Shown here: one piece after another, positions 1 to 44,699 of the stretch
Layout of the letters: each line of letters starts with the position of its first letter
How positions within the stretch are numbered: position 1 is the first letter of the stretch
Source: an uncultured Planctomycetia bacterium
Lineage (GTDB): Bacteria; Planctomycetota; Phycisphaerae; FEN-1346; JAACEH01
DNA: 44,699 nucleotides
NCBI GenBank assembly: GCA_903929765.1
Contig: CAIYVX010000074.1
Coordinates: 1-44,699 of the forward strand
Direction of reading: 5' to 3'
Translations under genes and position numbers: made by a program
Notes under the pieces: generated by a model
What the model saw: the letters and a program-made list of their open reading frames with translations, nothing else
Told to the model about the DNA's origin: nothing
Databases searched by the model: none

Positions 1-117
1 CGGGGCGCTTGCGCCCGTGGTCAGATTCGAGCCAGCGGTCGGCGTGGTCGGCAAAGAAACTCGTTCGCCGACTCCGTTCCCCTCCGACCTCCTGCCGTCC
101 GGACGATTAAACCGACA

Positions 118-180
118 AGCCCTTCAGCGGGCTTTGCCCCGACGAAGTCGGGGTTCAGGCCAGGGCTTTTAGCCCTGGTA
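118..180. repeat. Left REP-like palindrome array (outer arm)
   Basis: Three consecutive palindromes are visible: 118-133 (agccc...gggct), 137-153 (ccccgacgaagtcgggg) and 160-178 (ccagggct...agccctgg). The array is an imperfect inverted copy of 756-820: when the right array is reverse-complemented, the same three palindromes appear in the same order, joined by near-identical linkers such as cagcgggctttgcccc. The middle stem differs by paired changes (gacgaagtc here, ggcaaagcc on the right), so the hairpin is kept. This is the arrangement expected for REP/BIME sequences served by a RAYT transposase. Confidence 0.8.
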
Positions 181-225
181 AGGTGCGGGCGAACGAGATT
201 TTTCTTTTTCTTCTTTTTCTTCTTC

Positions 226-243
226 AGCCCGTTTTAACGGGCT
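226..243. repeat. Inner REP hairpin upstream of RAYT
   Basis: The palindrome agcccgttttaacgggct is preceded by a pyrimidine run (about 199-225, t/c only). Its inverted partner is at 696-713, which is followed by a purine run. These two form the inner pair of the nested inverted arrangement around the transposase gene. Confidence 0.75.
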
Positions 244-266
244 TACCATGACAGGCAGAGGCATTT

Positions 267-728
267 ATGCCGCGTAATGTCTACAGCGAGATCAACCTGC
301 ACATCACCTGGCACGTCAAGGCTAACGTTCCGGTCTTGAAAGACGCCGTCGAAATGCAACTACGCCGCCATCTGCGTGGCCAAGTTCTGGCCTCGCCCGG
401 CGTTTATTGGCATGATTGCGGCGGCACGGACAATCACGTTCATTTGGTCGTCACAGTTCCACCGTCGTTACTGGTCAGCGATTGGATCGGCGTCCTGAAG
501 GGTAGAAGTTCGCATTACATCAACCATGAGATCGTCAATCGGAAGTTGCTCCATTGGCAAGATGGGTACGGTGTTGTGAGTTTTGGGAGCAAGGATTTGC
601 CGTGGGTGCTCGATTATGTGCGTCGCCAGAGGGAACACCATGCCAGTGGTCAGATACATGAACGATTGGAGCGTATCGAACACGACGAAGAAGAAAGCCC
701 GCTGAAGCGGGCTGAAAAAGAAGAATAA
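267..728 (+). CDS. REP-associated tyrosine transposase (RAYT, IS200/IS605-like Y1 transposase)
   Basis: A 153-residue protein of the Y1_Tnp/IS200 superfamily, single-stranded DNA HUH transposases that cut and join with a tyrosine. The HUH motif is D55-N-H57-V-H59-L-V-V, and the catalytic tyrosine is Y117 in the sequence LDYVRRQREHH, the usual spacing for the family. RAYTs are single-copy, domesticated relatives linked to REP palindromes; the palindrome arrays on both sides fit that. The last eleven codons overlap a REP hairpin (696-713), so the C-terminal tail (ESPLKRAEKEE) is partly repeat-encoded. The ATG at 267 follows the hairpin at 226-243 and has no strong Shine-Dalgarno. No accessory tnpB is present. 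Family assignment is secure; present activity is unknown. Confidence 0.9.
   Translation: MPRNVYSEINLHITWHVKANVPVLKDAVEMQLRRHLRGQVLASPGVYWHDCGGTDNHVHLVVTVPPSLLVSDWIGVLKGRSSHYINHEIVNRKLLHWQDGYGVVSFGSKDLPWVLDYVRRQREHHASGQIHERLERIEHDEEESPLKRAEKEE
696..713. repeat. Inner REP hairpin inside the RAYT 3' end
   Basis: The palindrome agcccgctgaagcgggct lies within the coding sequence of the transposase and encodes about six of its C-terminal residues. It is followed by a purine run, mirroring the pyrimidine run before 226-243. The identical 18-base palindrome is repeated at 803-820. Confidence 0.85.
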
Positions 729-755
729 AAAAAGGAGTGGTGCTCGACGCCCGTT

Positions 756-820
756 GACCAGGCCCAAAGGGCCTGGCCTGTACCCCGGCAAAGCCGGGGC
801 AAAGCCCGCTGAAGCGGGCT
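756..820. repeat. Right REP-like palindrome array (outer arm)
   Basis: Palindromes at 758-776 (ccaggccc/gggcctgg), 783-799 (ccccggcaaagccgggg) and 803-820 (agcccgctgaagcgggct). The order is the mirror image of 118-180, and the linkers match as an inverted repeat. Together the arms delimit a unit of about 700 bases centred on the transposase. Confidence 0.8.
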
Positions 821-878
821 AAAGACAACGACCACGGCAATTGTTTTCAGGCCACCATCATTGCAGGGGGATTGATAC

Positions 879-1163
879 GTGACCAAGAACAAACTTCAGA
901 ATCGCCAAGAGGCGAAGGGTTATTTTAAGGTTTTGGAAGTCCTTCGGAAATGGGATCCCATTGGGGTGATAAGCGATCGCAATCAGGACGAGTACGACTT
1001 CTGTGCCGCTCCAATAGTAAGGAAGCTCGATGCCGGAATCAGTGTCGATGATCTGACCAAACACATGATCAAGGTTATTGGAATCACAATCGAGGACGAG
1101 AGAATTACTCGAAGCTGCGCACAGGAACTCGTGGATTTTTGGAAAGAGTGGAAACCCGTCTGA
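879..1163 (+). CDS. Small DUF1871-like protein
   Basis: A 94-residue soluble protein. The N-terminal part reads KWDPIGV followed by DEYDF, a pattern I associate with DUF1871 small proteins; the rest is predicted helical (DDLTKHMIKV, RSCAQELVDFWKEW). No biochemical role is established for the family; some members sit near toxin-immunity genes, but nothing here shows that. The ATG at 879 follows agggggattgatac, a usable ribosome-binding site. The stop overlaps the start of the DUF58 gene (TGATG at 1161-1165), implying coupled translation. Base composition looks less GC-rich than the downstream genes, and the gene lies between the RAYT unit and the operon, so it may have arrived by transfer. Confidence 0.7.
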   Translation: MTKNKLQNRQEAKGYFKVLEVLRKWDPIGVISDRNQDEYDFCAAPIVRKLDAGISVDDLTKHMIKVIGITIEDERITRSCAQELVDFWKEWKPV

Positions 1164-2059
1164 TGCCCACCGCCGAAAGCTATCTTCGACCCGAGGTCAT
1201 CCAGCAGGTTCGCCGCCTGGACCTGAAGGCCCGCTTCATCGTCGAAGGTTTCATGGCCGGGCTGCACGATTCGCCGTATCACGGTTTCTCGGTCGAATTT
1301 TCCGAGCACCGCAAATACGTTCCCGGCGACGATCCGAGCCTCATCGATTACAACGCCTGGGCCCGCACCGACAAGCTCTACGTTCGCAAGTACCGGGCCG
1401 AAACCAACCTGGCCTGCCACCTGCTCGTCGATCAGAGCAGCTCGATGGACTTCGCCTCCGGCGCGGGGCTGACCAAGTTGGAATACGCCATCTGCCTGGC
1501 CGCGGCGCTGGGCTACCTGATGACCAGCCAGCAGGACGCCGTGGGCCTCGTGACTTTCGACGAGCAGATCAGAAACTTCATGCCGCCGCACAGCACGCGC
1601 CGCCAGCTAACTTCCATCCTGGCCGCGCTGGCCCGGCCGCCGGTGGGCGGAAAGACCCGTCTCGCCGAGGTGCTGCACCAGGTGGCTCGCCGCGTGCCCA
1701 AGCGCGGGCTGATGATCCTTTTTTCCGACCTGCTCGACAACGAGGCGGCCGTAGTCGAAGCCCTGCACCACATTCTTTTTCGCGGCCACGACCTGATTGT
1801 CTTTCACATCCTCGACGAGATGGAAGCAAACTTTTCGTACACCGCGCCGGTCTGCCTGGAGGATCCCGAATCGGGCCAGTCGCTGACGACCGACCCCGAG
1901 GCCGTCCGGGCCGACTACCTGGAGCGCCTGGCCGCCTTCCGGTCCCGCTTCCGCCGCGAACTGGAGGGCCGCAAGGCCAGCTTTGTCCCGGTCGATACTT
2001 CGCTGCCCTTTGACAAGGCCCTGACCAGTTTCCTCCTGAGCCGACGGCGGAAAGCCTGA
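1163..2059 (+). CDS. DUF58 domain-containing protein
   Basis: A 298-residue member of the DUF58 family, usually encoded beside MoxR-type AAA ATPases and BatA/VWA proteins and implicated in assembly or stress functions at the envelope. The family core is visible as the stretch from FSEHRKYVPGDDPSLIDYNAWARTD, followed by a VWA-like fold with a MIDAS motif DQSSSM (DxSxS) at about residues 91-96. I choose the ATG at 1163 because it overlaps the preceding stop as TGATG and starts at MPTAESYLRP; an in-frame upstream ATG at 1139 would overlap the previous gene by 25 bases. No MoxR gene is seen upstream; its place is taken by the small DUF1871-like gene and the RAYT unit. Confidence 0.9.
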   Translation: MPTAESYLRPEVIQQVRRLDLKARFIVEGFMAGLHDSPYHGFSVEFSEHRKYVPGDDPSLIDYNAWARTDKLYVRKYRAETNLACHLLVDQSSSMDFASGAGLTKLEYAICLAAALGYLMTSQQDAVGLVTFDEQIRNFMPPHSTRRQLTSILAALARPPVGGKTRLAEVLHQVARRVPKRGLMILFSDLLDNEAAVVEALHHILFRGHDLIVFHILDEMEANFSYTAPVCLEDPESGQSLTTDPEAVRADYLERLAAFRSRFRRELEGRKASFVPVDTSLPFDKALTSFLLSRRRKA

Positions 2060-2066
2060 TCTCCCA

Positions 2067-4280
2067 ATGTGGACCCACCCGCTCATCCTCGCCGGTCTCG
2101 TGACGCTGGCCCTGCCGGTCGTCATTCACCTGGTGCTGCGCTCGCGGCCGCAACAGGTCACATTTCCATCTCTGCGGTTCGTGACCGAGAGCCACCACGC
2201 CACGGCGGGTCTGGCGCGGCTGAAGCACTATGCGCTCCTCGCCCTGCGTATGGCGGCACTGGCCCTGGTGGTACTCATTCTGGCCCGCCCGATTGACCGG
2301 CCGCAAGCGGCGGTGGCGCTGGCGCGCAAAAGTGCCCCGGCGGCGGTCGTGCTTTGTTTCGACACCGCGCCGCGAATGGATTACCGCGAAATGGGCATCA
2401 CGCGGCTCGACATGGCCCGCCAACTGGCCACGCGGCTGGTCGATCAGTTGCCGCGCAGCAGCCGCCTTGCCGTGCTCACCTCGACCGCGCCGGCGGAAGC
2501 GGCCGGGCTGCGGGCCGACAGCACCACGGCCCAGGACGAAATCAAGGCCGTTTCGACCACCAGGGCCAGCGTCTCGGTGGCCGCGATGCTTCGGACGGCC
2601 GAAGGCCTCCTGGCCCAGGCGCCCGAGGAGCGCCGCGAAATTTATCTCTTCACCGACCTGGCCGCCGGGGCCTGGCGCGGACTCGCCGACGGGGCCTTCC
2701 GCAAATATAACCGCGTGCCGATCTATATCCTCGATGTCGGGCCGGGGGAAAAAGCTGAGAACCTGAATGTCGCCCTCGAACCGCTCCGGCTGTCGTCCGT
2801 CCGTCCCGCCGTCGGTTCCCCCGTGACCATCGCGGCCACAGTCCTCGGCGCCGCCCGGCCAACGAGCCGCACGCTCACCCTCGAAATCGGCAGCGCCGTT
2901 CGCAGTCGCCAGTCGATCGACCTCAAATCGCCCGGAGCCGTGGCCACGGCGACGTTCAATGAAACGTTCGCCGAGCCGGGTTTGGTGCAGGGCAGCGTGT
3001 CGATCCCGGAAGCCGATCCGCTTTTGGCCGACAACACGCGATTCTTCACGCTCCAGGTCGGCCGGCCGACGCCGGTCACGGTGATCCGCACCGAGACGCC
3101 GCCGCCGGGGGTTCTTGATGCCGCGGGACTGGTCGCCCAGGCCCTGGCGCCGCCGTCCAGTGGCATGGGCATCTTGCCCATGAGTCCCACGGGCGTCCCG
3201 CCCGTGGAAAGCAACGGAAACCACGGGCAAGATGCCCGTGCCACTGTAGACACCGTCGTCCCGACGTTTCTGCGAGCCCGCGACCTGAATGCCGACAGGC
3301 TGAAGGGCGTCGATACGGTTTTCCTGGCCGACTCTGCCGGCGTGTCGCCCGAAGGCTGGGCGGCGCTCGAACGGTTCGTCGCCGACGGCGGCGGCCTGAT
3401 CGTCCTGCTCGGCCACAACGTCGAGGCGGAAATCAAGGCCGGCCATTCCTCTTATATAAGCGCTGCGGCCGAGCAACTCCTGGGCGGCGCCATCGGAGCG
3501 GTCCGCGAAGCCGCCGCCGGCGCGCACCTGGCCGTACCGAGTTACAATCTCCCCGCCCTGGCCCTCTTCGACGCCGGCCGCAACGGCGACCTGGCCTTGC
3601 CGCTCATTTATCGCTGGTTCGAGTTGCAGCCCGCCGCAACGAGTTCCGTCCTGATCAAAGTCGGGACCGCACAGCCGGCGCTCGTGGCCGCGCCGCACGG
3701 CACGGGCCGCGTTTACGTCCTGGCCACCGCGCCGGAGTCCGGCTGGTCGAACCTTGCCGGCCAGGCCGAGTTCGTCATTCTCATGCACAGTCTCCTCGCG
3801 GCAGCCGAAGGGCAGGGGGCCGACGCGCCGCCGTTGGCCATCGGCGAACCCGTCACCGTCGCCTTGCCGCGAGGACTCTCCGGCCAGAGCGTTTCGTTGG
3901 TCGGCCCGGGTCTGGCCACGCCGGTGGCCGTGACCGTCAACCCGGCCACGAGTGCTGCCGTCTTTCCGCCTCTGGACCGTCCCGGCAACTTCCAGATTCG
4001 CGTTGGCTCTGACGCTAAACCGCAATTCGGTTTCAGCCTGAACATCGATCCGATTGAGAGCCGCCTGGAAAAGCGGCCGGTCGAAGCGGTCGAGAAGCTT
4101 TTCGCTCCCGGCCTGGCCCGCGTTTCGCCGACGCTCGACGCCCTGCACGCCGGCGAACAGATCGCCCTCGCCGGCACCCACGATTGGTCGGCGGCCCTGG
4201 TGCCGCTCCTGATGCTCGTCTTGGTCGCCGAACTGTTTCTCGCGAACCGCTTTTACCGTCGGTCGGTGGTGAAAAAATGA
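2067..4280 (+). CDS. BatA-domain membrane protein with VWA-like and glutamine-amidotransferase-like regions
   Basis: A 737-residue inner-membrane protein. The N-terminus carries the BatA double-helix anchor: a first membrane segment in WTHPLILAGLVTLALPVVIHLVL and a second around residues 56-75. A VWA-like domain follows from about residue 91, but its metal site is degenerate (DTAPRM instead of DxSxS). A later segment (ALERFVADGGGLIVLLG) resembles the amidotransferase-like fold often found in these proteins. A last membrane helix lies near the C-terminus (LVPLLMLVLVAELFLANRF). It starts 7 bases after the DUF58 stop. Residues about 365-394 (GMGILPM...GQDARAT) come from an in-frame palindromic repeat at 3158-3246. 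Confidence 0.88.
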   Translation: MWTHPLILAGLVTLALPVVIHLVLRSRPQQVTFPSLRFVTESHHATAGLARLKHYALLALRMAALALVVLILARPIDRPQAAVALARKSAPAAVVLCFDTAPRMDYREMGITRLDMARQLATRLVDQLPRSSRLAVLTSTAPAEAAGLRADSTTAQDEIKAVSTTRASVSVAAMLRTAEGLLAQAPEERREIYLFTDLAAGAWRGLADGAFRKYNRVPIYILDVGPGEKAENLNVALEPLRLSSVRPAVGSPVTIAATVLGAARPTSRTLTLEIGSAVRSRQSIDLKSPGAVATATFNETFAEPGLVQGSVSIPEADPLLADNTRFFTLQVGRPTPVTVIRTETPPPGVLDAAGLVAQALAPPSSGMGILPMSPTGVPPVESNGNHGQDARATVDTVVPTFLRARDLNADRLKGVDTVFLADSAGVSPEGWAALERFVADGGGLIVLLGHNVEAEIKAGHSSYISAAAEQLLGGAIGAVREAAAGAHLAVPSYNLPALALFDAGRNGDLALPLIYRWFELQPAATSSVLIKVGTAQPALVAAPHGTGRVYVLATAPESGWSNLAGQAEFVILMHSLLAAAEGQGADAPPLAIGEPVTVALPRGLSGQSVSLVGPGLATPVAVTVNPATSAAVFPPLDRPGNFQIRVGSDAKPQFGFSLNIDPIESRLEKRPVEAVEKLFAPGLARVSPTLDALHAGEQIALAGTHDWSAALVPLLMLVLVAELFLANRFYRRSVVKK
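3158..3246. repeat. Palindromic repeat read in frame within the BatA gene
   Basis: Arms 3158-3179 and 3225-3246 are inverted copies matching at 21 of 22 positions (core gggcatcttgccc / gggcaagatgccc). Between them lies a second palindrome at 3187-3207 (ccacgggc...gcccgtgg). The element translates as GMGILPM...TGVPPV...HGQDARAT, a peptide signature I recognise as recurrent in planctomycete genomes because the repeat lands inside genes. It adds about 30 residues between the VWA-like region and the next domain without breaking the frame. Confidence 0.85.
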
Positions 4281-4702
4281 CTGAGTCCAAGACGGAGGAG
4301 TTTTTGATCCGGCGGCCGATACGCATGGCGATCATCACGTTTTTGATCATGGCCCTTATCGGCCTGGGCACGGTGTTTTTCGTGCCCATTGAGCGAAGGT
4401 TGCCACTTTCTTATTGCATCGGCCTTGCTATGGCCTACGCCGCGGTGATGGCCATTTTCTTACCGGGTCTTGTTCTTGCAACCAATCGATTGCGGAAGAT
4501 CGCGAGGGTATGCATGGCGATTGTTGTTTTGGCGTTCGTGGCCATGTGGGGAGCGTTACAACTGATGCAGCGGGGAATATTACCAGTCCCAAATCTGGGC
4601 CGCTTGATTCTGACTTTGGAAATTGTATTCTTCGTCTTGGTCGTCGCCTTTTTGTCCGTCGGCATAAGCGGTTGGGTCAGATACTTTCGAAGAAGAGCCT
4701 GA
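4277..4702 (+). CDS. Small four-helix membrane protein, unknown function
   Basis: A 141-residue protein with four hydrophobic segments, at about residues 16-35, 43-66, 74-92 and 106-128, and a basic C-terminus (RYFRRRA), so it is probably an integral inner-membrane protein. The ATG at 4277 overlaps the stop of the BatA gene (ATGA), preceded by a purine-rich stretch (ggtggtgaaaaa), which implies translational coupling in the same operon. I do not recognise a family. Its base composition, with more A/T in third positions, differs from the BatA gene. Confidence 0.75.
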   Translation: MTESKTEEFLIRRPIRMAIITFLIMALIGLGTVFFVPIERRLPLSYCIGLAMAYAAVMAIFLPGLVLATNRLRKIARVCMAIVVLAFVAMWGALQLMQRGILPVPNLGRLILTLEIVFFVLVVAFLSVGISGWVRYFRRRA

Positions 4703-4776
4703 CGGGATTGGGTGTGGACCGCACTGGGGCCTGACGGTAGACTGCGGAAAGTGATTTCGGCGACGAAAATAAGGCA

Positions 4777-4806
4777 TTGACACCGTTTCCTCGCCAGCGG
4801 TACCAT
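4777..4806 (+). promoter_or_regulatory. Candidate sigma-70 promoter for histone H1-like gene
   Basis: TTGACA at 4777-4782, an 18-base spacer and TACCAT at 4801-4806. The predicted start, near 4813, leaves a leader of about 70 bases to the ATG at 4883. Confidence 0.5.
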
Positions 4807-4882
4807 CTGGAGAGTAAGCCATGTTCCGGGCGGGCTGTTTTCCCAGCGGAAACCCCGTCCTGACAATTCAGAGGAGGCACTT

Positions 4883-5089
4883 ATGCAAGCATACGACAAT
4901 CTGAAGGCGTTGGTCGCAGCGGTCGAACCGGACCTGGCGAAGGCCGAAGCCGGCAACAAGGCGGCCGGAACTCGCGTCCGCAAGTCGATGCAGGACATCA
5001 AGAAGGCGGCCCAGGAAGTGCGCCAGGCCGTCCTCGAACTCCGCGAAGCCCCGGAAGCTCCTGCCGCCCCGGGCGCGCCGCAACAATAG
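4883..5089 (+). CDS. Histone H1-like small basic protein
   Basis: A 68-residue protein matching the short bacterial histone H1-like (Hc1-type) pattern: an N-terminal helix, then [27 protein letters not shown] ([11 protein letters not shown] is the diagnostic part), ending in a Pro/Ala tail. Such proteins bind DNA non-specifically and are thought to act in nucleoid packing. A strong ribosome-binding site (agaggaggc) lies 6 bases before the ATG. It has its own candidate promoter and is followed after 11 bases by a DNA methyltransferase, so both products of this stretch act on DNA. The recognition is by motif; the detailed role is inferred. Confidence 0.8.
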
Positions 5090-5100
5090 AAGCGGTAGAT

Positions 5101-6009
5101 ATGACGGTTGAAATAAATCGCCTTCACAACCAGGACTGCGTCGCCGGGATGCAGGCCCTGGCCGAGGCGTCGGTCCACCTGGCCTTCGCCGACCCGCCCT
5201 TCAACATCGGCTACAAGTACGACGTCTACGCGGACCGTCGCGCCGCCGAAGAATATCTGGACTGGACACGCCAGTGGGGCCGGGCTTTGGTTCGGACGCT
5301 GCGGCCCGACGGCACGTTCTGGCTGGCCATCGGCGACGATTTCGCCGCCGAACTGAAACTGATCTTTCAACGCGACCTGGGTCTCGTCTGCCGCAGTTGG
5401 GTCATCTGGTACTATACCTTCGGCGTGAACTGCAAGACCAAGTTCAGCCGCAGCCACACCCACCTGTTCCACTTCGTCCGCGATCCGAAGAAGTTCACCT
5501 TCAACGTCGATCAGATTCGCGTGCCCTCGGCCCGGCAACTGGTTTACGCCGATGACCGGGCCAAGGAAGGTGGTCGTCTGCCCGACGACACCTGGATTCT
5601 GCGCCCGCAGGATTTGCCGGAGGGGTTCCAGCCGGACGAAGACACCTGGTTCTTTCCTCGCGTGTGCGGCACGTTCAAGGAACGGGCCGGCTGGCACGGC
5701 TGCCAGATGCCGGAGCAACTCCTGGGTCGGATCATCCGGGCCTGTTCCAACCCCGGCGACCTGGTGCTCGACCCCTTCGGTGGCAGCGGCACCACGCTGG
5801 TCACGGCGAAGAAATTGGAACGAAATTTCATCGGCTTTGAACTGTCGGAGAGCTACGCCGCCGCGATCCAAAAGCGGCTTGCTTCCGTTTCGGCGGGCGA
5901 TCCGCTGGCGGGGGCGGCAGACCCGAAGGTTTCAGTTCCCAGCACCGCCAAGGGCCGAAAGTTGCGCAAACGACGCCGGCGCGATCAGGATACCGAACTC
6001 GATTTGTAG
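5101..6009 (+). CDS. Solitary DNA methyltransferase (N4-cytosine/N6-adenine, beta-class)
   Basis: A 302-residue enzyme that would transfer a methyl group from S-adenosylmethionine to an exocyclic amino group of a base. The catalytic motif IV (ADPPFNIGY, about residues 36-44) comes before the SAM-binding motif I (DPFGGSGTT, about residues 221-229), with [10 protein letters not shown] next; this order defines the beta class. The segment between holds the target-recognition region. No restriction endonuclease gene is adjacent, so it is a candidate orphan methyltransferase with a regulatory or epigenetic role. The C-terminus is a basic tail ([14 protein letters not shown]) that may help DNA binding. 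The recognition site cannot be read from the sequence. The stop lies 11 bases from the convergent permease gene. Confidence 0.92.
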
Positions 6010-6020
6010 GGTGCTTCTCG

Positions 6021-8168
6021 TCATGTGATCGGCGTAGTCTCATCTGCGGCCGGGGCGTTGACCTTGCCCGCCGCATTCTTCTTCGCGTCCACATCCGACT
6101 TCTTGACCTGGAACGGCAGGACCACGAACGGCACGCCCCGCAGGTAGAGGTGGCGCTGGGCGGCGAAGGCGATGTTGTTGTGCATCATCCGCGACAGGAA
6201 CGAGTCTTGCGGGAAGAGCAGTTGCCCGGCGAAGAAAACGGAGGTCGGATATTCTTTCAGCACCCGGTCGGAGACCTCCGCAATCTGATCGACCACGTCG
6301 GTGCCCACGGTCGTGAAGCCGGTGGCGAAATAGCCCTGCTGGTGCATCAGTTTGACGTAGCGGGCGACCTCGCTGTCGGTGTGTTTCTGGAGGCGGTCCA
6401 CCTCGTCGATGCCCTTGAAGTTCCCCGCGTCGATCACGCCCACGCCGACGAAGACGAAGTTGCGGAAGGTCGTCCCGAAATAGCGGATGATGTTCAAGAG
6501 CGAGTGCAGCCCCAGGCCGGTGAAGCCGCTGACCAGGAGCACGGCCGTCTTGGAATTCGGGTCGAAGGCCGGGGCCTGAACCGGTTCCGGGCCGGTCTTC
6601 ATCGCCAGTTCGCGGCTCGAAACCACAATTGATTGAGCCAATTTGTCCAAGCTGGCGGCCATGCGGCTCGACTGCGTATAGCGATGGCGAATCCAGAGCG
6701 CCGCCACGAACATGCCGCCGGTCACCAGCAGCGTCACCCAGCCGCCCACGCTGAACTTCTCAATCGTGACCCAGACCAGGATGACGGCGCACAGTACCAG
6801 GCCGACGCCGTTGATCGTAATCCGGTGGCGCCAGTCAGCCACGGTTTTACGCACCTGCCACCAGTGGCGGACCATGCCGGCCTGCGACAGGACGAAGGTG
6901 ATAAAGACGTTGATGCTGTAGAGCACCAGCAGATAATCCACCGGCGTCGGGGTCGGCTCGTCCGGCGTGGCCAGGCCGGCCGTGGCGCTCGCGGCGGAAT
7001 AGCTCGCCGCCATGTTGGCCCCGATCAGCGTCACCAGCGCCGCCACGGCCATCATCAGGATGCCGTAGTGCGTGACCAACCGGTCGCTCAGAGTCGAGAA
7101 CTTCACCGGGAACCAGCGGTCCAGGGCCAGGTTGGCCAGGACGCGCGGCCCGCCCAGGAACCCCGTCTGGGCGGCGATGAAGAGGATGGCCGCTTCCGAG
7201 GCCAGCGTGATCCAGACGAATCCCTGACCCCAGAAACCGGGCCAGTTGGCGGTCACGGTGTCCAGCAGCACGGCGTTCATGGTCTTGGTCGCGGAGAAGT
7301 GGACGTCGCAGAGCAGGTAGCCGATGATCAGGCCGACCACGGTCACGGCCAGGGAAATCCAGATATAGGTCATGGCCCGCTTGGCCGTGGCGACGCGCGG
7401 CTCGCGCAGCGTGGGCATGCCGTTGGAGACGGCCTCGATGCCGGTGTAGGTTCCCGCCCCCATGCTGTAGGCGAAGCCAATGGCCCCGAGCATGCCCAAG
7501 AGGCCCAGTTGCGAATAGGCCAGGTGAGCGTCCGTGGTCGTCTCCATGATCACGGTGCCGGCCCGGTCGGCATGGCCGGCGATGGCCACGGCGATGAGTA
7601 CGATGTGGCTGATGACGAAGACGATGAAGATCGGAACCAGCGTTCCGACCGACTCGCGGGCCCCGCGCAGATTCAGCAGCGTCAAGGTCATGACGGCCCC
7701 GATGGAGACCCAGAGTTTGTAATGTTGCCAATTCGCCGGCAGGGAACTGAACATGGCGTCCGCCCCGGCGGCAATCGAGAGGGAAATCGTCAGGACGTAA
7801 TCGACCATCAGGGCGCAGCCGGCCAGCAGACCCAGATGCGGATTGAGGAGTTTGCTGGCCACGAGGTAGCCGCCGCCTCCGCCGGGGAAGACTTCGACCA
7901 GTTGGGAGTAGCTGCGCGAGATGACGAAGATCGTGGCGGCGGTGGCCAGGGCGACGATGATGGCCAGGTGGCTGTGCCCCTTGAGGGCGTCCCACGAGGC
8001 TGCCGGCCCGTAACAGGAGCTGGACAGTCCGTCGGCCCCCAGCCCGACCCAGGCAAAGAAGGCCACCAGCGAGATCTTGTGGTAGATGGAGCGGTCGCGC
8101 GGGCTGCGGGCGGCCCCGATGAAGAACTCCTTAGCCCGCCGAAGCGGCGATGGCGTCTCTGACGTCAT
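6021..8168 (-). CDS. APC-superfamily amino acid permease
   Basis: A 715-residue inner-membrane transporter. The first helix region (SLVAFFAWVGLGADGLSSSCYGPAAS) has the glycine-rich unwound helix typical of APC permeases, and about 12 hydrophobic segments follow to about residue 490. The last 170 residues form a soluble domain (TAVLLVSGFTGLGLHSLLNIIRYFG...) typical of a subset of these permeases. The substrate is not evident. I place the start at 8168 (MTSETPSP): an upstream in-frame start would begin at 8411, but a -10-like TATAAT on this strand sits at 8253-8258, inside that extension, and the extra residues look non-conserved. It converges with the methyltransferase gene. Confidence 0.88.
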   Translation of the reverse strand: MTSETPSPLRRAKEFFIGAARSPRDRSIYHKISLVAFFAWVGLGADGLSSSCYGPAASWDALKGHSHLAIIVALATAATIFVISRSYSQLVEVFPGGGGGYLVASKLLNPHLGLLAGCALMVDYVLTISLSIAAGADAMFSSLPANWQHYKLWVSIGAVMTLTLLNLRGARESVGTLVPIFIVFVISHIVLIAVAIAGHADRAGTVIMETTTDAHLAYSQLGLLGMLGAIGFAYSMGAGTYTGIEAVSNGMPTLREPRVATAKRAMTYIWISLAVTVVGLIIGYLLCDVHFSATKTMNAVLLDTVTANWPGFWGQGFVWITLASEAAILFIAAQTGFLGGPRVLANLALDRWFPVKFSTLSDRLVTHYGILMMAVAALVTLIGANMAASYSAASATAGLATPDEPTPTPVDYLLVLYSINVFITFVLSQAGMVRHWWQVRKTVADWRHRITINGVGLVLCAVILVWVTIEKFSVGGWVTLLVTGGMFVAALWIRHRYTQSSRMAASLDKLAQSIVVSSRELAMKTGPEPVQAPAFDPNSKTAVLLVSGFTGLGLHSLLNIIRYFGTTFRNFVFVGVGVIDAGNFKGIDEVDRLQKHTDSEVARYVKLMHQQGYFATGFTTVGTDVVDQIAEVSDRVLKEYPTSVFFAGQLLFPQDSFLSRMMHNNIAFAAQRHLYLRGVPFVVLPFQVKKSDVDAKKNAAGKVNAPAADETTPIT

Positions 8169-8252
8169 AGAAATGTTACCCGCGCCGCCTCGCCGGAGGA
8201 TCTTCCCCGTCACACTAGCCGCGCTACGCCGCCCGGCCGGGGCAGGGGCGGG

Positions 8253-8258
8253 ATTATA
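8253..8258 (-). promoter_or_regulatory. Candidate extended -10 promoter for the permease
   Basis: On the minus strand the bases read tggTATAAT, an extended -10 element (TGN plus a perfect TATAAT). No good -35 is visible at 17 bases. The predicted leader is about 78 bases to the ATG at 8168. Confidence 0.45.
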
Positions 8259-8411
8259 CCATTCCGTCGCCCTCTCGGCCAGACGTTCGACGCCGTTTTC
8301 CAGTTTGACGATTGACATTAAAGCATATTGAACGGCAGCAGGGATTGCGAAAAACATAAATGGGACATAAAAAAGACGCGACAGTCGATCCAAATGACAG
8401 CGGTTTTCCAT

Positions 8412-8439
8412 TTGACTATCAGGAAAGACGTGATATCTT
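8412..8439 (+). promoter_or_regulatory. Candidate sigma-70 promoter for the cold-shock gene
   Basis: TTGACT at 8412-8417, a 16-base spacer and TATCTT at 8434-8439. If used, the transcript has an untranslated leader of about 200 bases before the ATG at 8647. Long leaders are characteristic of cold-shock genes, where the leader changes structure with temperature. Confidence 0.45.
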
Positions 8440-8646
8440 TATGTTGGCTGTTCGGCGGCGCGTTTTCGCCGGCGCGTCGCGGGCCGTTCATGTCTTTTTG
8501 TGAGAAGTACAGAAGTGTTGAGGCGTGCCTTTAGGAATCTCACCTGGCCGGTTAAGACCGACGCGGTAGCGGTTGACGAAACCCTGCCCCGGCGGTCTTT
8601 TTCTTTTCCTGGCCCGAAAACGGGCGAATTCTGGAGGACTCAGGCT

Positions 8647-8856
8647 ATGGCGCGCGGCAAAGTGAAATGGTTCAACGATCAGAAGGGCTATGGTTTCATC
8701 GAGGCGGCGGAGACCGGCGGCGACGTCTTCGTCCACTACAGCGGCATTCAGAACGAAGGCTTCAAAACCCTGGCCGAGGGCGACGAGGTCGAGTTCGAAT
8801 TGGCCCAGGGCCCCAAAGGCCCCAAAGCCGAGAAGGTCGTCAAGGTGCAGGTCTGA
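8647..8856 (+). CDS. Cold-shock domain protein (CspA family)
   Basis: A 69-residue OB-fold nucleic-acid chaperone. RNP1 is visible as KGYGFIE (about residues 14-20) and RNP2 as DVFVHYS (about 28-34), after the conserved start GKVKWFN. The usual length is 65-70 residues, so it is complete. The start at 8647 follows ctggaggactcagg, a clear ribosome-binding site; a longer in-frame ORF beginning at 8500 is not needed and lacks homology. It ends exactly one base before the stop of the convergent lipoprotein gene, leaving no spacer for a terminator. Expected to act on mRNA structure in the cytoplasm. Confidence 0.95.
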
Positions 8857-9756
8857 TTATTTCGCGTCCAAATCCACGCGGCGGTCAACGTCGGCGGCGC
8901 GATACTGGAAGGCGGCGTCCTTAACTTCTTTGGTCAGACTGAGGTTGCTCAACTCAAGCGTCACGGTCGATTCGGCCCGGCGGCTGCTCGGTTCGATGAA
9001 GCGGGCCACGATGTGGCGCGGCACCTGCTGGCCGTCCACTTCCGTATAATCTCCGAGCGTGCTGACGATCACCGGATCGCCCGCGGCGTTGTAGAGCCGC
9101 ACTTCTTCGGGCAGATGCGTCCCGCGATTCAGATAGATTTCCTCGGCCAGGCAACTCCCTCCGGGCCGGCCCGGTGCCGGCGTGCCACCGGGGCAGAGCA
9201 GGAAGAAAACGTCCCTTGAATCGTCGCGGCGGAATCCCGCAGCGACGTCCGTCGGCAGGGGGAAGACGGCCAGGGCCTCGAGCAACCGATCCGGTCGCAT
9301 GAAAAACTTGCTTGCCCCCGGCCCGCCGTAACTCCCCGACCACTCCGTCGAAACGTCCGGCTTGACCCACAACCAATACTTCTCGCTGTTGGAGAACAGG
9401 CCGAAGACCGGCGTCGGCGGCAGCAGCGTCCGGCCTTCCAGGTAGAGGTCGTGCGGCTTGCGGAAAATAAAGTTGCCGTCCAGGGCGTAACTCTTCGAGC
9501 CGGTGACGCGGGCGTCGGCCGTCGGCTGGCCCGATTCAAAAGTCGGAATACGAATCTCGATATGGCACTTCGACCAGAGCTTCTGGATCGCCTCCGCCCG
9601 GGCGTTGTAGTTTGCCGCCAGCGTCTCGCGCGGCAAAATCTCAGTCGGCTTCACCGGTGGCGTTTGCGGGCAACCGCCCAGCACGAAAGCAACGCTAAGC
9701 GCCAGCGGCCCGAGTACGACGATGCGCCACAGTCGCCGAAGATCAAACCGTTTCAT
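8857..9756 (-). CDS. Lipoprotein, LolA/LolB-like fold suspected
   Basis: A 299-residue exported lipoprotein. The signal peptide runs to the lipobox L26-G27-G28-C29. The mature part alternates short beta-like strands (KCHIEIRIP, NFIFRKPHDLYLEGR, EKYWLWVKP, PEEVRLYNAAGDPVIVSTLGDY), a pattern of LolA/LolB or outer-membrane lipoprotein-sorting folds that hold lipids; this is inference from pattern. I choose 9756 (MKRFDLRR) because ggaggagg lies 9 bases upstream; an ATG at 9780 is upstream of that site. The start overlaps the end of the preceding zinc-ribbon gene by 14 bases, implying one operon. Confidence 0.8.
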   Translation of the reverse strand: MKRFDLRRLWRIVVLGPLALSVAFVLGGCPQTPPVKPTEILPRETLAANYNARAEAIQKLWSKCHIEIRIPTFESGQPTADARVTGSKSYALDGNFIFRKPHDLYLEGRTLLPPTPVFGLFSNSEKYWLWVKPDVSTEWSGSYGGPGASKFFMRPDRLLEALAVFPLPTDVAAGFRRDDSRDVFFLLCPGGTPAPGRPGGSCLAEEIYLNRGTHLPEEVRLYNAAGDPVIVSTLGDYTEVDGQQVPRHIVARFIEPSSRRAESTVTLELSNLSLTKEVKDAAFQYRAADVDRRVDLDAK

Positions 9757-10294
9757 CGGGTGAAGCCTCCTCCGCGCCATCGACCACCTCTTCCAGCAGT
9801 TTGCCCAGTTCCGCCGACACCGCCAACACCGCCTCGTCGCTCAGACGCCGGTCGACCGCCTCGAAGGTGTCCTTCGAGCGGCTCTTGCGGAGGATCATGT
9901 AGCTCTGGCCGTCGCGCCGCCGGGTACTCTCGAGTTTGAGCCGGCGTTTGCGCACCAGCATCAGCGCGATGACGTACCGGGCGTCGAGCCGGCCGGGATC
10001 GTCGGTGCCCTGGAGCCGCAGGAAAACCTCCATCAGCCGCTCGTCGCTGATGTCGTAGCGGCGTTGCTTCGGTTCCTCCGGCGGCGGGACGCGGGTCCGC
10101 CAGAAGGCCAGCAATTCGGTCCGGTTGGCCGGCCAGTGTTCGGTGCAGAAATCGAGCCGGGCCAGGCCCGTGGGATTTTTCGCTTCGTCGTCGGACTCGA
10201 AGACCGCCGAGATGTAATCCTCCAGCGCCACAAACTGCCGGCCGCACTCCTCGCAGGTCCGCCGCCCGGATTCGATTTTGTATTCCTCAGCCAT
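9743..10294 (-). CDS. Conserved hypothetical protein with N-terminal zinc-ribbon-like motif
   Basis: A 183-residue cytoplasmic protein. The N-terminus has CEECGRQF at about residues 14-21 and a second Cys/His cluster FCTEHW near residues 49-54, which could form a zinc site. The centre is basic and predicted helical and beta mixed (YVIALMLVRKRRLKLESTRRRDGQSYMILRKS: LKLE...SYMILRK), and the C-terminus is acidic. I do not know a characterised relative; such small proteins are common upstream of lipoprotein genes in planctomycetes as far as I recall. It is co-transcribed with the lipoprotein gene, overlapping its start by 14 bases. Confidence 0.75.
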   Translation of the reverse strand: MAEEYKIESGRRTCEECGRQFVALEDYISAVFESDDEAKNPTGLARLDFCTEHWPANRTELLAFWRTRVPPPEEPKQRRYDISDERLMEVFLRLQGTDDPGRLDARYVIALMLVRKRRLKLESTRRRDGQSYMILRKSRSKDTFEAVDRRLSDEAVLAVSAELGKLLEEVVDGAEEASPDETV

Positions 10295-10328
10295 AGCTTA
10301 CGATCACTTCCTGGTAATGTGTCACAAT

Positions 10329-10446
10329 CCGGGTGCCACACTTTGAAGGCCCGACGAAGTCGGGACCAAAGTGAGTGCTTCTCGCCGGACACAATAACAC
10401 ACACTTTGGCGTCGGCTTTGCCGCCGCTTCAAAGTGTGGCACCCGG
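10329..10446. repeat. Paired palindromic element with 20-base inverted ends
   Basis: The ends 10329-10348 (ccgggtgccacactttgaag) and 10427-10446 are perfect inverted copies. Inside each end is a stem: ccgacgaagtcgg at 10351-10363 and, on the other arm, a ggcaaagcc-type stem read on the opposite strand near 10411-10422. A second matching block (ccaaagtg.gtg) follows each stem. The element therefore consists of two opposed copies of a 48-base unit that differ mainly in the stem. It lies between two minus-strand genes and has no coding sequence. Confidence 0.8.
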
Positions 10447-10455
10447 CCCCGCTTC

Positions 10456-10710
10456 CTACGTTGCCCGGAAAAACCGCGCGTCGGTTCCGTCCGGGCTGAT
10501 CCGCACCACCGCCTGGCCGGCGCACCGCGGACACCAGCCGACGTAAGCGTCGCCGGCGGCGTTCAGATAGACCCGGCAATAAACCCGGCAACACTCGAAG
10601 TAAATACTGATCCACGGCCGCCCGGCCGGCGGTTCGCGCCCGGCCTCGGTTTCCTCGCGCAGCGGAAGTTTCCGCCCGCCCAGTTCGACCGTATCCTCGT
10701 CAGCGGCCAT
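10456..10710 (-). CDS. Small zinc-ribbon-like conserved protein
   Basis: An 84-residue protein with clustered cysteines: ECCRVYCRVY near residues 39-48 and CPRCAG at about residues 59-64, which could bind zinc. It ends in ISPDGTDARFFRAT, a tail I recall from similar planctomycete proteins. No function is known. The frame uses codons like its neighbours, and the ATG at 10710 is followed by an acidic N-terminus. A palindromic element separates it from the next minus-strand gene downstream. Confidence 0.7.
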   Translation of the reverse strand: MAADEDTVELGGRKLPLREETEAGREPPAGRPWISIYFECCRVYCRVYLNAAGDAYVGWCPRCAGQAVVRISPDGTDARFFRAT

Positions 10711-10760
10711 CCTAACGCGCCTTCCGAAAAATCACAATCGCCATTGTACCTGGAATGTGC

Positions 10761-10783
10761 CACGGCGGGTCTTGCCCGCCGTG
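10761..10783. repeat. Palindrome between GT4 and zinc-ribbon genes
   Basis: cacggcggg (10761-10769) and cccgccgtg (10775-10783) form a nine-base-pair hairpin with loop tcttg. The loop and inner stem (cgggtcttgcccg) resemble the arms of the element inside the BatA gene. It lies in the gap after the glycosyltransferase stop, so it could also act as a terminator, but no T-run follows on either strand. Confidence 0.6.
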
Positions 10784-10807
10784 TGCTTTGTCGGACCAGG
10801 GCCAGAC

Positions 10808-11887
10808 CTACTTTATCAACTCATCATACATCGCCGCATACCGCGCCGCCATTTTTCGGTCGGTGTACGATGCCTCGACCGTCCGCCGGGCCGCCTCGCC
10901 CAGATGCCGCCCCAGCGCCGCGTCAGTGAGAACCCGCTCCATAGCCGCCCCCAGCGCCGCCGGGTCTTCCGGCGGAACCAGCAGCCCGCTCGCGCCGTCC
11001 TCGATTACCTCGCCCTGGCCCTCGACCTGCGTCGCCACCACCGCCCGCCGCGCTGCCATCGTCTCCAGCAATACCAGCGACAGCCCTTCCCAGCGGCTCG
11101 GCAGAACCACCAGGTCGGCGGCCTTCAGGAGCGCCGGCACATTGCTGCGCCAACCCAGGAAATGGACCCGGTCGGCCAGGCGCGGCTCGGTGATTTTTGC
11201 CGGCCGGCCGTGCCCGGCCACCAGCAGGTGCAACTCCGGCCGCGCAGCGACGAGCGGACGCATAGCCGCCAGCAGAACGTCGAGACCCTTCTGCTGCGTC
11301 AGCCTTCCGACGAAAGCGGCGACGCGAGCGCCGTCGGGCAAGCCAAACTCGCGCCGTGCCGCGGGCAGCGCGGCGTCGATCTCCTCTATGTTGATGCCAT
11401 TGGCCACGGTGCGGACGCGGTCGGCCGGGAATCCGTGGGCGATCAGGTGCCGGCGCACGCCGTCGGAAACGGCCGTGACGGCCGAGGCTCGGCGCGTCGC
11501 CCGGCGCAAGAGCCACAACGCCCAGTCGCGCGGGTCGGCCTGGTGTTCCGTCGCCACCGTGACCAGTCCCGGCATTTTTCGCGACGCCGGAGCCAGGGCC
11601 AGGTGAGCGCGAAACAGGTGCGAATGGACCAGCGCCGGCCGACGCCGCAAGATCACCTCTCGCAGCCGCCGTCCGGCCGTCGGCGACCAGGGCGTCCGCA
11701 CGCCCAGATCTTCAACCTCACAACCGAGAGTTCGTATCCGCTCGGCCAGTGCCCCACGACCGTCGAGCGCCGCCACGGTTACGCGAAACCGTTCGCGCGG
11801 CAACAGGCGGCAGAGCGACAGCAGAATCATCTCCGCCCCGCCGGGATCGAGTTCCGGGATGACCTGTAAAATTTCTATCGCGGCCAT
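10808..11887 (-). CDS. Glycosyltransferase family 4 protein
   Basis: A 359-residue GT-B retaining glycosyltransferase. The N-terminal acceptor domain begins IEILQVIPELDPGGAEM, the classic GT4 start with GGAE. The C-terminal donor domain has FVGRLTQQKGLDVLL (about residues 190-204) and the nucleotide-sugar E-x7-E region EGLSLVLLETMAARR (about 265-280), then GLLVPPEDPAAL. It would add a sugar to a lipid-linked or cell-surface glycan at the inner face of the membrane; donor and acceptor are not evident. It starts 10 bases after the peptidase C26 stop and probably ends the operon. Complete in length. Confidence 0.9.
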   Translation of the reverse strand: MAAIEILQVIPELDPGGAEMILLSLCRLLPRERFRVTVAALDGRGALAERIRTLGCEVEDLGVRTPWSPTAGRRLREVILRRRPALVHSHLFRAHLALAPASRKMPGLVTVATEHQADPRDWALWLLRRATRRASAVTAVSDGVRRHLIAHGFPADRVRTVANGINIEEIDAALPAARREFGLPDGARVAAFVGRLTQQKGLDVLLAAMRPLVAARPELHLLVAGHGRPAKITEPRLADRVHFLGWRSNVPALLKAADLVVLPSRWEGLSLVLLETMAARRAVVATQVEGQGEVIEDGASGLLVPPEDPAALGAAMERVLTDAALGRHLGEAARRTVEASYTDRKMAARYAAMYDELIK

Positions 11888-11897
11888 CGGACGTTTC

Positions 11898-12803
11898 CTA
11901 TCGGAGGTTCCGGTGCACGATTCTGGCCGCCTTGACCAGGGCCTCGAACAGGGCCAGGTGCTGCGGCTCGTTGCACAATTCCTCCGGGTGCCATTGCACG
12001 CCCAGGGTGAAGCGGCTCCGACGCACGTCCTCGACGGCCTCGACTACGCCGTCGGCCGACCAGGCGACCGGCCTGAGAAGCTGGCCCACCACATCGAAGG
12101 CCTGGTGGTGGCCCGAGTTGACCGACATGGTGGTGGCGCCCATGATTTCCGCCAGGCGGCTATCCGGCTCGATCCGCACGTCGTGACGCGGGCGCGGCTG
12201 GCCCGGCTCCGTCTGGTGCTGCACCGCGTCGCCGAAACGGTCCGGGATGTGTTGCACCAGCGTCCCGCCGCGAAAAACGTTGAGGGCTTGAGCGCCCAGG
12301 CAGATGGCCATGATCGGCCGGTGGGTCCGCTTGGCCCAGCCGAGCAGCCGCAGATCGGCTTCCTGCCGCAGCCGCGGGGAGACCACCGTTTTCGGATGCT
12401 TCTCCTGGCCGTACCGGGACGGGTCGAGGTCCAATCCGCCCACCATCAGTACTCCGGCGCCCAGCGTCACGAGGTCGATCCAGGCCTGACCCCCAGACAT
12501 CGGCGGCACGAGGATCGGTACGCCCCCGGCCCTCGCTACCGCCCGGACATAATCGGCGCGGAGGAAGGACTCGCCGGTCGGGTTGTCTTCATCCTCGCGG
12601 TAACTGGTGGCGATAAGAATCGTCGGCTGGCGGGTTATCGTCTGGCGATTCACCGGCTGGTTGTTAACAGGCTGGCTGTTCACCGGCGGGCGGTTCACCT
12701 GCTGGGGGTTAATCGGCTGGCGGTTTCCAGGTTGTTGGTTCACCGGCTGGCGGTACACCCGCTGGGGGTTCACCGGCTGGTTGTTCGTCGGTTGTGGAGT
12801 CAT
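11898..12803 (-). CDS. Peptidase C26 / gamma-glutamyl-GABA hydrolase-like protein with N-terminal pentapeptide repeats
   Basis: A 301-residue protein. From about residue 62 (ILIATSYRED) it is a class-I glutamine amidotransferase-like hydrolase: the nucleophile Cys is in MAICLGAQALN, and the catalytic His-Glu pair is in GVQWHPEEL. Relatives (PuuD type) cleave gamma-glutamyl amide bonds. Residues 7-61 are eleven copies of a degenerate five-residue unit, consensus NRQPV, without known function. The ATG at 12803 overlaps the stop of the D-aminoacylase gene (ATGA) and has gaggagaacctg upstream, so translation is coupled. A gamma-glutamyl or D-amino-acid catabolic or wall-recycling role alongside its neighbour is inference. 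Confidence 0.88.
   Translation of the reverse strand: MTPQPTNNQPVNPQRVYRQPVNQQPGNRQPINPQQVNRPPVNSQPVNNQPVNRQTITRQPTILIATSYREDEDNPTGESFLRADYVRAVARAGGVPILVPPMSGGQAWIDLVTLGAGVLMVGGLDLDPSRYGQEKHPKTVVSPRLRQEADLRLLGWAKRTHRPIMAICLGAQALNVFRGGTLVQHIPDRFGDAVQHQTEPGQPRPRHDVRIEPDSRLAEIMGATTMSVNSGHHQAFDVVGQLLRPVAWSADGVVEAVEDVRRSRFTLGVQWHPEELCNEPQHLALFEALVKAARIVHRNLR
12621..12785 (-). repeat. 15-base minisatellite encoding NRQPV-type pentapeptides
   Basis: Eleven tandem 15-base units on the minus strand encode NNQPV, NPQRV, YRQPV, NQQPG, NRQPI, NPQQV, NRPPV, NSQPV, NNQPV, NRQTI and TRQPT. On the plus strand the repeated core reads ttcaccggctgg. Because the unit is a multiple of three, changes in copy number would alter protein length without a frameshift. 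Confidence 0.9.
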
Positions 12804-14392
12804 ACAGGTTCTCCTCGGCGAATCAATCGCCCTGGCTTGGCGCCGGTGTGCCGCCCGTCGCGGACTACGAACGCTCCGGCCACCAGCACGTGTTGGATGC
12901 CTTCCGGCGCCGCCGCCGGAACCGGATAGGTCGCCCGATCGGCTATGGTCTCGCGCCGCAAAATCGTCAGGTCGGCCGCCGAACCAGGAGCGATCCGCCC
13001 GCGCCGCGACCAGCCCATGATCTCGGCCGGCAGGCCCGTCAGGCGGCGGATGCCTTCGCCCCAACTCAGCAGCTTCTTCTCGCGCACATATTCGCCGAGA
13101 AAGCGGGCCGGCGTGCCGAACGCCCGCGGATGGGCCATCGCGCTTTCCGGGTCGCCCAGGTTACGCATCGAAGCGTCGCTGGCCACGGCGACATAGGGCA
13201 GTCCGTAAATCCGTCGCAGGTTCTCCTCGCTCATGCTGAAATTGATCGCCCCGACGCGGGTTTCTTCCTCGATAATCAGCCGCACCGCCGCCGCCAGCGG
13301 TTCGACGTTCCAGCGCCGCCCCAGGTCCGCCAGCGTCAGGCCGGCCAGGTCCGCATTCTTCGCCAGCGTGCAACAGGAGATCATAATGCGCGAGGCCCAG
13401 TCGGCCTCCGGATGCACCACGCGACGCGAGGCCTTCAACCGCCCGAACATCGCCGGATCGCGCAGCCGTTCCAGTTCCGCATCGACGCCGCCCTCGAACA
13501 GCCAGTCCTCAAAGAGCGTGCTGTCCAGCCCCGTCCACCCCGCCAGGTACGGATAGCGGTCGGCATAAACCCGCAGGCCGCGCCGCCGGGCGCCCTCAAG
13601 CAGATCGATCAGGCTGTCAATCTTGCGCCAGTTCGCCAGACCCATCGTTTTCAGGTGGCTGACCACGCCGCGACAACCGCCCGCTTGGACGATGGCCAGA
13701 AATTCGCCCACGGCCTCCAGCAGTCCGCGACTCTCGCTGCGGATGTGGCTGGTATATATCCCGCCGCGCCGCCCGACCACCTCGGCCAACCGGCAAAGTT
13801 CTTCCGTCGCACTGTAGCAGCCCGGCGGATAAATCAGTCCGCTCGACAGGCCCCAGGCCCCGGCCGCCAGACTTTCGTCCAGCAGTCCGGCCATGCGGTC
13901 CATCTGTTCCGGCGTCGCCGCCTCCGAACCCAGGCCGACGGTCATGGCCCGCAGATTGCCGTGGCCGACCAGTGCCGCCAGGTTGATCGAGCAGCCTTCG
14001 CGGGCCACCCGCGCGAACCAGCCCGGCCCGTCCAACCAGTCCACTTTGAACTTCGGCTGGTTGACGGTCCGCTCGGTGTGCGCCGCCAAAGGGCCATCCA
14101 GCGGAAACGGGCTGCTGCCGCAATTGCCCAGCACTTCGGTCGTCACGCCCGAGAGAACCCGGCTTTCGGCCCGCGGATAGAGCAGACAGACCGTGTCGCT
14201 GTGGCCGTGCAGGTCGATGAAACCAGGGGCGATGGTCAGGCCGGTGCAATCGACAACTTCAGCGCCGGCCGTCGCCGCCAGGCGCGGCCCGAGCGCCGCC
14301 ACGCTGTCGCCGTCGGTCAACACGTCGGCCCGCACCGCCTCGGCCCCCGACCCGTCGATGACCTCGCCGCCCTGAAACAGGATTCGTGCCAT
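12800..14392 (-). CDS. D-aminoacylase / N-acyl-D-amino-acid deacylase-like amidohydrolase
   Basis: A 530-residue amidohydrolase-superfamily protein (TIM barrel with metal centre). It opens with the composite beta-domain strand ARILFQGGEVIDGSG, and the first metal-binding motif is FIDLHGHSDT (HxH) at about residues 62-71. EVLGNCG and SSGLIYPPG are typical of the D-aminoacylase branch, as is the late GRIAPGSAADLTIL. Such enzymes deacylate N-acyl-D-amino acids. The start at 14392 (MARILF) is preferred over 14458, because a promoter-like TTGAAA-16-TATACT lies at 14431-14458 inside the longer frame. It is the first gene of a three-gene operon. Confidence 0.88.
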   Translation of the reverse strand: MARILFQGGEVIDGSGAEAVRADVLTDGDSVAALGPRLAATAGAEVVDCTGLTIAPGFIDLHGHSDTVCLLYPRAESRVLSGVTTEVLGNCGSSPFPLDGPLAAHTERTVNQPKFKVDWLDGPGWFARVAREGCSINLAALVGHGNLRAMTVGLGSEAATPEQMDRMAGLLDESLAAGAWGLSSGLIYPPGCYSATEELCRLAEVVGRRGGIYTSHIRSESRGLLEAVGEFLAIVQAGGCRGVVSHLKTMGLANWRKIDSLIDLLEGARRRGLRVYADRYPYLAGWTGLDSTLFEDWLFEGGVDAELERLRDPAMFGRLKASRRVVHPEADWASRIMISCCTLAKNADLAGLTLADLGRRWNVEPLAAAVRLIIEEETRVGAINFSMSEENLRRIYGLPYVAVASDASMRNLGDPESAMAHPRAFGTPARFLGEYVREKKLLSWGEGIRRLTGLPAEIMGWSRRGRIAPGSAADLTILRRETIADRATYPVPAAAPEGIQHVLVAGAFVVRDGRHTGAKPGRLIRRGEPV

Positions 14393-14430
14393 GAGGACTT
14401 CCCGCCGCCCAACCGGATGATTCAGTGAAT

Positions 14431-14458
14431 AGTATACACGTCCCGCTTCAATTTTCAA
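14431..14458 (-). promoter_or_regulatory. Candidate sigma-70 promoter for the D-aminoacylase operon
   Basis: On the minus strand TTGAAA (14458-14453), a 16-base spacer and TATACT (14436-14431). The predicted transcript start lies about 30 bases before the ATG at 14392. Confidence 0.6.
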
Positions 14459-15009
14459 TGCGAAACAGCGATTGGTTTCGCCTTTTTCTTGACGTGGCCG
14501 GACTCTGCCGATAATGTTGCTGTTGACTCAATTTGTATTCCATTTGTTGCAGCGGCGATTCCTTCCGTGTGTTTCTTGTTGCCACAGACAGGGAAAATGG
14601 AGTCCGCCGAAGTGTGCGGCCAGGAGGGCCGGATGCAGGTTGACCTATGGATTGGGAACTCCTTATCAGTTTTTGGTGTCAAAGCACTTCGTGTCGCCAA
14701 TAAGAGGCTAAGAAGATTGGACAGGTGGTATTCAGGACGATACTCGCCAACCAACGAGACGTTCCTGGACAACAGCGGTCTTGACGACGCCGGTTTCTTT
14801 ACCTCATTCCAGGTTTAGTACGGTTGGCGGCCGGTCGGGTGGCCACATTCAATACGATTTTGCCTCCGAAGCGGCTATTTTCATTGTCACTAGCGCTACC
14901 GTTTTCTACAATGGGCATGGCGAGGAGTTTATTCGCCCGGACTGAGGCGCCGCCGAGGGGCGGAACGGGAGTGCTGTCGAAGCAGAAGGTTGAAGTAGAG
15001 GAGAGAGCC
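14459..15009. other. Intergenic region between divergent operons
   Basis: About 550 bases with noticeably lower GC than the flanks. It contains the promoter candidate at 14884-14912 and an open frame at 14489-14818 that I do not accept as a gene (no ribosome-binding site, unlike codon use, no family). I see no repeat or RNA gene in it. Confidence 0.5.
14884..14912 (+). promoter_or_regulatory. Candidate sigma-70 promoter for the pseudopilin operon
   Basis: TTGTCA (14884-14889), a 17-base spacer and TACAAT (14907-14912), with five of six matches to each consensus box. The leader to the GTG at 15010 would be about 90 bases. Confidence 0.6.
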
Positions 15010-15930
15010 GTGAAGACACACAATGCGGCTGCGGCGGGACGGCGGTCGGGTCTGACTTTGATCGAGGTGCTGGCGACGGTGTTCGTCCTGGGCCTGGGGC
15101 TGATCATGGTCGGCGCGGCCTTTCCGGTCGGCATAGACCAGATGCGCCGGACCAAGGAAGACACCTATGCGGCCGAACTGGCCAGGTCGGCGATGAACAT
15201 GATCCGGGCCCAGTGCGCCCAGGGCTTCGCCCAGTGTGCCACCGCCGGCGGCTCGGGCTTCACCGGTCCGGGCTTTGGCTCTTCGACCCCGTTTCCGATG
15301 GCCGACATGTCGTTCGCGGCCGGCTCCGGCACATCTGGCCAGTATACTGGTATGGCCGTTTGCGACCCGACGGCGGCCTTCGGGGCCCTGCAGCAGGATC
15401 TGGTCAGCAATCCGAACGTTCTGGCCTATGGTCAGGGCGGCAACACCTTATATAACCCAGCTAACGTAATAGCCGGCTCCACGGTCGCCAACAACACGCT
15501 GGTTTGCATTCCTGTGCTGACGCGCATGGCTTCGCCTCTGGGGAGCGGCCGGGTCGAGGGCGCCGGCGTGCCGCTCTTCCGCGTCACCCTCGTCGTGGTC
15601 AAGAAAACGGGGCAAACGGGCGCCAACGGCGCCCCGATGCCGCTCTTCGCCAAGGGGACCGCTTCGGGCACAGGCGTTATTTCGGTGGCCGGAACTATGC
15701 CCGACGGCAGCCAGATGGCCCAGAGCGTCAACGTTGACGACGGCGTGCTGATTTCCTACGGCTCCCCGGCCTCCGGCGATGTTCGGACCGGGTATGTTTA
15801 CCGCGTCGTGGACAACCAGGGCGGCGGCAACCTGATCCTGGACGACAATCCGGGGCTGTCGGGCAGCAGCAGTGATTGCCTGGTCTTTTTTAATTTCGTG
15901 ACGGCCTATTACGCCTATATCGGCGGCTGA
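15010..15930 (+). CDS. Type IV pilin-like/pseudopilin (GspI/PilV-like)
   Basis: A 306-residue protein with a prepilin leader ending at G14, followed by LTLIEVLATVFVLGLGLIMVGAAF; E19 is the conserved +5 glutamate of the mature chain and the next 20 residues are the hydrophobic assembly helix. Prepilin peptidase would cleave after G14. The rest is a Gly/Ser/Ala-rich globular part with beta strands (LFRVTLVVVKKTG). I take the GTG at 15010 since agaggagag lies just upstream; longer in-frame starts lack one. It is first in a three-gene set resembling minor pseudopilins I, J and K. No assembly ATPase or platform gene is in the window. Confidence 0.85.
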   Translation: MKTHNAAAAGRRSGLTLIEVLATVFVLGLGLIMVGAAFPVGIDQMRRTKEDTYAAELARSAMNMIRAQCAQGFAQCATAGGSGFTGPGFGSSTPFPMADMSFAAGSGTSGQYTGMAVCDPTAAFGALQQDLVSNPNVLAYGQGGNTLYNPANVIAGSTVANNTLVCIPVLTRMASPLGSGRVEGAGVPLFRVTLVVVKKTGQTGANGAPMPLFAKGTASGTGVISVAGTMPDGSQMAQSVNVDDGVLISYGSPASGDVRTGYVYRVVDNQGGGNLILDDNPGLSGSSSDCLVFFNFVTAYYAYIGG

Positions 15931-15964
15931 CGACGCCGGCCGGCGCAAGGCAAGCGAGGAGTCG

Positions 15965-17392
15965 ATGATGACCAGAAACGGCACGAAAAATGTGGCACAA
16001 CCGCCCACGGCTGTGCGGTCTTCGGCTCTTGGCTCGTTTTCACGCCCGAGGGCGGGCGTGCCACATAGCGGCTTCACGCTGATCGAGGTTCTGACGGCCG
16101 TGGCCCTGACCGCCGGGCTGATGCTGGGCGTGATCGAGATTTTCAAGATGTCGACCGACTCCGCCTCCCAGACCGAACAGGCCTCCGACGCCTTCGAGAT
16201 GGGGCGCGGCGTCATGGCCCAGCTCGAGAGCGACACGTCCATGTTTGCTCCGGAAGGCTACCTGTCGAACTCAGCCTGTATGTTGGGTTCCTACAGGTTC
16301 GACAATCTGGCGTTCTCCGTGGCCCTGGCGGCGCCGACCTCGGCCGGGCTTTCTTATTACAACGGGAGTGCGGCGGCCCAGAGGACCGACCCGATAAATT
16401 CCGCCAATCTTATGGCCGCCGGCGGACAGGTGGTTTACACCATCGGCGGTCGGTGGCAAACGTTCCCCGCAAGCAGCATCACCAAAAGCGGCTGGTACGT
16501 GGGGACGAGGAACGATAGCGACCCGCGCGGTGCGGTCTTGGTCCGCAAATTTTACAACAATCGGAGTTCCTTCCCAAGCAGCACCACATACAACAAGATC
16601 TTTCTGGGGCAGGGCCTGGGGGGGACGGGCGGGGCGCCGTTGATCTACTCAGGTATTTCCAACGGCACGGCGCTGGTCCAGAACACATCCATGATCCAGG
16701 CGGCTACGGAGTATCTGACCACGACCTTTAATAACTTGAACTGGCTCAATACTCCGATCTACCGCCTCGCCACGGTGAATCCAACCTCGGTGCCCGTCTT
16801 ATTCTCTGGCACCTCTGTCTCCTCCGTGCCGTTCAATCCTATAGCGCCGGTCATCAACGTCCCCGATCCGTCCGCTCCTTATACGCCACCGACCGCTCAG
16901 ACCAACCTGGACGAGCGCGACAACGTCGTCTGCGATCGGGTCAGCGAGTTTTTCGTCGAGGTCTGGAACGGCTCGTTCTGGGCGCCGCAAATGACCATCA
17001 ACAACGGTGCTCTATACCTCACCCCGTACACCTTTAACGGGGCCGGTACCCCGACGCCGTACTGCATCACGACCGGTGGCCCGATTCCAGGCAGCGCCGG
17101 AGGTTCCTGGGGAACGGGTACGACGAACGTGGCCTCCTTCCAGGGCGGCAACATGCTCTGGCTCGGCACGGCCGCCAATCCTCTCAACCGTTATGCCCTG
17201 ACGGGACTGTCCACCACGGCGATCAGTTTGCCGCCGGCGACTACGCCGAGCATGATTCGCGTCACCCTGGTCGTTCACCCGCACGCCGACACGACGCCCC
17301 TGGCCAGTGAGCCGTACTTCGCCGCCGGCGTGAGTCGCTATCAGGGCGTGGTCTTCCGCGAAATCTTCAAATTGTCGGGGACGGTTCATTAG
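15965..17392 (+). CDS. Prepilin-type protein (GspJ/PilW-like) with repeat-extended leader
   Basis: A 475-residue protein. The prepilin cleavage site is G36-F37 in HSGFTLIEVLTAVALTAGLMLGVIEIF, with E41 as the +5 glutamate. The 36-residue leader is long for the class: residues about 10-34 (VAQPPTAV...RAGVPH) are encoded by a palindromic repeat (15991-16065). The C-terminal part is long and beta-rich, ending in MIRVTLVVHPHAD...GVVFREIFKL, typical of GspJ/PilW-like proteins. Gcgaggagtcg precedes ATGATG at 15965, so either ATG may be used. It starts 34 bases after gene one. Predicted to join a pseudopilus tip. Confidence 0.85.
   Translation: MMTRNGTKNVAQPPTAVRSSALGSFSRPRAGVPHSGFTLIEVLTAVALTAGLMLGVIEIFKMSTDSASQTEQASDAFEMGRGVMAQLESDTSMFAPEGYLSNSACMLGSYRFDNLAFSVALAAPTSAGLSYYNGSAAAQRTDPINSANLMAAGGQVVYTIGGRWQTFPASSITKSGWYVGTRNDSDPRGAVLVRKFYNNRSSFPSSTTYNKIFLGQGLGGTGGAPLIYSGISNGTALVQNTSMIQAATEYLTTTFNNLNWLNTPIYRLATVNPTSVPVLFSGTSVSSVPFNPIAPVINVPDPSAPYTPPTAQTNLDERDNVVCDRVSEFFVEVWNGSFWAPQMTINNGALYLTPYTFNGAGTPTPYCITTGGPIPGSAGGSWGTGTTNVASFQGGNMLWLGTAANPLNRYALTGLSTTAISLPPATTPSMIRVTLVVHPHADTTPLASEPYFAAGVSRYQGVVFREIFKLSGTVH
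15991..16065. repeat. Palindromic repeat read as prepilin leader
   Basis: The ends tgtggcac (15991-15998) and gtgccaca (16058-16065) are perfect inverted copies; inside are cgcccacgg near 16002 and cgcccgagggcgggcg at 16043-16058. The in-frame translation AQPPTAV...RAGVPH is a repeat-derived peptide signature seen in planctomycete proteins. It sits between the start codon and the prepilin cleavage site, so the insert would be removed with the leader. Confidence 0.75.
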
Positions 17393-17411
17393 TTTAAAAG
17401 AGGTTAAAAAA

Positions 17412-20400
17412 ATGAAACATTACAACCGTTTTGGCGGCACGACGCTGGTCATCACCCTGGCCCTGTTGGCGGCCCTGGCCATTATCGGCACGACGATGAT
17501 CAGCATGGCTCGCATGGACCGTTTTGCCGCCCGCAGCTACCGGCTCAACACGCAGATGGACCTGGCGGCCGACGCGGCCCTGGAATGGTTCGGGGCCCGC
17601 TGGGCCGAGGCCTACTGGGCCCGGGAAACGCCGGCCTATCCCAATGGGTCCAATACCGCCAAGCCGGTCGCCCAGCCCCCGCTCTGGAACAGCTACGATA
17701 TCTATCTGCCGGGGGGCGGCCTGGCCTCGCGCGGCGATTCGCCCTACGACGACGATTCGCTCATCTCGCTCCTGCTACCAAGCGGCGCGTCTCCTCTCGT
17801 CAGTCCCGTGGCCCGCGTCGGCAACACTTCTAACACCTATTATAAGATTACCACCACGGCCCAGACGACCAACGTGCCCACCACCTCCTGGCCGATTTCC
17901 CCCGCTGGCCAAACAGATGGGTATATCTATCCAGAGTTGCGCTTCCCCGCCGGGCCGAACCGGAACGTCGAGGTCAGCCTGACGGCGGTCGATCTGTGCG
18001 CGCGGCTCAACGTCAACTACACCGGGTCGTTATCGTCGCTGAACAACGCCACTTGCACCGCGTGGCACGGGGCCTCGCTTCAGGAGGTGACGCCGCCGAA
18101 TGGCCTGGCGCCTTTTGCCACCGGTCCCGCCAACGCGGTCATCGCTTTCGCCGGGCTTAGTAACATTGTTGGAGGCAGCGGCGTCCTCGGTCGCTGTGGC
18201 ACCGTCGGGGTCGGGGTCGGGGCCGCAGCCACCGCCCAAACCGAGTTGGTTGACGGCACGATGAATCAGTTCGCGCCAGGAATCTATGCCTCAGGGGCTG
18301 GCTCCACGAATGCGCCGGGTGTGAATGTGGCGGGCACCCACCCGCTCCCCTTCAGCCTCGAAGATCTCTCCGAACTGCTGAACATCCCCGGCAACACCGG
18401 GGCCTCCTCGACCCTGGGGACGTTCATGTCACGCCTGGGAGTCCATGATACCATTGACCTGTCCGCCAAGACGACCCACCCGCTCAATCGCACTTTTGTC
18501 ACCACCCACAGTTGGACCAGCGCCGCCCGGCGGTACTACTTTAAAGCTGGCGATGCGGCCAGCGAGACCGTGGCCGGCCTCGGCGACCTGCACGTCAAGG
18601 CCGACCTGAACAACGCGCCGCAAGCGGACCTGGAAAAAGCTTTGCTGGCCACACGCATGTTCAATACCTCGAACACCACCGACATGTGCGTCCTGGAACA
18701 GATCGTCGCCAACATCATCGATTATCGCCGAGAAATTTACAAGGCCAGCTACCCCAATCACAGTGGGCCTGCCGGTTACGCGGGCCATCCGACGGAAGTG
18801 ACCGGTAAGAAGTTAAACGGCATTAACACGGGCGGCGTGAAGATCTACGGCAACCAGCGGCAGCCGTATATCAACGAAGTCTACATGATCAGAAATACGA
18901 ATGCTATTGCCCCTTATGGCGCCGGAATTGACCCTTCAAAACCGAGTAATTACCTATATAGCGTTTATATCTCATTAGCCAATCCCTATGACCAGCAACT
19001 GCTCAAAACGGTTTCCTTCACACAAATTACAATTGGAGCGGGTGCTAACATGATTACAATCACGCCCAATGGTCCCATCCCGATGTCACCCGGCCCCGGC
19101 CAGGCCGGCGGTGACGTGATCGGAACCGTGATCAGCACGCCCAGCACCCTCCCCCAAACTGAATTAGGGATAGGTTCTTATCTTGAGCCGGTCTGTCTCT
19201 ACAACAAGGGCACGGACGGAGCTACGATCATGATCGACCGTATGCAGATGTGTTTTCCGACAGATCCGACGCAGAAGGCCAGCCAAACTTCGATGCAGCG
19301 GCCGACATACGCGGGAACATATCACAACGGAACCACAAATCAAAGATTCTTCGGCGGCTACATGGAAGGACCGAATTACGACCAGTTGTTGACTCCCGCG
19401 ATGACTGGTTTGACCCTTAATTTGCCAGGTCCGGCAGGCACTCTCAAAGATCCGGCCGGCACTTTTGCTCCAGCTCAACTGGCCACCGGGGCCAACGCCA
19501 ACTACCTCGTCCGACCCATTGAGAATCGCGGCCGCACCTGGTATTTGGGCCCAGACACCCCGGTGCGTACCCGGGCTTGCTATCAGCCGTGGCTCACCAG
19601 CAGCGGGAATTCGAGTACCATCCCTGATTTGTCCTTCGCCAGTCCCGGCGATCTCTGCCGCCTGCTGATCATCGGCCCGCAGCCCACCACCATCGGCGGC
19701 CCGGCCGCTTCTTTTGGTTATAACACATCTGGAGTGCTCGCGATGACCGCCTCCACCGTGACCGAGCAGTTGGGGGCGTATGCGCCGGGGGGCGCCATCG
19801 ACGAATGCGACATGCACATCGACCTCGCCAAGATTTCCGCGAAGACCTCGACCGGCGCCGGGGCCGGCATCTCGGCGGCCTATGACTGGCGGCGGCTGCT
19901 CGACGTGTTCAACGTCAACAGTCCCTATTACGACGGGCTGGACAACAGCGGTCGCGGGCAGGTGGTCGATAATCAGGGCACTAACGCCGTGCTGTCGAAT
20001 TCGCTTGTGGCCGAAGTCGGCGAATTGTACGAACATGGGCGGATCAACCTGTTGACCGCGCCGTCGCAGGTCGTTCAGGCCATGTTTGCGCCATTGGCTT
20101 ATGTCGCCCCGGCGACCGGCGACACGCTGCTCGCTTCGGTCCCGACTTGGGCCACCGCCATTGCGAACAAACGTGCCGGCGTCACCAGCGGCGTACCCTG
20201 GAAGTCGCCGGCGGACATACTGGATCTCGCCAACGCGCAGACGATCTTCACCGCTAAAACTTGCGACGACGACGGCAACGGGGCCTTTAAGGATTACGCC
20301 AAGAGATGCTGGCTCTACAACTACATCAGCAACTGGGCGACGATCCGCAGCGACTGCTGCGCCGTTTACGGCACCGTCCGGTTGAACGACACGAGCGTCG

Positions 20401-20558
20401 CTGGCAGTTCGCAGATTATGGGCCTGCGGCACTTCGTGGCCGTGATGGATCGCGTCCCGGCCACGGCCTACCAGCCGATCATACCTTCCGGGGGGCTAGT
20501 GAAGCCCAACCCGAACTACCAGCCGCCGCGGCGGCTGCTGTTGACCTGGTTGGATTAA
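17412..20558 (+). CDS. Large GspK/PilX-like pseudopilin
   Basis: A 1048-residue protein with an N-terminal hydrophobic helix (FGGTTLVITLALLAALAIIGTTMISM) lacking the +5 glutamate, as in GspK. A motif like the GspK 'LNTAP' is present as DLNNAPQADLEKALLATRMF, followed by IVANIIDYRRE, typical of the saposin-like insert. The length is about three times that of classical GspK (about 330 residues), with long Gly/Thr/Asn-rich regions. It follows the second pilin gene by 19 bases with an AT-rich spacer (agaggttaaaaaa), so these three form one operon. It would cap the pseudopilus tip if the triad works as in type II secretion; this is inference. Confidence 0.82.
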   Translation: MKHYNRFGGTTLVITLALLAALAIIGTTMISMARMDRFAARSYRLNTQMDLAADAALEWFGARWAEAYWARETPAYPNGSNTAKPVAQPPLWNSYDIYLPGGGLASRGDSPYDDDSLISLLLPSGASPLVSPVARVGNTSNTYYKITTTAQTTNVPTTSWPISPAGQTDGYIYPELRFPAGPNRNVEVSLTAVDLCARLNVNYTGSLSSLNNATCTAWHGASLQEVTPPNGLAPFATGPANAVIAFAGLSNIVGGSGVLGRCGTVGVGVGAAATAQTELVDGTMNQFAPGIYASGAGSTNAPGVNVAGTHPLPFSLEDLSELLNIPGNTGASSTLGTFMSRLGVHDTIDLSAKTTHPLNRTFVTTHSWTSAARRYYFKAGDAASETVAGLGDLHVKADLNNAPQADLEKALLATRMFNTSNTTDMCVLEQIVANIIDYRREIYKASYPNHSGPAGYAGHPTEVTGKKLNGINTGGVKIYGNQRQPYINEVYMIRNTNAIAPYGAGIDPSKPSNYLYSVYISLANPYDQQLLKTVSFTQITIGAGANMITITPNGPIPMSPGPGQAGGDVIGTVISTPSTLPQTELGIGSYLEPVCLYNKGTDGATIMIDRMQMCFPTDPTQKASQTSMQRPTYAGTYHNGTTNQRFFGGYMEGPNYDQLLTPAMTGLTLNLPGPAGTLKDPAGTFAPAQLATGANANYLVRPIENRGRTWYLGPDTPVRTRACYQPWLTSSGNSSTIPDLSFASPGDLCRLLIIGPQPTTIGGPAASFGYNTSGVLAMTASTVTEQLGAYAPGGAIDECDMHIDLAKISAKTSTGAGAGISAAYDWRRLLDVFNVNSPYYDGLDNSGRGQVVDNQGTNAVLSNSLVAEVGELYEHGRINLLTAPSQVVQAMFAPLAYVAPATGDTLLASVPTWATAIANKRAGVTSGVPWKSPADILDLANAQTIFTAKTCDDDGNGAFKDYAKRCWLYNYISNWATIRSDCCAVYGTVRLNDTSVAGSSQIMGLRHFVAVMDRVPATAYQPIIPSGGLVKPNPNYQPPRRLLLTWLD

Positions 20559-20571
20559 CCTTCATTATTCC

Positions 20572-20599
20572 TTGACACAAACTCGACATCTGATATAGT
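20572..20599 (+). promoter_or_regulatory. Strong candidate promoter for the EPS/exosortase locus
   Basis: A perfect -35 TTGACA at 20572-20577, a 16-base spacer and TATAGT at 20594-20599 with an extended -10 (TGA just before). The transcript would start near 20606 and carry a leader of about 115 bases to the GTG at 20721. It is the best promoter match in the window. Confidence 0.7.
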
Positions 20600-20720
20600 T
20601 TTCTGTTCCGTCGGTCCGATAAAGACTGATGCAGAGTTTCATTCCGGCCTTCGCGGGAGAAGTGCAGGACGGTCGATACGGAACGGGCTTGGTCGTGGTC
20701 TTTTTGGGAGCGCCAGTAGC

Positions 20721-22463
20721 GTGGAAACCCGCCTCTTGTCGCGCGTCCTTACGTTAGGAATCGTTCTTTCGCTAGCCCTGGCCGTGCTGGGCCTCGGCGG
20801 CTGCCAGCCGGATTTGATCGGCCGCTACAACCAGATGGTTTTCGGCGACACCAAGCGCGTCCAGAATGAAATCCTCCATTCCTACGACCAGTGGTATTCG
20901 GAATTGCACTACTGGGTCCAGGGCGAACCGGGCGAATCCGAAGATTTTCCGGGTCCGTTGCCCGATGACTTGAAGCCCCCGACCGGCGAATACCTGCTCG
21001 GCCCCAACGACTTGCTCCAGATCATCATTCAAGATCTGTTCGCGCAGGGGCAGGGCTATAGTCAACAGGCCCGGATCAGCGAAAACGGGACGATCACGCT
21101 GCCCTATCTCCAAACGGTCAAGGCGGCGGATTTCACGACCCACGGCCTGGAGCAGCGCATCTCCGATATGCTCAAGGCCAACGGCCTGCTCAATGAGCCG
21201 CACGTCTCGATCCTCGTCACTGAATATCGTAACCGGTTTTATTCGATACTGAGCGGGGTACACCAGCCCGGGATGTTTCCGCTGATTCGGACCGACATGA
21301 ACCTGCTCGAGGCCTTGAGCGTGTCCGGCGGAACGGATCCCATGGCCGAGAAGAAGGCCTACATCATGCGGCGCATCAGCCAGGAAGAGTTTGACGGCCT
21401 GCTGGTGCGCGGCTGGAACGAGACGGGCGAGGAAGGAAAGAAAGAGGAAGGGAAGAACGAGGAACCGGGCAGCCCGAAGGCCGAGACGCCGACCGCGAAA
21501 CCGGCGGCCAGCCCGGCGCCGGCGCCGCCGGCGGCGCCTGTGCCGAGTACGGGTTTGACGCCGATGGAGGAATTGCAGCGTTTGGCCGAAGGCAAGCCCC
21601 TGCCGGCCCAGCCTGCCGGAGCCGGACAGGGGACGGTCACGCCGTCGTCGTCCGAGTCGCCGACCCCGAAGGCGCCCGAGCCGGCGGCCAAACCGCCGGT
21701 CGCCGAACCGCCGGAGGCCGCGACCGCGGTTGGCGGCTGGAAGTTCGAGGACGGCCGGTGGGTCCAGGTGAAGCCGGCCGCAGTGGAGCCGGCCTTGGCC
21801 GCCGTGACGGCTGCCGCGGTGAAGCCCGGCGAAAAGCCGACCAAGCCGGGTGAGAAGTCGGGCGACAAATTGACCGATCTGCCGCCGGCCTTGAAGGAAC
21901 TGGTGCGGCGCTATGGCATCGTGCAGGGCGGCGAAGGGCTGAAGCGTGTCATCCGCGTTGACGTGCCGGCGCTGCTGGCCATGGATCCGTCGCAGGACGT
22001 GGTCTTGCGCAACGGGGACGTGGTCAACATTCCGCAGCCGCCGCAGGGCGAATGGTACATCGACGGCGAAGTGAACCATCGCGGGCCGTACAGTCTGACC
22101 GGCCGCAAGATCACGCTGCTCCAGGCCGTCTGTGCGGCCGGCGGGCTGACGCAACTGGCCGTTCCGCGGCGCACGGAACTCGTGCGGCGCATCGACGATC
22201 GGCAGGAAGAGATTATTTACGTCGACCTGGGCCGGATCGCCAAGGGTCAGGCGCCGGATTTCTTCCTTCAGCCGGACGACCTGATCCGCGTCGGCACCGA
22301 CCAGGGAGCGATTTTCCTGGCCGTCTTGCGCAACGCCTTCCGAGCCACCTATGGGTTTGGCACGGTCTACGACACCAACTTCGCCGACATGTATCCGTTT
22401 CATGGCGGGGTTAGCCCGCTGTTCGGCGGCCCCCACTCCAGTAGCACCGGATCCGGCTTCTGA
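20721..22463 (+). CDS. Polysaccharide export outer-membrane lipoprotein (Wza-like)
   Basis: A 580-residue lipoprotein with lipobox L25-G26-G27-C28. The Poly_export domain begins at about residue 93 (GEYLLGPNDLLQIIIQDLF) and runs through ENGTITLPYLQTVKAADFT. A first SLBB domain (RFYSILSGVHQPGMFPL) follows, then a second late SLBB (WYIDGEVNHRGPYSLTGRKITLLQAVCAAGG, about residues 445-475). Between them, from about residue 238 to 390, is a Pro/Ala/Lys-rich low-complexity segment containing the short island GGWKFEDGRWVQV. Such proteins form the outer-membrane pore for exopolysaccharide. The start is a GTG with a weak ggag site; it heads the locus behind a strong promoter. Confidence 0.9.
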   Translation: METRLLSRVLTLGIVLSLALAVLGLGGCQPDLIGRYNQMVFGDTKRVQNEILHSYDQWYSELHYWVQGEPGESEDFPGPLPDDLKPPTGEYLLGPNDLLQIIIQDLFAQGQGYSQQARISENGTITLPYLQTVKAADFTTHGLEQRISDMLKANGLLNEPHVSILVTEYRNRFYSILSGVHQPGMFPLIRTDMNLLEALSVSGGTDPMAEKKAYIMRRISQEEFDGLLVRGWNETGEEGKKEEGKNEEPGSPKAETPTAKPAASPAPAPPAAPVPSTGLTPMEELQRLAEGKPLPAQPAGAGQGTVTPSSSESPTPKAPEPAAKPPVAEPPEAATAVGGWKFEDGRWVQVKPAAVEPALAAVTAAAVKPGEKPTKPGEKSGDKLTDLPPALKELVRRYGIVQGGEGLKRVIRVDVPALLAMDPSQDVVLRNGDVVNIPQPPQGEWYIDGEVNHRGPYSLTGRKITLLQAVCAAGGLTQLAVPRRTELVRRIDDRQEEIIYVDLGRIAKGQAPDFFLQPDDLIRVGTDQGAIFLAVLRNAFRATYGFGTVYDTNFADMYPFHGGVSPLFGGPHSSSTGSGF

Positions 22464-22649
22464 TGTTTCCGGCCGATGGGGCCCTCCGGGTGTTCGGAGG
22501 CCCAAGAACTTTACGGAAAGCCCAGGATCGGCTGTGGCCGTTGGCTTGGCGGGATTCGCCGGTCGGCCTGAGGCGTGGCGTTCCGGCTGTTCTGTGCAGT
22601 GGTCCTGGGCCGGCCTGTCCACGCGATTTTTGATCGAGGGTAATGGTTA

Positions 22650-24623
22650 GTGAGTCAAGTCCCCGCCACGGTGCCATTGTCTGAACCCTCGCCGTCCCTG
22701 AAGCGCTGGGACTACATCTGCCTTGCCATTCTGATCGTGCCGCTGGCGGTCCTGGCCTTTCAGGGCGACCTGCTCCTGGGCCTGGCCGAGCGCGTCAACT
22801 GGCACAGCCAGTACACCCTCATTCATTCCTGCGAAACTGAGCTACAGGGCCTGACGGCCGAACGCCGGGCTTTGATGGCCCGGACGCGAAGCGCCGCCGA
22901 AGCTGCGGCAAACAACCCGCGGATTGGCGAGTTGAAACAGCAGGAAACGGCCCTGGAACTGGAAATCGCGGAGCTGCGCGAACCGGGACGTCGCACCGCC
23001 GAGTATTGGGACTTCTCGTTCGTCGGCTTGTGGCCGTTCAGCCTGCTGCTCTTGCCGCTGGTGGGTGTGCTGCTCTGGTTTTCGGTACCCTCCTCCGAGC
23101 GGCGCCAGATGTTCGAGCAGGCTCAGAGCCGTGACACGCGGGATCCCGGCCTGGTAGCGGTTTTTTCCGGCCGGACCTTCTCTGCGGCGGAGGCGCCACA
23201 AAGGTTGGTCCAGGCCCGGCCGCAGGCCGTGGCCCGACATCGCGGGTTGCTGATCGGCCTCGTGGCCATCGGCCTGCTCTGGCTGGCGGGTTGGATGAAC
23301 GGTTCGCTGGAGCAGGCCCTTTTCGATCATCGCGGGGCCGGCGGATTCCAGCCGCCGACTTGGATGTCCTGGGGCGGAGCGCTGGCTCTGGTCAGTTATG
23401 CCCTGTGGACGGCCGGCTTTGTTTATGCCTTCGCCGGTTGGCGCGGCCTGGGACGGCTCTGGGTTCCCGCGGCAGCCATCGTGGCCCTGCTCATCCTCAA
23501 CTTCGGACCAGACTCCGGACGCTGGGCCAGCCGCTGGGACAAAGATCCCAATTGGGGCTATTGCTACTTCATCGGGCCTATCGCCGCCTATCTCTTCTAT
23601 TGTCTGTTGACAGAGAAGCAAGGCCAGCACGGACAGAATCTGCCGGGAGCCGTGGCGGATCTCTCAACCTCCGCCCAGGGGCCGGTAGCCCCGGCGCTGG
23701 CCGCCGGTCGGACACTACTTGTCTGGGGTTTGATCGGGACGCTTGGCGTGCCGCTCGTCTGGGCGGCGGCGCAGCGCGGCTCGCTGGGCGATGACGCCCG
23801 GTCCTTGTCGAACCCGTTTAGCCCCTATCTGCTCTTGTGCGCCGTAGCGCTTCTGGCCCTCGGCGTCTGGCAGAGCTGGGATAAGAACCGCCGCGCCGAG
23901 GACGCGATCCGCCTGGCCGGCCTGGCCATTGTAGCGGCGGCCCTGGCCTGGCGGTTCCAGGCTGTCGCAAGTCATATTTCCTTCCTCGGCGAGATCAGCT
24001 TTGTCGCCGTGGTCTTTGGGGCCATGCTGGCCTGGCTCGGCTCGCGGGTCATGCGCGTGGCCTGGTTGCCGCTCTTGCTGCTGGCCCTGGCCGTTCCCTG
24101 GCCTGATCGGGAATACCGCGAAGTGGCCGCCCGACCGCAAGAATGGTCGGCCATGATCGTCACTCAGGTCATGCACCTGGTCGGCTATCACGAGGTGCTG
24201 CGCAACGGCACGGCGCTGACGGTCGGTCCGTTGCCGACGGACAAGCTTTTGGTGGCGGAGGAGTGCAGTGGGCTGCACATCCTCTTCGCCTTCCTGGCCG
24301 TGAGCGTGGTCTACGCCTTCATTTCGCCGCGCCCGGCCTGGCGACGAGTGATTATTGTTATCACGGCCTTTCCGATTGCGATTTTTGCGAACTTCACGCG
24401 GGTTTTTGTCATGGCCCTCTTCTACCGCTGGGGTTACAAGGGTATCGCCGAGGGCATGACCCACCAGATGGTCGGCTACCTGATGCTGGTCGAGGCGGGC
24501 CTGTTGCTCTATCTGGAGATGCGGCTGCTGGACTTTTTCGAGCGGCTGGCCGAATATTTGTCCGGGGATACCGGGGATGATAAGGGATCGGGAACTCACC
24601 CGGCCCAGTCCCAGGCGCCATAA
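22650..24623 (+). CDS. Exosortase (exosortase/archaeosortase family)
   Basis: A 657-residue polytopic membrane protein. The exosortase catalytic triad is visible: C539 in AEECSGLHILFAF, R584 in NFTRVF and H605 in THQMVGYLML. Exosortases are membrane proteases/transpeptidases that recognise PEP-CTERM-type C-terminal anchors and are found with exopolysaccharide loci. The N-terminal half (to about residue 400) has a coiled-coil-like stretch (residues 60-105) and extra hydrophobic segments beyond the core, making this larger than typical exosortases (about 280-500 residues). It starts with GTG after a 186-base gap and is followed by an EpsI-like partner after 9 bases. No PEP-CTERM substrate was found in the window. 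Confidence 0.9.
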   Translation: MSQVPATVPLSEPSPSLKRWDYICLAILIVPLAVLAFQGDLLLGLAERVNWHSQYTLIHSCETELQGLTAERRALMARTRSAAEAAANNPRIGELKQQETALELEIAELREPGRRTAEYWDFSFVGLWPFSLLLLPLVGVLLWFSVPSSERRQMFEQAQSRDTRDPGLVAVFSGRTFSAAEAPQRLVQARPQAVARHRGLLIGLVAIGLLWLAGWMNGSLEQALFDHRGAGGFQPPTWMSWGGALALVSYALWTAGFVYAFAGWRGLGRLWVPAAAIVALLILNFGPDSGRWASRWDKDPNWGYCYFIGPIAAYLFYCLLTEKQGQHGQNLPGAVADLSTSAQGPVAPALAAGRTLLVWGLIGTLGVPLVWAAAQRGSLGDDARSLSNPFSPYLLLCAVALLALGVWQSWDKNRRAEDAIRLAGLAIVAAALAWRFQAVASHISFLGEISFVAVVFGAMLAWLGSRVMRVAWLPLLLLALAVPWPDREYREVAARPQEWSAMIVTQVMHLVGYHEVLRNGTALTVGPLPTDKLLVAEECSGLHILFAFLAVSVVYAFISPRPAWRRVIIVITAFPIAIFANFTRVFVMALFYRWGYKGIAEGMTHQMVGYLMLVEAGLLLYLEMRLLDFFERLAEYLSGDTGDDKGSGTHPAQSQAP

Positions 24624-24632
24624 GGAATGTGT

Positions 24633-25430
24633 ATGGAATGGGGTAAGGAAAAAGCGGGGCGGGAGCCACAGATCGCCGGGAGCGGCGCCCGGCGGCGCGC
24701 CGGCGGCGCGACGACCCTGTCGCTGATCGTCGTGGTACTCGTGGCGGCGCTGCTGCTGGCGGCCGGCGTGGGGCTGCGCGTGGCGGGGCCGCGTCGGGAA
24801 ACCTTCCCCAAGACGCCGTTGAGCAAGAGTTTCGACGATTTTCCCCACTCTTTTCTCGGTTACACTTGGCGCCGCGACAAACTGGATCCGGCCACCGAGG
24901 TCGTCGCCGGGTCCGATGCCTATTTGAAGCTGGTGGGGACGCGCCCGGGCGACGCGACCTGGCTGGACCTCTACGCCACCTACGTCGGCGGCGGGGCGAC
25001 GCTGCTGGAGCATGAGCCGCAGGTTTGCTATGGGTCGCAGAAATGGCTGCTGCGCTACGGCATCCAGCAGTCCGAGATCGAGATGCCGGCCCGCGACGGC
25101 CGTCCGGCCTGGAAGCTGCCGGTAAATATTTACCTCTTCTCGCGCGACTTTGAATACGTTATGGTGGTTAATTATTATTGTGTGAACTGGAATTATTCCA
25201 GCAACCGGACGGAAATGCGCCTGATGGGCGAACGGCCGGGCGGCTTTTATTTGCAGACGCGCGTCACCATGCCGTTTTCGGAAGCCGACCTGGCCGGTTG
25301 CACCGCGGACAATTTCGTCGCGGTGATGCAGAAAAACCCGCGCTACCGGCAGGCGGTTGAAGTGCTGCGCTTCGCAGCGCCGCTGCTGGAGGACTATCTG
25401 CCGCGCCGGTCGTCGGCCGGGCCGAGTTGA
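24633..25430 (+). CDS. Exosortase-associated EpsI-like protein
   Basis: A 265-residue protein with one N-terminal membrane segment (LSLIVVVLVAALLLAAGVGLRVA) and a periplasmic domain. The EpsI (DUF3485) signature appears as EHEPQVCYGSQKWLL near residue 130, with the conserved His/Cys in HxPxxCY. EpsI-like domains are found fused to, or directly after, exosortases, and are thought to act in the same processing. I prefer the ATG at 24633, since aagga lies six bases before it; the ATG at 24627 is only 3 bases from that site. It overlaps a TTG of the next frame, and the true next start is 25442. Confidence 0.85.
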   Translation: MEWGKEKAGREPQIAGSGARRRAGGATTLSLIVVVLVAALLLAAGVGLRVAGPRRETFPKTPLSKSFDDFPHSFLGYTWRRDKLDPATEVVAGSDAYLKLVGTRPGDATWLDLYATYVGGGATLLEHEPQVCYGSQKWLLRYGIQQSEIEMPARDGRPAWKLPVNIYLFSRDFEYVMVVNYYCVNWNYSSNRTEMRLMGERPGGFYLQTRVTMPFSEADLAGCTADNFVAVMQKNPRYRQAVEVLRFAAPLLEDYLPRRSSAGPS

Positions 25431-25441
25431 AGGAGTGGAGC

Positions 25442-28400
25442 ATGAAACGCAATAAAATCGTGATGTTGATTCTGATCGGCGTCGTTGCCGTGCTGTCCGT
25501 GGCTGTGCCGGTCTGGTGGCTGTTGCGGCCGACGCAGGATCCCACGACGCTGATTAATGAGGCCGATCAATGGATGGCCAAGAAGCCGCCGGAGTATGAG
25601 CGCGCGGCGAGTCTGTTGCAGCAGACCGTCCAGAGCGGCCGGGCCGACGTCTTCGCCAAGCTGGGGGAGTGCTACACTCTCCAGCGCGCCCCGGACCTGG
25701 GGATGGCCGTCAAATATTACCAGCAGGCCAAGGATCTGGCCCCGGCCAACCCGGTCTATGGGCGCAAGTACGTCCAGGCTCTGCTGACCGTCCGCCAAAA
25801 CTCGCAGGCTTACCTTGAGGCCAAGCGCCTGACCGCCATGGCCGACGTGTCGGCGGAGGATTATCGGCTACTGGTGTTGACCTTGCAGTACAGCTATGCC
25901 GCGACACCCCGCGAAGATCTGAAGAAGCAATACTACCAGGAAGCTCTGGCGGCCGCCCAGAAAGCGGTCGAACTTGGCCCGACCGAACTGCCGAACTATA
26001 TGACGCTCGGGTCGCTGTTCATGCAGGGCACGGCCGCCGACCGGCTCAAGAAGGCCGAGGCCACCCTGGAGACGGCCACCAAGAAGGTGGAACAGAAGAA
26101 CCAGGGCAAAGCCTGGCTGACCCTGGCGGACTTCTACCTGTCCCAGGCTAATACCGCCGAGAAGAAGGCCGACCGCGAAGCCCTGCTGACGAAGTCCAGG
26201 AAGGCGCTCCAGGAGGGCAGCAAGGCGGATCCGGACAACGCGTCCTTCCCGCTCGCCATGGGACGGCTGGCCGAAATGGACAACAATGCGGCTGAGGCCG
26301 AAGGCTTCTTCGACAAGGCGATCAAGATGGCCCCGGCTCGCGGCGATGGATACCTGATGAAGGCCAACGTCCTGCGGGTGCGAAAGGACACGGCCGCCGC
26401 CCGCGCCACGATCGACCTGGCCCTGAAGAACGGGCCGCCGGCCGACCAACTCGATAACCAGCAGAAGGGCGTTCGGGTGGAGTTGCTGCTCCTGTCGGCC
26501 GATCTCCAGATCGTCGACGGGAAAGCGGAGGAAGCCGGCAAAACGGTGGCCCAGGCAGAAGCTTTGGCCTCCAACCGGTCCGACCTGGCGCCCAGAATGG
26601 CCCTGGAACGCGGTCAAATCGCCCTGCTCCAGAATAAATATTCCGATGCGGTGAACGAGTTGGCCAAAGCCGTCGACAAACAGGCGGATAATGCCGCCAG
26701 GTCCGAAAAACAAGGCACCGTCGAAGGAAACCTGATGGCCGGCCAGCAGCGCGTGGTCGAAGCTCGATACCGCTTTCTCCTGGCCGCCGCCTACGAGGCG
26801 CTGGGGGTACCCGGCAGCGCCCGCACGGAGTTGGAGAAGGTGCCCGGCCTGCTGCCCAAGAACGGAGAAAACGAATTGCGGCAACAGGCCGAAGAGGGCC
26901 TGATGCGCATTCTGGCCCGCATGGGCAGCCCCGATGCGGAGAAGATCGCCGAACACGTCCCCAACAGCTACCTGGCCAGGATTATCCGTGCCAACACCGC
27001 CCTGCGCAGCGGCCACCTCGACGAGGCGATCCGCCTGGGCAATCAGGCGCGGGAAGTGTCGCCCGATCGGTCGTCGGCCTACCTGTTGTTGTCGCGAGCC
27101 TACCTGGAAGCCAAGAAGACGCCCGCGGCCGAGCAGGTTCTCCTTGATGGCCTGGCCAAGTGCCCGGACCAGAAGGAACGCCAACCGTTGTATGTGGAAC
27201 TTGGCCGGGTCTACGCCGCCGACCAGCCCAAGATGGCCGGGTTGGATGCTCAAATCCGGGCCGACAAGGGGTTGACCGACGATCAGAAGCTTTTCCTCCG
27301 TGTCTCGCTGGCTCCGGATAACGAACAGCGGCGCGTCATGCTGGAGGACGACCTCAAGAAGAATGCCGACAACCCCATCAGGATCTCCGGCCTGGCCACG
27401 ACCCTGCTGCGGCTCGGGCGAACCGACGAGGCCCTGAAATACTATCGTGAGGCCTATAGCCTGGCCGTGGCGAAGAAGAACGACGAACTCCAGCACGCCA
27501 TCTGGGATCAGGTTTGGATGATCCTCCTGGACGGCGATAAGTTCGACGAGGCCCAGTTGTGGATCGAACAGCTTTCACCGACCATGACCGACGAACGCCA
27601 TGCGGCGGTCGGGCTGCTGGAACTGAGCAAGGCCCAGACCTTGCCCCCCGAGGAAAGCAAGGGCCAGGGGCCGGAGCAAGTGGCGGCCTTGCAGTCCGGG
27701 CATGTTGACAAGGCGATCACCCTGTTCAAGGCTCTCCTCGACAAGCGCAAGGGAGCTGTGGCCGACGTGCGCTTCTTGCGACCGCTGGGGCGGGCCTATG
27801 TGGTGAAAGCGTCGTTGCCGCTTCAGGATCAGGCGGCGGCCCTGGGCGAGGCGGAATCCTACTATCAGAAAGTGCTCGTGGAATTGCCGCAGGACGTGCA
27901 GACTCGCCTGGGCCTGGCCAACATTTATCTGGCCCAGGGCAAGGCGGCCCAGGCCCTGACCCAGGCGACCGAGATTCTGCGCTCGGATCCGGGCAACGCG
28001 GCCGCCTTGACGCTGAAGGCCGTGACGCAGGAGGCGTCCGGCGATTATGCCGAGGCGGCCAAGACGCGCGAGACTCTGCGTCACGACGTACCTAAGGACG
28101 TGAACAATCTGCTGCAATTGGGCCGGCTGTATACGGAAACGCCGCTGCACAATCCCGTCGCCGCCGAAGGGGCCTTCCGCGGGGCGGTCAAGCAGTTGCC
28201 GCAGTCGCCCCAGACCGTCTACAATCTGGCCGTGTTCCTGTACGCCCGGGGGCAGGACCATATCGCCGAGGCCGACGGCCTGGTCGAAAAACTTCTGGCC
28301 GACAAACCCAAAGACTCGGACGTTTTACAGATGGCCGCCCAGTACTACCAGCGGACCAACCGCAAAGACCAGGCCGTGCTTCTGGCCAGGAAAGCTCTGG

Positions 28401-30175
28401 ACCTGAATCCTGAAAAGGCGGCCTCGGCGATCTTCCTGAGTACGATTCTCGGGGAAGTGGGCCAGACCGATGCCGCTCTGGCGACGCTCGACGAGTTTGT
28501 GGCCAAGAACCCCAAAAGCGCCAACTTGCAGGAAGCCAAGGGCGGACTGGCCGGGGCCCTGCTGGTCCGCGGCCGGGACGAGGACTTAATCCGGGCCGAG
28601 AAGTTGTTCAATGAAATCCTGGCCGTCAAACCGGAAGCGACGGGAATCAAGGTTATTCTGGCCCGGATTCTTGTGCAGAAAGCCCGTGGCCTGCTGCGTA
28701 GCGGCCACGACACAGAAGCCCGGCAACTGTTGACTCAGGCCGAGGAGCAACTCGGCGCCATCCTGACCCGCTATCCCAACTCGAGCGATGCCAGGCTGGC
28801 CCTGGCCGAAGCGAGCATGGCCCGCAACGATCGCACCCAGGCGGTCGAGCGACTGTCGAAGATTCCGGCCAACGACCCCAATTTCCTGGTGGCCCTGCGG
28901 CGGAGGGCCGAGATCGACCGAAGCGCGGGCAAAGTGGACCAGTTCCGCTTCGATTTGCAGCAGTTTGTCAATTTGCGGCCGCGCGACGTGGGCGGCCGGC
29001 TGGAGTTGGCGGAGTTTTATTTCAACAGCCGCCATTATGACCAGGCCGAAACCACCCTGGCCGAGGGGCTTAAGTATCAGAGTGACAACGTTCCGCTGCT
29101 GATCTACCATGCCCAGACGGAACTGATGCTCGGCGCCGGCGATAAGAGCCGGGCCGCGGAGGCCTTGCGTTCCAGCGTCAAGGCCACACAACTGGATCCC
29201 AACAATGCCACCGGTTGGGGCATGTGGGCCAAAATCATGAGCGCCGCGGGCCGTGGCGCCGAGGCGACCAACAAGCTCCGCGAACTGGCCGCGGCTCACG
29301 ACAAGGCCGACTGGCCGCAGCGGCTGGCTTTCCATCTGCAGTTGGTGGCGATGCTCAACAGCGAGAAACGGTTCGACGAAAGCAAGGCCGATCTGGAAGC
29401 GTTGCTCAAAGAACATCCCGACACCGCCCTTTACATCCGCTACGTCGACACTTTGCTGGGGGCCTCCTCGGGGACCACAGCGGGCCCGCCGGACAAGGCG
29501 GCGGTTGAGGCGGCGCGGAAAATCCTGCGCGAGGGCCTCGACAAGCTCGGCCGCAAACCCGAACTCCTCGAAGACCTGGCGCTGGTGGCCATGAGGGCGA
29601 GCGACTGGCTTCAGGCCGAAGCGGCGGCTGCCGACTTGCTTAAGGACGAGCCGAATAATGTCACGGCCATGGCTTTTCGTAGCGATGCCCTGCTTAACAA
29701 GGGCAAGTACGACTCGGCCTTCGAATGGGCCCAAAAGGCCGTCGACCGCGACGGCATGCAGTATGCAGCCATGAACAATATGGCTTGGATTCTGGCCGAA
29801 AAGAAAAAAGAGCCGGCCAAGGCGCTGCCCTGGAGCGATCAGGCCTTGAAGATCGCCCCGTGGCATTACCAGCTTCTGGACACCAATGGCTGGATTCATT
29901 ATCTCCTCGGCGATTATCGCCAGGCCATCGATACGCTCGAAGAGTCGATCAGGTTGGGCGATTCGGGCGTGGCCCACTATCACCTCGGCCTGGCCTACCG
30001 TGAGAAGGCCAAGCCAAAAAATACCATTGACAAGGCGGAACAAAAAAGGATGCTGCAACTGGCCAAGGAACACCTGGAAAAGGCCGTCGTGCTGGGCGAG
30101 AAGGATCCGGCGGTGGCGGTAGAATATCTGGCTCCGGCGCAAGAAGCCTTGAATAATCTTAAGCGGCAGTCATAA
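25442..30175 (+). CDS. Giant tetratricopeptide-repeat protein (membrane-anchored)
   Basis: A 1577-residue protein with an N-terminal membrane anchor (KIVMLILIGVVAVLSVAVPVWWLL) and then TPR-like helical repeats across the rest, with recurring A-L-x-L-x-P and YxxAL/YxKAL-type positions (for example YYQKVLVELPQDVQTRLGLANIYLAQGKAAQAL). TPR proteins build scaffolds for complexes; PEP-CTERM/EPS loci commonly carry such a large TPR protein (PrsT-like). The start at 25442 is set by aaggag six bases upstream; a TTG at 25427 overlapping the previous stop is less likely. No enzymatic domain is seen. The C-terminus has LxxAKEHLEKAVVLGEKDPAVAVEYLAPAQEAL, a final repeat. Confidence 0.88.
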   Translation: MKRNKIVMLILIGVVAVLSVAVPVWWLLRPTQDPTTLINEADQWMAKKPPEYERAASLLQQTVQSGRADVFAKLGECYTLQRAPDLGMAVKYYQQAKDLAPANPVYGRKYVQALLTVRQNSQAYLEAKRLTAMADVSAEDYRLLVLTLQYSYAATPREDLKKQYYQEALAAAQKAVELGPTELPNYMTLGSLFMQGTAADRLKKAEATLETATKKVEQKNQGKAWLTLADFYLSQANTAEKKADREALLTKSRKALQEGSKADPDNASFPLAMGRLAEMDNNAAEAEGFFDKAIKMAPARGDGYLMKANVLRVRKDTAAARATIDLALKNGPPADQLDNQQKGVRVELLLLSADLQIVDGKAEEAGKTVAQAEALASNRSDLAPRMALERGQIALLQNKYSDAVNELAKAVDKQADNAARSEKQGTVEGNLMAGQQRVVEARYRFLLAAAYEALGVPGSARTELEKVPGLLPKNGENELRQQAEEGLMRILARMGSPDAEKIAEHVPNSYLARIIRANTALRSGHLDEAIRLGNQAREVSPDRSSAYLLLSRAYLEAKKTPAAEQVLLDGLAKCPDQKERQPLYVELGRVYAADQPKMAGLDAQIRADKGLTDDQKLFLRVSLAPDNEQRRVMLEDDLKKNADNPIRISGLATTLLRLGRTDEALKYYREAYSLAVAKKNDELQHAIWDQVWMILLDGDKFDEAQLWIEQLSPTMTDERHAAVGLLELSKAQTLPPEESKGQGPEQVAALQSGHVDKAITLFKALLDKRKGAVADVRFLRPLGRAYVVKASLPLQDQAAALGEAESYYQKVLVELPQDVQTRLGLANIYLAQGKAAQALTQATEILRSDPGNAAALTLKAVTQEASGDYAEAAKTRETLRHDVPKDVNNLLQLGRLYTETPLHNPVAAEGAFRGAVKQLPQSPQTVYNLAVFLYARGQDHIAEADGLVEKLLADKPKDSDVLQMAAQYYQRTNRKDQAVLLARKALDLNPEKAASAIFLSTILGEVGQTDAALATLDEFVAKNPKSANLQEAKGGLAGALLVRGRDEDLIRAEKLFNEILAVKPEATGIKVILARILVQKARGLLRSGHDTEARQLLTQAEEQLGAILTRYPNSSDARLALAEASMARNDRTQAVERLSKIPANDPNFLVALRRRAEIDRSAGKVDQFRFDLQQFVNLRPRDVGGRLELAEFYFNSRHYDQAETTLAEGLKYQSDNVPLLIYHAQTELMLGAGDKSRAAEALRSSVKATQLDPNNATGWGMWAKIMSAAGRGAEATNKLRELAAAHDKADWPQRLAFHLQLVAMLNSEKRFDESKADLEALLKEHPDTALYIRYVDTLLGASSGTTAGPPDKAAVEAARKILREGLDKLGRKPELLEDLALVAMRASDWLQAEAAAADLLKDEPNNVTAMAFRSDALLNKGKYDSAFEWAQKAVDRDGMQYAAMNNMAWILAEKKKEPAKALPWSDQALKIAPWHYQLLDTNGWIHYLLGDYRQAIDTLEESIRLGDSGVAHYHLGLAYREKAKPKNTIDKAEQKRMLQLAKEHLEKAVVLGEKDPAVAVEYLAPAQEALNNLKRQS

Positions 30176-30233
30176 TGTATGGTTGCGGCGGTCGAGCCGG
30201 AAGGGTTCGGCGTGCCTCAGGGAGTTTCTAACT

Positions 30234-32546
30234 ATGAGCTATGGTGGACAGACTGGTTCGGGCGGGGGGCCAGGTGCAGGTCCGGGGACGGCGTGGCCTG
30301 CGCCGCGAACGGTTGCCGGCGGCGCGACCCGGTCGTCGGCCCGCGAGGGCGAGGCGGCCGCCTCGGCCATAACCGTCAACGATCTGCTCGGCATGGTGCG
30401 CCGGCATGTGCCGATGATCATCGTACTCTTCACCCTGATTTGCAGTTCCGGCGTCGCCGCCACCCTGTACCAGTACGCGAATAATCCATCCTATGAGGCC
30501 AGGGCCGCCATGCGTGTTGATCCGGGCACGGAGTCACAGGGACACAACGTGGCCCCGACGGAAGCCCTGCCAGCCGGTATGTTGGGCCAATTCATTTCCA
30601 CCCAGATCAGCCGCTTCCTCGATCGCGACGTTCTGCAAATGGCCCTCAGTGCCGATCTCAAAGAGAACGTGATGCGTGCCGATCTGGGCCAGCGTCCGGG
30701 AAATGAGGCGGAACTCCAGGATCGCGTCGCCTACATCCAGGCCCACCAGAGCGACCTCCTGGGCACGGGCGATCACTCCGCCGAGTTGTCCCGGCAACTC
30801 CAGGTCGGCAACCCCTACGGCACCATTCTCATTTCGGTCAGGCTGCGGGGTCATGACCGAAAGCTGATCACCGCCGTTGTCAACAGCGTGATCGAAAGTT
30901 ACCTGTTGTCCTACGGCAAGGACCGCCAGGACCGCGAACGGCGCCTGCTGGAAGGTTTGATCAAGAACAAGCATGAGAAGCAGTTGGTCTACGATGAAGC
31001 CGAACGCCAGTTGACCAGCTTCAAACGCGAATCGGGCCTGCTCGCTCAGGGCGAACACCCCGACGTGACGAGCCAACTGCGGATCTATGAGGACGCTCTG
31101 GCCAAGGCCTACATCGAACTGGTGGGGGTTTCGACGCAAAACCAGCAAATGCAAAGTCCCGACGAAGCGACCCTGATGCCCGACATGGAACTGCGCGTCG
31201 AAGCCGACGGCACGCTCTCCGGTCTGAGGGCCGCCGAATCCCAGCTCCAACGGACCAGGGATCAGTTGCTCAAGAGCTTCGGTCCGCAGCACGAATCCAT
31301 CCGGTCCGTCGACGCCGAACTGGCCACTACGCGCAAGCAGATCAAGGACCGCCGCAACGATCTGACCGTCACGCTGGTCGCCGAACAACAGCAGGCGATC
31401 AAAGGCGCCTTTCAGAGCGCCCAGTCACGCTATGATCAGTTAGCCGAAAAGTACAAAAAGGCTCAGCAGGATGCCATGGATCTCCAGGATAAGCTGATTA
31501 AGTACCAGACCCTGAGCGACAACTATGCCCGGGCCAGGGAGGACATGCGACTGCTGGATCAGGACATCGAAAGGACGCGCGTTACCGCCGAAATCTCGGC
31601 CAACAGCGTCAGCGTGGCCGGTTGGGCCACCGAGCCGCAGAAAACCGAAAAAGCCGGCCCGAGCCTGCTCGTCTATCTGCCCGGGTCGGTCTTTCTGGGG
31701 CTGCTGATCAGCATCGGTCTGGCCCTGTTGGTCGAACTGATCGACAACCGCATCCGCACGCCGCAACAGATCGTCCGCCTGCTCCATCTGCCGGTGCTGG
31801 GCACCGTGCCTGATCGCAAGGAAGACCAGGACGTGCGGACCTTGCAGGATCTCCCGCTGGCCTCGGCCCGAGCGCCGCAGTCGCTCATCGCCGAGTCGTT
31901 CCGGCAGTTGCGCACCGCCTTGATGTACTCCACGGACACCGACCTGAAGACCCTGCTCATCACCAGTCCCAAGGGCGGCACCGGCAAGTCGATCGTGGCC
32001 AGCAATCTGGCCGTGACCATGGCCCTGGGCGGCAGCCGTGTGCTCCTGGTCGATACCAACTTCCGCCGGCCGATGGTTCATCGCTTTTTCGATCTGCCGA
32101 ATTCGGTCGGCCTGTCCAGCGTCCTGGCCCGCCTGAACAGTCTCGACGAGGCGATTCAGAACACCACCGTGGCCAACCTGGACGTGCTGTCGTGCGGGCC
32201 GCTGCCGCCCAGCCCGGCCGACCTCCTGGGCAGCGAGGCCATGCAGATCCTCCTGGTCGAAGCCGGCAAACGCTACGACAACATCATTCTCGATGGCGCC
32301 CCGGTCCTGGTCGTGGCCGACGCCCACGTCCTGTGCGGCATGGCCGACGGCACGGTGCTGGTGATCGACGGACTGGAAACTTCTCGAGGCGTGGCCGGTC
32401 GCGCCCGGCGAACCCTGCTCGGCTTCCGGGCTCGTCTGGTCGGCGCCGTCCTGAACCGCGTCCGAGCCCGCAAAGGCGGTTACTTCCGCGAAGCTTACCA
32501 GTCTTACTACGAGTATGCGGCTGAGGCCAAGGCGCCAACAAAATAG
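30234..32546 (+). CDS. Polysaccharide chain-length regulator / tyrosine autokinase (Wzc-like BY-kinase)
   Basis: A 770-residue inner-membrane protein. After a Gly/Ala-rich N-terminus there is a membrane segment (MIIVLFTLICSSGVAATLY), a Wzz-type periplasmic region with long coiled-coil helices, a second membrane segment (LLVYLPGSVFLGLLISIGLALLVELID), and a cytoplasmic kinase domain. The kinase has FRQLRTALMYS, Walker A SPKGGTGKS at about residues 578-586, Walker A' VLLVDTNFRRP and Walker B IILDGAP. A C-terminal tyrosine cluster (YFREAYQSYYEY) is the autophosphorylation site expected of these kinases. It controls polymer length and export together with the Wza-like lipoprotein. The ATG at 30234 follows aggga. 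Confidence 0.92.
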   Translation: MSYGGQTGSGGGPGAGPGTAWPAPRTVAGGATRSSAREGEAAASAITVNDLLGMVRRHVPMIIVLFTLICSSGVAATLYQYANNPSYEARAAMRVDPGTESQGHNVAPTEALPAGMLGQFISTQISRFLDRDVLQMALSADLKENVMRADLGQRPGNEAELQDRVAYIQAHQSDLLGTGDHSAELSRQLQVGNPYGTILISVRLRGHDRKLITAVVNSVIESYLLSYGKDRQDRERRLLEGLIKNKHEKQLVYDEAERQLTSFKRESGLLAQGEHPDVTSQLRIYEDALAKAYIELVGVSTQNQQMQSPDEATLMPDMELRVEADGTLSGLRAAESQLQRTRDQLLKSFGPQHESIRSVDAELATTRKQIKDRRNDLTVTLVAEQQQAIKGAFQSAQSRYDQLAEKYKKAQQDAMDLQDKLIKYQTLSDNYARAREDMRLLDQDIERTRVTAEISANSVSVAGWATEPQKTEKAGPSLLVYLPGSVFLGLLISIGLALLVELIDNRIRTPQQIVRLLHLPVLGTVPDRKEDQDVRTLQDLPLASARAPQSLIAESFRQLRTALMYSTDTDLKTLLITSPKGGTGKSIVASNLAVTMALGGSRVLLVDTNFRRPMVHRFFDLPNSVGLSSVLARLNSLDEAIQNTTVANLDVLSCGPLPPSPADLLGSEAMQILLVEAGKRYDNIILDGAPVLVVADAHVLCGMADGTVLVIDGLETSRGVAGRARRTLLGFRARLVGAVLNRVRARKGGYFREAYQSYYEYAAEAKAPTK

Positions 32547-32580
32547 GCGGCGGACCAGTCCGCGAATTTGCTGCTTCTCC

Positions 32581-32605
32581 AGCGTGCCCGCCCGGCGGGC
32601 ACGCT
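32581..32605 (+). terminator. Hairpin after tyrosine autokinase gene
   Basis: Ten-base arms agcgtgcccg (32581-32590) and cgggcacgct (32596-32605) form a strong stem with a 5-base loop. The following bases (gtttctcc) are only mildly T-rich. It could attenuate transcription before the sugar-nucleotide genes, or be one more palindromic repeat. Confidence 0.5.
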
Positions 32606-32661
32606 GTTTCTCCGGCCTGCCGGTCGGGTCAACAGACCCGACATAGAAAAAGGAAAATAAC

Positions 32662-33597
32662 GTGTCGAAGGCTTTGGTCACCGGCGGCGCAGGTTTCATC
32701 GGCTCATCGCTGGTGCGCGGCTTGCTCCAGCGCGGCTGGCAGGTCCGCGTTTTGGACGACTTCTCCAGCGGCAAGCGCGGCAACCTCGAAGAACTCCTCC
32801 CGCGCCTCGACCTGGTCACCGGCTCGGTCTGTGATGCCGCACTCTGCCGCCGCGCCGCCGCCAATTGCGACGTGATTTTCCACCTCGCCGCCGACGTCAG
32901 CGTGCCGCGCAGCATGATCGACCCGGAACAGACCCATCGCACCAACGTCGACGGGACGTACAATTGCCTGGTCGCAGCGCGCGAAGCCGGCGTGCGGCGC
33001 TTCGTTTTCACCAGCTCCAGCGCCGTCTACGGCGACGACCCCGCCCAGCCGAAGATCGAAGCCATGAAACTCGACCCGATCAGCCCCTACGGCGGCTCCA
33101 AGGCCATCGGCGAACTTTACGCCACCGTCTTCTCCCGTTGCTTCGGCGTCTCGACCGTCTGCCTGCGCTACTTCAACGTCTTCGGTCCGCGCCAGGATCC
33201 CCAGAGCCAGTACGCCGCCGCAATTCCGGCCTTTGTCTCGCGCATGTTGCGCGGCGAGCGACCGACCGTTTACGGCGACGGCGAGCAGTCGCGCGACTTC
33301 ACCTTTGTCGAGAATGTCGTCCAGGCCAACCTCGCTGCGGCCGATGCCCGGGTCGATGGGCCGCTCGTGGCCAATATCGCCTGCGGCACGTCGATCACCG
33401 TCAACCGCATCATTCGCGTTCTGAACGAGCTTCTGGGCACGCGGCTCGATCCGCAATACGAGCCGCCGCGCGCCGGCGACATCAAACATTCGTGGGCCGA
33501 TATTTCGCTGGCCAGGAAGGTTCTGGGTTACGAGCCGACCGTCGATTTCGAGGCCGGTTTGCGGCAGGCCATCGGCTGGTACCGCGAAAACCTGTAA
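32662..33597 (+). CDS. NAD-dependent sugar-nucleotide epimerase (UDP-GlcNAc/UDP-Glc 4-epimerase-like)
   Basis: A 311-residue extended SDR enzyme. The NAD-binding motif GGAGFIGSSL is at residues 8-17, and the catalytic Y143-x3-K147 lies in SPYGGSKAIGE. The segment RYFNVFGPRQDPQSQYAAAIPAF and later VYGDGEQSRDFTFVENVV are characteristic of the WbpP/UDP-N-acetylhexosamine 4-epimerase branch, so a UDP-HexNAc substrate is likely. It would supply a sugar nucleotide for exopolysaccharide. The GTG start at 32662 has aagga upstream. It is separated from the autokinase by a hairpin-bearing gap of 115 bases. The exact substrate is uncertain. Confidence 0.9.
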   Translation: MSKALVTGGAGFIGSSLVRGLLQRGWQVRVLDDFSSGKRGNLEELLPRLDLVTGSVCDAALCRRAAANCDVIFHLAADVSVPRSMIDPEQTHRTNVDGTYNCLVAAREAGVRRFVFTSSSAVYGDDPAQPKIEAMKLDPISPYGGSKAIGELYATVFSRCFGVSTVCLRYFNVFGPRQDPQSQYAAAIPAFVSRMLRGERPTVYGDGEQSRDFTFVENVVQANLAAADARVDGPLVANIACGTSITVNRIIRVLNELLGTRLDPQYEPPRAGDIKHSWADISLARKVLGYEPTVDFEAGLRQAIGWYRENL

Positions 33598-33633
33598 GCG
33601 GCTGTTTCTTTGTCACCTCTTACCCTCGGGTGG

Positions 33634-33659
33634 CATGGCGGCCGCTTTTTGCCGCCATG
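33634..33659. repeat. Palindrome between epimerase and aminotransferase genes
   Basis: catggcggc (33634-33642) and gccgccatg (33651-33659) form a nine-base stem with loop cgcttttt. It lies in a 106-base gap within an otherwise co-directional gene set. Confidence 0.6.
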
Positions 33660-33703
33660 AAGAGAAAATGTTGGACAGGTTTTGTTAATAAATGGAGAGT
33701 GCC

Positions 33704-34804
33704 ATGCAAGTGCCGTTGCTGGATTTGAAGGCTCAATACGCCAAACTCCGCGACGAAGTTCGCCCGGCCATCGACGAAGTTCTCGACAGCCAGATCTGCA
33801 TCGGTGGGCCGAAGGCCGAAGCCCTGGAAAAAGCCGTCGCCGCCTACAGCGACTGCCGGTTCGCCGTCGGCGCCTCCAGCGGCACCGACGCCATCTTGAA
33901 CGCCCTGATGAGCTTGGGCCTCGGCGCCGGCGACGAAGTCATCACCACGCCCTACACCTTCTTCGCCACCGGCGGCTGCATCGCCCGACTCGGCGCCAAG
34001 CCCGTATTCGTCGACATCGATCCGAAAACCTACAACATCGATCCGAAGCTCGCGGCCAAAGCCGTGACCAAAAAAACCAAGGCCATCATGCCCGTTCACC
34101 TTTACGGCCAGATGGCCGACCTGGACCTGCTCATGGCCGTGGCCCGTGACGCCAAGCTGGCCGTGATCGAGGACGCTGCCCAGAGCATCGGCTCGACTTA
34201 TCGCGGCAAAAAGGCCGGCTCGGTCGGAACGTGCGGCTGCTTCTCCTTCTTCCCCTCCAAGAACCTCGGCGGCGTCGGCGACGGCGGCATGGTCGTTACC
34301 AACGACCCCGCCCTGGCCGAACGCCTCGCCGTCATGCGCAACCACGGCTCTCAGCCCAAGTACTATCACAAGTTCATCGGTGGCAACTTCCGCCTCGACG
34401 CCATCCAGGCCGCCGCGCTCCTGGTCAAGCTCAAGTACCTGCCCGCCTGGCACGAAGGCCGCCGCAAGAACGCCGCCTATTACGACAACAAATTCGCGGG
34501 CCAGAAAAAGATCGTCACGCCCTACATCGAATCGTGGAATTACTCGATTTATAATCAATACGTTATTCGCGTGCCCAACCGCGACACCGTGCTGGCCCAT
34601 CTGCGGGACAAAAAAATCGGCTCGGAAATTTATTATCCCGTGCCGTTGCACCTGCAGGAATGTTTCGCCTATCTCGGCTACAAGGCCGGCTCGCTGCCGC
34701 ACTCCGAGGCCGCCGCCAAGGAAACGCTGGCCCTGCCGATTTATGCCGAGTTGACCGACGAAATGAAAGACTACGTCGCGGCGAGCGTGCTGGAGGCCGT
34801 CTGA
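33704..34804 (+). CDS. DegT/DnrJ/EryC1/StrS-family PLP aminotransferase
   Basis: A 366-residue aminotransferase (fold type I). The PLP-binding lysine is K186 in SFFPSKNLGGVGDGG. The family start MQVPLLDLKAQY and the region ASSGTDAILNALMSLGLGAGDEVI are typical of the sugar-aminotransferase (WbpE/DegT) group, and EDAAQSIG carries the PLP-contacting aspartate. It transfers an amino group to a keto-sugar nucleotide, giving an amino sugar. I choose 33704 because ggagagtgcc precedes it; the frame-upstream ATG at 33692 lacks a site. It is directly coupled to the next gene. Confidence 0.92.
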   Translation: MQVPLLDLKAQYAKLRDEVRPAIDEVLDSQICIGGPKAEALEKAVAAYSDCRFAVGASSGTDAILNALMSLGLGAGDEVITTPYTFFATGGCIARLGAKPVFVDIDPKTYNIDPKLAAKAVTKKTKAIMPVHLYGQMADLDLLMAVARDAKLAVIEDAAQSIGSTYRGKKAGSVGTCGCFSFFPSKNLGGVGDGGMVVTNDPALAERLAVMRNHGSQPKYYHKFIGGNFRLDAIQAAALLVKLKYLPAWHEGRRKNAAYYDNKFAGQKKIVTPYIESWNYSIYNQYVIRVPNRDTVLAHLRDKKIGSEIYYPVPLHLQECFAYLGYKAGSLPHSEAAAKETLALPIYAELTDEMKDYVAASVLEAV

Positions 34805-34805
34805 T

Positions 34806-35774
34806 TTGAAACGAGCTTTGGTCACCGGCGGCGCGGGTTTTATCGGCTCCCATCTGGTGGAGCGGCTGCTGGGGGCCGGCTACGAAGTCCGCGTCCTCGA
34901 CGATTTCTCCACCGGCCGCCGCGAAAACCTCGCCGCTTTCGCCTCCGACGCCCGGCTAACCGTTACCGCCGGCGACGTGACCGACCTCGACCTGACCTGT
35001 CGCGCCGCCGAGGGTGTTGACGAAGTCTACCATCTCGCCGCCGCCGTTGGCGTCACCCTGATCGTCGCCCAACCCGTCCGCACCCTGGAAACCAACATTC
35101 GCGGCACCGAGGCCGCGCTCGAAGCCGCCGCCCGGGCCGGCGCCAGGTTTTTCCTGGCCTCTTCCAGCGAAGTCTACGGCAAGAGCGAACGCGTCCCCTT
35201 CGACGAGGACGACGACCTGCTCATCGGCTCCAGCCGCTTCGCCCGCTGGGGCTACGCCTGCAGCAAAGCCGTGGACGAATTCCTGACCATGGCCTACGTC
35301 CGCGAGCGCGGCCTCCGGGCCACCGTCGGCCGGCTCTTCAACACCATCGGCCCCCGCCAGGTCGGCACCTACGGCATGGTCGTCCCGCGCTTCGTCGAGG
35401 CGGCCCTGGCCGGCCGCCCACTCGAAGTTTACGGCTCCGGCCTCCAGACCCGCACCTTCTGCGACGTCCGCGACACCGTCGAAGCCATTCACCGCGCCAC
35501 CCTCGCCACCGACTCCGGCGGCCAGGTCTTCAACATCGGCGGCGACCGCGAAATCGCCATCGCCGACCTCGCCGACCGCGTCCTCGCCGTCACCAAATCC
35601 TCAGCCGGAAAAAAACTGGTTTCCTATGAAAAGGCCTACGGCGAAGCCATCGACGACATGCCGCGCCGCTGGCCGCGCCTCGACCGCCTGCGCCGCCTCC
35701 TCGGCCCGGATTGGCCGCATTACAAACTGGAAGACTCGCTCGCCGCCATTATCGCCGACAGAAAAAAAGGGTAG
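34806..35774 (+). CDS. NAD-dependent epimerase/dehydratase (SDR), TTG start
   Basis: A 322-residue extended SDR enzyme. GGAGFIGSHL is at about residues 8-17 and the catalytic pair is Y150-x3-K154 (YACSK). SSSEVYGKSERVPFDEDD and NTIGPRQVGTYGMVVPRFV resemble UDP-glucuronate decarboxylase or GDP-mannose 4,6-dehydratase-like SDRs; the substrate is unresolved. The likely start is TTG at 34806, one base after the aminotransferase stop. Its N-terminus (VLDDFSTGRRENLAAF) is close to that of the 32662 gene (VLDDFSSGKRGNLEEL), so the pair looks paralogous. It closes the locus before a palindromic repeat. Confidence 0.88.
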   Translation: MKRALVTGGAGFIGSHLVERLLGAGYEVRVLDDFSTGRRENLAAFASDARLTVTAGDVTDLDLTCRAAEGVDEVYHLAAAVGVTLIVAQPVRTLETNIRGTEAALEAAARAGARFFLASSSEVYGKSERVPFDEDDDLLIGSSRFARWGYACSKAVDEFLTMAYVRERGLRATVGRLFNTIGPRQVGTYGMVVPRFVEAALAGRPLEVYGSGLQTRTFCDVRDTVEAIHRATLATDSGGQVFNIGGDREIAIADLADRVLAVTKSSAGKKLVSYEKAYGEAIDDMPRRWPRLDRLRRLLGPDWPHYKLEDSLAAIIADRKKG

Positions 35775-35776
35775 TT

Positions 35777-35826
35777 TCACCCCTCTCCCTTGGGAGAGCG
35801 CCGCTTCAGCGGCCGGGTGAGGGGTT
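35777..35826. repeat. Palindromic repeat between convergent genes
   Basis: Outer arms tcacccctc (from 35777) and gaggggt (35819-35825) enclose two hairpins, ctctcccttgggagag at 35783-35798 and gccgcttcagcggc at 35800-35813. This is the 'cacccctctccc' type of repeat seen in many genomes. It lies between the last SDR gene and the convergent alanine racemase gene and could act as a bidirectional terminator. Confidence 0.7.
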
Positions 35827-35865
35827 TAGGCTACTGATGTTCCCGGCAGGTTTCTCTCCAAGAGA

Positions 35866-36984
35866 TTAATCGCGTTCGAGGTACACCCGCCGCACGCGCG
35901 GCCCGACGCCGGTCAGAATTTCGTAGGAAATTGTGCCCGTCAACTCCGCCAGCGCCGCCGCCGATAACGGACTCTCCGCCGCCGCCTCCAGCACCGTCAC
36001 CGCCGTGCCCACCTGCGCCTCGGGAATTTCGGTGAGGTCCACCTGAATGGCATCCATCGACACCCGCCCCACCACCGGCGCCAGCCGCCCCAGCACCCGC
36101 ACCGTGCCCCGGTTCGACAGCGCCCGCGGATACCCGTCCGCATAGCCGATCGGCAGCACGCCGACCCGCGCCGCCCGCGCCGCCCGCCAGGTGTGCCCGT
36201 AACCCACGCCCTCGCCCGCCGCCACATTCTTCACCAGCCCCACCACCGTTCGCACTTCCATCACCGGGCGCAGCTTACAATCCGCCGGCAGGGCCGAGCC
36301 GGTCGCATAGCCGTACAGCCCGATGCCTGGACGCACCGCGTCGAAACAATTCGTCCCGCACCGCAGCGCCGCCGCCGAAGCCATCGCATGCACCAGCGGC
36401 GGACGCAGCCCGCGCCGCTCCAACTCCTCGAGCGCCGCCCTTAACCGTCCGAGTTGTTCCTCCGTCGGCCCGAAATCCTCCGCGTCCGCCCGCGCCAGGT
36501 GCGTCATCAGCCCGCGCACCTCAATCTGCGGCTCCTCCCGCAGTTTCGCCAACAGTTCGCCCGCCGTCTCCAGCGGCGCACCCCAGCGGCGCATGTCCGT
36601 GTCCACTTTCAAGTGACACTTCAGCTTCACGCCCACCGCCCGCGCCGCCTCGGCGCACGCGGCCGCATGTTCCGCACCGTGCAGCGTGATCGTCGCATTC
36701 TGCTCCGCCGCTTCCGCCATGCGCGGCGGATCAACCACGCCCAGAACCAGAATCTCCTGTCCGATCCCCGCCGCGCGCAGCTCCGCCGCCTCGTCGAGCG
36801 TGACCACCGCGAAAATCTCCGCGCCCTCGGCCGCCAGCCGCCGCGAAACCTCCACCGCTCCGTGGCCATAGGCGTTGGCCTTGACCACCGCGATGACCCC
36901 GCTGCCGCCGGCGCATCGCGCGAACACGCGATAGTTCCACCCGAGCGCCGCCAGATTAATCTCCGCCACCGTCTGCCGCTGCAT
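35866..36984 (-). CDS. alr: Alanine racemase
   Basis: A 372-residue PLP enzyme converting L- to D-alanine for peptidoglycan. The PLP-binding lysine is K35 in VIAVVKANAYGHG, the second catalytic residue is Y262 in GVGYGHTW, and SMDAIQVDLT is the conserved late motif. The signature PGIGLYGYATGS is present. The length is usual for the family (about 360-380). I choose 36984 (MQRQTVAEINLAA) because ggagagagacg lies before it; an in-frame ATG further out at 37086 has an atypical Arg-rich extension. It converges with the SDR gene and diverges from the TIGR03790 gene. Confidence 0.95.
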   Translation of the reverse strand: MQRQTVAEINLAALGWNYRVFARCAGGSGVIAVVKANAYGHGAVEVSRRLAAEGAEIFAVVTLDEAAELRAAGIGQEILVLGVVDPPRMAEAAEQNATITLHGAEHAAACAEAARAVGVKLKCHLKVDTDMRRWGAPLETAGELLAKLREEPQIEVRGLMTHLARADAEDFGPTEEQLGRLRAALEELERRGLRPPLVHAMASAAALRCGTNCFDAVRPGIGLYGYATGSALPADCKLRPVMEVRTVVGLVKNVAAGEGVGYGHTWRAARAARVGVLPIGYADGYPRALSNRGTVRVLGRLAPVVGRVSMDAIQVDLTEIPEAQVGTAVTVLEAAAESPLSAAALAELTGTISYEILTGVGPRVRRVYLERD

Positions 36985-37070
36985 CGTCTCTCTCCCTTCG
37001 GCTGCGCCAGACAATGTACTCCGCCCCGCCGCCACACGCAACGCGATTTTCGCCCGCCGCCAAAGACGCT

Positions 37071-37099
37071 TTGCGGTCCGCGCCAACTCGGCCTATAAT
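37071..37099 (+). promoter_or_regulatory. Candidate promoter for the TIGR03790-type gene
   Basis: TTGCGG (37071-37076), a 17-base spacer and a perfect TATAAT (37094-37099). The leader of about 55 bases contains the hairpin at 37116-37133. Confidence 0.6.
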
Positions 37100-37115
37100 G
37101 CTTCCGGGGCGTAGG

Positions 37116-37133
37116 GTGGGTGCTTGCACCCAC
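37116..37133. repeat. Palindrome in the 5' leader
   Basis: gtgggtgc and gcacccac with loop tt form an eight-base-pair hairpin just before the ribosome-binding site. A related form (gggcgcttgcgccc) appears at 3-16. It may be a mobile repeat or a leader structure. Confidence 0.6.
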
Positions 37134-37159
37134 GCGGCCCCAATAACGGAGAACTTCCC

Positions 37160-39664
37160 ATGCGAACCATCGTCACCATTGCGGCCGCCGCTCTTCTCGC
37201 CGTCGTCCTGGCCACGGCCGTCCGCGCCGGCGGCGGATCGGAAAACGTCCTCATCATCGCCAACCGCCGCTCCCTCGACTCCCTGGCCGTCGCCAACGCC
37301 TACCGCGCCGCCCGCGACATTCCCGAAGCCAATGTCTGCCTCATTGACCTCCCGCCCGACAGGTTCCGCAAGGACACCATCGTCTCGCGCACCGGTTACG
37401 AACTGGATATCGCCAAACCAATTGATGACTTTCTTCGCCGGCACCCGGCCGCCGAGAGCATTCAGTTTTTCGTCCTTTGCCCCGACCTGCCCCTACGGGT
37501 CGAGGGCGGCAAGGAAAACAAACCTTTCAGCCTGGCCGCCGTTCTGGCCCTGCTCGACAGCGGCGTCCCGTCCGGCGTCGTGCCCAAAAATCCCTACTGC
37601 GGCCAGCAGGTCGCCTTTGAAAAACGCGCCGTCGCTCCAACGGGCCGTCAACCCGTCATGCACCTCGTGACCTGGCTGCGCGGCTACGAACGCTCGGACG
37701 CCCTGGCCCTCATCGGGCGCAGCCTCAAAGCCGACGGGACCGCGCCGTCGGGCACTTTCTATTTCGTCCAGAGCCGGCACACCCGCGGCTTCGGGGAAGC
37801 CAGTGACGCATTGCTCCAAAGGGGCCTCGCCGCCCGCCAGACCGAGTCCGGCCACCCCGTCGCCAACGCCCCGGATGTGATGGCCTACCTCAGCGGCGGC
37901 TGTTACTCCGGCCTCGGCTGGAAGGACCTCTCTTCCAACACCTATCGCCCAGGCGCTCTCATCGACATGCTCGAATCCTTCGGCGCCTTCCCGCCCGATT
38001 GGCGAACCTTTGGCTACACCACGCAGATCCCCGTCGCCTGGTTCATCCGCGCCGGCGCCACCGGCGTCCACGGCGCCACCGACGAACCCTACGCCGCCGC
38101 CTTCCCCTCCTCCGGCCACGCCCAGGTTTTCCTCGATAATTACACGCGCGGCTTCAACCTCACGGAAAGCTACTGGTCCGCCATTCCCCTACTCGGCTGG
38201 CAGAACGCCGTCTTTGGCGACCCCCTCTGCGCCCCCTACGCCGTCCGAGGAAAAGTCGCCCTGACCGTCACCGCCTCCGGCGAACCAGCCACTCTTTACC
38301 GCCTCGTCGCCCGCGTCGAACCCGCCCCGTCCACCACGCCCGCCGAAGTCCGCTTCTTCCTCGACGGTCGCCTGCTCGATCCCGTTCGCCCAGACAAACT
38401 TCCCGGCCAGAGCAGCGTCTGGACCGCCGAAACCGTCGTCGACGCCCGCAAGATTCCTGATGGCTGGCACCGCCTCCGAGCCGTCGCCGTCGACGATTCC
38501 CCCGCCGCCGTCCAATCCTATGCCACCGCCGAGTTCCAAACCAGCGCCGCCGGAAAATCGCTCCTCATCTCCCTGCCCCCCGGCCTGGTCGCGACGCCGT
38601 TTGCCGCCGGCGACCGGATTCCCCTCACCGCCGTCTTCTCCGGCCAACTGGCCCCGAAATTCATCAGCCTGACCGGCGGTCCTTTCAAGTCGGCCGATTT
38701 CTCCGCCGGCAAACTCCTGCTCGACACCGCGGCGCTGGGCCCCGGCCGCCACCAGCTTCACGCCGTCGCCCGCGACCTCGACGCCGTGGTCGCCCTCAGC
38801 AACACCCTTGCCCTCGACCTCGTCGAACCGCTCCATGTCGTCGAACAAATGCCCGTCGGAAAGGTCGGATGCCGCCCGTTTTTCCTGCTCCGTTACAACG
38901 ACAAACTCCCCTTTTCCGCCGCCGACGTCAAAACCGCCGTCCGCCTGACCCAGGCCGACCGGCCGGTTCCGGTTCGTTGCTCGCTCGACGGTCGCAACCT
39001 GGTCGTCGAAGCCGCCGAGTCTCTGAAGCCGGCGGCCCCCTGTCGCCTCGCGGTCCTCTTCCCGCAAGAGCTCGCCCGCTCGACCGACGTCGACCGCACC
39101 TTCGCCGTCACCGACGATTCTAAATTTCTCTACACCTTGCTGCCCGACGCCGTCTACACCGAGACCATCGAGGGCTTTTGCGAGAACGACGCCAGATTGA
39201 TCGCCAACACCGGGGGCCGCACAGCCAAGGTCGTCCTCGGACCCGTGGACCTCTTTTCCCAGCGCCGCCCCGCCGCCTGGTTTCTGTTGGAATACGATGT
39301 CTCGGCCACGTTTGACCTTCCCGCCGGTCCGCGCGAAGCCGACGGCACCGGCGCCGGCCTCGGCGTTCTCTACAGCGACATCGACAATTATTGCCGCGTC
39401 CGGATCGAGCGCGACGCCGTCACCGTTGTTCAGGTTCTTGGCGGCAAAGAATCCCGCCTGGCCTCCTGGCCCGCCGCCGGTCCGACCTCCGGCGTCGTGG
39501 CCATGCTCCTCCAGGTTCGCGGACCGGAACTGACCGTGACCGTTTGGGGCAAAAAGCTGGGCCAGGTTTCACTCGACCTCAAGCTTCCACCCGGTCTGCC
39601 GCTGATCGACCTCGGCCTGCCGCACGGAACCTCCGCCGCCGACGTCAAAGTCTCTCGACCCTGA
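37160..39664 (+). CDS. Secreted TIGR03790-family protein
   Basis: An 834-residue exported protein. The signal peptide is MRTIVTIAAAALLAVVLATAVRA. The N-terminal half matches the TIGR03790 pattern: VLIIANRRSLDSLAVANAYRAARDIPEANVCLIDLP, then IQFFVLCPDLPLRVEGG and the late NYTRGFNLTESYWSAIPLLGWQNAVFGDPLCAPY. The family has no assigned function and is frequent in planctomycetes and related environmental bacteria. The C-terminal half (after about residue 390) is beta-rich, with immunoglobulin-like segments. The ATG at 37160 has ggag 8 bases upstream. No PEP-CTERM or other anchor is seen at its end. Confidence 0.85.
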   Translation: MRTIVTIAAAALLAVVLATAVRAGGGSENVLIIANRRSLDSLAVANAYRAARDIPEANVCLIDLPPDRFRKDTIVSRTGYELDIAKPIDDFLRRHPAAESIQFFVLCPDLPLRVEGGKENKPFSLAAVLALLDSGVPSGVVPKNPYCGQQVAFEKRAVAPTGRQPVMHLVTWLRGYERSDALALIGRSLKADGTAPSGTFYFVQSRHTRGFGEASDALLQRGLAARQTESGHPVANAPDVMAYLSGGCYSGLGWKDLSSNTYRPGALIDMLESFGAFPPDWRTFGYTTQIPVAWFIRAGATGVHGATDEPYAAAFPSSGHAQVFLDNYTRGFNLTESYWSAIPLLGWQNAVFGDPLCAPYAVRGKVALTVTASGEPATLYRLVARVEPAPSTTPAEVRFFLDGRLLDPVRPDKLPGQSSVWTAETVVDARKIPDGWHRLRAVAVDDSPAAVQSYATAEFQTSAAGKSLLISLPPGLVATPFAAGDRIPLTAVFSGQLAPKFISLTGGPFKSADFSAGKLLLDTAALGPGRHQLHAVARDLDAVVALSNTLALDLVEPLHVVEQMPVGKVGCRPFFLLRYNDKLPFSAADVKTAVRLTQADRPVPVRCSLDGRNLVVEAAESLKPAAPCRLAVLFPQELARSTDVDRTFAVTDDSKFLYTLLPDAVYTETIEGFCENDARLIANTGGRTAKVVLGPVDLFSQRRPAAWFLLEYDVSATFDLPAGPREADGTGAGLGVLYSDIDNYCRVRIERDAVTVVQVLGGKESRLASWPAAGPTSGVVAMLLQVRGPELTVTVWGKKLGQVSLDLKLPPGLPLIDLGLPHGTSAADVKVSRP

Positions 39665-39684
39665 CCATAACGCCGCGCGCCATG

Positions 39685-39712
39685 TTGACTTTCCTGGCCT
39701 TTGCGGTATACT
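39685..39712 (+). promoter_or_regulatory. Promoter for tRNA-Gln
   Basis: TTGACT (39685-39690), a 16-base spacer and TATACT (39707-39712), placed 26 bases upstream of the tRNA 5' end. Confidence 0.65.
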
Positions 39713-39737
39713 CTCCTCTGTCCAGAGCTGCAAATAC

Positions 39738-39808
39738 TGGGGATTAGTGTAACGGTAGCACAACTGACTCTGGATCAGTTCGTCGGGGTTCGAATCCCTG
39801 ATCCCCAG
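39738..39808 (+). tRNA. tRNA-Gln (anticodon CUG)
   Basis: A cloverleaf can be drawn. The acceptor stem is TGGGGAT with ATCCCCA and discriminator G, followed by a genome-encoded CCA (39809-39811). The D arm has GTG and CAC, with loop containing AACGGTAG. The anticodon stem is ACTGA/TCAGT with loop CTCTGGA, giving anticodon CTG. The T arm is ggttcgaatcc-type. The acceptor and discriminator match glutamine tRNAs. Confidence 0.92.
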
Positions 39809-39818
39809 CCACAACGTA

Positions 39819-39849
39819 AAGGCCCGTAAGTCAAAGACTTACGGGCCTT
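39819..39849 (+). terminator. Rho-independent terminator after tRNA-Gln
   Basis: A 13-base-pair hairpin, aaggcccgtaagt and acttacgggcctt, with loop caaag; the downstream bases are cttcttcg. It lies 8 bases past the CCA end. Confidence 0.8.
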
Positions 39850-40409
39850 CTTCGTGCGCGGTGGAAAAGAGCCAAAAATCGCCTGCGCAACGCCTGCGCA
39901 ACGGCCATACATGGTTTTTCCGACTTCTGGACCTTTGGTTGCGAGGTCAATTATGGACCATCACCGCCAACATCAAGTTCCGGCGCTTCGACAATTTTTT
40001 GAAACTCGGTCAGGTAGCCAAGAAGGGGAAACCGGAAAGGTTTATCTGACCATCACAGAATCGGAGAACGCCTGAACCACCGTCACAAGAGACGACCCGG
40101 AAATGAATTTACAGAAAAAAAGTTGCTTTGCCTTCCTCTTTCGCCGTGATCATCCTGGCAAAGACCAGCCTGTAGTCAATGCTGGAAGGCCCCTTCCGCC
40201 GCGAAGAGCGTGGTCGGATTGCCCTCCTTATCTGAACCATCTGGAAGACTACCAGATTTCTTGTGCCTTCCCAAAAACCTTAATGCACCCTGAGTCACAG
40301 CGCCGGATTTGCCAAAACCGTGTTTTTGGTGTATACTATCACACTAACGGATAGTTTTTAGGGCACTTTGCGCTGTGAACGAGGAAGCTTTTTTGTGGAG
40401 TTCTGTGAC
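39850..40409. other. Non-coding stretch after tRNA
   Basis: About 560 bases without a gene I can support. It has a tandem 11-base duplication (cgcctgcgcaa at 39880-39890 and 39891-39901), lower GC around 39900-40330, and the promoter candidate at 40309-40337. Short frames at 39854-40075 and 40103-40354 lack sites and family features. Its location beside a tRNA would suit a decayed integrated element, but no integrase or att duplication is visible. Confidence 0.5.
40309..40337 (+). promoter_or_regulatory. Candidate promoter for the secreted-protein pair
   Basis: TTGCCA (40309-40314), a 17-base spacer and TATACT (40332-40337); five of six matches in each box. The leader to the ATG at 40410 is about 66 bases. 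Confidence 0.6.
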
Positions 40410-41726
40410 ATGATCCGTTGCTTATTCGCCGTAACGTGGCTGGCTGTGCTGGCGGGCGTGAGTGGTTCGGTCGGGGCCGCCGAGTCGACGCTGTTGTCGA
40501 AAGCCACGCCCGAGCAGCAGGCACTCTTTGCCAAAATCAAGACGGAGATTCTCCGCGAGGCCGCCGTTCAGCCGCGCCCCCTGGCCGACGCGCAGGAGGA
40601 TTATTTCTATGTCTACGACGCCGAGATGAGGCCGCTCTTGCGGGCCTACAGCTACTCTCACGATCCAGTCTTCCTGGAGACCTTCGTGCCGATGATGGAA
40701 CGGGTGCTCAGCCAGCGGTACCTCGATCCGATCAAGCCGGAGTGGAACGGCTGGTACGCCTACAAGGGCTTCGGCCACACCGCCCTTGTCGACCACGATG
40801 CCATCATGTATTTCACGCCGGTGCTGCTCTTTGTCAAGGAAGTGCGGGCCGATCCCAAGCTCCAGGCGAAGTACGGGGCCAAGGCCGAGGCCTGGCTCAA
40901 GGACGTCGAGGTCTCGATCCGCAACTGGGACAAGCGCGGCTGCTGGCACGACCTCGGCCACAAGGGCGGCTGGTATACGACCGTTCCCGGCTATCCCGAC
41001 CCGAAGACCGGCGAGATCGTTCCCCTGGGCGAGGAAACGGTACTTTTTACCTCCGGCACCGTACCCTACAACAAAGTGCATGCCCTGTTCCAGTCGCTGG
41101 CCCTGGCCTGGCAGGTGACCGGCGACCCGTGGTACAAGACGCGGATGGAAAAGTGCGTGAAGTTCTTCCGGGACCACTGGCGCGTGGACGACAAGCATGC
41201 CGAGTGGAATTACCGTGACCTGGAGTTCCCCAGCGACTTCGAGGGCGGCAAGGTCGGCGCAGGCAAAGCGAAGACCGGGGTGTTTGTCCACCCGCACCAG
41301 GGCTATTACGGTGTCGACGTCGCGGCGGTGGTCTGCTCGTTCGACGCCGGCGTGCCGTGGGCCAAGGCCGACCTGGAAAAGCTGGTCCAGACCAACACCG
41401 AGTTCATGTTCCTGGGCGATGCCAAGGATCCGAAATTCAAGATGATCAACGGCTGGTACAAGGCCGAGGGGAAATACGAAAAGGGGACCCTCTGGACCGA
41501 TCTGGCCCATTTCAGCCCGAAGATTCGCGAACTGTGGAAGGTCGAGTTGGACCGCGACTGCGCCGCGAATAAGTGGATGTGTTGGGCGTCGAGCCTCGAT
41601 TACCTGATCGAGACCAGCTACCCGGTCTCGTGGGAACCTCGTCACGCACGCCCGGATGGCGCGCCCGCCAGGGCCGCGCCGGCCAAAAACTCGCCGGAGG
41701 GCGAGAGAGAGTCAGGGAAGACATGA
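40410..41726 (+). CDS. Secreted protein of unknown function, alpha-helical barrel suspected
   Basis: A 438-residue protein with a signal peptide (MIRCLFAVTWLAVLAGVSGSVGA). The mature part has recurring helices with aromatic, charged surfaces (WNGWYAYKGFGHTALVDHDAIMYFTPVLLFVKEV; VHALFQSLALAWQVTGDPWYKTRMEKCVKFFRDHW), which resemble the helical toroid of polysaccharide lyases and glycan-active enzymes. I cannot name a family, and no catalytic residues are certain. The start at 40410 is chosen because it gives the signal peptide and has ggag upstream. Its stop overlaps the next gene's ATG (ATGA), so the two are co-translated. Residues after about 412 form a low-complexity Arg/Ala/Pro tail. Confidence 0.7.
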   Translation: MIRCLFAVTWLAVLAGVSGSVGAAESTLLSKATPEQQALFAKIKTEILREAAVQPRPLADAQEDYFYVYDAEMRPLLRAYSYSHDPVFLETFVPMMERVLSQRYLDPIKPEWNGWYAYKGFGHTALVDHDAIMYFTPVLLFVKEVRADPKLQAKYGAKAEAWLKDVEVSIRNWDKRGCWHDLGHKGGWYTTVPGYPDPKTGEIVPLGEETVLFTSGTVPYNKVHALFQSLALAWQVTGDPWYKTRMEKCVKFFRDHWRVDDKHAEWNYRDLEFPSDFEGGKVGAGKAKTGVFVHPHQGYYGVDVAAVVCSFDAGVPWAKADLEKLVQTNTEFMFLGDAKDPKFKMINGWYKAEGKYEKGTLWTDLAHFSPKIRELWKVELDRDCAANKWMCWASSLDYLIETSYPVSWEPRHARPDGAPARAAPAKNSPEGERESGKT

Positions 41727-44699
41727 TCATGGCAAGAAGGATGTTGCTGGCGGCCTGCGCGGCTGGTCTGGTGCTGGTCCTGGGCGGCTGGTCTAGCGTG
41801 GGGGCGACGACCTATTATGTGGACCAGAACAATCCGCAGGCAACGGACGATGGTCCGGGCACGGCGGCGCAGCCGTTCATGACCATCAACCAGGGCACCG
41901 GCGTGGCCGTGGCGGGCGATACGGTGCTGGTCAACACGGGGCGCTACTTTGAGGGGGTGACTTTTGCCAACAACGGCGCGGACGGGCAGCCGATTACGCT
42001 GAAGGCGGCGCCGGGGCAGCGGGTCATCGTGGACGGGGGGATAGTGCTGACTCCGTCCTCCTGGGTGCAGTGCGACAGCAGCTATGCCGGCCGCAACAGC
42101 AACTACGCCAACATCTATCACATCGATTATACGGCCCAGTCCACCGACCGGCCATACGAAATGTACCAGGATGACGCGCTGCTTTGGGAGACGGTCTGGC
42201 CGGCGGTGGGCTGGTACCTGGTCACCGCCTCGACCACCGGCAATCCCGTCTCGTCCATGACGGATTCGGTGCACCTGACCCAGCCGGACGGCTATTGGAA
42301 CGGCGGGCGGGTGATTTATGCCTGCGCGGGCATGAGCTACAACAACGACGACCAGGTCTCCACCTACACGCTGGCGACGCACAGTCTGACGGTGTCCGAC
42401 ACGTGGGTCGACGAGACCTATCCGCCCGCGCCGTTCAACCCGGCGAACTGCGACCGCTACCAGATTTACGACAAGCTGGAGACGATCACGGGGCCGGGGC
42501 AGTGGGCCTTCGACCGCCTGGGCGGGGCGAACTACCGCTTGTACGTCTGGCCGGCCGGCGGCGGCTCGCCGAGCAACCACCAGATGATCGTCCCCTACAA
42601 TATCCGGGGGGTGATCTCTATGAGCCGCTCGTACATCGTCCTGGACGGGCTGGAGATCTGCCACTCCGACAACGCCGGCGTGCTGGGCGGAGGGGGCGAT
42701 ACTTCGACGCCGTGCCACGACATCATCCAGAACTGTCTGATCCACGACAACCTTTGCATGGGAATATCGTTTAATGGCATGCCCGGTGTCACCATCTACC
42801 ACAACTACATCGGCTATAACGGCGGTGGCGTCGGCAGCAACGCCTCGAGCGCGACCATCACGGAAAACGAAATCTGCCACAACGGCTCCCAGGGGCCGCA
42901 ACCTGCTTCCTGCGACGGCATCGACCTGACCGGCCCGCAGGACGGCGTCAACTGGGCCGTCGGCTGCGTCGTCAACCACAACTACATCTACGATCATACC
43001 TACTGGCATCAGCACGGCGACAGCTTGCAGAGCTTCGGCGACTTGGGTGAGGCCCTGATCGAGAACAATATTTTTCTCACGGCGGGCCAGTCGTGGATGG
43101 TGTCGAACGCTGACTCCGTGACGCTCAGCAACAACATCTGGGCCCAGGCCGATGCGTATATGATCAATGACTACCCGATCACCAATCTCACGCTCCAGCA
43201 CAATACGCTGGCCAACGCGGGGTATTCCAATCTGAGCAACGCCTACAGCGCGGGTTTCAATTTTCACAACAACATCTTCTACCTGGGGCACGGCGGCACC
43301 AACTACGGCGGGGTCGGCTACAGCAACAGCTACGTCAGCGACTACAACTTCTTCTACCCGGCCAACGGCACCCTCCCGTCCGTCGGCACCCCCGATTCCA
43401 GCAGCCCGGTGATCTACACCAATTCCGACGGCGTCGTCGAGTGGGGCTGGTCCTGGGCCAAGTACAAGAGCGGCAGCGGCCAGGACGCCCACAGCATTTA
43501 CTATTCCAACAGCGGCAGCAGCAACGGACCGCAGTTCGTCAACGCGCCGGTCTATTACGTCCAGACCGTGGGTCAGTACCAGGTGTTTTTCACGCCCAGC
43601 AAGGTCTTCTTGAGCGACATCGAGACTCCAAATGTTCTGGCTTTTTTCGCCCTCGGCGACTATATCGAGATCGACCATGACGGCGTGGTCCGCACGGTGA
43701 CCGGATCGGGGACCGACTCGACCACGGTCTCCGGCCAGACGTTCTACTACCTGACGTTCTCGCCCAGTGAGGCGCGGGTGGCCACGATAGCGTCGGCCGT
43801 GGCCAACTGGAAAAACAATTCGAACTTCGCCGTCAACTACAACCTTAAGAACACCAGCCCGGCCCGAGGCCAGGGCCAGGGCGGCTCGGACATGGGTGTC
43901 TCGATCAACATGGCCCAGATGGTCAAGGGCGACTTCAACGGCGACGGCGTGCGCGACATTCCCGTCTTCCCCTATGCGCCGCCGGTGACGCTGACGGTGC
44001 AGGTCAACCCCTCGGGCGGCGGGACGGTGACGGTGACGCCGAGCCAGGTTTACTATGCCAACGGCGACACGGTGCAGATTCTGGCCACGCCGGCCACCTC
44101 CCCGTTCAGCGGCTGGGTCGCTACGGGCGGCACGGTGCTCAATTCCACGGCCTCGCTGACGACGTTGACCATCTCGGGCGCCTGCACGCTGACGGCCTAT
44201 TTCACGGGGCCGAGCATCCAGGAACCGCTCGTGACGCAGGCCAGTCCGGCCGGCGGCGGGAAGGTAACGGTGACGCCAAGCCAGGGGTCGTACCCGTCGT
44301 ACACCACGGTGTCGATCCAGGCCTCGGTGAATCCGGGATATTACTTTGTGAACTGGTCGGTGGCGGGCGGGGTGGTCTTCAACACCAACGCCGCGTCGAC
44401 CTCGCTGACCATCACCAGCAGTTGTACGTTGACGGCGAACTTTTTGCCGCCGCTACCGCTCGTGACGCAGGTCAGCCCGTCTGGTCTCGGCACGATCACG
44501 GTGACGCCGAGCCTGGCCACATACCCGCCGAACACGGTGGTGACCATCCAGGCCACGGCGAGTTCCGGCTATGCCCTCGGCAGTTGGACCGCGAGCGGCG
44601 GCACGGTGAGCAATGCGACGGCGGCGACGACCTCGCTCGTCATCACCGGCAGTTGCACCCTGACGGCGAACATTGTGCCGGGCTACACCGGCGCGGAGA
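41723..44699 (+). CDS. Secreted parallel beta-helix protein with InlB-like repeats (partial, runs off window)
   Basis: Open for 992 codons to the window edge, with no stop. The signal peptide is in ARRMLLAACAAGLVLVLGGWSSVGA. It then has a right-handed beta-helix signature: TTYYVDQNNPQATDDGPGTAAQPFMTINQ, followed by repeated N-rich turns (IYHNYIGYNGGGVGSNASS, ATITENEICHNG, VVNHNYIYDH, LIENNIFLT, VTLSNNIWAQ, FHNNIFYL). A dockerin/EF-hand-like KGDFNGDGVRD occurs near residue 735, and three divergent InlB B-type repeats of about 77-78 residues start near 43985, 44219 and 44450. This is a cell-surface or secreted glycan-binding or degrading protein by architecture. The ATG at 41723 overlaps the previous stop and has aggga nearby; 41729 is an alternative. 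Confidence 0.88.
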   Translation, partial: MIMARRMLLAACAAGLVLVLGGWSSVGATTYYVDQNNPQATDDGPGTAAQPFMTINQGTGVAVAGDTVLVNTGRYFEGVTFANNGADGQPITLKAAPGQRVIVDGGIVLTPSSWVQCDSSYAGRNSNYANIYHIDYTAQSTDRPYEMYQDDALLWETVWPAVGWYLVTASTTGNPVSSMTDSVHLTQPDGYWNGGRVIYACAGMSYNNDDQVSTYTLATHSLTVSDTWVDETYPPAPFNPANCDRYQIYDKLETITGPGQWAFDRLGGANYRLYVWPAGGGSPSNHQMIVPYNIRGVISMSRSYIVLDGLEICHSDNAGVLGGGGDTSTPCHDIIQNCLIHDNLCMGISFNGMPGVTIYHNYIGYNGGGVGSNASSATITENEICHNGSQGPQPASCDGIDLTGPQDGVNWAVGCVVNHNYIYDHTYWHQHGDSLQSFGDLGEALIENNIFLTAGQSWMVSNADSVTLSNNIWAQADAYMINDYPITNLTLQHNTLANAGYSNLSNAYSAGFNFHNNIFYLGHGGTNYGGVGYSNSYVSDYNFFYPANGTLPSVGTPDSSSPVIYTNSDGVVEWGWSWAKYKSGSGQDAHSIYYSNSGSSNGPQFVNAPVYYVQTVGQYQVFFTPSKVFLSDIETPNVLAFFALGDYIEIDHDGVVRTVTGSGTDSTTVSGQTFYYLTFSPSEARVATIASAVANWKNNSNFAVNYNLKNTSPARGQGQGGSDMGVSINMAQMVKGDFNGDGVRDIPVFPYAPPVTLTVQVNPSGGGTVTVTPSQVYYANGDTVQILATPATSPFSGWVATGGTVLNSTASLTTLTISGACTLTAYFTGPSIQEPLVTQASPAGGGKVTVTPSQGSYPSYTTVSIQASVNPGYYFVNWSVAGGVVFNTNAASTSLTITSSCTLTANFLPPLPLVTQVSPSGLGTITVTPSLATYPPNTVVTIQATASSGYALGSWTASGGTVSNATAATTSLVITGSCTLTANIVPGYTGAE

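Follow-up and report, generated by a model that had tools for sequence, protein, structure and literature searches.

A Y1 (HUH) transposase gene enclosed by two mirrored series of hairpins lies near the left end of the 44,699-nt stretch analysed here (the window), which is the entire contig C74 of a 3.83-Mb, 116-contig assembly of an uncultured Planctomycetia bacterium. Between positions 117 and 821, hairpins A, B, C and D precede the transposase ORF (267-728), and D', C', B' and A' follow it in mirrored order. We consider it probable, at about 0.7, that this locus is the gene-bearing form of a mirror-symmetric mobile unit, part of a REPIN-like system with gene-less units that is driven by a class-1 Y1 transposase. 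The unit would have the structure [A-B-C-tract-D]-tnpA-[D'-tract-C'-B'-A'], and gene-less units of about 214-305 nt with the same ends would be its non-autonomous relatives.

Layout of the locus and its left flank

The features of the locus are as follows.

1-121, no strand: apparent right end of a multicopy insertion sequence (IS), not native flank of the unit (identity to the end of contig C31; shared termini)
104-121, no strand: terminal inverted repeat of the putative IS, CGATTAAACCGACAAGCC, found inverted at the ends of contigs C13, C5 and C54
122-127, no strand: CTTCAG, apparent 6-bp IS target duplication in the loop of hairpin A (C13/window junction)
117-134, + strand: outer hairpin A, left, its 5' part contributed by the IS end (module match 117-179)
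137-153, + strand: hairpin B, left, CCCCGACGAAGTCGGGG, stem variant GAC/GTC
160-178, + strand: hairpin C, left, part of the left module match 117-179
199-225, + strand: pyrimidine (TTC) tract separating C from D, with its mirror counterpart in the purine run at 714-737
226-243, + strand: inner hairpin D, immediately upstream of the ORF, with an equivalent at most homologous loci
267-728, + strand: Y1 (HUH/tyrosine) transposase gene, 153 aa, with motifs NHVH, WQ and YVRRQREHH
696-713, - strand: inner hairpin D', inside the ORF at its 3' end; the equivalent hairpin encodes ...KPAEAG... in homologs
714-737, - strand: purine run, mirror of 199-225
758-776, - strand: hairpin C', right, in the right module 757-821 (96.5 bits)
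783-799, - strand: hairpin B', right, CCCCGGCAAAGCCGGGG, stem variant GGC/GCC
803-820, - strand: outer hairpin A', right, at the unit's outer end, in the right module 757-821

The nested mirrored arrays that an earlier sequence-only reading had described around the gene are real, with coordinates correct to within a few bases. The outer arms, which it took for an imperfect inverted repeat, are 72% complementary (122-222 against 714-814), and their self-match on the opposite strand (E = 1.6e-15) is far above chance expectation. Its claim of two stem variants, GAC/GTC and GGC/GCC, with the hairpin kept by paired changes, was borne out as well. Among 141 distinct A-B-C modules, 98.5% of stem cells are paired, and changes on both sides occur at 21 of 22 pairs. 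The covariation score of 0.441, against 0.112 for shuffled and at most 0.10 for slid alignments, comes from an alignment fitted to the model, which biases it in the model's favour. Loop A is mostly TTCA or TTTA when read from the outside inwards and loop C is T-rich; each hairpin therefore has a direction, and this direction is opposite in the two arms. Sequence similarity falls immediately beyond A in most genomes, the sequence outside A being unrelated.

The stem of the left hairpin A is shorter than that of its mirror copy A', part of the left A being an inserted IS end. The first 141 bases of the window recur unchanged at the end of contig C31; contigs C13, C5 and C54 have another terminal sequence in common, with the 18-bp terminal repeat inverted. 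Because both shared sequences terminate in CGATTAAACCGACAAGCC, inverted relative to each other, they would represent the two ends of one multicopy IS, and the shared 141-bp stretches would be leftovers of the assembler at an impassable repeat. Beyond the IS terminus comes, in every case, CTTCAG or CTGAAG and then CGGGCT; the IS, whose terminal repeat is GGCTTGTCGGTTTAATCG, apparently enters the CTTCAG loop of A-type palindromes, duplicating 6 bp. REPs are known targets of IS elements in other bacteria (PMC1525189). On contig C44, near 69170-69197, there is only a short match to the IS end, adjoining the same CTTCAG loop.

A moxR gene has its 3' end on contig C13, with ...GTTTCAGCCCGCTTCAG after it. 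The contig terminates in ...CAGCCCGCTTCAG, and the window side of the junction begins with CTTCAGCGGGCTTTG; when C13 is joined to the window from position 122 with a single copy of CTTCAG kept, the full hairpin A is restored. Since moxR directly precedes the DUF58 gene, without a module, in three relatives (G001, of the same family, G002 and G004), C13 is likely to be the left neighbour of the unit, a placement that draws on synteny and on the 6-bp duplication across a C13-C74 link that is not assembled. The unit and a small ORF (879-1163) would then separate moxR and the DUF58 gene, which are normally neighbours. This ORF of 94 aa, placed between the unit and the DUF58 gene and lacking a Pfam match, is missing at the corresponding position in relatives and may have been acquired together with the hairpin unit or later. 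Elsewhere in the window, ORF 2067-4280 contains an in-frame repeat-like peptide, residues GMGILPMSPTGVPPVESNGNHGQDARATVD, inside a large protein, and this looks like a different palindromic repeat inserted into coding sequence.

The adjacency of moxR and DUF58 in these relatives provides an empty site at the level of genes. The empty site sought in the sequence-only reading was thus obtained in this form and not to the base: among genomes available as single representatives, neither a base-exact empty site nor a target duplication of the unit itself was found. When unit flanks of genome G330 were compared with those of G238, of the same genus, the ruvC-like, serS and dprA genes were present without modules and the intergenic DNA was unalignable. 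Several gene-less units of genome G354 (L149-L158, L243-L267) lie between inverted copies of a further repeat, CACTGCTC..GAGCTTGCTGTTACCCACAT, which also terminates other, unrelated repeats in that genome; many single ends of this outer repeat were seen, and a clean empty site around these units was not found.

The transposase and its homologous loci

The 153-aa protein matches PF01797 with 68 bits and the IS200 model NF033573 with 62.4 bits, above the cut-off of 55. An AF2 model (pLDDT 86) has as its nearest fold the IS608 TnpA bound to its end hairpin. The tyrosine motif is YVRRQREHH (Y-x3-Q-x2-HH). The motifs resemble those of TnpA_Y1 subclass 1.2, which is defined by DH[IV]H, WQ and a YIKNQKEHH-type motif and has been reported from Cyanobacteria and Bacteroidetes with the classification 'REP: no' (Quentin et al. 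2018, PMC6006769): the window protein has NHVH and most homologs DHVH, together with WQ, Y-x3-Q-x2-HH in most, and a length near 150 aa. Unlike the canonical subclass-1.2 members compared, the window clade lacks the C-terminal region ...EEELLALLKKHGIxYDExY; inspection of the sequences shows the subclass-specific C-terminal domain to be missing, the C-terminus reading ...RLERIE.. and then continuing into hairpin-encoded residues. In a phylogenetic tree the window clade is monophyletic (99/98) and stands next to IS200 (94/81), on a long stem branch and with uncertain rooting. On these sequence characters the protein is best classified as an IS200-like class-1 single-strand HUH/Y1 transposase in a clade of its own, and not as a class-2 RAYT.

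The gene had previously been read as a RAYT, and an ordinary class-2 RAYT with flanking REPs would share the REPtron-like layout of one gene, inverted hairpins on either side and dispersed copies. We regard this identity as very improbable and have rejected it on family models, tyrosine motif, tree and fold. The RAYT model NF047646 gave no match to the protein at E<=10. A second Y1 protein encoded in this genome, serving as a control, showed the reverse behaviour towards the IS200 and RAYT models and scored 67.8 bits on NF047646 (below its cut-off of 80). The tyrosine motif differs from the Y---NP that defines class 2 (PMC6006769), the clade is separate in the tree, and the fold match to the E. 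coli RAYT (6e-5) is much weaker than that to IS608 (2e-9). Moreover, a GTAG-type tetranucleotide (GT[AG]G) has no consensus before hairpin A in 129 modules from 8 genomes.

The closest homologs include a named Planctomycetota MAG. The genome holds one copy of the gene: several near-identical copies were not found, and the next Y1 matches are far weaker. No TnpB was seen beside the gene. At 1e-5, no plasmid matched the window protein; with a homolog as query and a looser limit, distant plasmid matches appeared.

Twenty-four homologous loci, sharing 41-69% identity, were inspected, and at most of them the gene lies inside a hairpin array, with hairpins at the start and stop codons and more hairpins outward. 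Exceptions are L072, L074 and L078, and also L073, L075 and L086, which are degenerate or truncated. A strict stem rule recovered both inner hairpins at 13 of the 22 loci with full flanks, and 20 of these 22 have mirrored flanks at z>4. At many loci the C-terminus of the protein (...KPAEAG...) is encoded by D'. Canonical subclass-1.2 genes, meant as a negative control, also had strong mirrored flanks (z>4 in 18 of the 20 with full flanks), which contradicts the published 'REP: no' (PMC6006769). Such genes from Planctomycetota and from two Bacteroidota plasmids (L046-L068, L268, L269) are enclosed by mirrored hairpin arrays; in a Persicobacter plasmid, the left arm belonging to one such gene is present at 8 places.

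Dispersed modules and the presumed mobile unit

A covariance model of A-B-C built from five modules detected at least 11 modules at E<1e-11 in this genome. Between 2 and 37 modules are listed in each of ten relatives carrying the gene, and every tested genome with a close homolog was positive; the palindromes are thus enriched here and in relatives, as had been anticipated, in the form of ordered A-B-C modules. Across the 397 genomes of the class, mostly MAGs and one representative per species, modules occur in at least 30 (strict filters, a lower bound). Gene and module occur together in 13 genomes, the gene alone in 9, the module alone in 17 and neither in 358 (Fisher p = 5e-11, an optimistic value since the genomes are related). 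Of the 30 module-bearing genomes, 17 thus have no close homolog of the gene, and 15 of these hold only more distant class-1 homologs; MAG incompleteness may hide further ones. Nine of the 22 gene-bearing genomes have no R1 module, and their hairpins differ in sequence. Modules are more similar within a genome (0.675) than between genomes (0.545). A description of these repeats was not found in the open-access literature by sequence-string and keyword search.

The modules listed number 152 in 14 genomes, and 98 of them are arranged as 49 convergent pairs; only 2 neighbours, both belonging to adjacent units, have any other orientation. Pair spans are bimodal, with 42 pairs of 214-305 nt that contain no gene and 7 pairs of 665-837 nt, all 7 of which enclose the transposase. 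In this genome, gene-less mirrored units lie at C54:135-422 and C94:51539-51775, and single modules at C6, C62 and C72. The unit on C94 is immediately upstream of an apparent tmRNA (read by eye). In genome G002 a gene-less unit stands beside the gene unit, and its centre resembles the 5' leader of the gene unit joined to its 3' end; judged by its sequence, it is apparently an internal-deletion derivative. The transposase gene is mostly single-copy, and the gene-bearing form was not seen multiplying. The proposal of the sequence-only reading that the locus is an intact transposition unit largely holds in its design, which recurs at most of the 24 loci and is accompanied by gene-less copies, and not in its left boundary, which is an IS end.

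These counts bear on the idea that the hairpins are static BIME-like arrays, for example terminators or mRNA stabilisers, spread by recombination or gene conversion and with the transposase gene only incidental. The hairpins are indeed intergenic and near gene ends, and D and D' flank the ORF, D' overlapping its end. Yet the gene lies inside the array at most of the 24 loci despite identities of only 41-69%, gene and module co-occur, every pair of the long class contains the gene, and the arrays interrupt a moxR-DUF58 pair that is otherwise adjacent. We therefore consider static arrays unlikely.

A more serious alternative, though still a minor one in our estimation, is that mobility or repetition resides in the half-unit (A-B-C-tract-D), that pairs are merely half-units which came to lie, or persisted, head to head, and that the gene became trapped between two such copies. 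Half-units that stand alone and end at D are found at most loci read in genome G330 (L200-L210), some of them immediately preceding genes such as serS and dprA, and the single modules at C6, C62 and C72 fit the same explanation. Against it stand the 49 convergent pairs, with only two neighbours in other orientations and with narrow, genome-typical spans, as well as a D-to-D' spacer that is common to the copies in G396. Arm lineages, assigned by a two-medoid test (average-linkage clustering gave mostly outlier clusters), also combine one-to-one in three genomes, where both lineages contribute an arm to 22 of 23 units, namely 8 of 8 in G396, 5 of 5 in G333 and 9 of 10 in G354, with permutation p-values of 0.02, 0.12 and 0.03, respectively, uncorrected for the six genomes tested. 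On the pairing of stem variants that the sequence-only reading had asked about, this pattern was seen in three of the six genomes and not in G002, G381 and G069; where present, it suggests copying of whole units. Units in G396 (L213-L224) have additional mirrored sequence resembling CCGTGACAGTTnnGGCGGCCACGTCAC at their borders, which may be a fourth outer hairpin.

Under the preferred reading of a mirror-symmetric mobile unit, the enzyme would recognise the directional hairpins on single-stranded DNA, for instance at the replication fork, as IS608 TnpA does its end hairpins. It would process the mirrored unit, and gene-less units would probably be copied in trans, with the gene itself remaining close to one copy, a situation likened to that of REPIN/RAYT systems (PMC3116915). 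Mobility of the unit, and movement still occurring, are presumed here, as are movement of the whole unit rather than the half, binding and cutting of the hairpins by the enzyme, the identity of the hairpin cut and the choice of target.

Relation to known systems and significance

The system resembles REPIN/BIME elements with their RAYT (TnpA_REP) and the REPtron (PMC3116915, PMC8266576, PMC6006769) in its dispersed inverted hairpin pairs, in a mostly single-copy Y1 gene flanked by the same hairpins, and in doublets that outnumber singles. As in REPINs, the inverted pairs form a long hairpin, a gene-less unit folded as single-strand DNA giving z = -12.5. Unlike in REPIN/RAYT systems, however, each arm consists of three hairpins in fixed order together with an inner one, in place of a single REP, no GTAG foot was found before A, the transposase is of class 1 (IS200-like) and not class 2, and the gene lies inside a unit that shares its ends with gene-less units. 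With IS200/IS605 elements (IS608, ISDra2) the locus has in common the fold, the family-model match and hairpins near both ends, whereas the hairpins here are numerous, mirrored and present in gene-less copies. The gene-less derivatives, which have both ends of the gene-bearing copy, recall the MITEs of DDE transposons, but the transposase is of the HUH/Y1 type, and the ends are stacked hairpins with compensated stem variation and without a conserved terminal repeat.

It is tempting to generalise, and the chances seem to us evenly balanced, that residence inside mirrored multi-hairpin units, of which gene-less copies are spread, is the rule for class-1 (IS200-like) Y1 transposases of Planctomycetota and probably also of Bacteroidota; this would be a REP/RAYT-like arrangement with an origin outside the known RAYT classes, overlooked for lack of a GTAG tag. 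What the mobile unit of REP systems is should be directly testable here, because a single genome contains a gene-bearing unit and many gene-less ones that share its ends; the enzyme and the four hairpins to be tested are defined, and whole units and half-units occur naturally as substrates. The findings could also explain some of the hairpin-rich DNA between genes in these genomes. They point to a REPIN-like system among transposases of a class given as REP-free in the reference classification, and REP-transposase partnerships may thus predate RAYTs or have multiple origins.

Follow-up and report, generated by a model that had tools for sequence, protein, structure and literature searches.

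The window that we analysed (44,699 nucleotides of contig CAIYVX010000074.1, from an uncultured Planctomycetia bacterium) contains a plus-strand gene (15965–17392) for a 475-residue minor prepilin that resembles GspJ and the Verru_Chthon cassette C proteins. The N-terminus of this protein reads MMTRNGTKN-VAQPPTAVRSSALGSFSRPRAGVPH-SG/FTLIE, in which the slash marks the predicted prepilin peptidase site between Gly (16070–16072) and Phe of the SG/FTLIE stretch (16067–16087, plus strand). TIGR02532 matched residues 35–56 with 19.0 bits (cut-off 16.3), which identifies the GFxxxE cleavage and methylation motif of type IV prepilin-like proteins; the gspJ, PilV, and TIGR02599 matches were below their respective cut-offs, and the Pfam N_methyl score (17.6) was under its cut-off of 21.2. 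The gene lies between that of a PilV-like prepilin directly upstream (15010–15930, plus strand; TIGR02523, 24.4 bits, below the cut-off of 52.2), the leader of which, VKTHNAAAAGRRSG/LTLIE, has no repeat, and that of a GspK-like protein directly downstream (17412–20558, plus strand; NF037980, 17.8 bits, below the cut-off of 130). The PilV-like and GspK-like labels are the best, sub-threshold NCBIfam matches. Polysaccharide-export and exosortase genes are located downstream of the three genes.

The prepilin leader comprises 36 residues from the first ATG, including the Gly at position −1, as a preliminary description of this DNA had counted, and 35 residues from the second ATG (15968), which is better spaced from the Shine-Dalgarno-like AGGAG (15957–15961, plus strand) than the first. 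The leader is hydrophilic, with five Arg/Lys and no Asp/Glu. An in-frame insert of 25 codons (15992–16066, plus strand) separates the codons for MMTRNGTKN (15965–15991, plus strand) from those for SG, and the leader minus this repeat is MMTRNGTKN-SG, 11 residues in length. The preliminary description had assigned about 25 residues to a repeat at 15991–16065 that ends right before the GFTLIE site; the codon number holds, whereas the true insert (VAQ...VPH) starts one base later and is separated from the Gly by one Ser codon.

The insert is composed of a REPIN-like element (15992–16064), in which two inverted GTGG-tagged REPs surround a spacer, and a following AT. Measured from GTGG to CCAC, the element itself has 73 nt, or 75 nt with the AT, and AT also precedes it. 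The left REP (15992–16016, plus strand) consists of the GTGG tag and an imperfect hairpin, GCACAACCGCCCACGGCTGTGC; the spacer occupies 16017–16040 (plus strand); and the right REP (16041–16064) is inverted and reads GTGGCACGCCCGCCCTCGGGCGTG on the minus strand. The inverted arms (15990–16015 and 16041–16066) are 26 nt long, 81% complementary, and 25 nt apart, so that the REP pair makes one long hairpin, and each arm is itself a hairpin, the right one (16041–16060) with 8 perfect pairs. The predicted folding energy of the repeat stretch is −41.8 kcal/mol compared with a shuffle mean of −31.9 kcal/mol (z −3.3), and none of 200 shuffles folded as well. The conserved tag beside the hairpin, found in both arms and in the genomic copies, reads GTGG, whereas the large super-family has GTAG.

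The same repeat is dispersed in the genome of its host (3.83 Mb in 116 contigs). A BLAST search with the 108 bases from the window hit four other places (best at C38:7696, E 5.9e-11), and the repeat is therefore not a chance palindrome; arms, folding, and copies together confirm the repeat with inverted ends that had been described. A covariance model, R1, built from six copies including that of the window, recovered seven complete copies (the six building copies and one on contig C67) and one that is truncated where contig C111 ends. The six complete copies besides the window's are located on C38, C6, C67, C46, C83, and C89, and single REPs are located on C1, C13, C72, C96, and C115, which makes a dispersed multi-copy family of singlets and dimers. 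A one-mismatch pattern gave 101 matches in the same genome compared with 144 for its control and is by itself no evidence. According to ORF and GC3 heuristics, the copies are mostly intergenic; those in frame within ORFs are the window's, C13, and C72. The C13 ORF encodes leucyl-tRNA synthetase (leuS_bact, 919 bits, cut-off 548) and carries a single REP in frame, which extends the protein at a position that is a short loop in the solved enzyme matching it best; for the C72 ORF, NCBIfam gave no match at 1e-10. Judged by their sequences, the prepilin and the synthetase thus appear to be functional genes with in-frame REPs. At two places, C6:17524 (L004) and C67:35031 (L005), the REPIN is nested in a bigger inverted repeat, ACTCTAACAAAACC...GTTTTGTTAGAGTTCC, and these could possibly be a composite MITE.

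Matches to the prepilin were found in 44 of the 198 relatives searched, own genome included, and most of them begin at residues 20–36, that is to say, near the cleavage site. In the nearest relative (G001), a member of the same family, the order of the three genes is conserved (BLASTP E 1e-25, 1e-26, and 2e-17), and the syntenic prepilin has an ordinary leader of 15 residues, MKTANGQGVARRCRP/AFTLVE, without the repeat. The preliminary description took a peptide shared by all orthologues as evidence against its reading, and this relative does not share it. No empty site was found for the window prepilin gene itself, the nearest relative of which is only about 27–42% identical. The description of the leader as longer than usual holds against two prepilin samples and not against the homologues. 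With heuristic starts, (i) 26 prepilins sampled regardless of REPs had a median leader of 9.5 residues and none of at least 34; (ii) 25 prepilins of REP-rich genomes had a median of 11 and likewise none of at least 34; and (iii) 4 of 18 homologues had leaders of at least 34 residues, one of the four being a REP case (L068, described below). For type IV pilins in general, the accessible part of one source gives leaders of 6–51 residues (PMC6916266). In another genome (G012), a prepilin leader (L062) is made of other repeats, PVAISRGYPVAISRGYPVAMR/GFTLTE.

Other prepilins with the same repeat in the leader, which the preliminary description had proposed to look for, do exist: two occur in one Phycisphaerales MAG (G134). 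The first, L068, was met by chance among the homologues and reads HSRGRLCHS/GFTLVE, coded by the REP family of the window. When contigs were scanned for the window REP no more than 30 nt ahead of a prepilin motif, four stretches emerged, two of which come from one Phycisphaerales MAG, fen_1343, which we take as G134; one of these shows the L068 sequence, and the other holds the whole dimer, MIAQRARCGTAALGCAGRRRFSTWEKHSRGRLCHTG/GFTLIE, preceded by a strong Shine-Dalgarno sequence, GGAGG. As G134 falls in the class of the window, this DNA most probably derives from the class Phycisphaerae of the Planctomycetota. The third stretch (L074, from a Verrucomicrobia MAG), a possible REP case, combines a REP-like arm with SAFGIRHSAF repeats in the leader SAFGIRHSAFTLIE. 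The fourth (L075) has no palindrome and looks like chance. G134 has 52 arms at up to 2 mismatches, and several arms are in frame in other ORFs among the 30 loci read. Three G134 loci (L111, L120, and L127) have REP dimers or singles where domains meet: one separates AhbA from AhbB in a heme-pathway ORF, one separates the membrane part of an ABC transporter from its ATPase part, and one precedes a FemAB domain. Such repeats may join adjacent genes, or they may sit in linkers.

The strict arm of the window REP family occurs in 27 of 397 genomes of the class, with 775 arms (hand-summed), and the control pattern gave none. A looser pattern, GTGCCAC at most 30 nt before the motif, was found at 31 places in 29 of the same 397 genomes; this set, 30 places of which have a locus, was picked by its tag and so shows recurrence, not frequency. 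A hairpin with a score of at least 8 ends at GTGCCAC in 9 of the 30 loci compared with none of 120 control positions taken from the mature part, and 5 loci are complete dimers with both tags. Palindromes of other sequence are found at L138 (MRLRNETTRPVAQVFNLCTRHSLQSCATRLRN/AFTFVE), L131 (HGRDARAT), L144, L148, and an orthologous set in genus g37. At L148, which is one of the nine hairpin loci, no in-frame start codon was seen, and the contig begins just upstream. Comparison of these leaders indicates that REP insertion before the prepilin cleavage site happened independently several times, with the same and with other, putative REP families.

Genus g37 provides a natural comparison of an empty and a filled site, for a different GTGG-tagged REP dimer than the window copy and in another genus. 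The orthologue is present in all four genomes examined. In G158, the site is empty: ATGAAAAGGAGCACCTTACATTCGGTTCGA is followed by the motif, and the leader is MKRSTLHSVR/GFTLVE. In G146, the site is filled by 57 nt, 19 codons in frame, and the leader reads MKDGTLHSIR-GWHRFVTCVRHTGCKPVPR/GFTLVE. These 57 nt are composed of a 53-nt dimer, GTGGCAC...GTGCCAC, and GAGG, which is present on both sides. G045 and G164 carry the dimer too, with an altered left arm in G164, and the repeat has been kept in frame through the divergence of the carriers. Because the mature proteins are 61–71% identical among carriers compared with 56–58% between carriers and G158, these four genomes, taken by themselves, are more simply explained by an insertion in an ancestor of the carriers. 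Between G045 and G164 (L247 and L248), mature codons 1–38 have 4 first-position differences and none at second or third positions, an odd pattern for mature proteins that are only 66% identical as a whole, and perhaps the result of an exchange.

The idea that the leader is a REP hot spot as a general rule was rejected: seven REP-rich genomes hold 649 arms and 232 prepilin motif sites, and none of the arms is at a motif. Across the 397 class genomes, exact arms at most 30 nt upstream of a prepilin motif were observed twice, both in G134, compared with about 0.08 expected. This expectation is our own arithmetic from 775 arms and 1125 motif sites in 39 genomes (hand-summed) at a genome size of about 4.2 Mb; the excess is weaker still if REPs avoid coding DNA, and both genomes with leader cases came to notice because of those cases. 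Hairpins with a score of at least 8 were found in the leaders of 0 of 26 unselected prepilins, 0 of 25 prepilins of REP-rich genomes, and 2 of 18 homologues. The leader looks permissive and rarely used.

We therefore consider it very probable that 15992–16064 is a non-autonomous mobile REPIN-like palindrome that inserted in frame in the leader of the GspJ-like prepilin and is tolerated because it is removed there. A mobilising enzyme would have placed the dimer between a short leader (approximately MTRNGTKN-SG) and the cleavage site. The mRNA, presumably translated from the original ATG, would be read through the repeat into a hydrophilic leader of 35–36 residues. Cleavage after Gly is established for type IV pilins, according to the open portion of PMC6916266. 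Because the peptidase should likewise cut after Gly(−1) here, the 25 residues of the repeat would be lost and the mature pseudopilin left unchanged, which would make the insertion neutral. The insertion could persist since it is tolerated in the leader and since the repeat, read in this frame, contains no stop codon. The suggestion of a mobile repeat in a harmless landing place, made in the preliminary description, is thus well supported by the dispersed copies, the repeat-free syntenic relative, the independent insertions, and the empty site in g37; its other suggestion, a tool to tune processing, found no support. A broader reading, which we hold only tentatively and regard as rather unlikely, is that cleaved leaders are a recurrent refuge for coding REPs in the class, where the mature protein would bear no cost; some copies, such as that of the window with its spacer that can pair with the Shine-Dalgarno region, may then have been recruited for translation control. 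If so, the host peptidase would strip the repeat peptide from every product.

Alternatively, translation may start at an in-frame GTG (16058–16060, plus strand), which would give the 5-residue leader MPHSG before FTLIE, the rest being untranslated and the palindrome having replaced the old start region. This GTG sits inside the right arm of the repeat and is a candidate for the downstream start that the preliminary description had named as counting against its reading. It has GAGG 7 bases before it, leaders of 4–6 residues are present in the prepilin samples, three g37 carrier species have a similar GTG at the end of the repeat, and Di Nocera and co-workers considered, in the accessible text of PMC3733652, that N-terminal REPs may be harmless, or extragenic through misannotation. 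However, a better signal lies upstream, with AGGAG, an ATG 6 bases on, the right frame, and no stop; the two G134 cases have no in-frame ATG, GTG, or TTG after the repeat; and in g37 the ATG and its GAGG are common to the carriers and the repeat-free species, with the frame kept in three carriers without an indel. We regard a start at the GTG as improbable.

We give still less credence to a use of the insert in translation control, in which its hairpin or its spacer would act on the prepilin gene, for instance by masking the Shine-Dalgarno sequence. The predicted pairing of the spacer (16017–16040) with the Shine-Dalgarno region (15945–15975) has an energy of −27.1 kcal/mol, which was equalled by 17 of 2000 spacer shuffles and, among 2128 26-mers from the window, by one, and AGGAG is predicted to be almost wholly paired with the element and less so without it. 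By contrast, the whole 128-nt stretch has only a slight folding advantage over its shuffles (z −1.94, 9 of 200), and the cover does not recur: the REPIN leader L158 has 4 of 5 Shine-Dalgarno bases open, and coverage in L249, the empty-site gene, is similar to that in its carriers. The predicted pairing was one test among many, and we treat it as a curiosity. A search of Rfam gave nothing above the gathering scores. That the 25 residues alter insertion or cutting of the prepilin and are kept for that is scarcely credible: the insert is directly before the cleavage site, and its leader is net positive like ordinary leaders, but the peptides found at this place come from unrelated REP families read in different frames and are themselves unrelated, the syntenic relative G001 has no insert, and both the left arm and the leader have drifted among the species of g37.

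An insertion of a mobile REPIN-like element, which we prefer, would involve a mobilising enzyme. No Y1 transposase with the window REP nearby was found among 35 Y1_Tnp loci, which are part of 80 matches listed over nine genomes; with two REP forms at up to 3 mismatches, matches occurred at 2 loci, approximately 1.1–1.3 kb from the gene, and 33 were without. The window itself contains a Y1 transposase gene at the contig edge (267–728), which NCBIfam classifies as IS200/IS605-type (NF033573, 62.4 bits over 55); it is at most a possible RAYT. Two further Y1_Tnp genes are located at contig ends, on C82 and C84.

Palindromes in frame in many unrelated genes were reportedly described by Ogata in 2000 and 2002 as Rickettsia palindromic elements (RPEs). 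We liken RPEs to the window repeat by description only, as in-frame palindromes; they belong to another lineage and are approximately 150 bp long, as stated in the available part of PMC10969869. According to the open parts of PMC3116915 and PMC3733652, REPINs and REP (BIME-like) elements are mobilised by RAYT transposases, and the REP groups given for P. fluorescens SBW25 include one that starts with GTGG (PMC3116915). The window family resembles these elements in its inverted doublets, tag beside a hairpin, genome-wide dispersal, and mixture of singlets and dimers, and differs in that no RAYT with the window REP nearby was found (35 loci) and the window copy is part of a coding frame, within a leader whose removal is predicted. 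The accessible text of PMC3733652, from Di Nocera's group, describes REPs and dimers inside genes, coding for 20–30 residues and most numerous in Opitutus terrae and Rickettsia conorii. Those intragenic REPs, in Opitutus terrae, Thauera, Rickettsia, and others, are likewise in-ORF dimers; they occur in proteins unrelated to one another and include cases from the PVC group, whereas that part of the paper names no prepilin or cleaved leader. The window leader also agrees with class III signal peptides of type IV pilins as the open portion of PMC6916266 presents them, that is, a hydrophilic leader ending in Gly and then a hydrophobic stretch with Glu, with 35–36 residues within the range given above, except that most of it is derived from a repeat.

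Intragenic REP dimers, PVC group included, are thus already published, and the recurrent place in a cleaved leader seems new, because the open part of the literature, under the terms used, yielded no account of REPs within prepilin leaders. The examples together present, repeatedly and with an empty site in one genus, a protein-coding mobile repeat that ordinary maturation is predicted to remove from the final protein. For annotation of these genomes, peptides such as VAQPPTAV, HSRGRLCH, GTAAPGCA, and similar ones are to be taken as repeat sequence, not conserved domains. Leaders and linkers are places for measuring the tolerance of coding repeats. A second in-frame GTGG-tagged inverted pair, of another REP family, is located in the window at 3158–3246, within a 737-aa ORF (2067–4280); its 25-nt arms are 92% complementary, and it codes for SGMGILPMSPTGVPPV...HGQDARAT.
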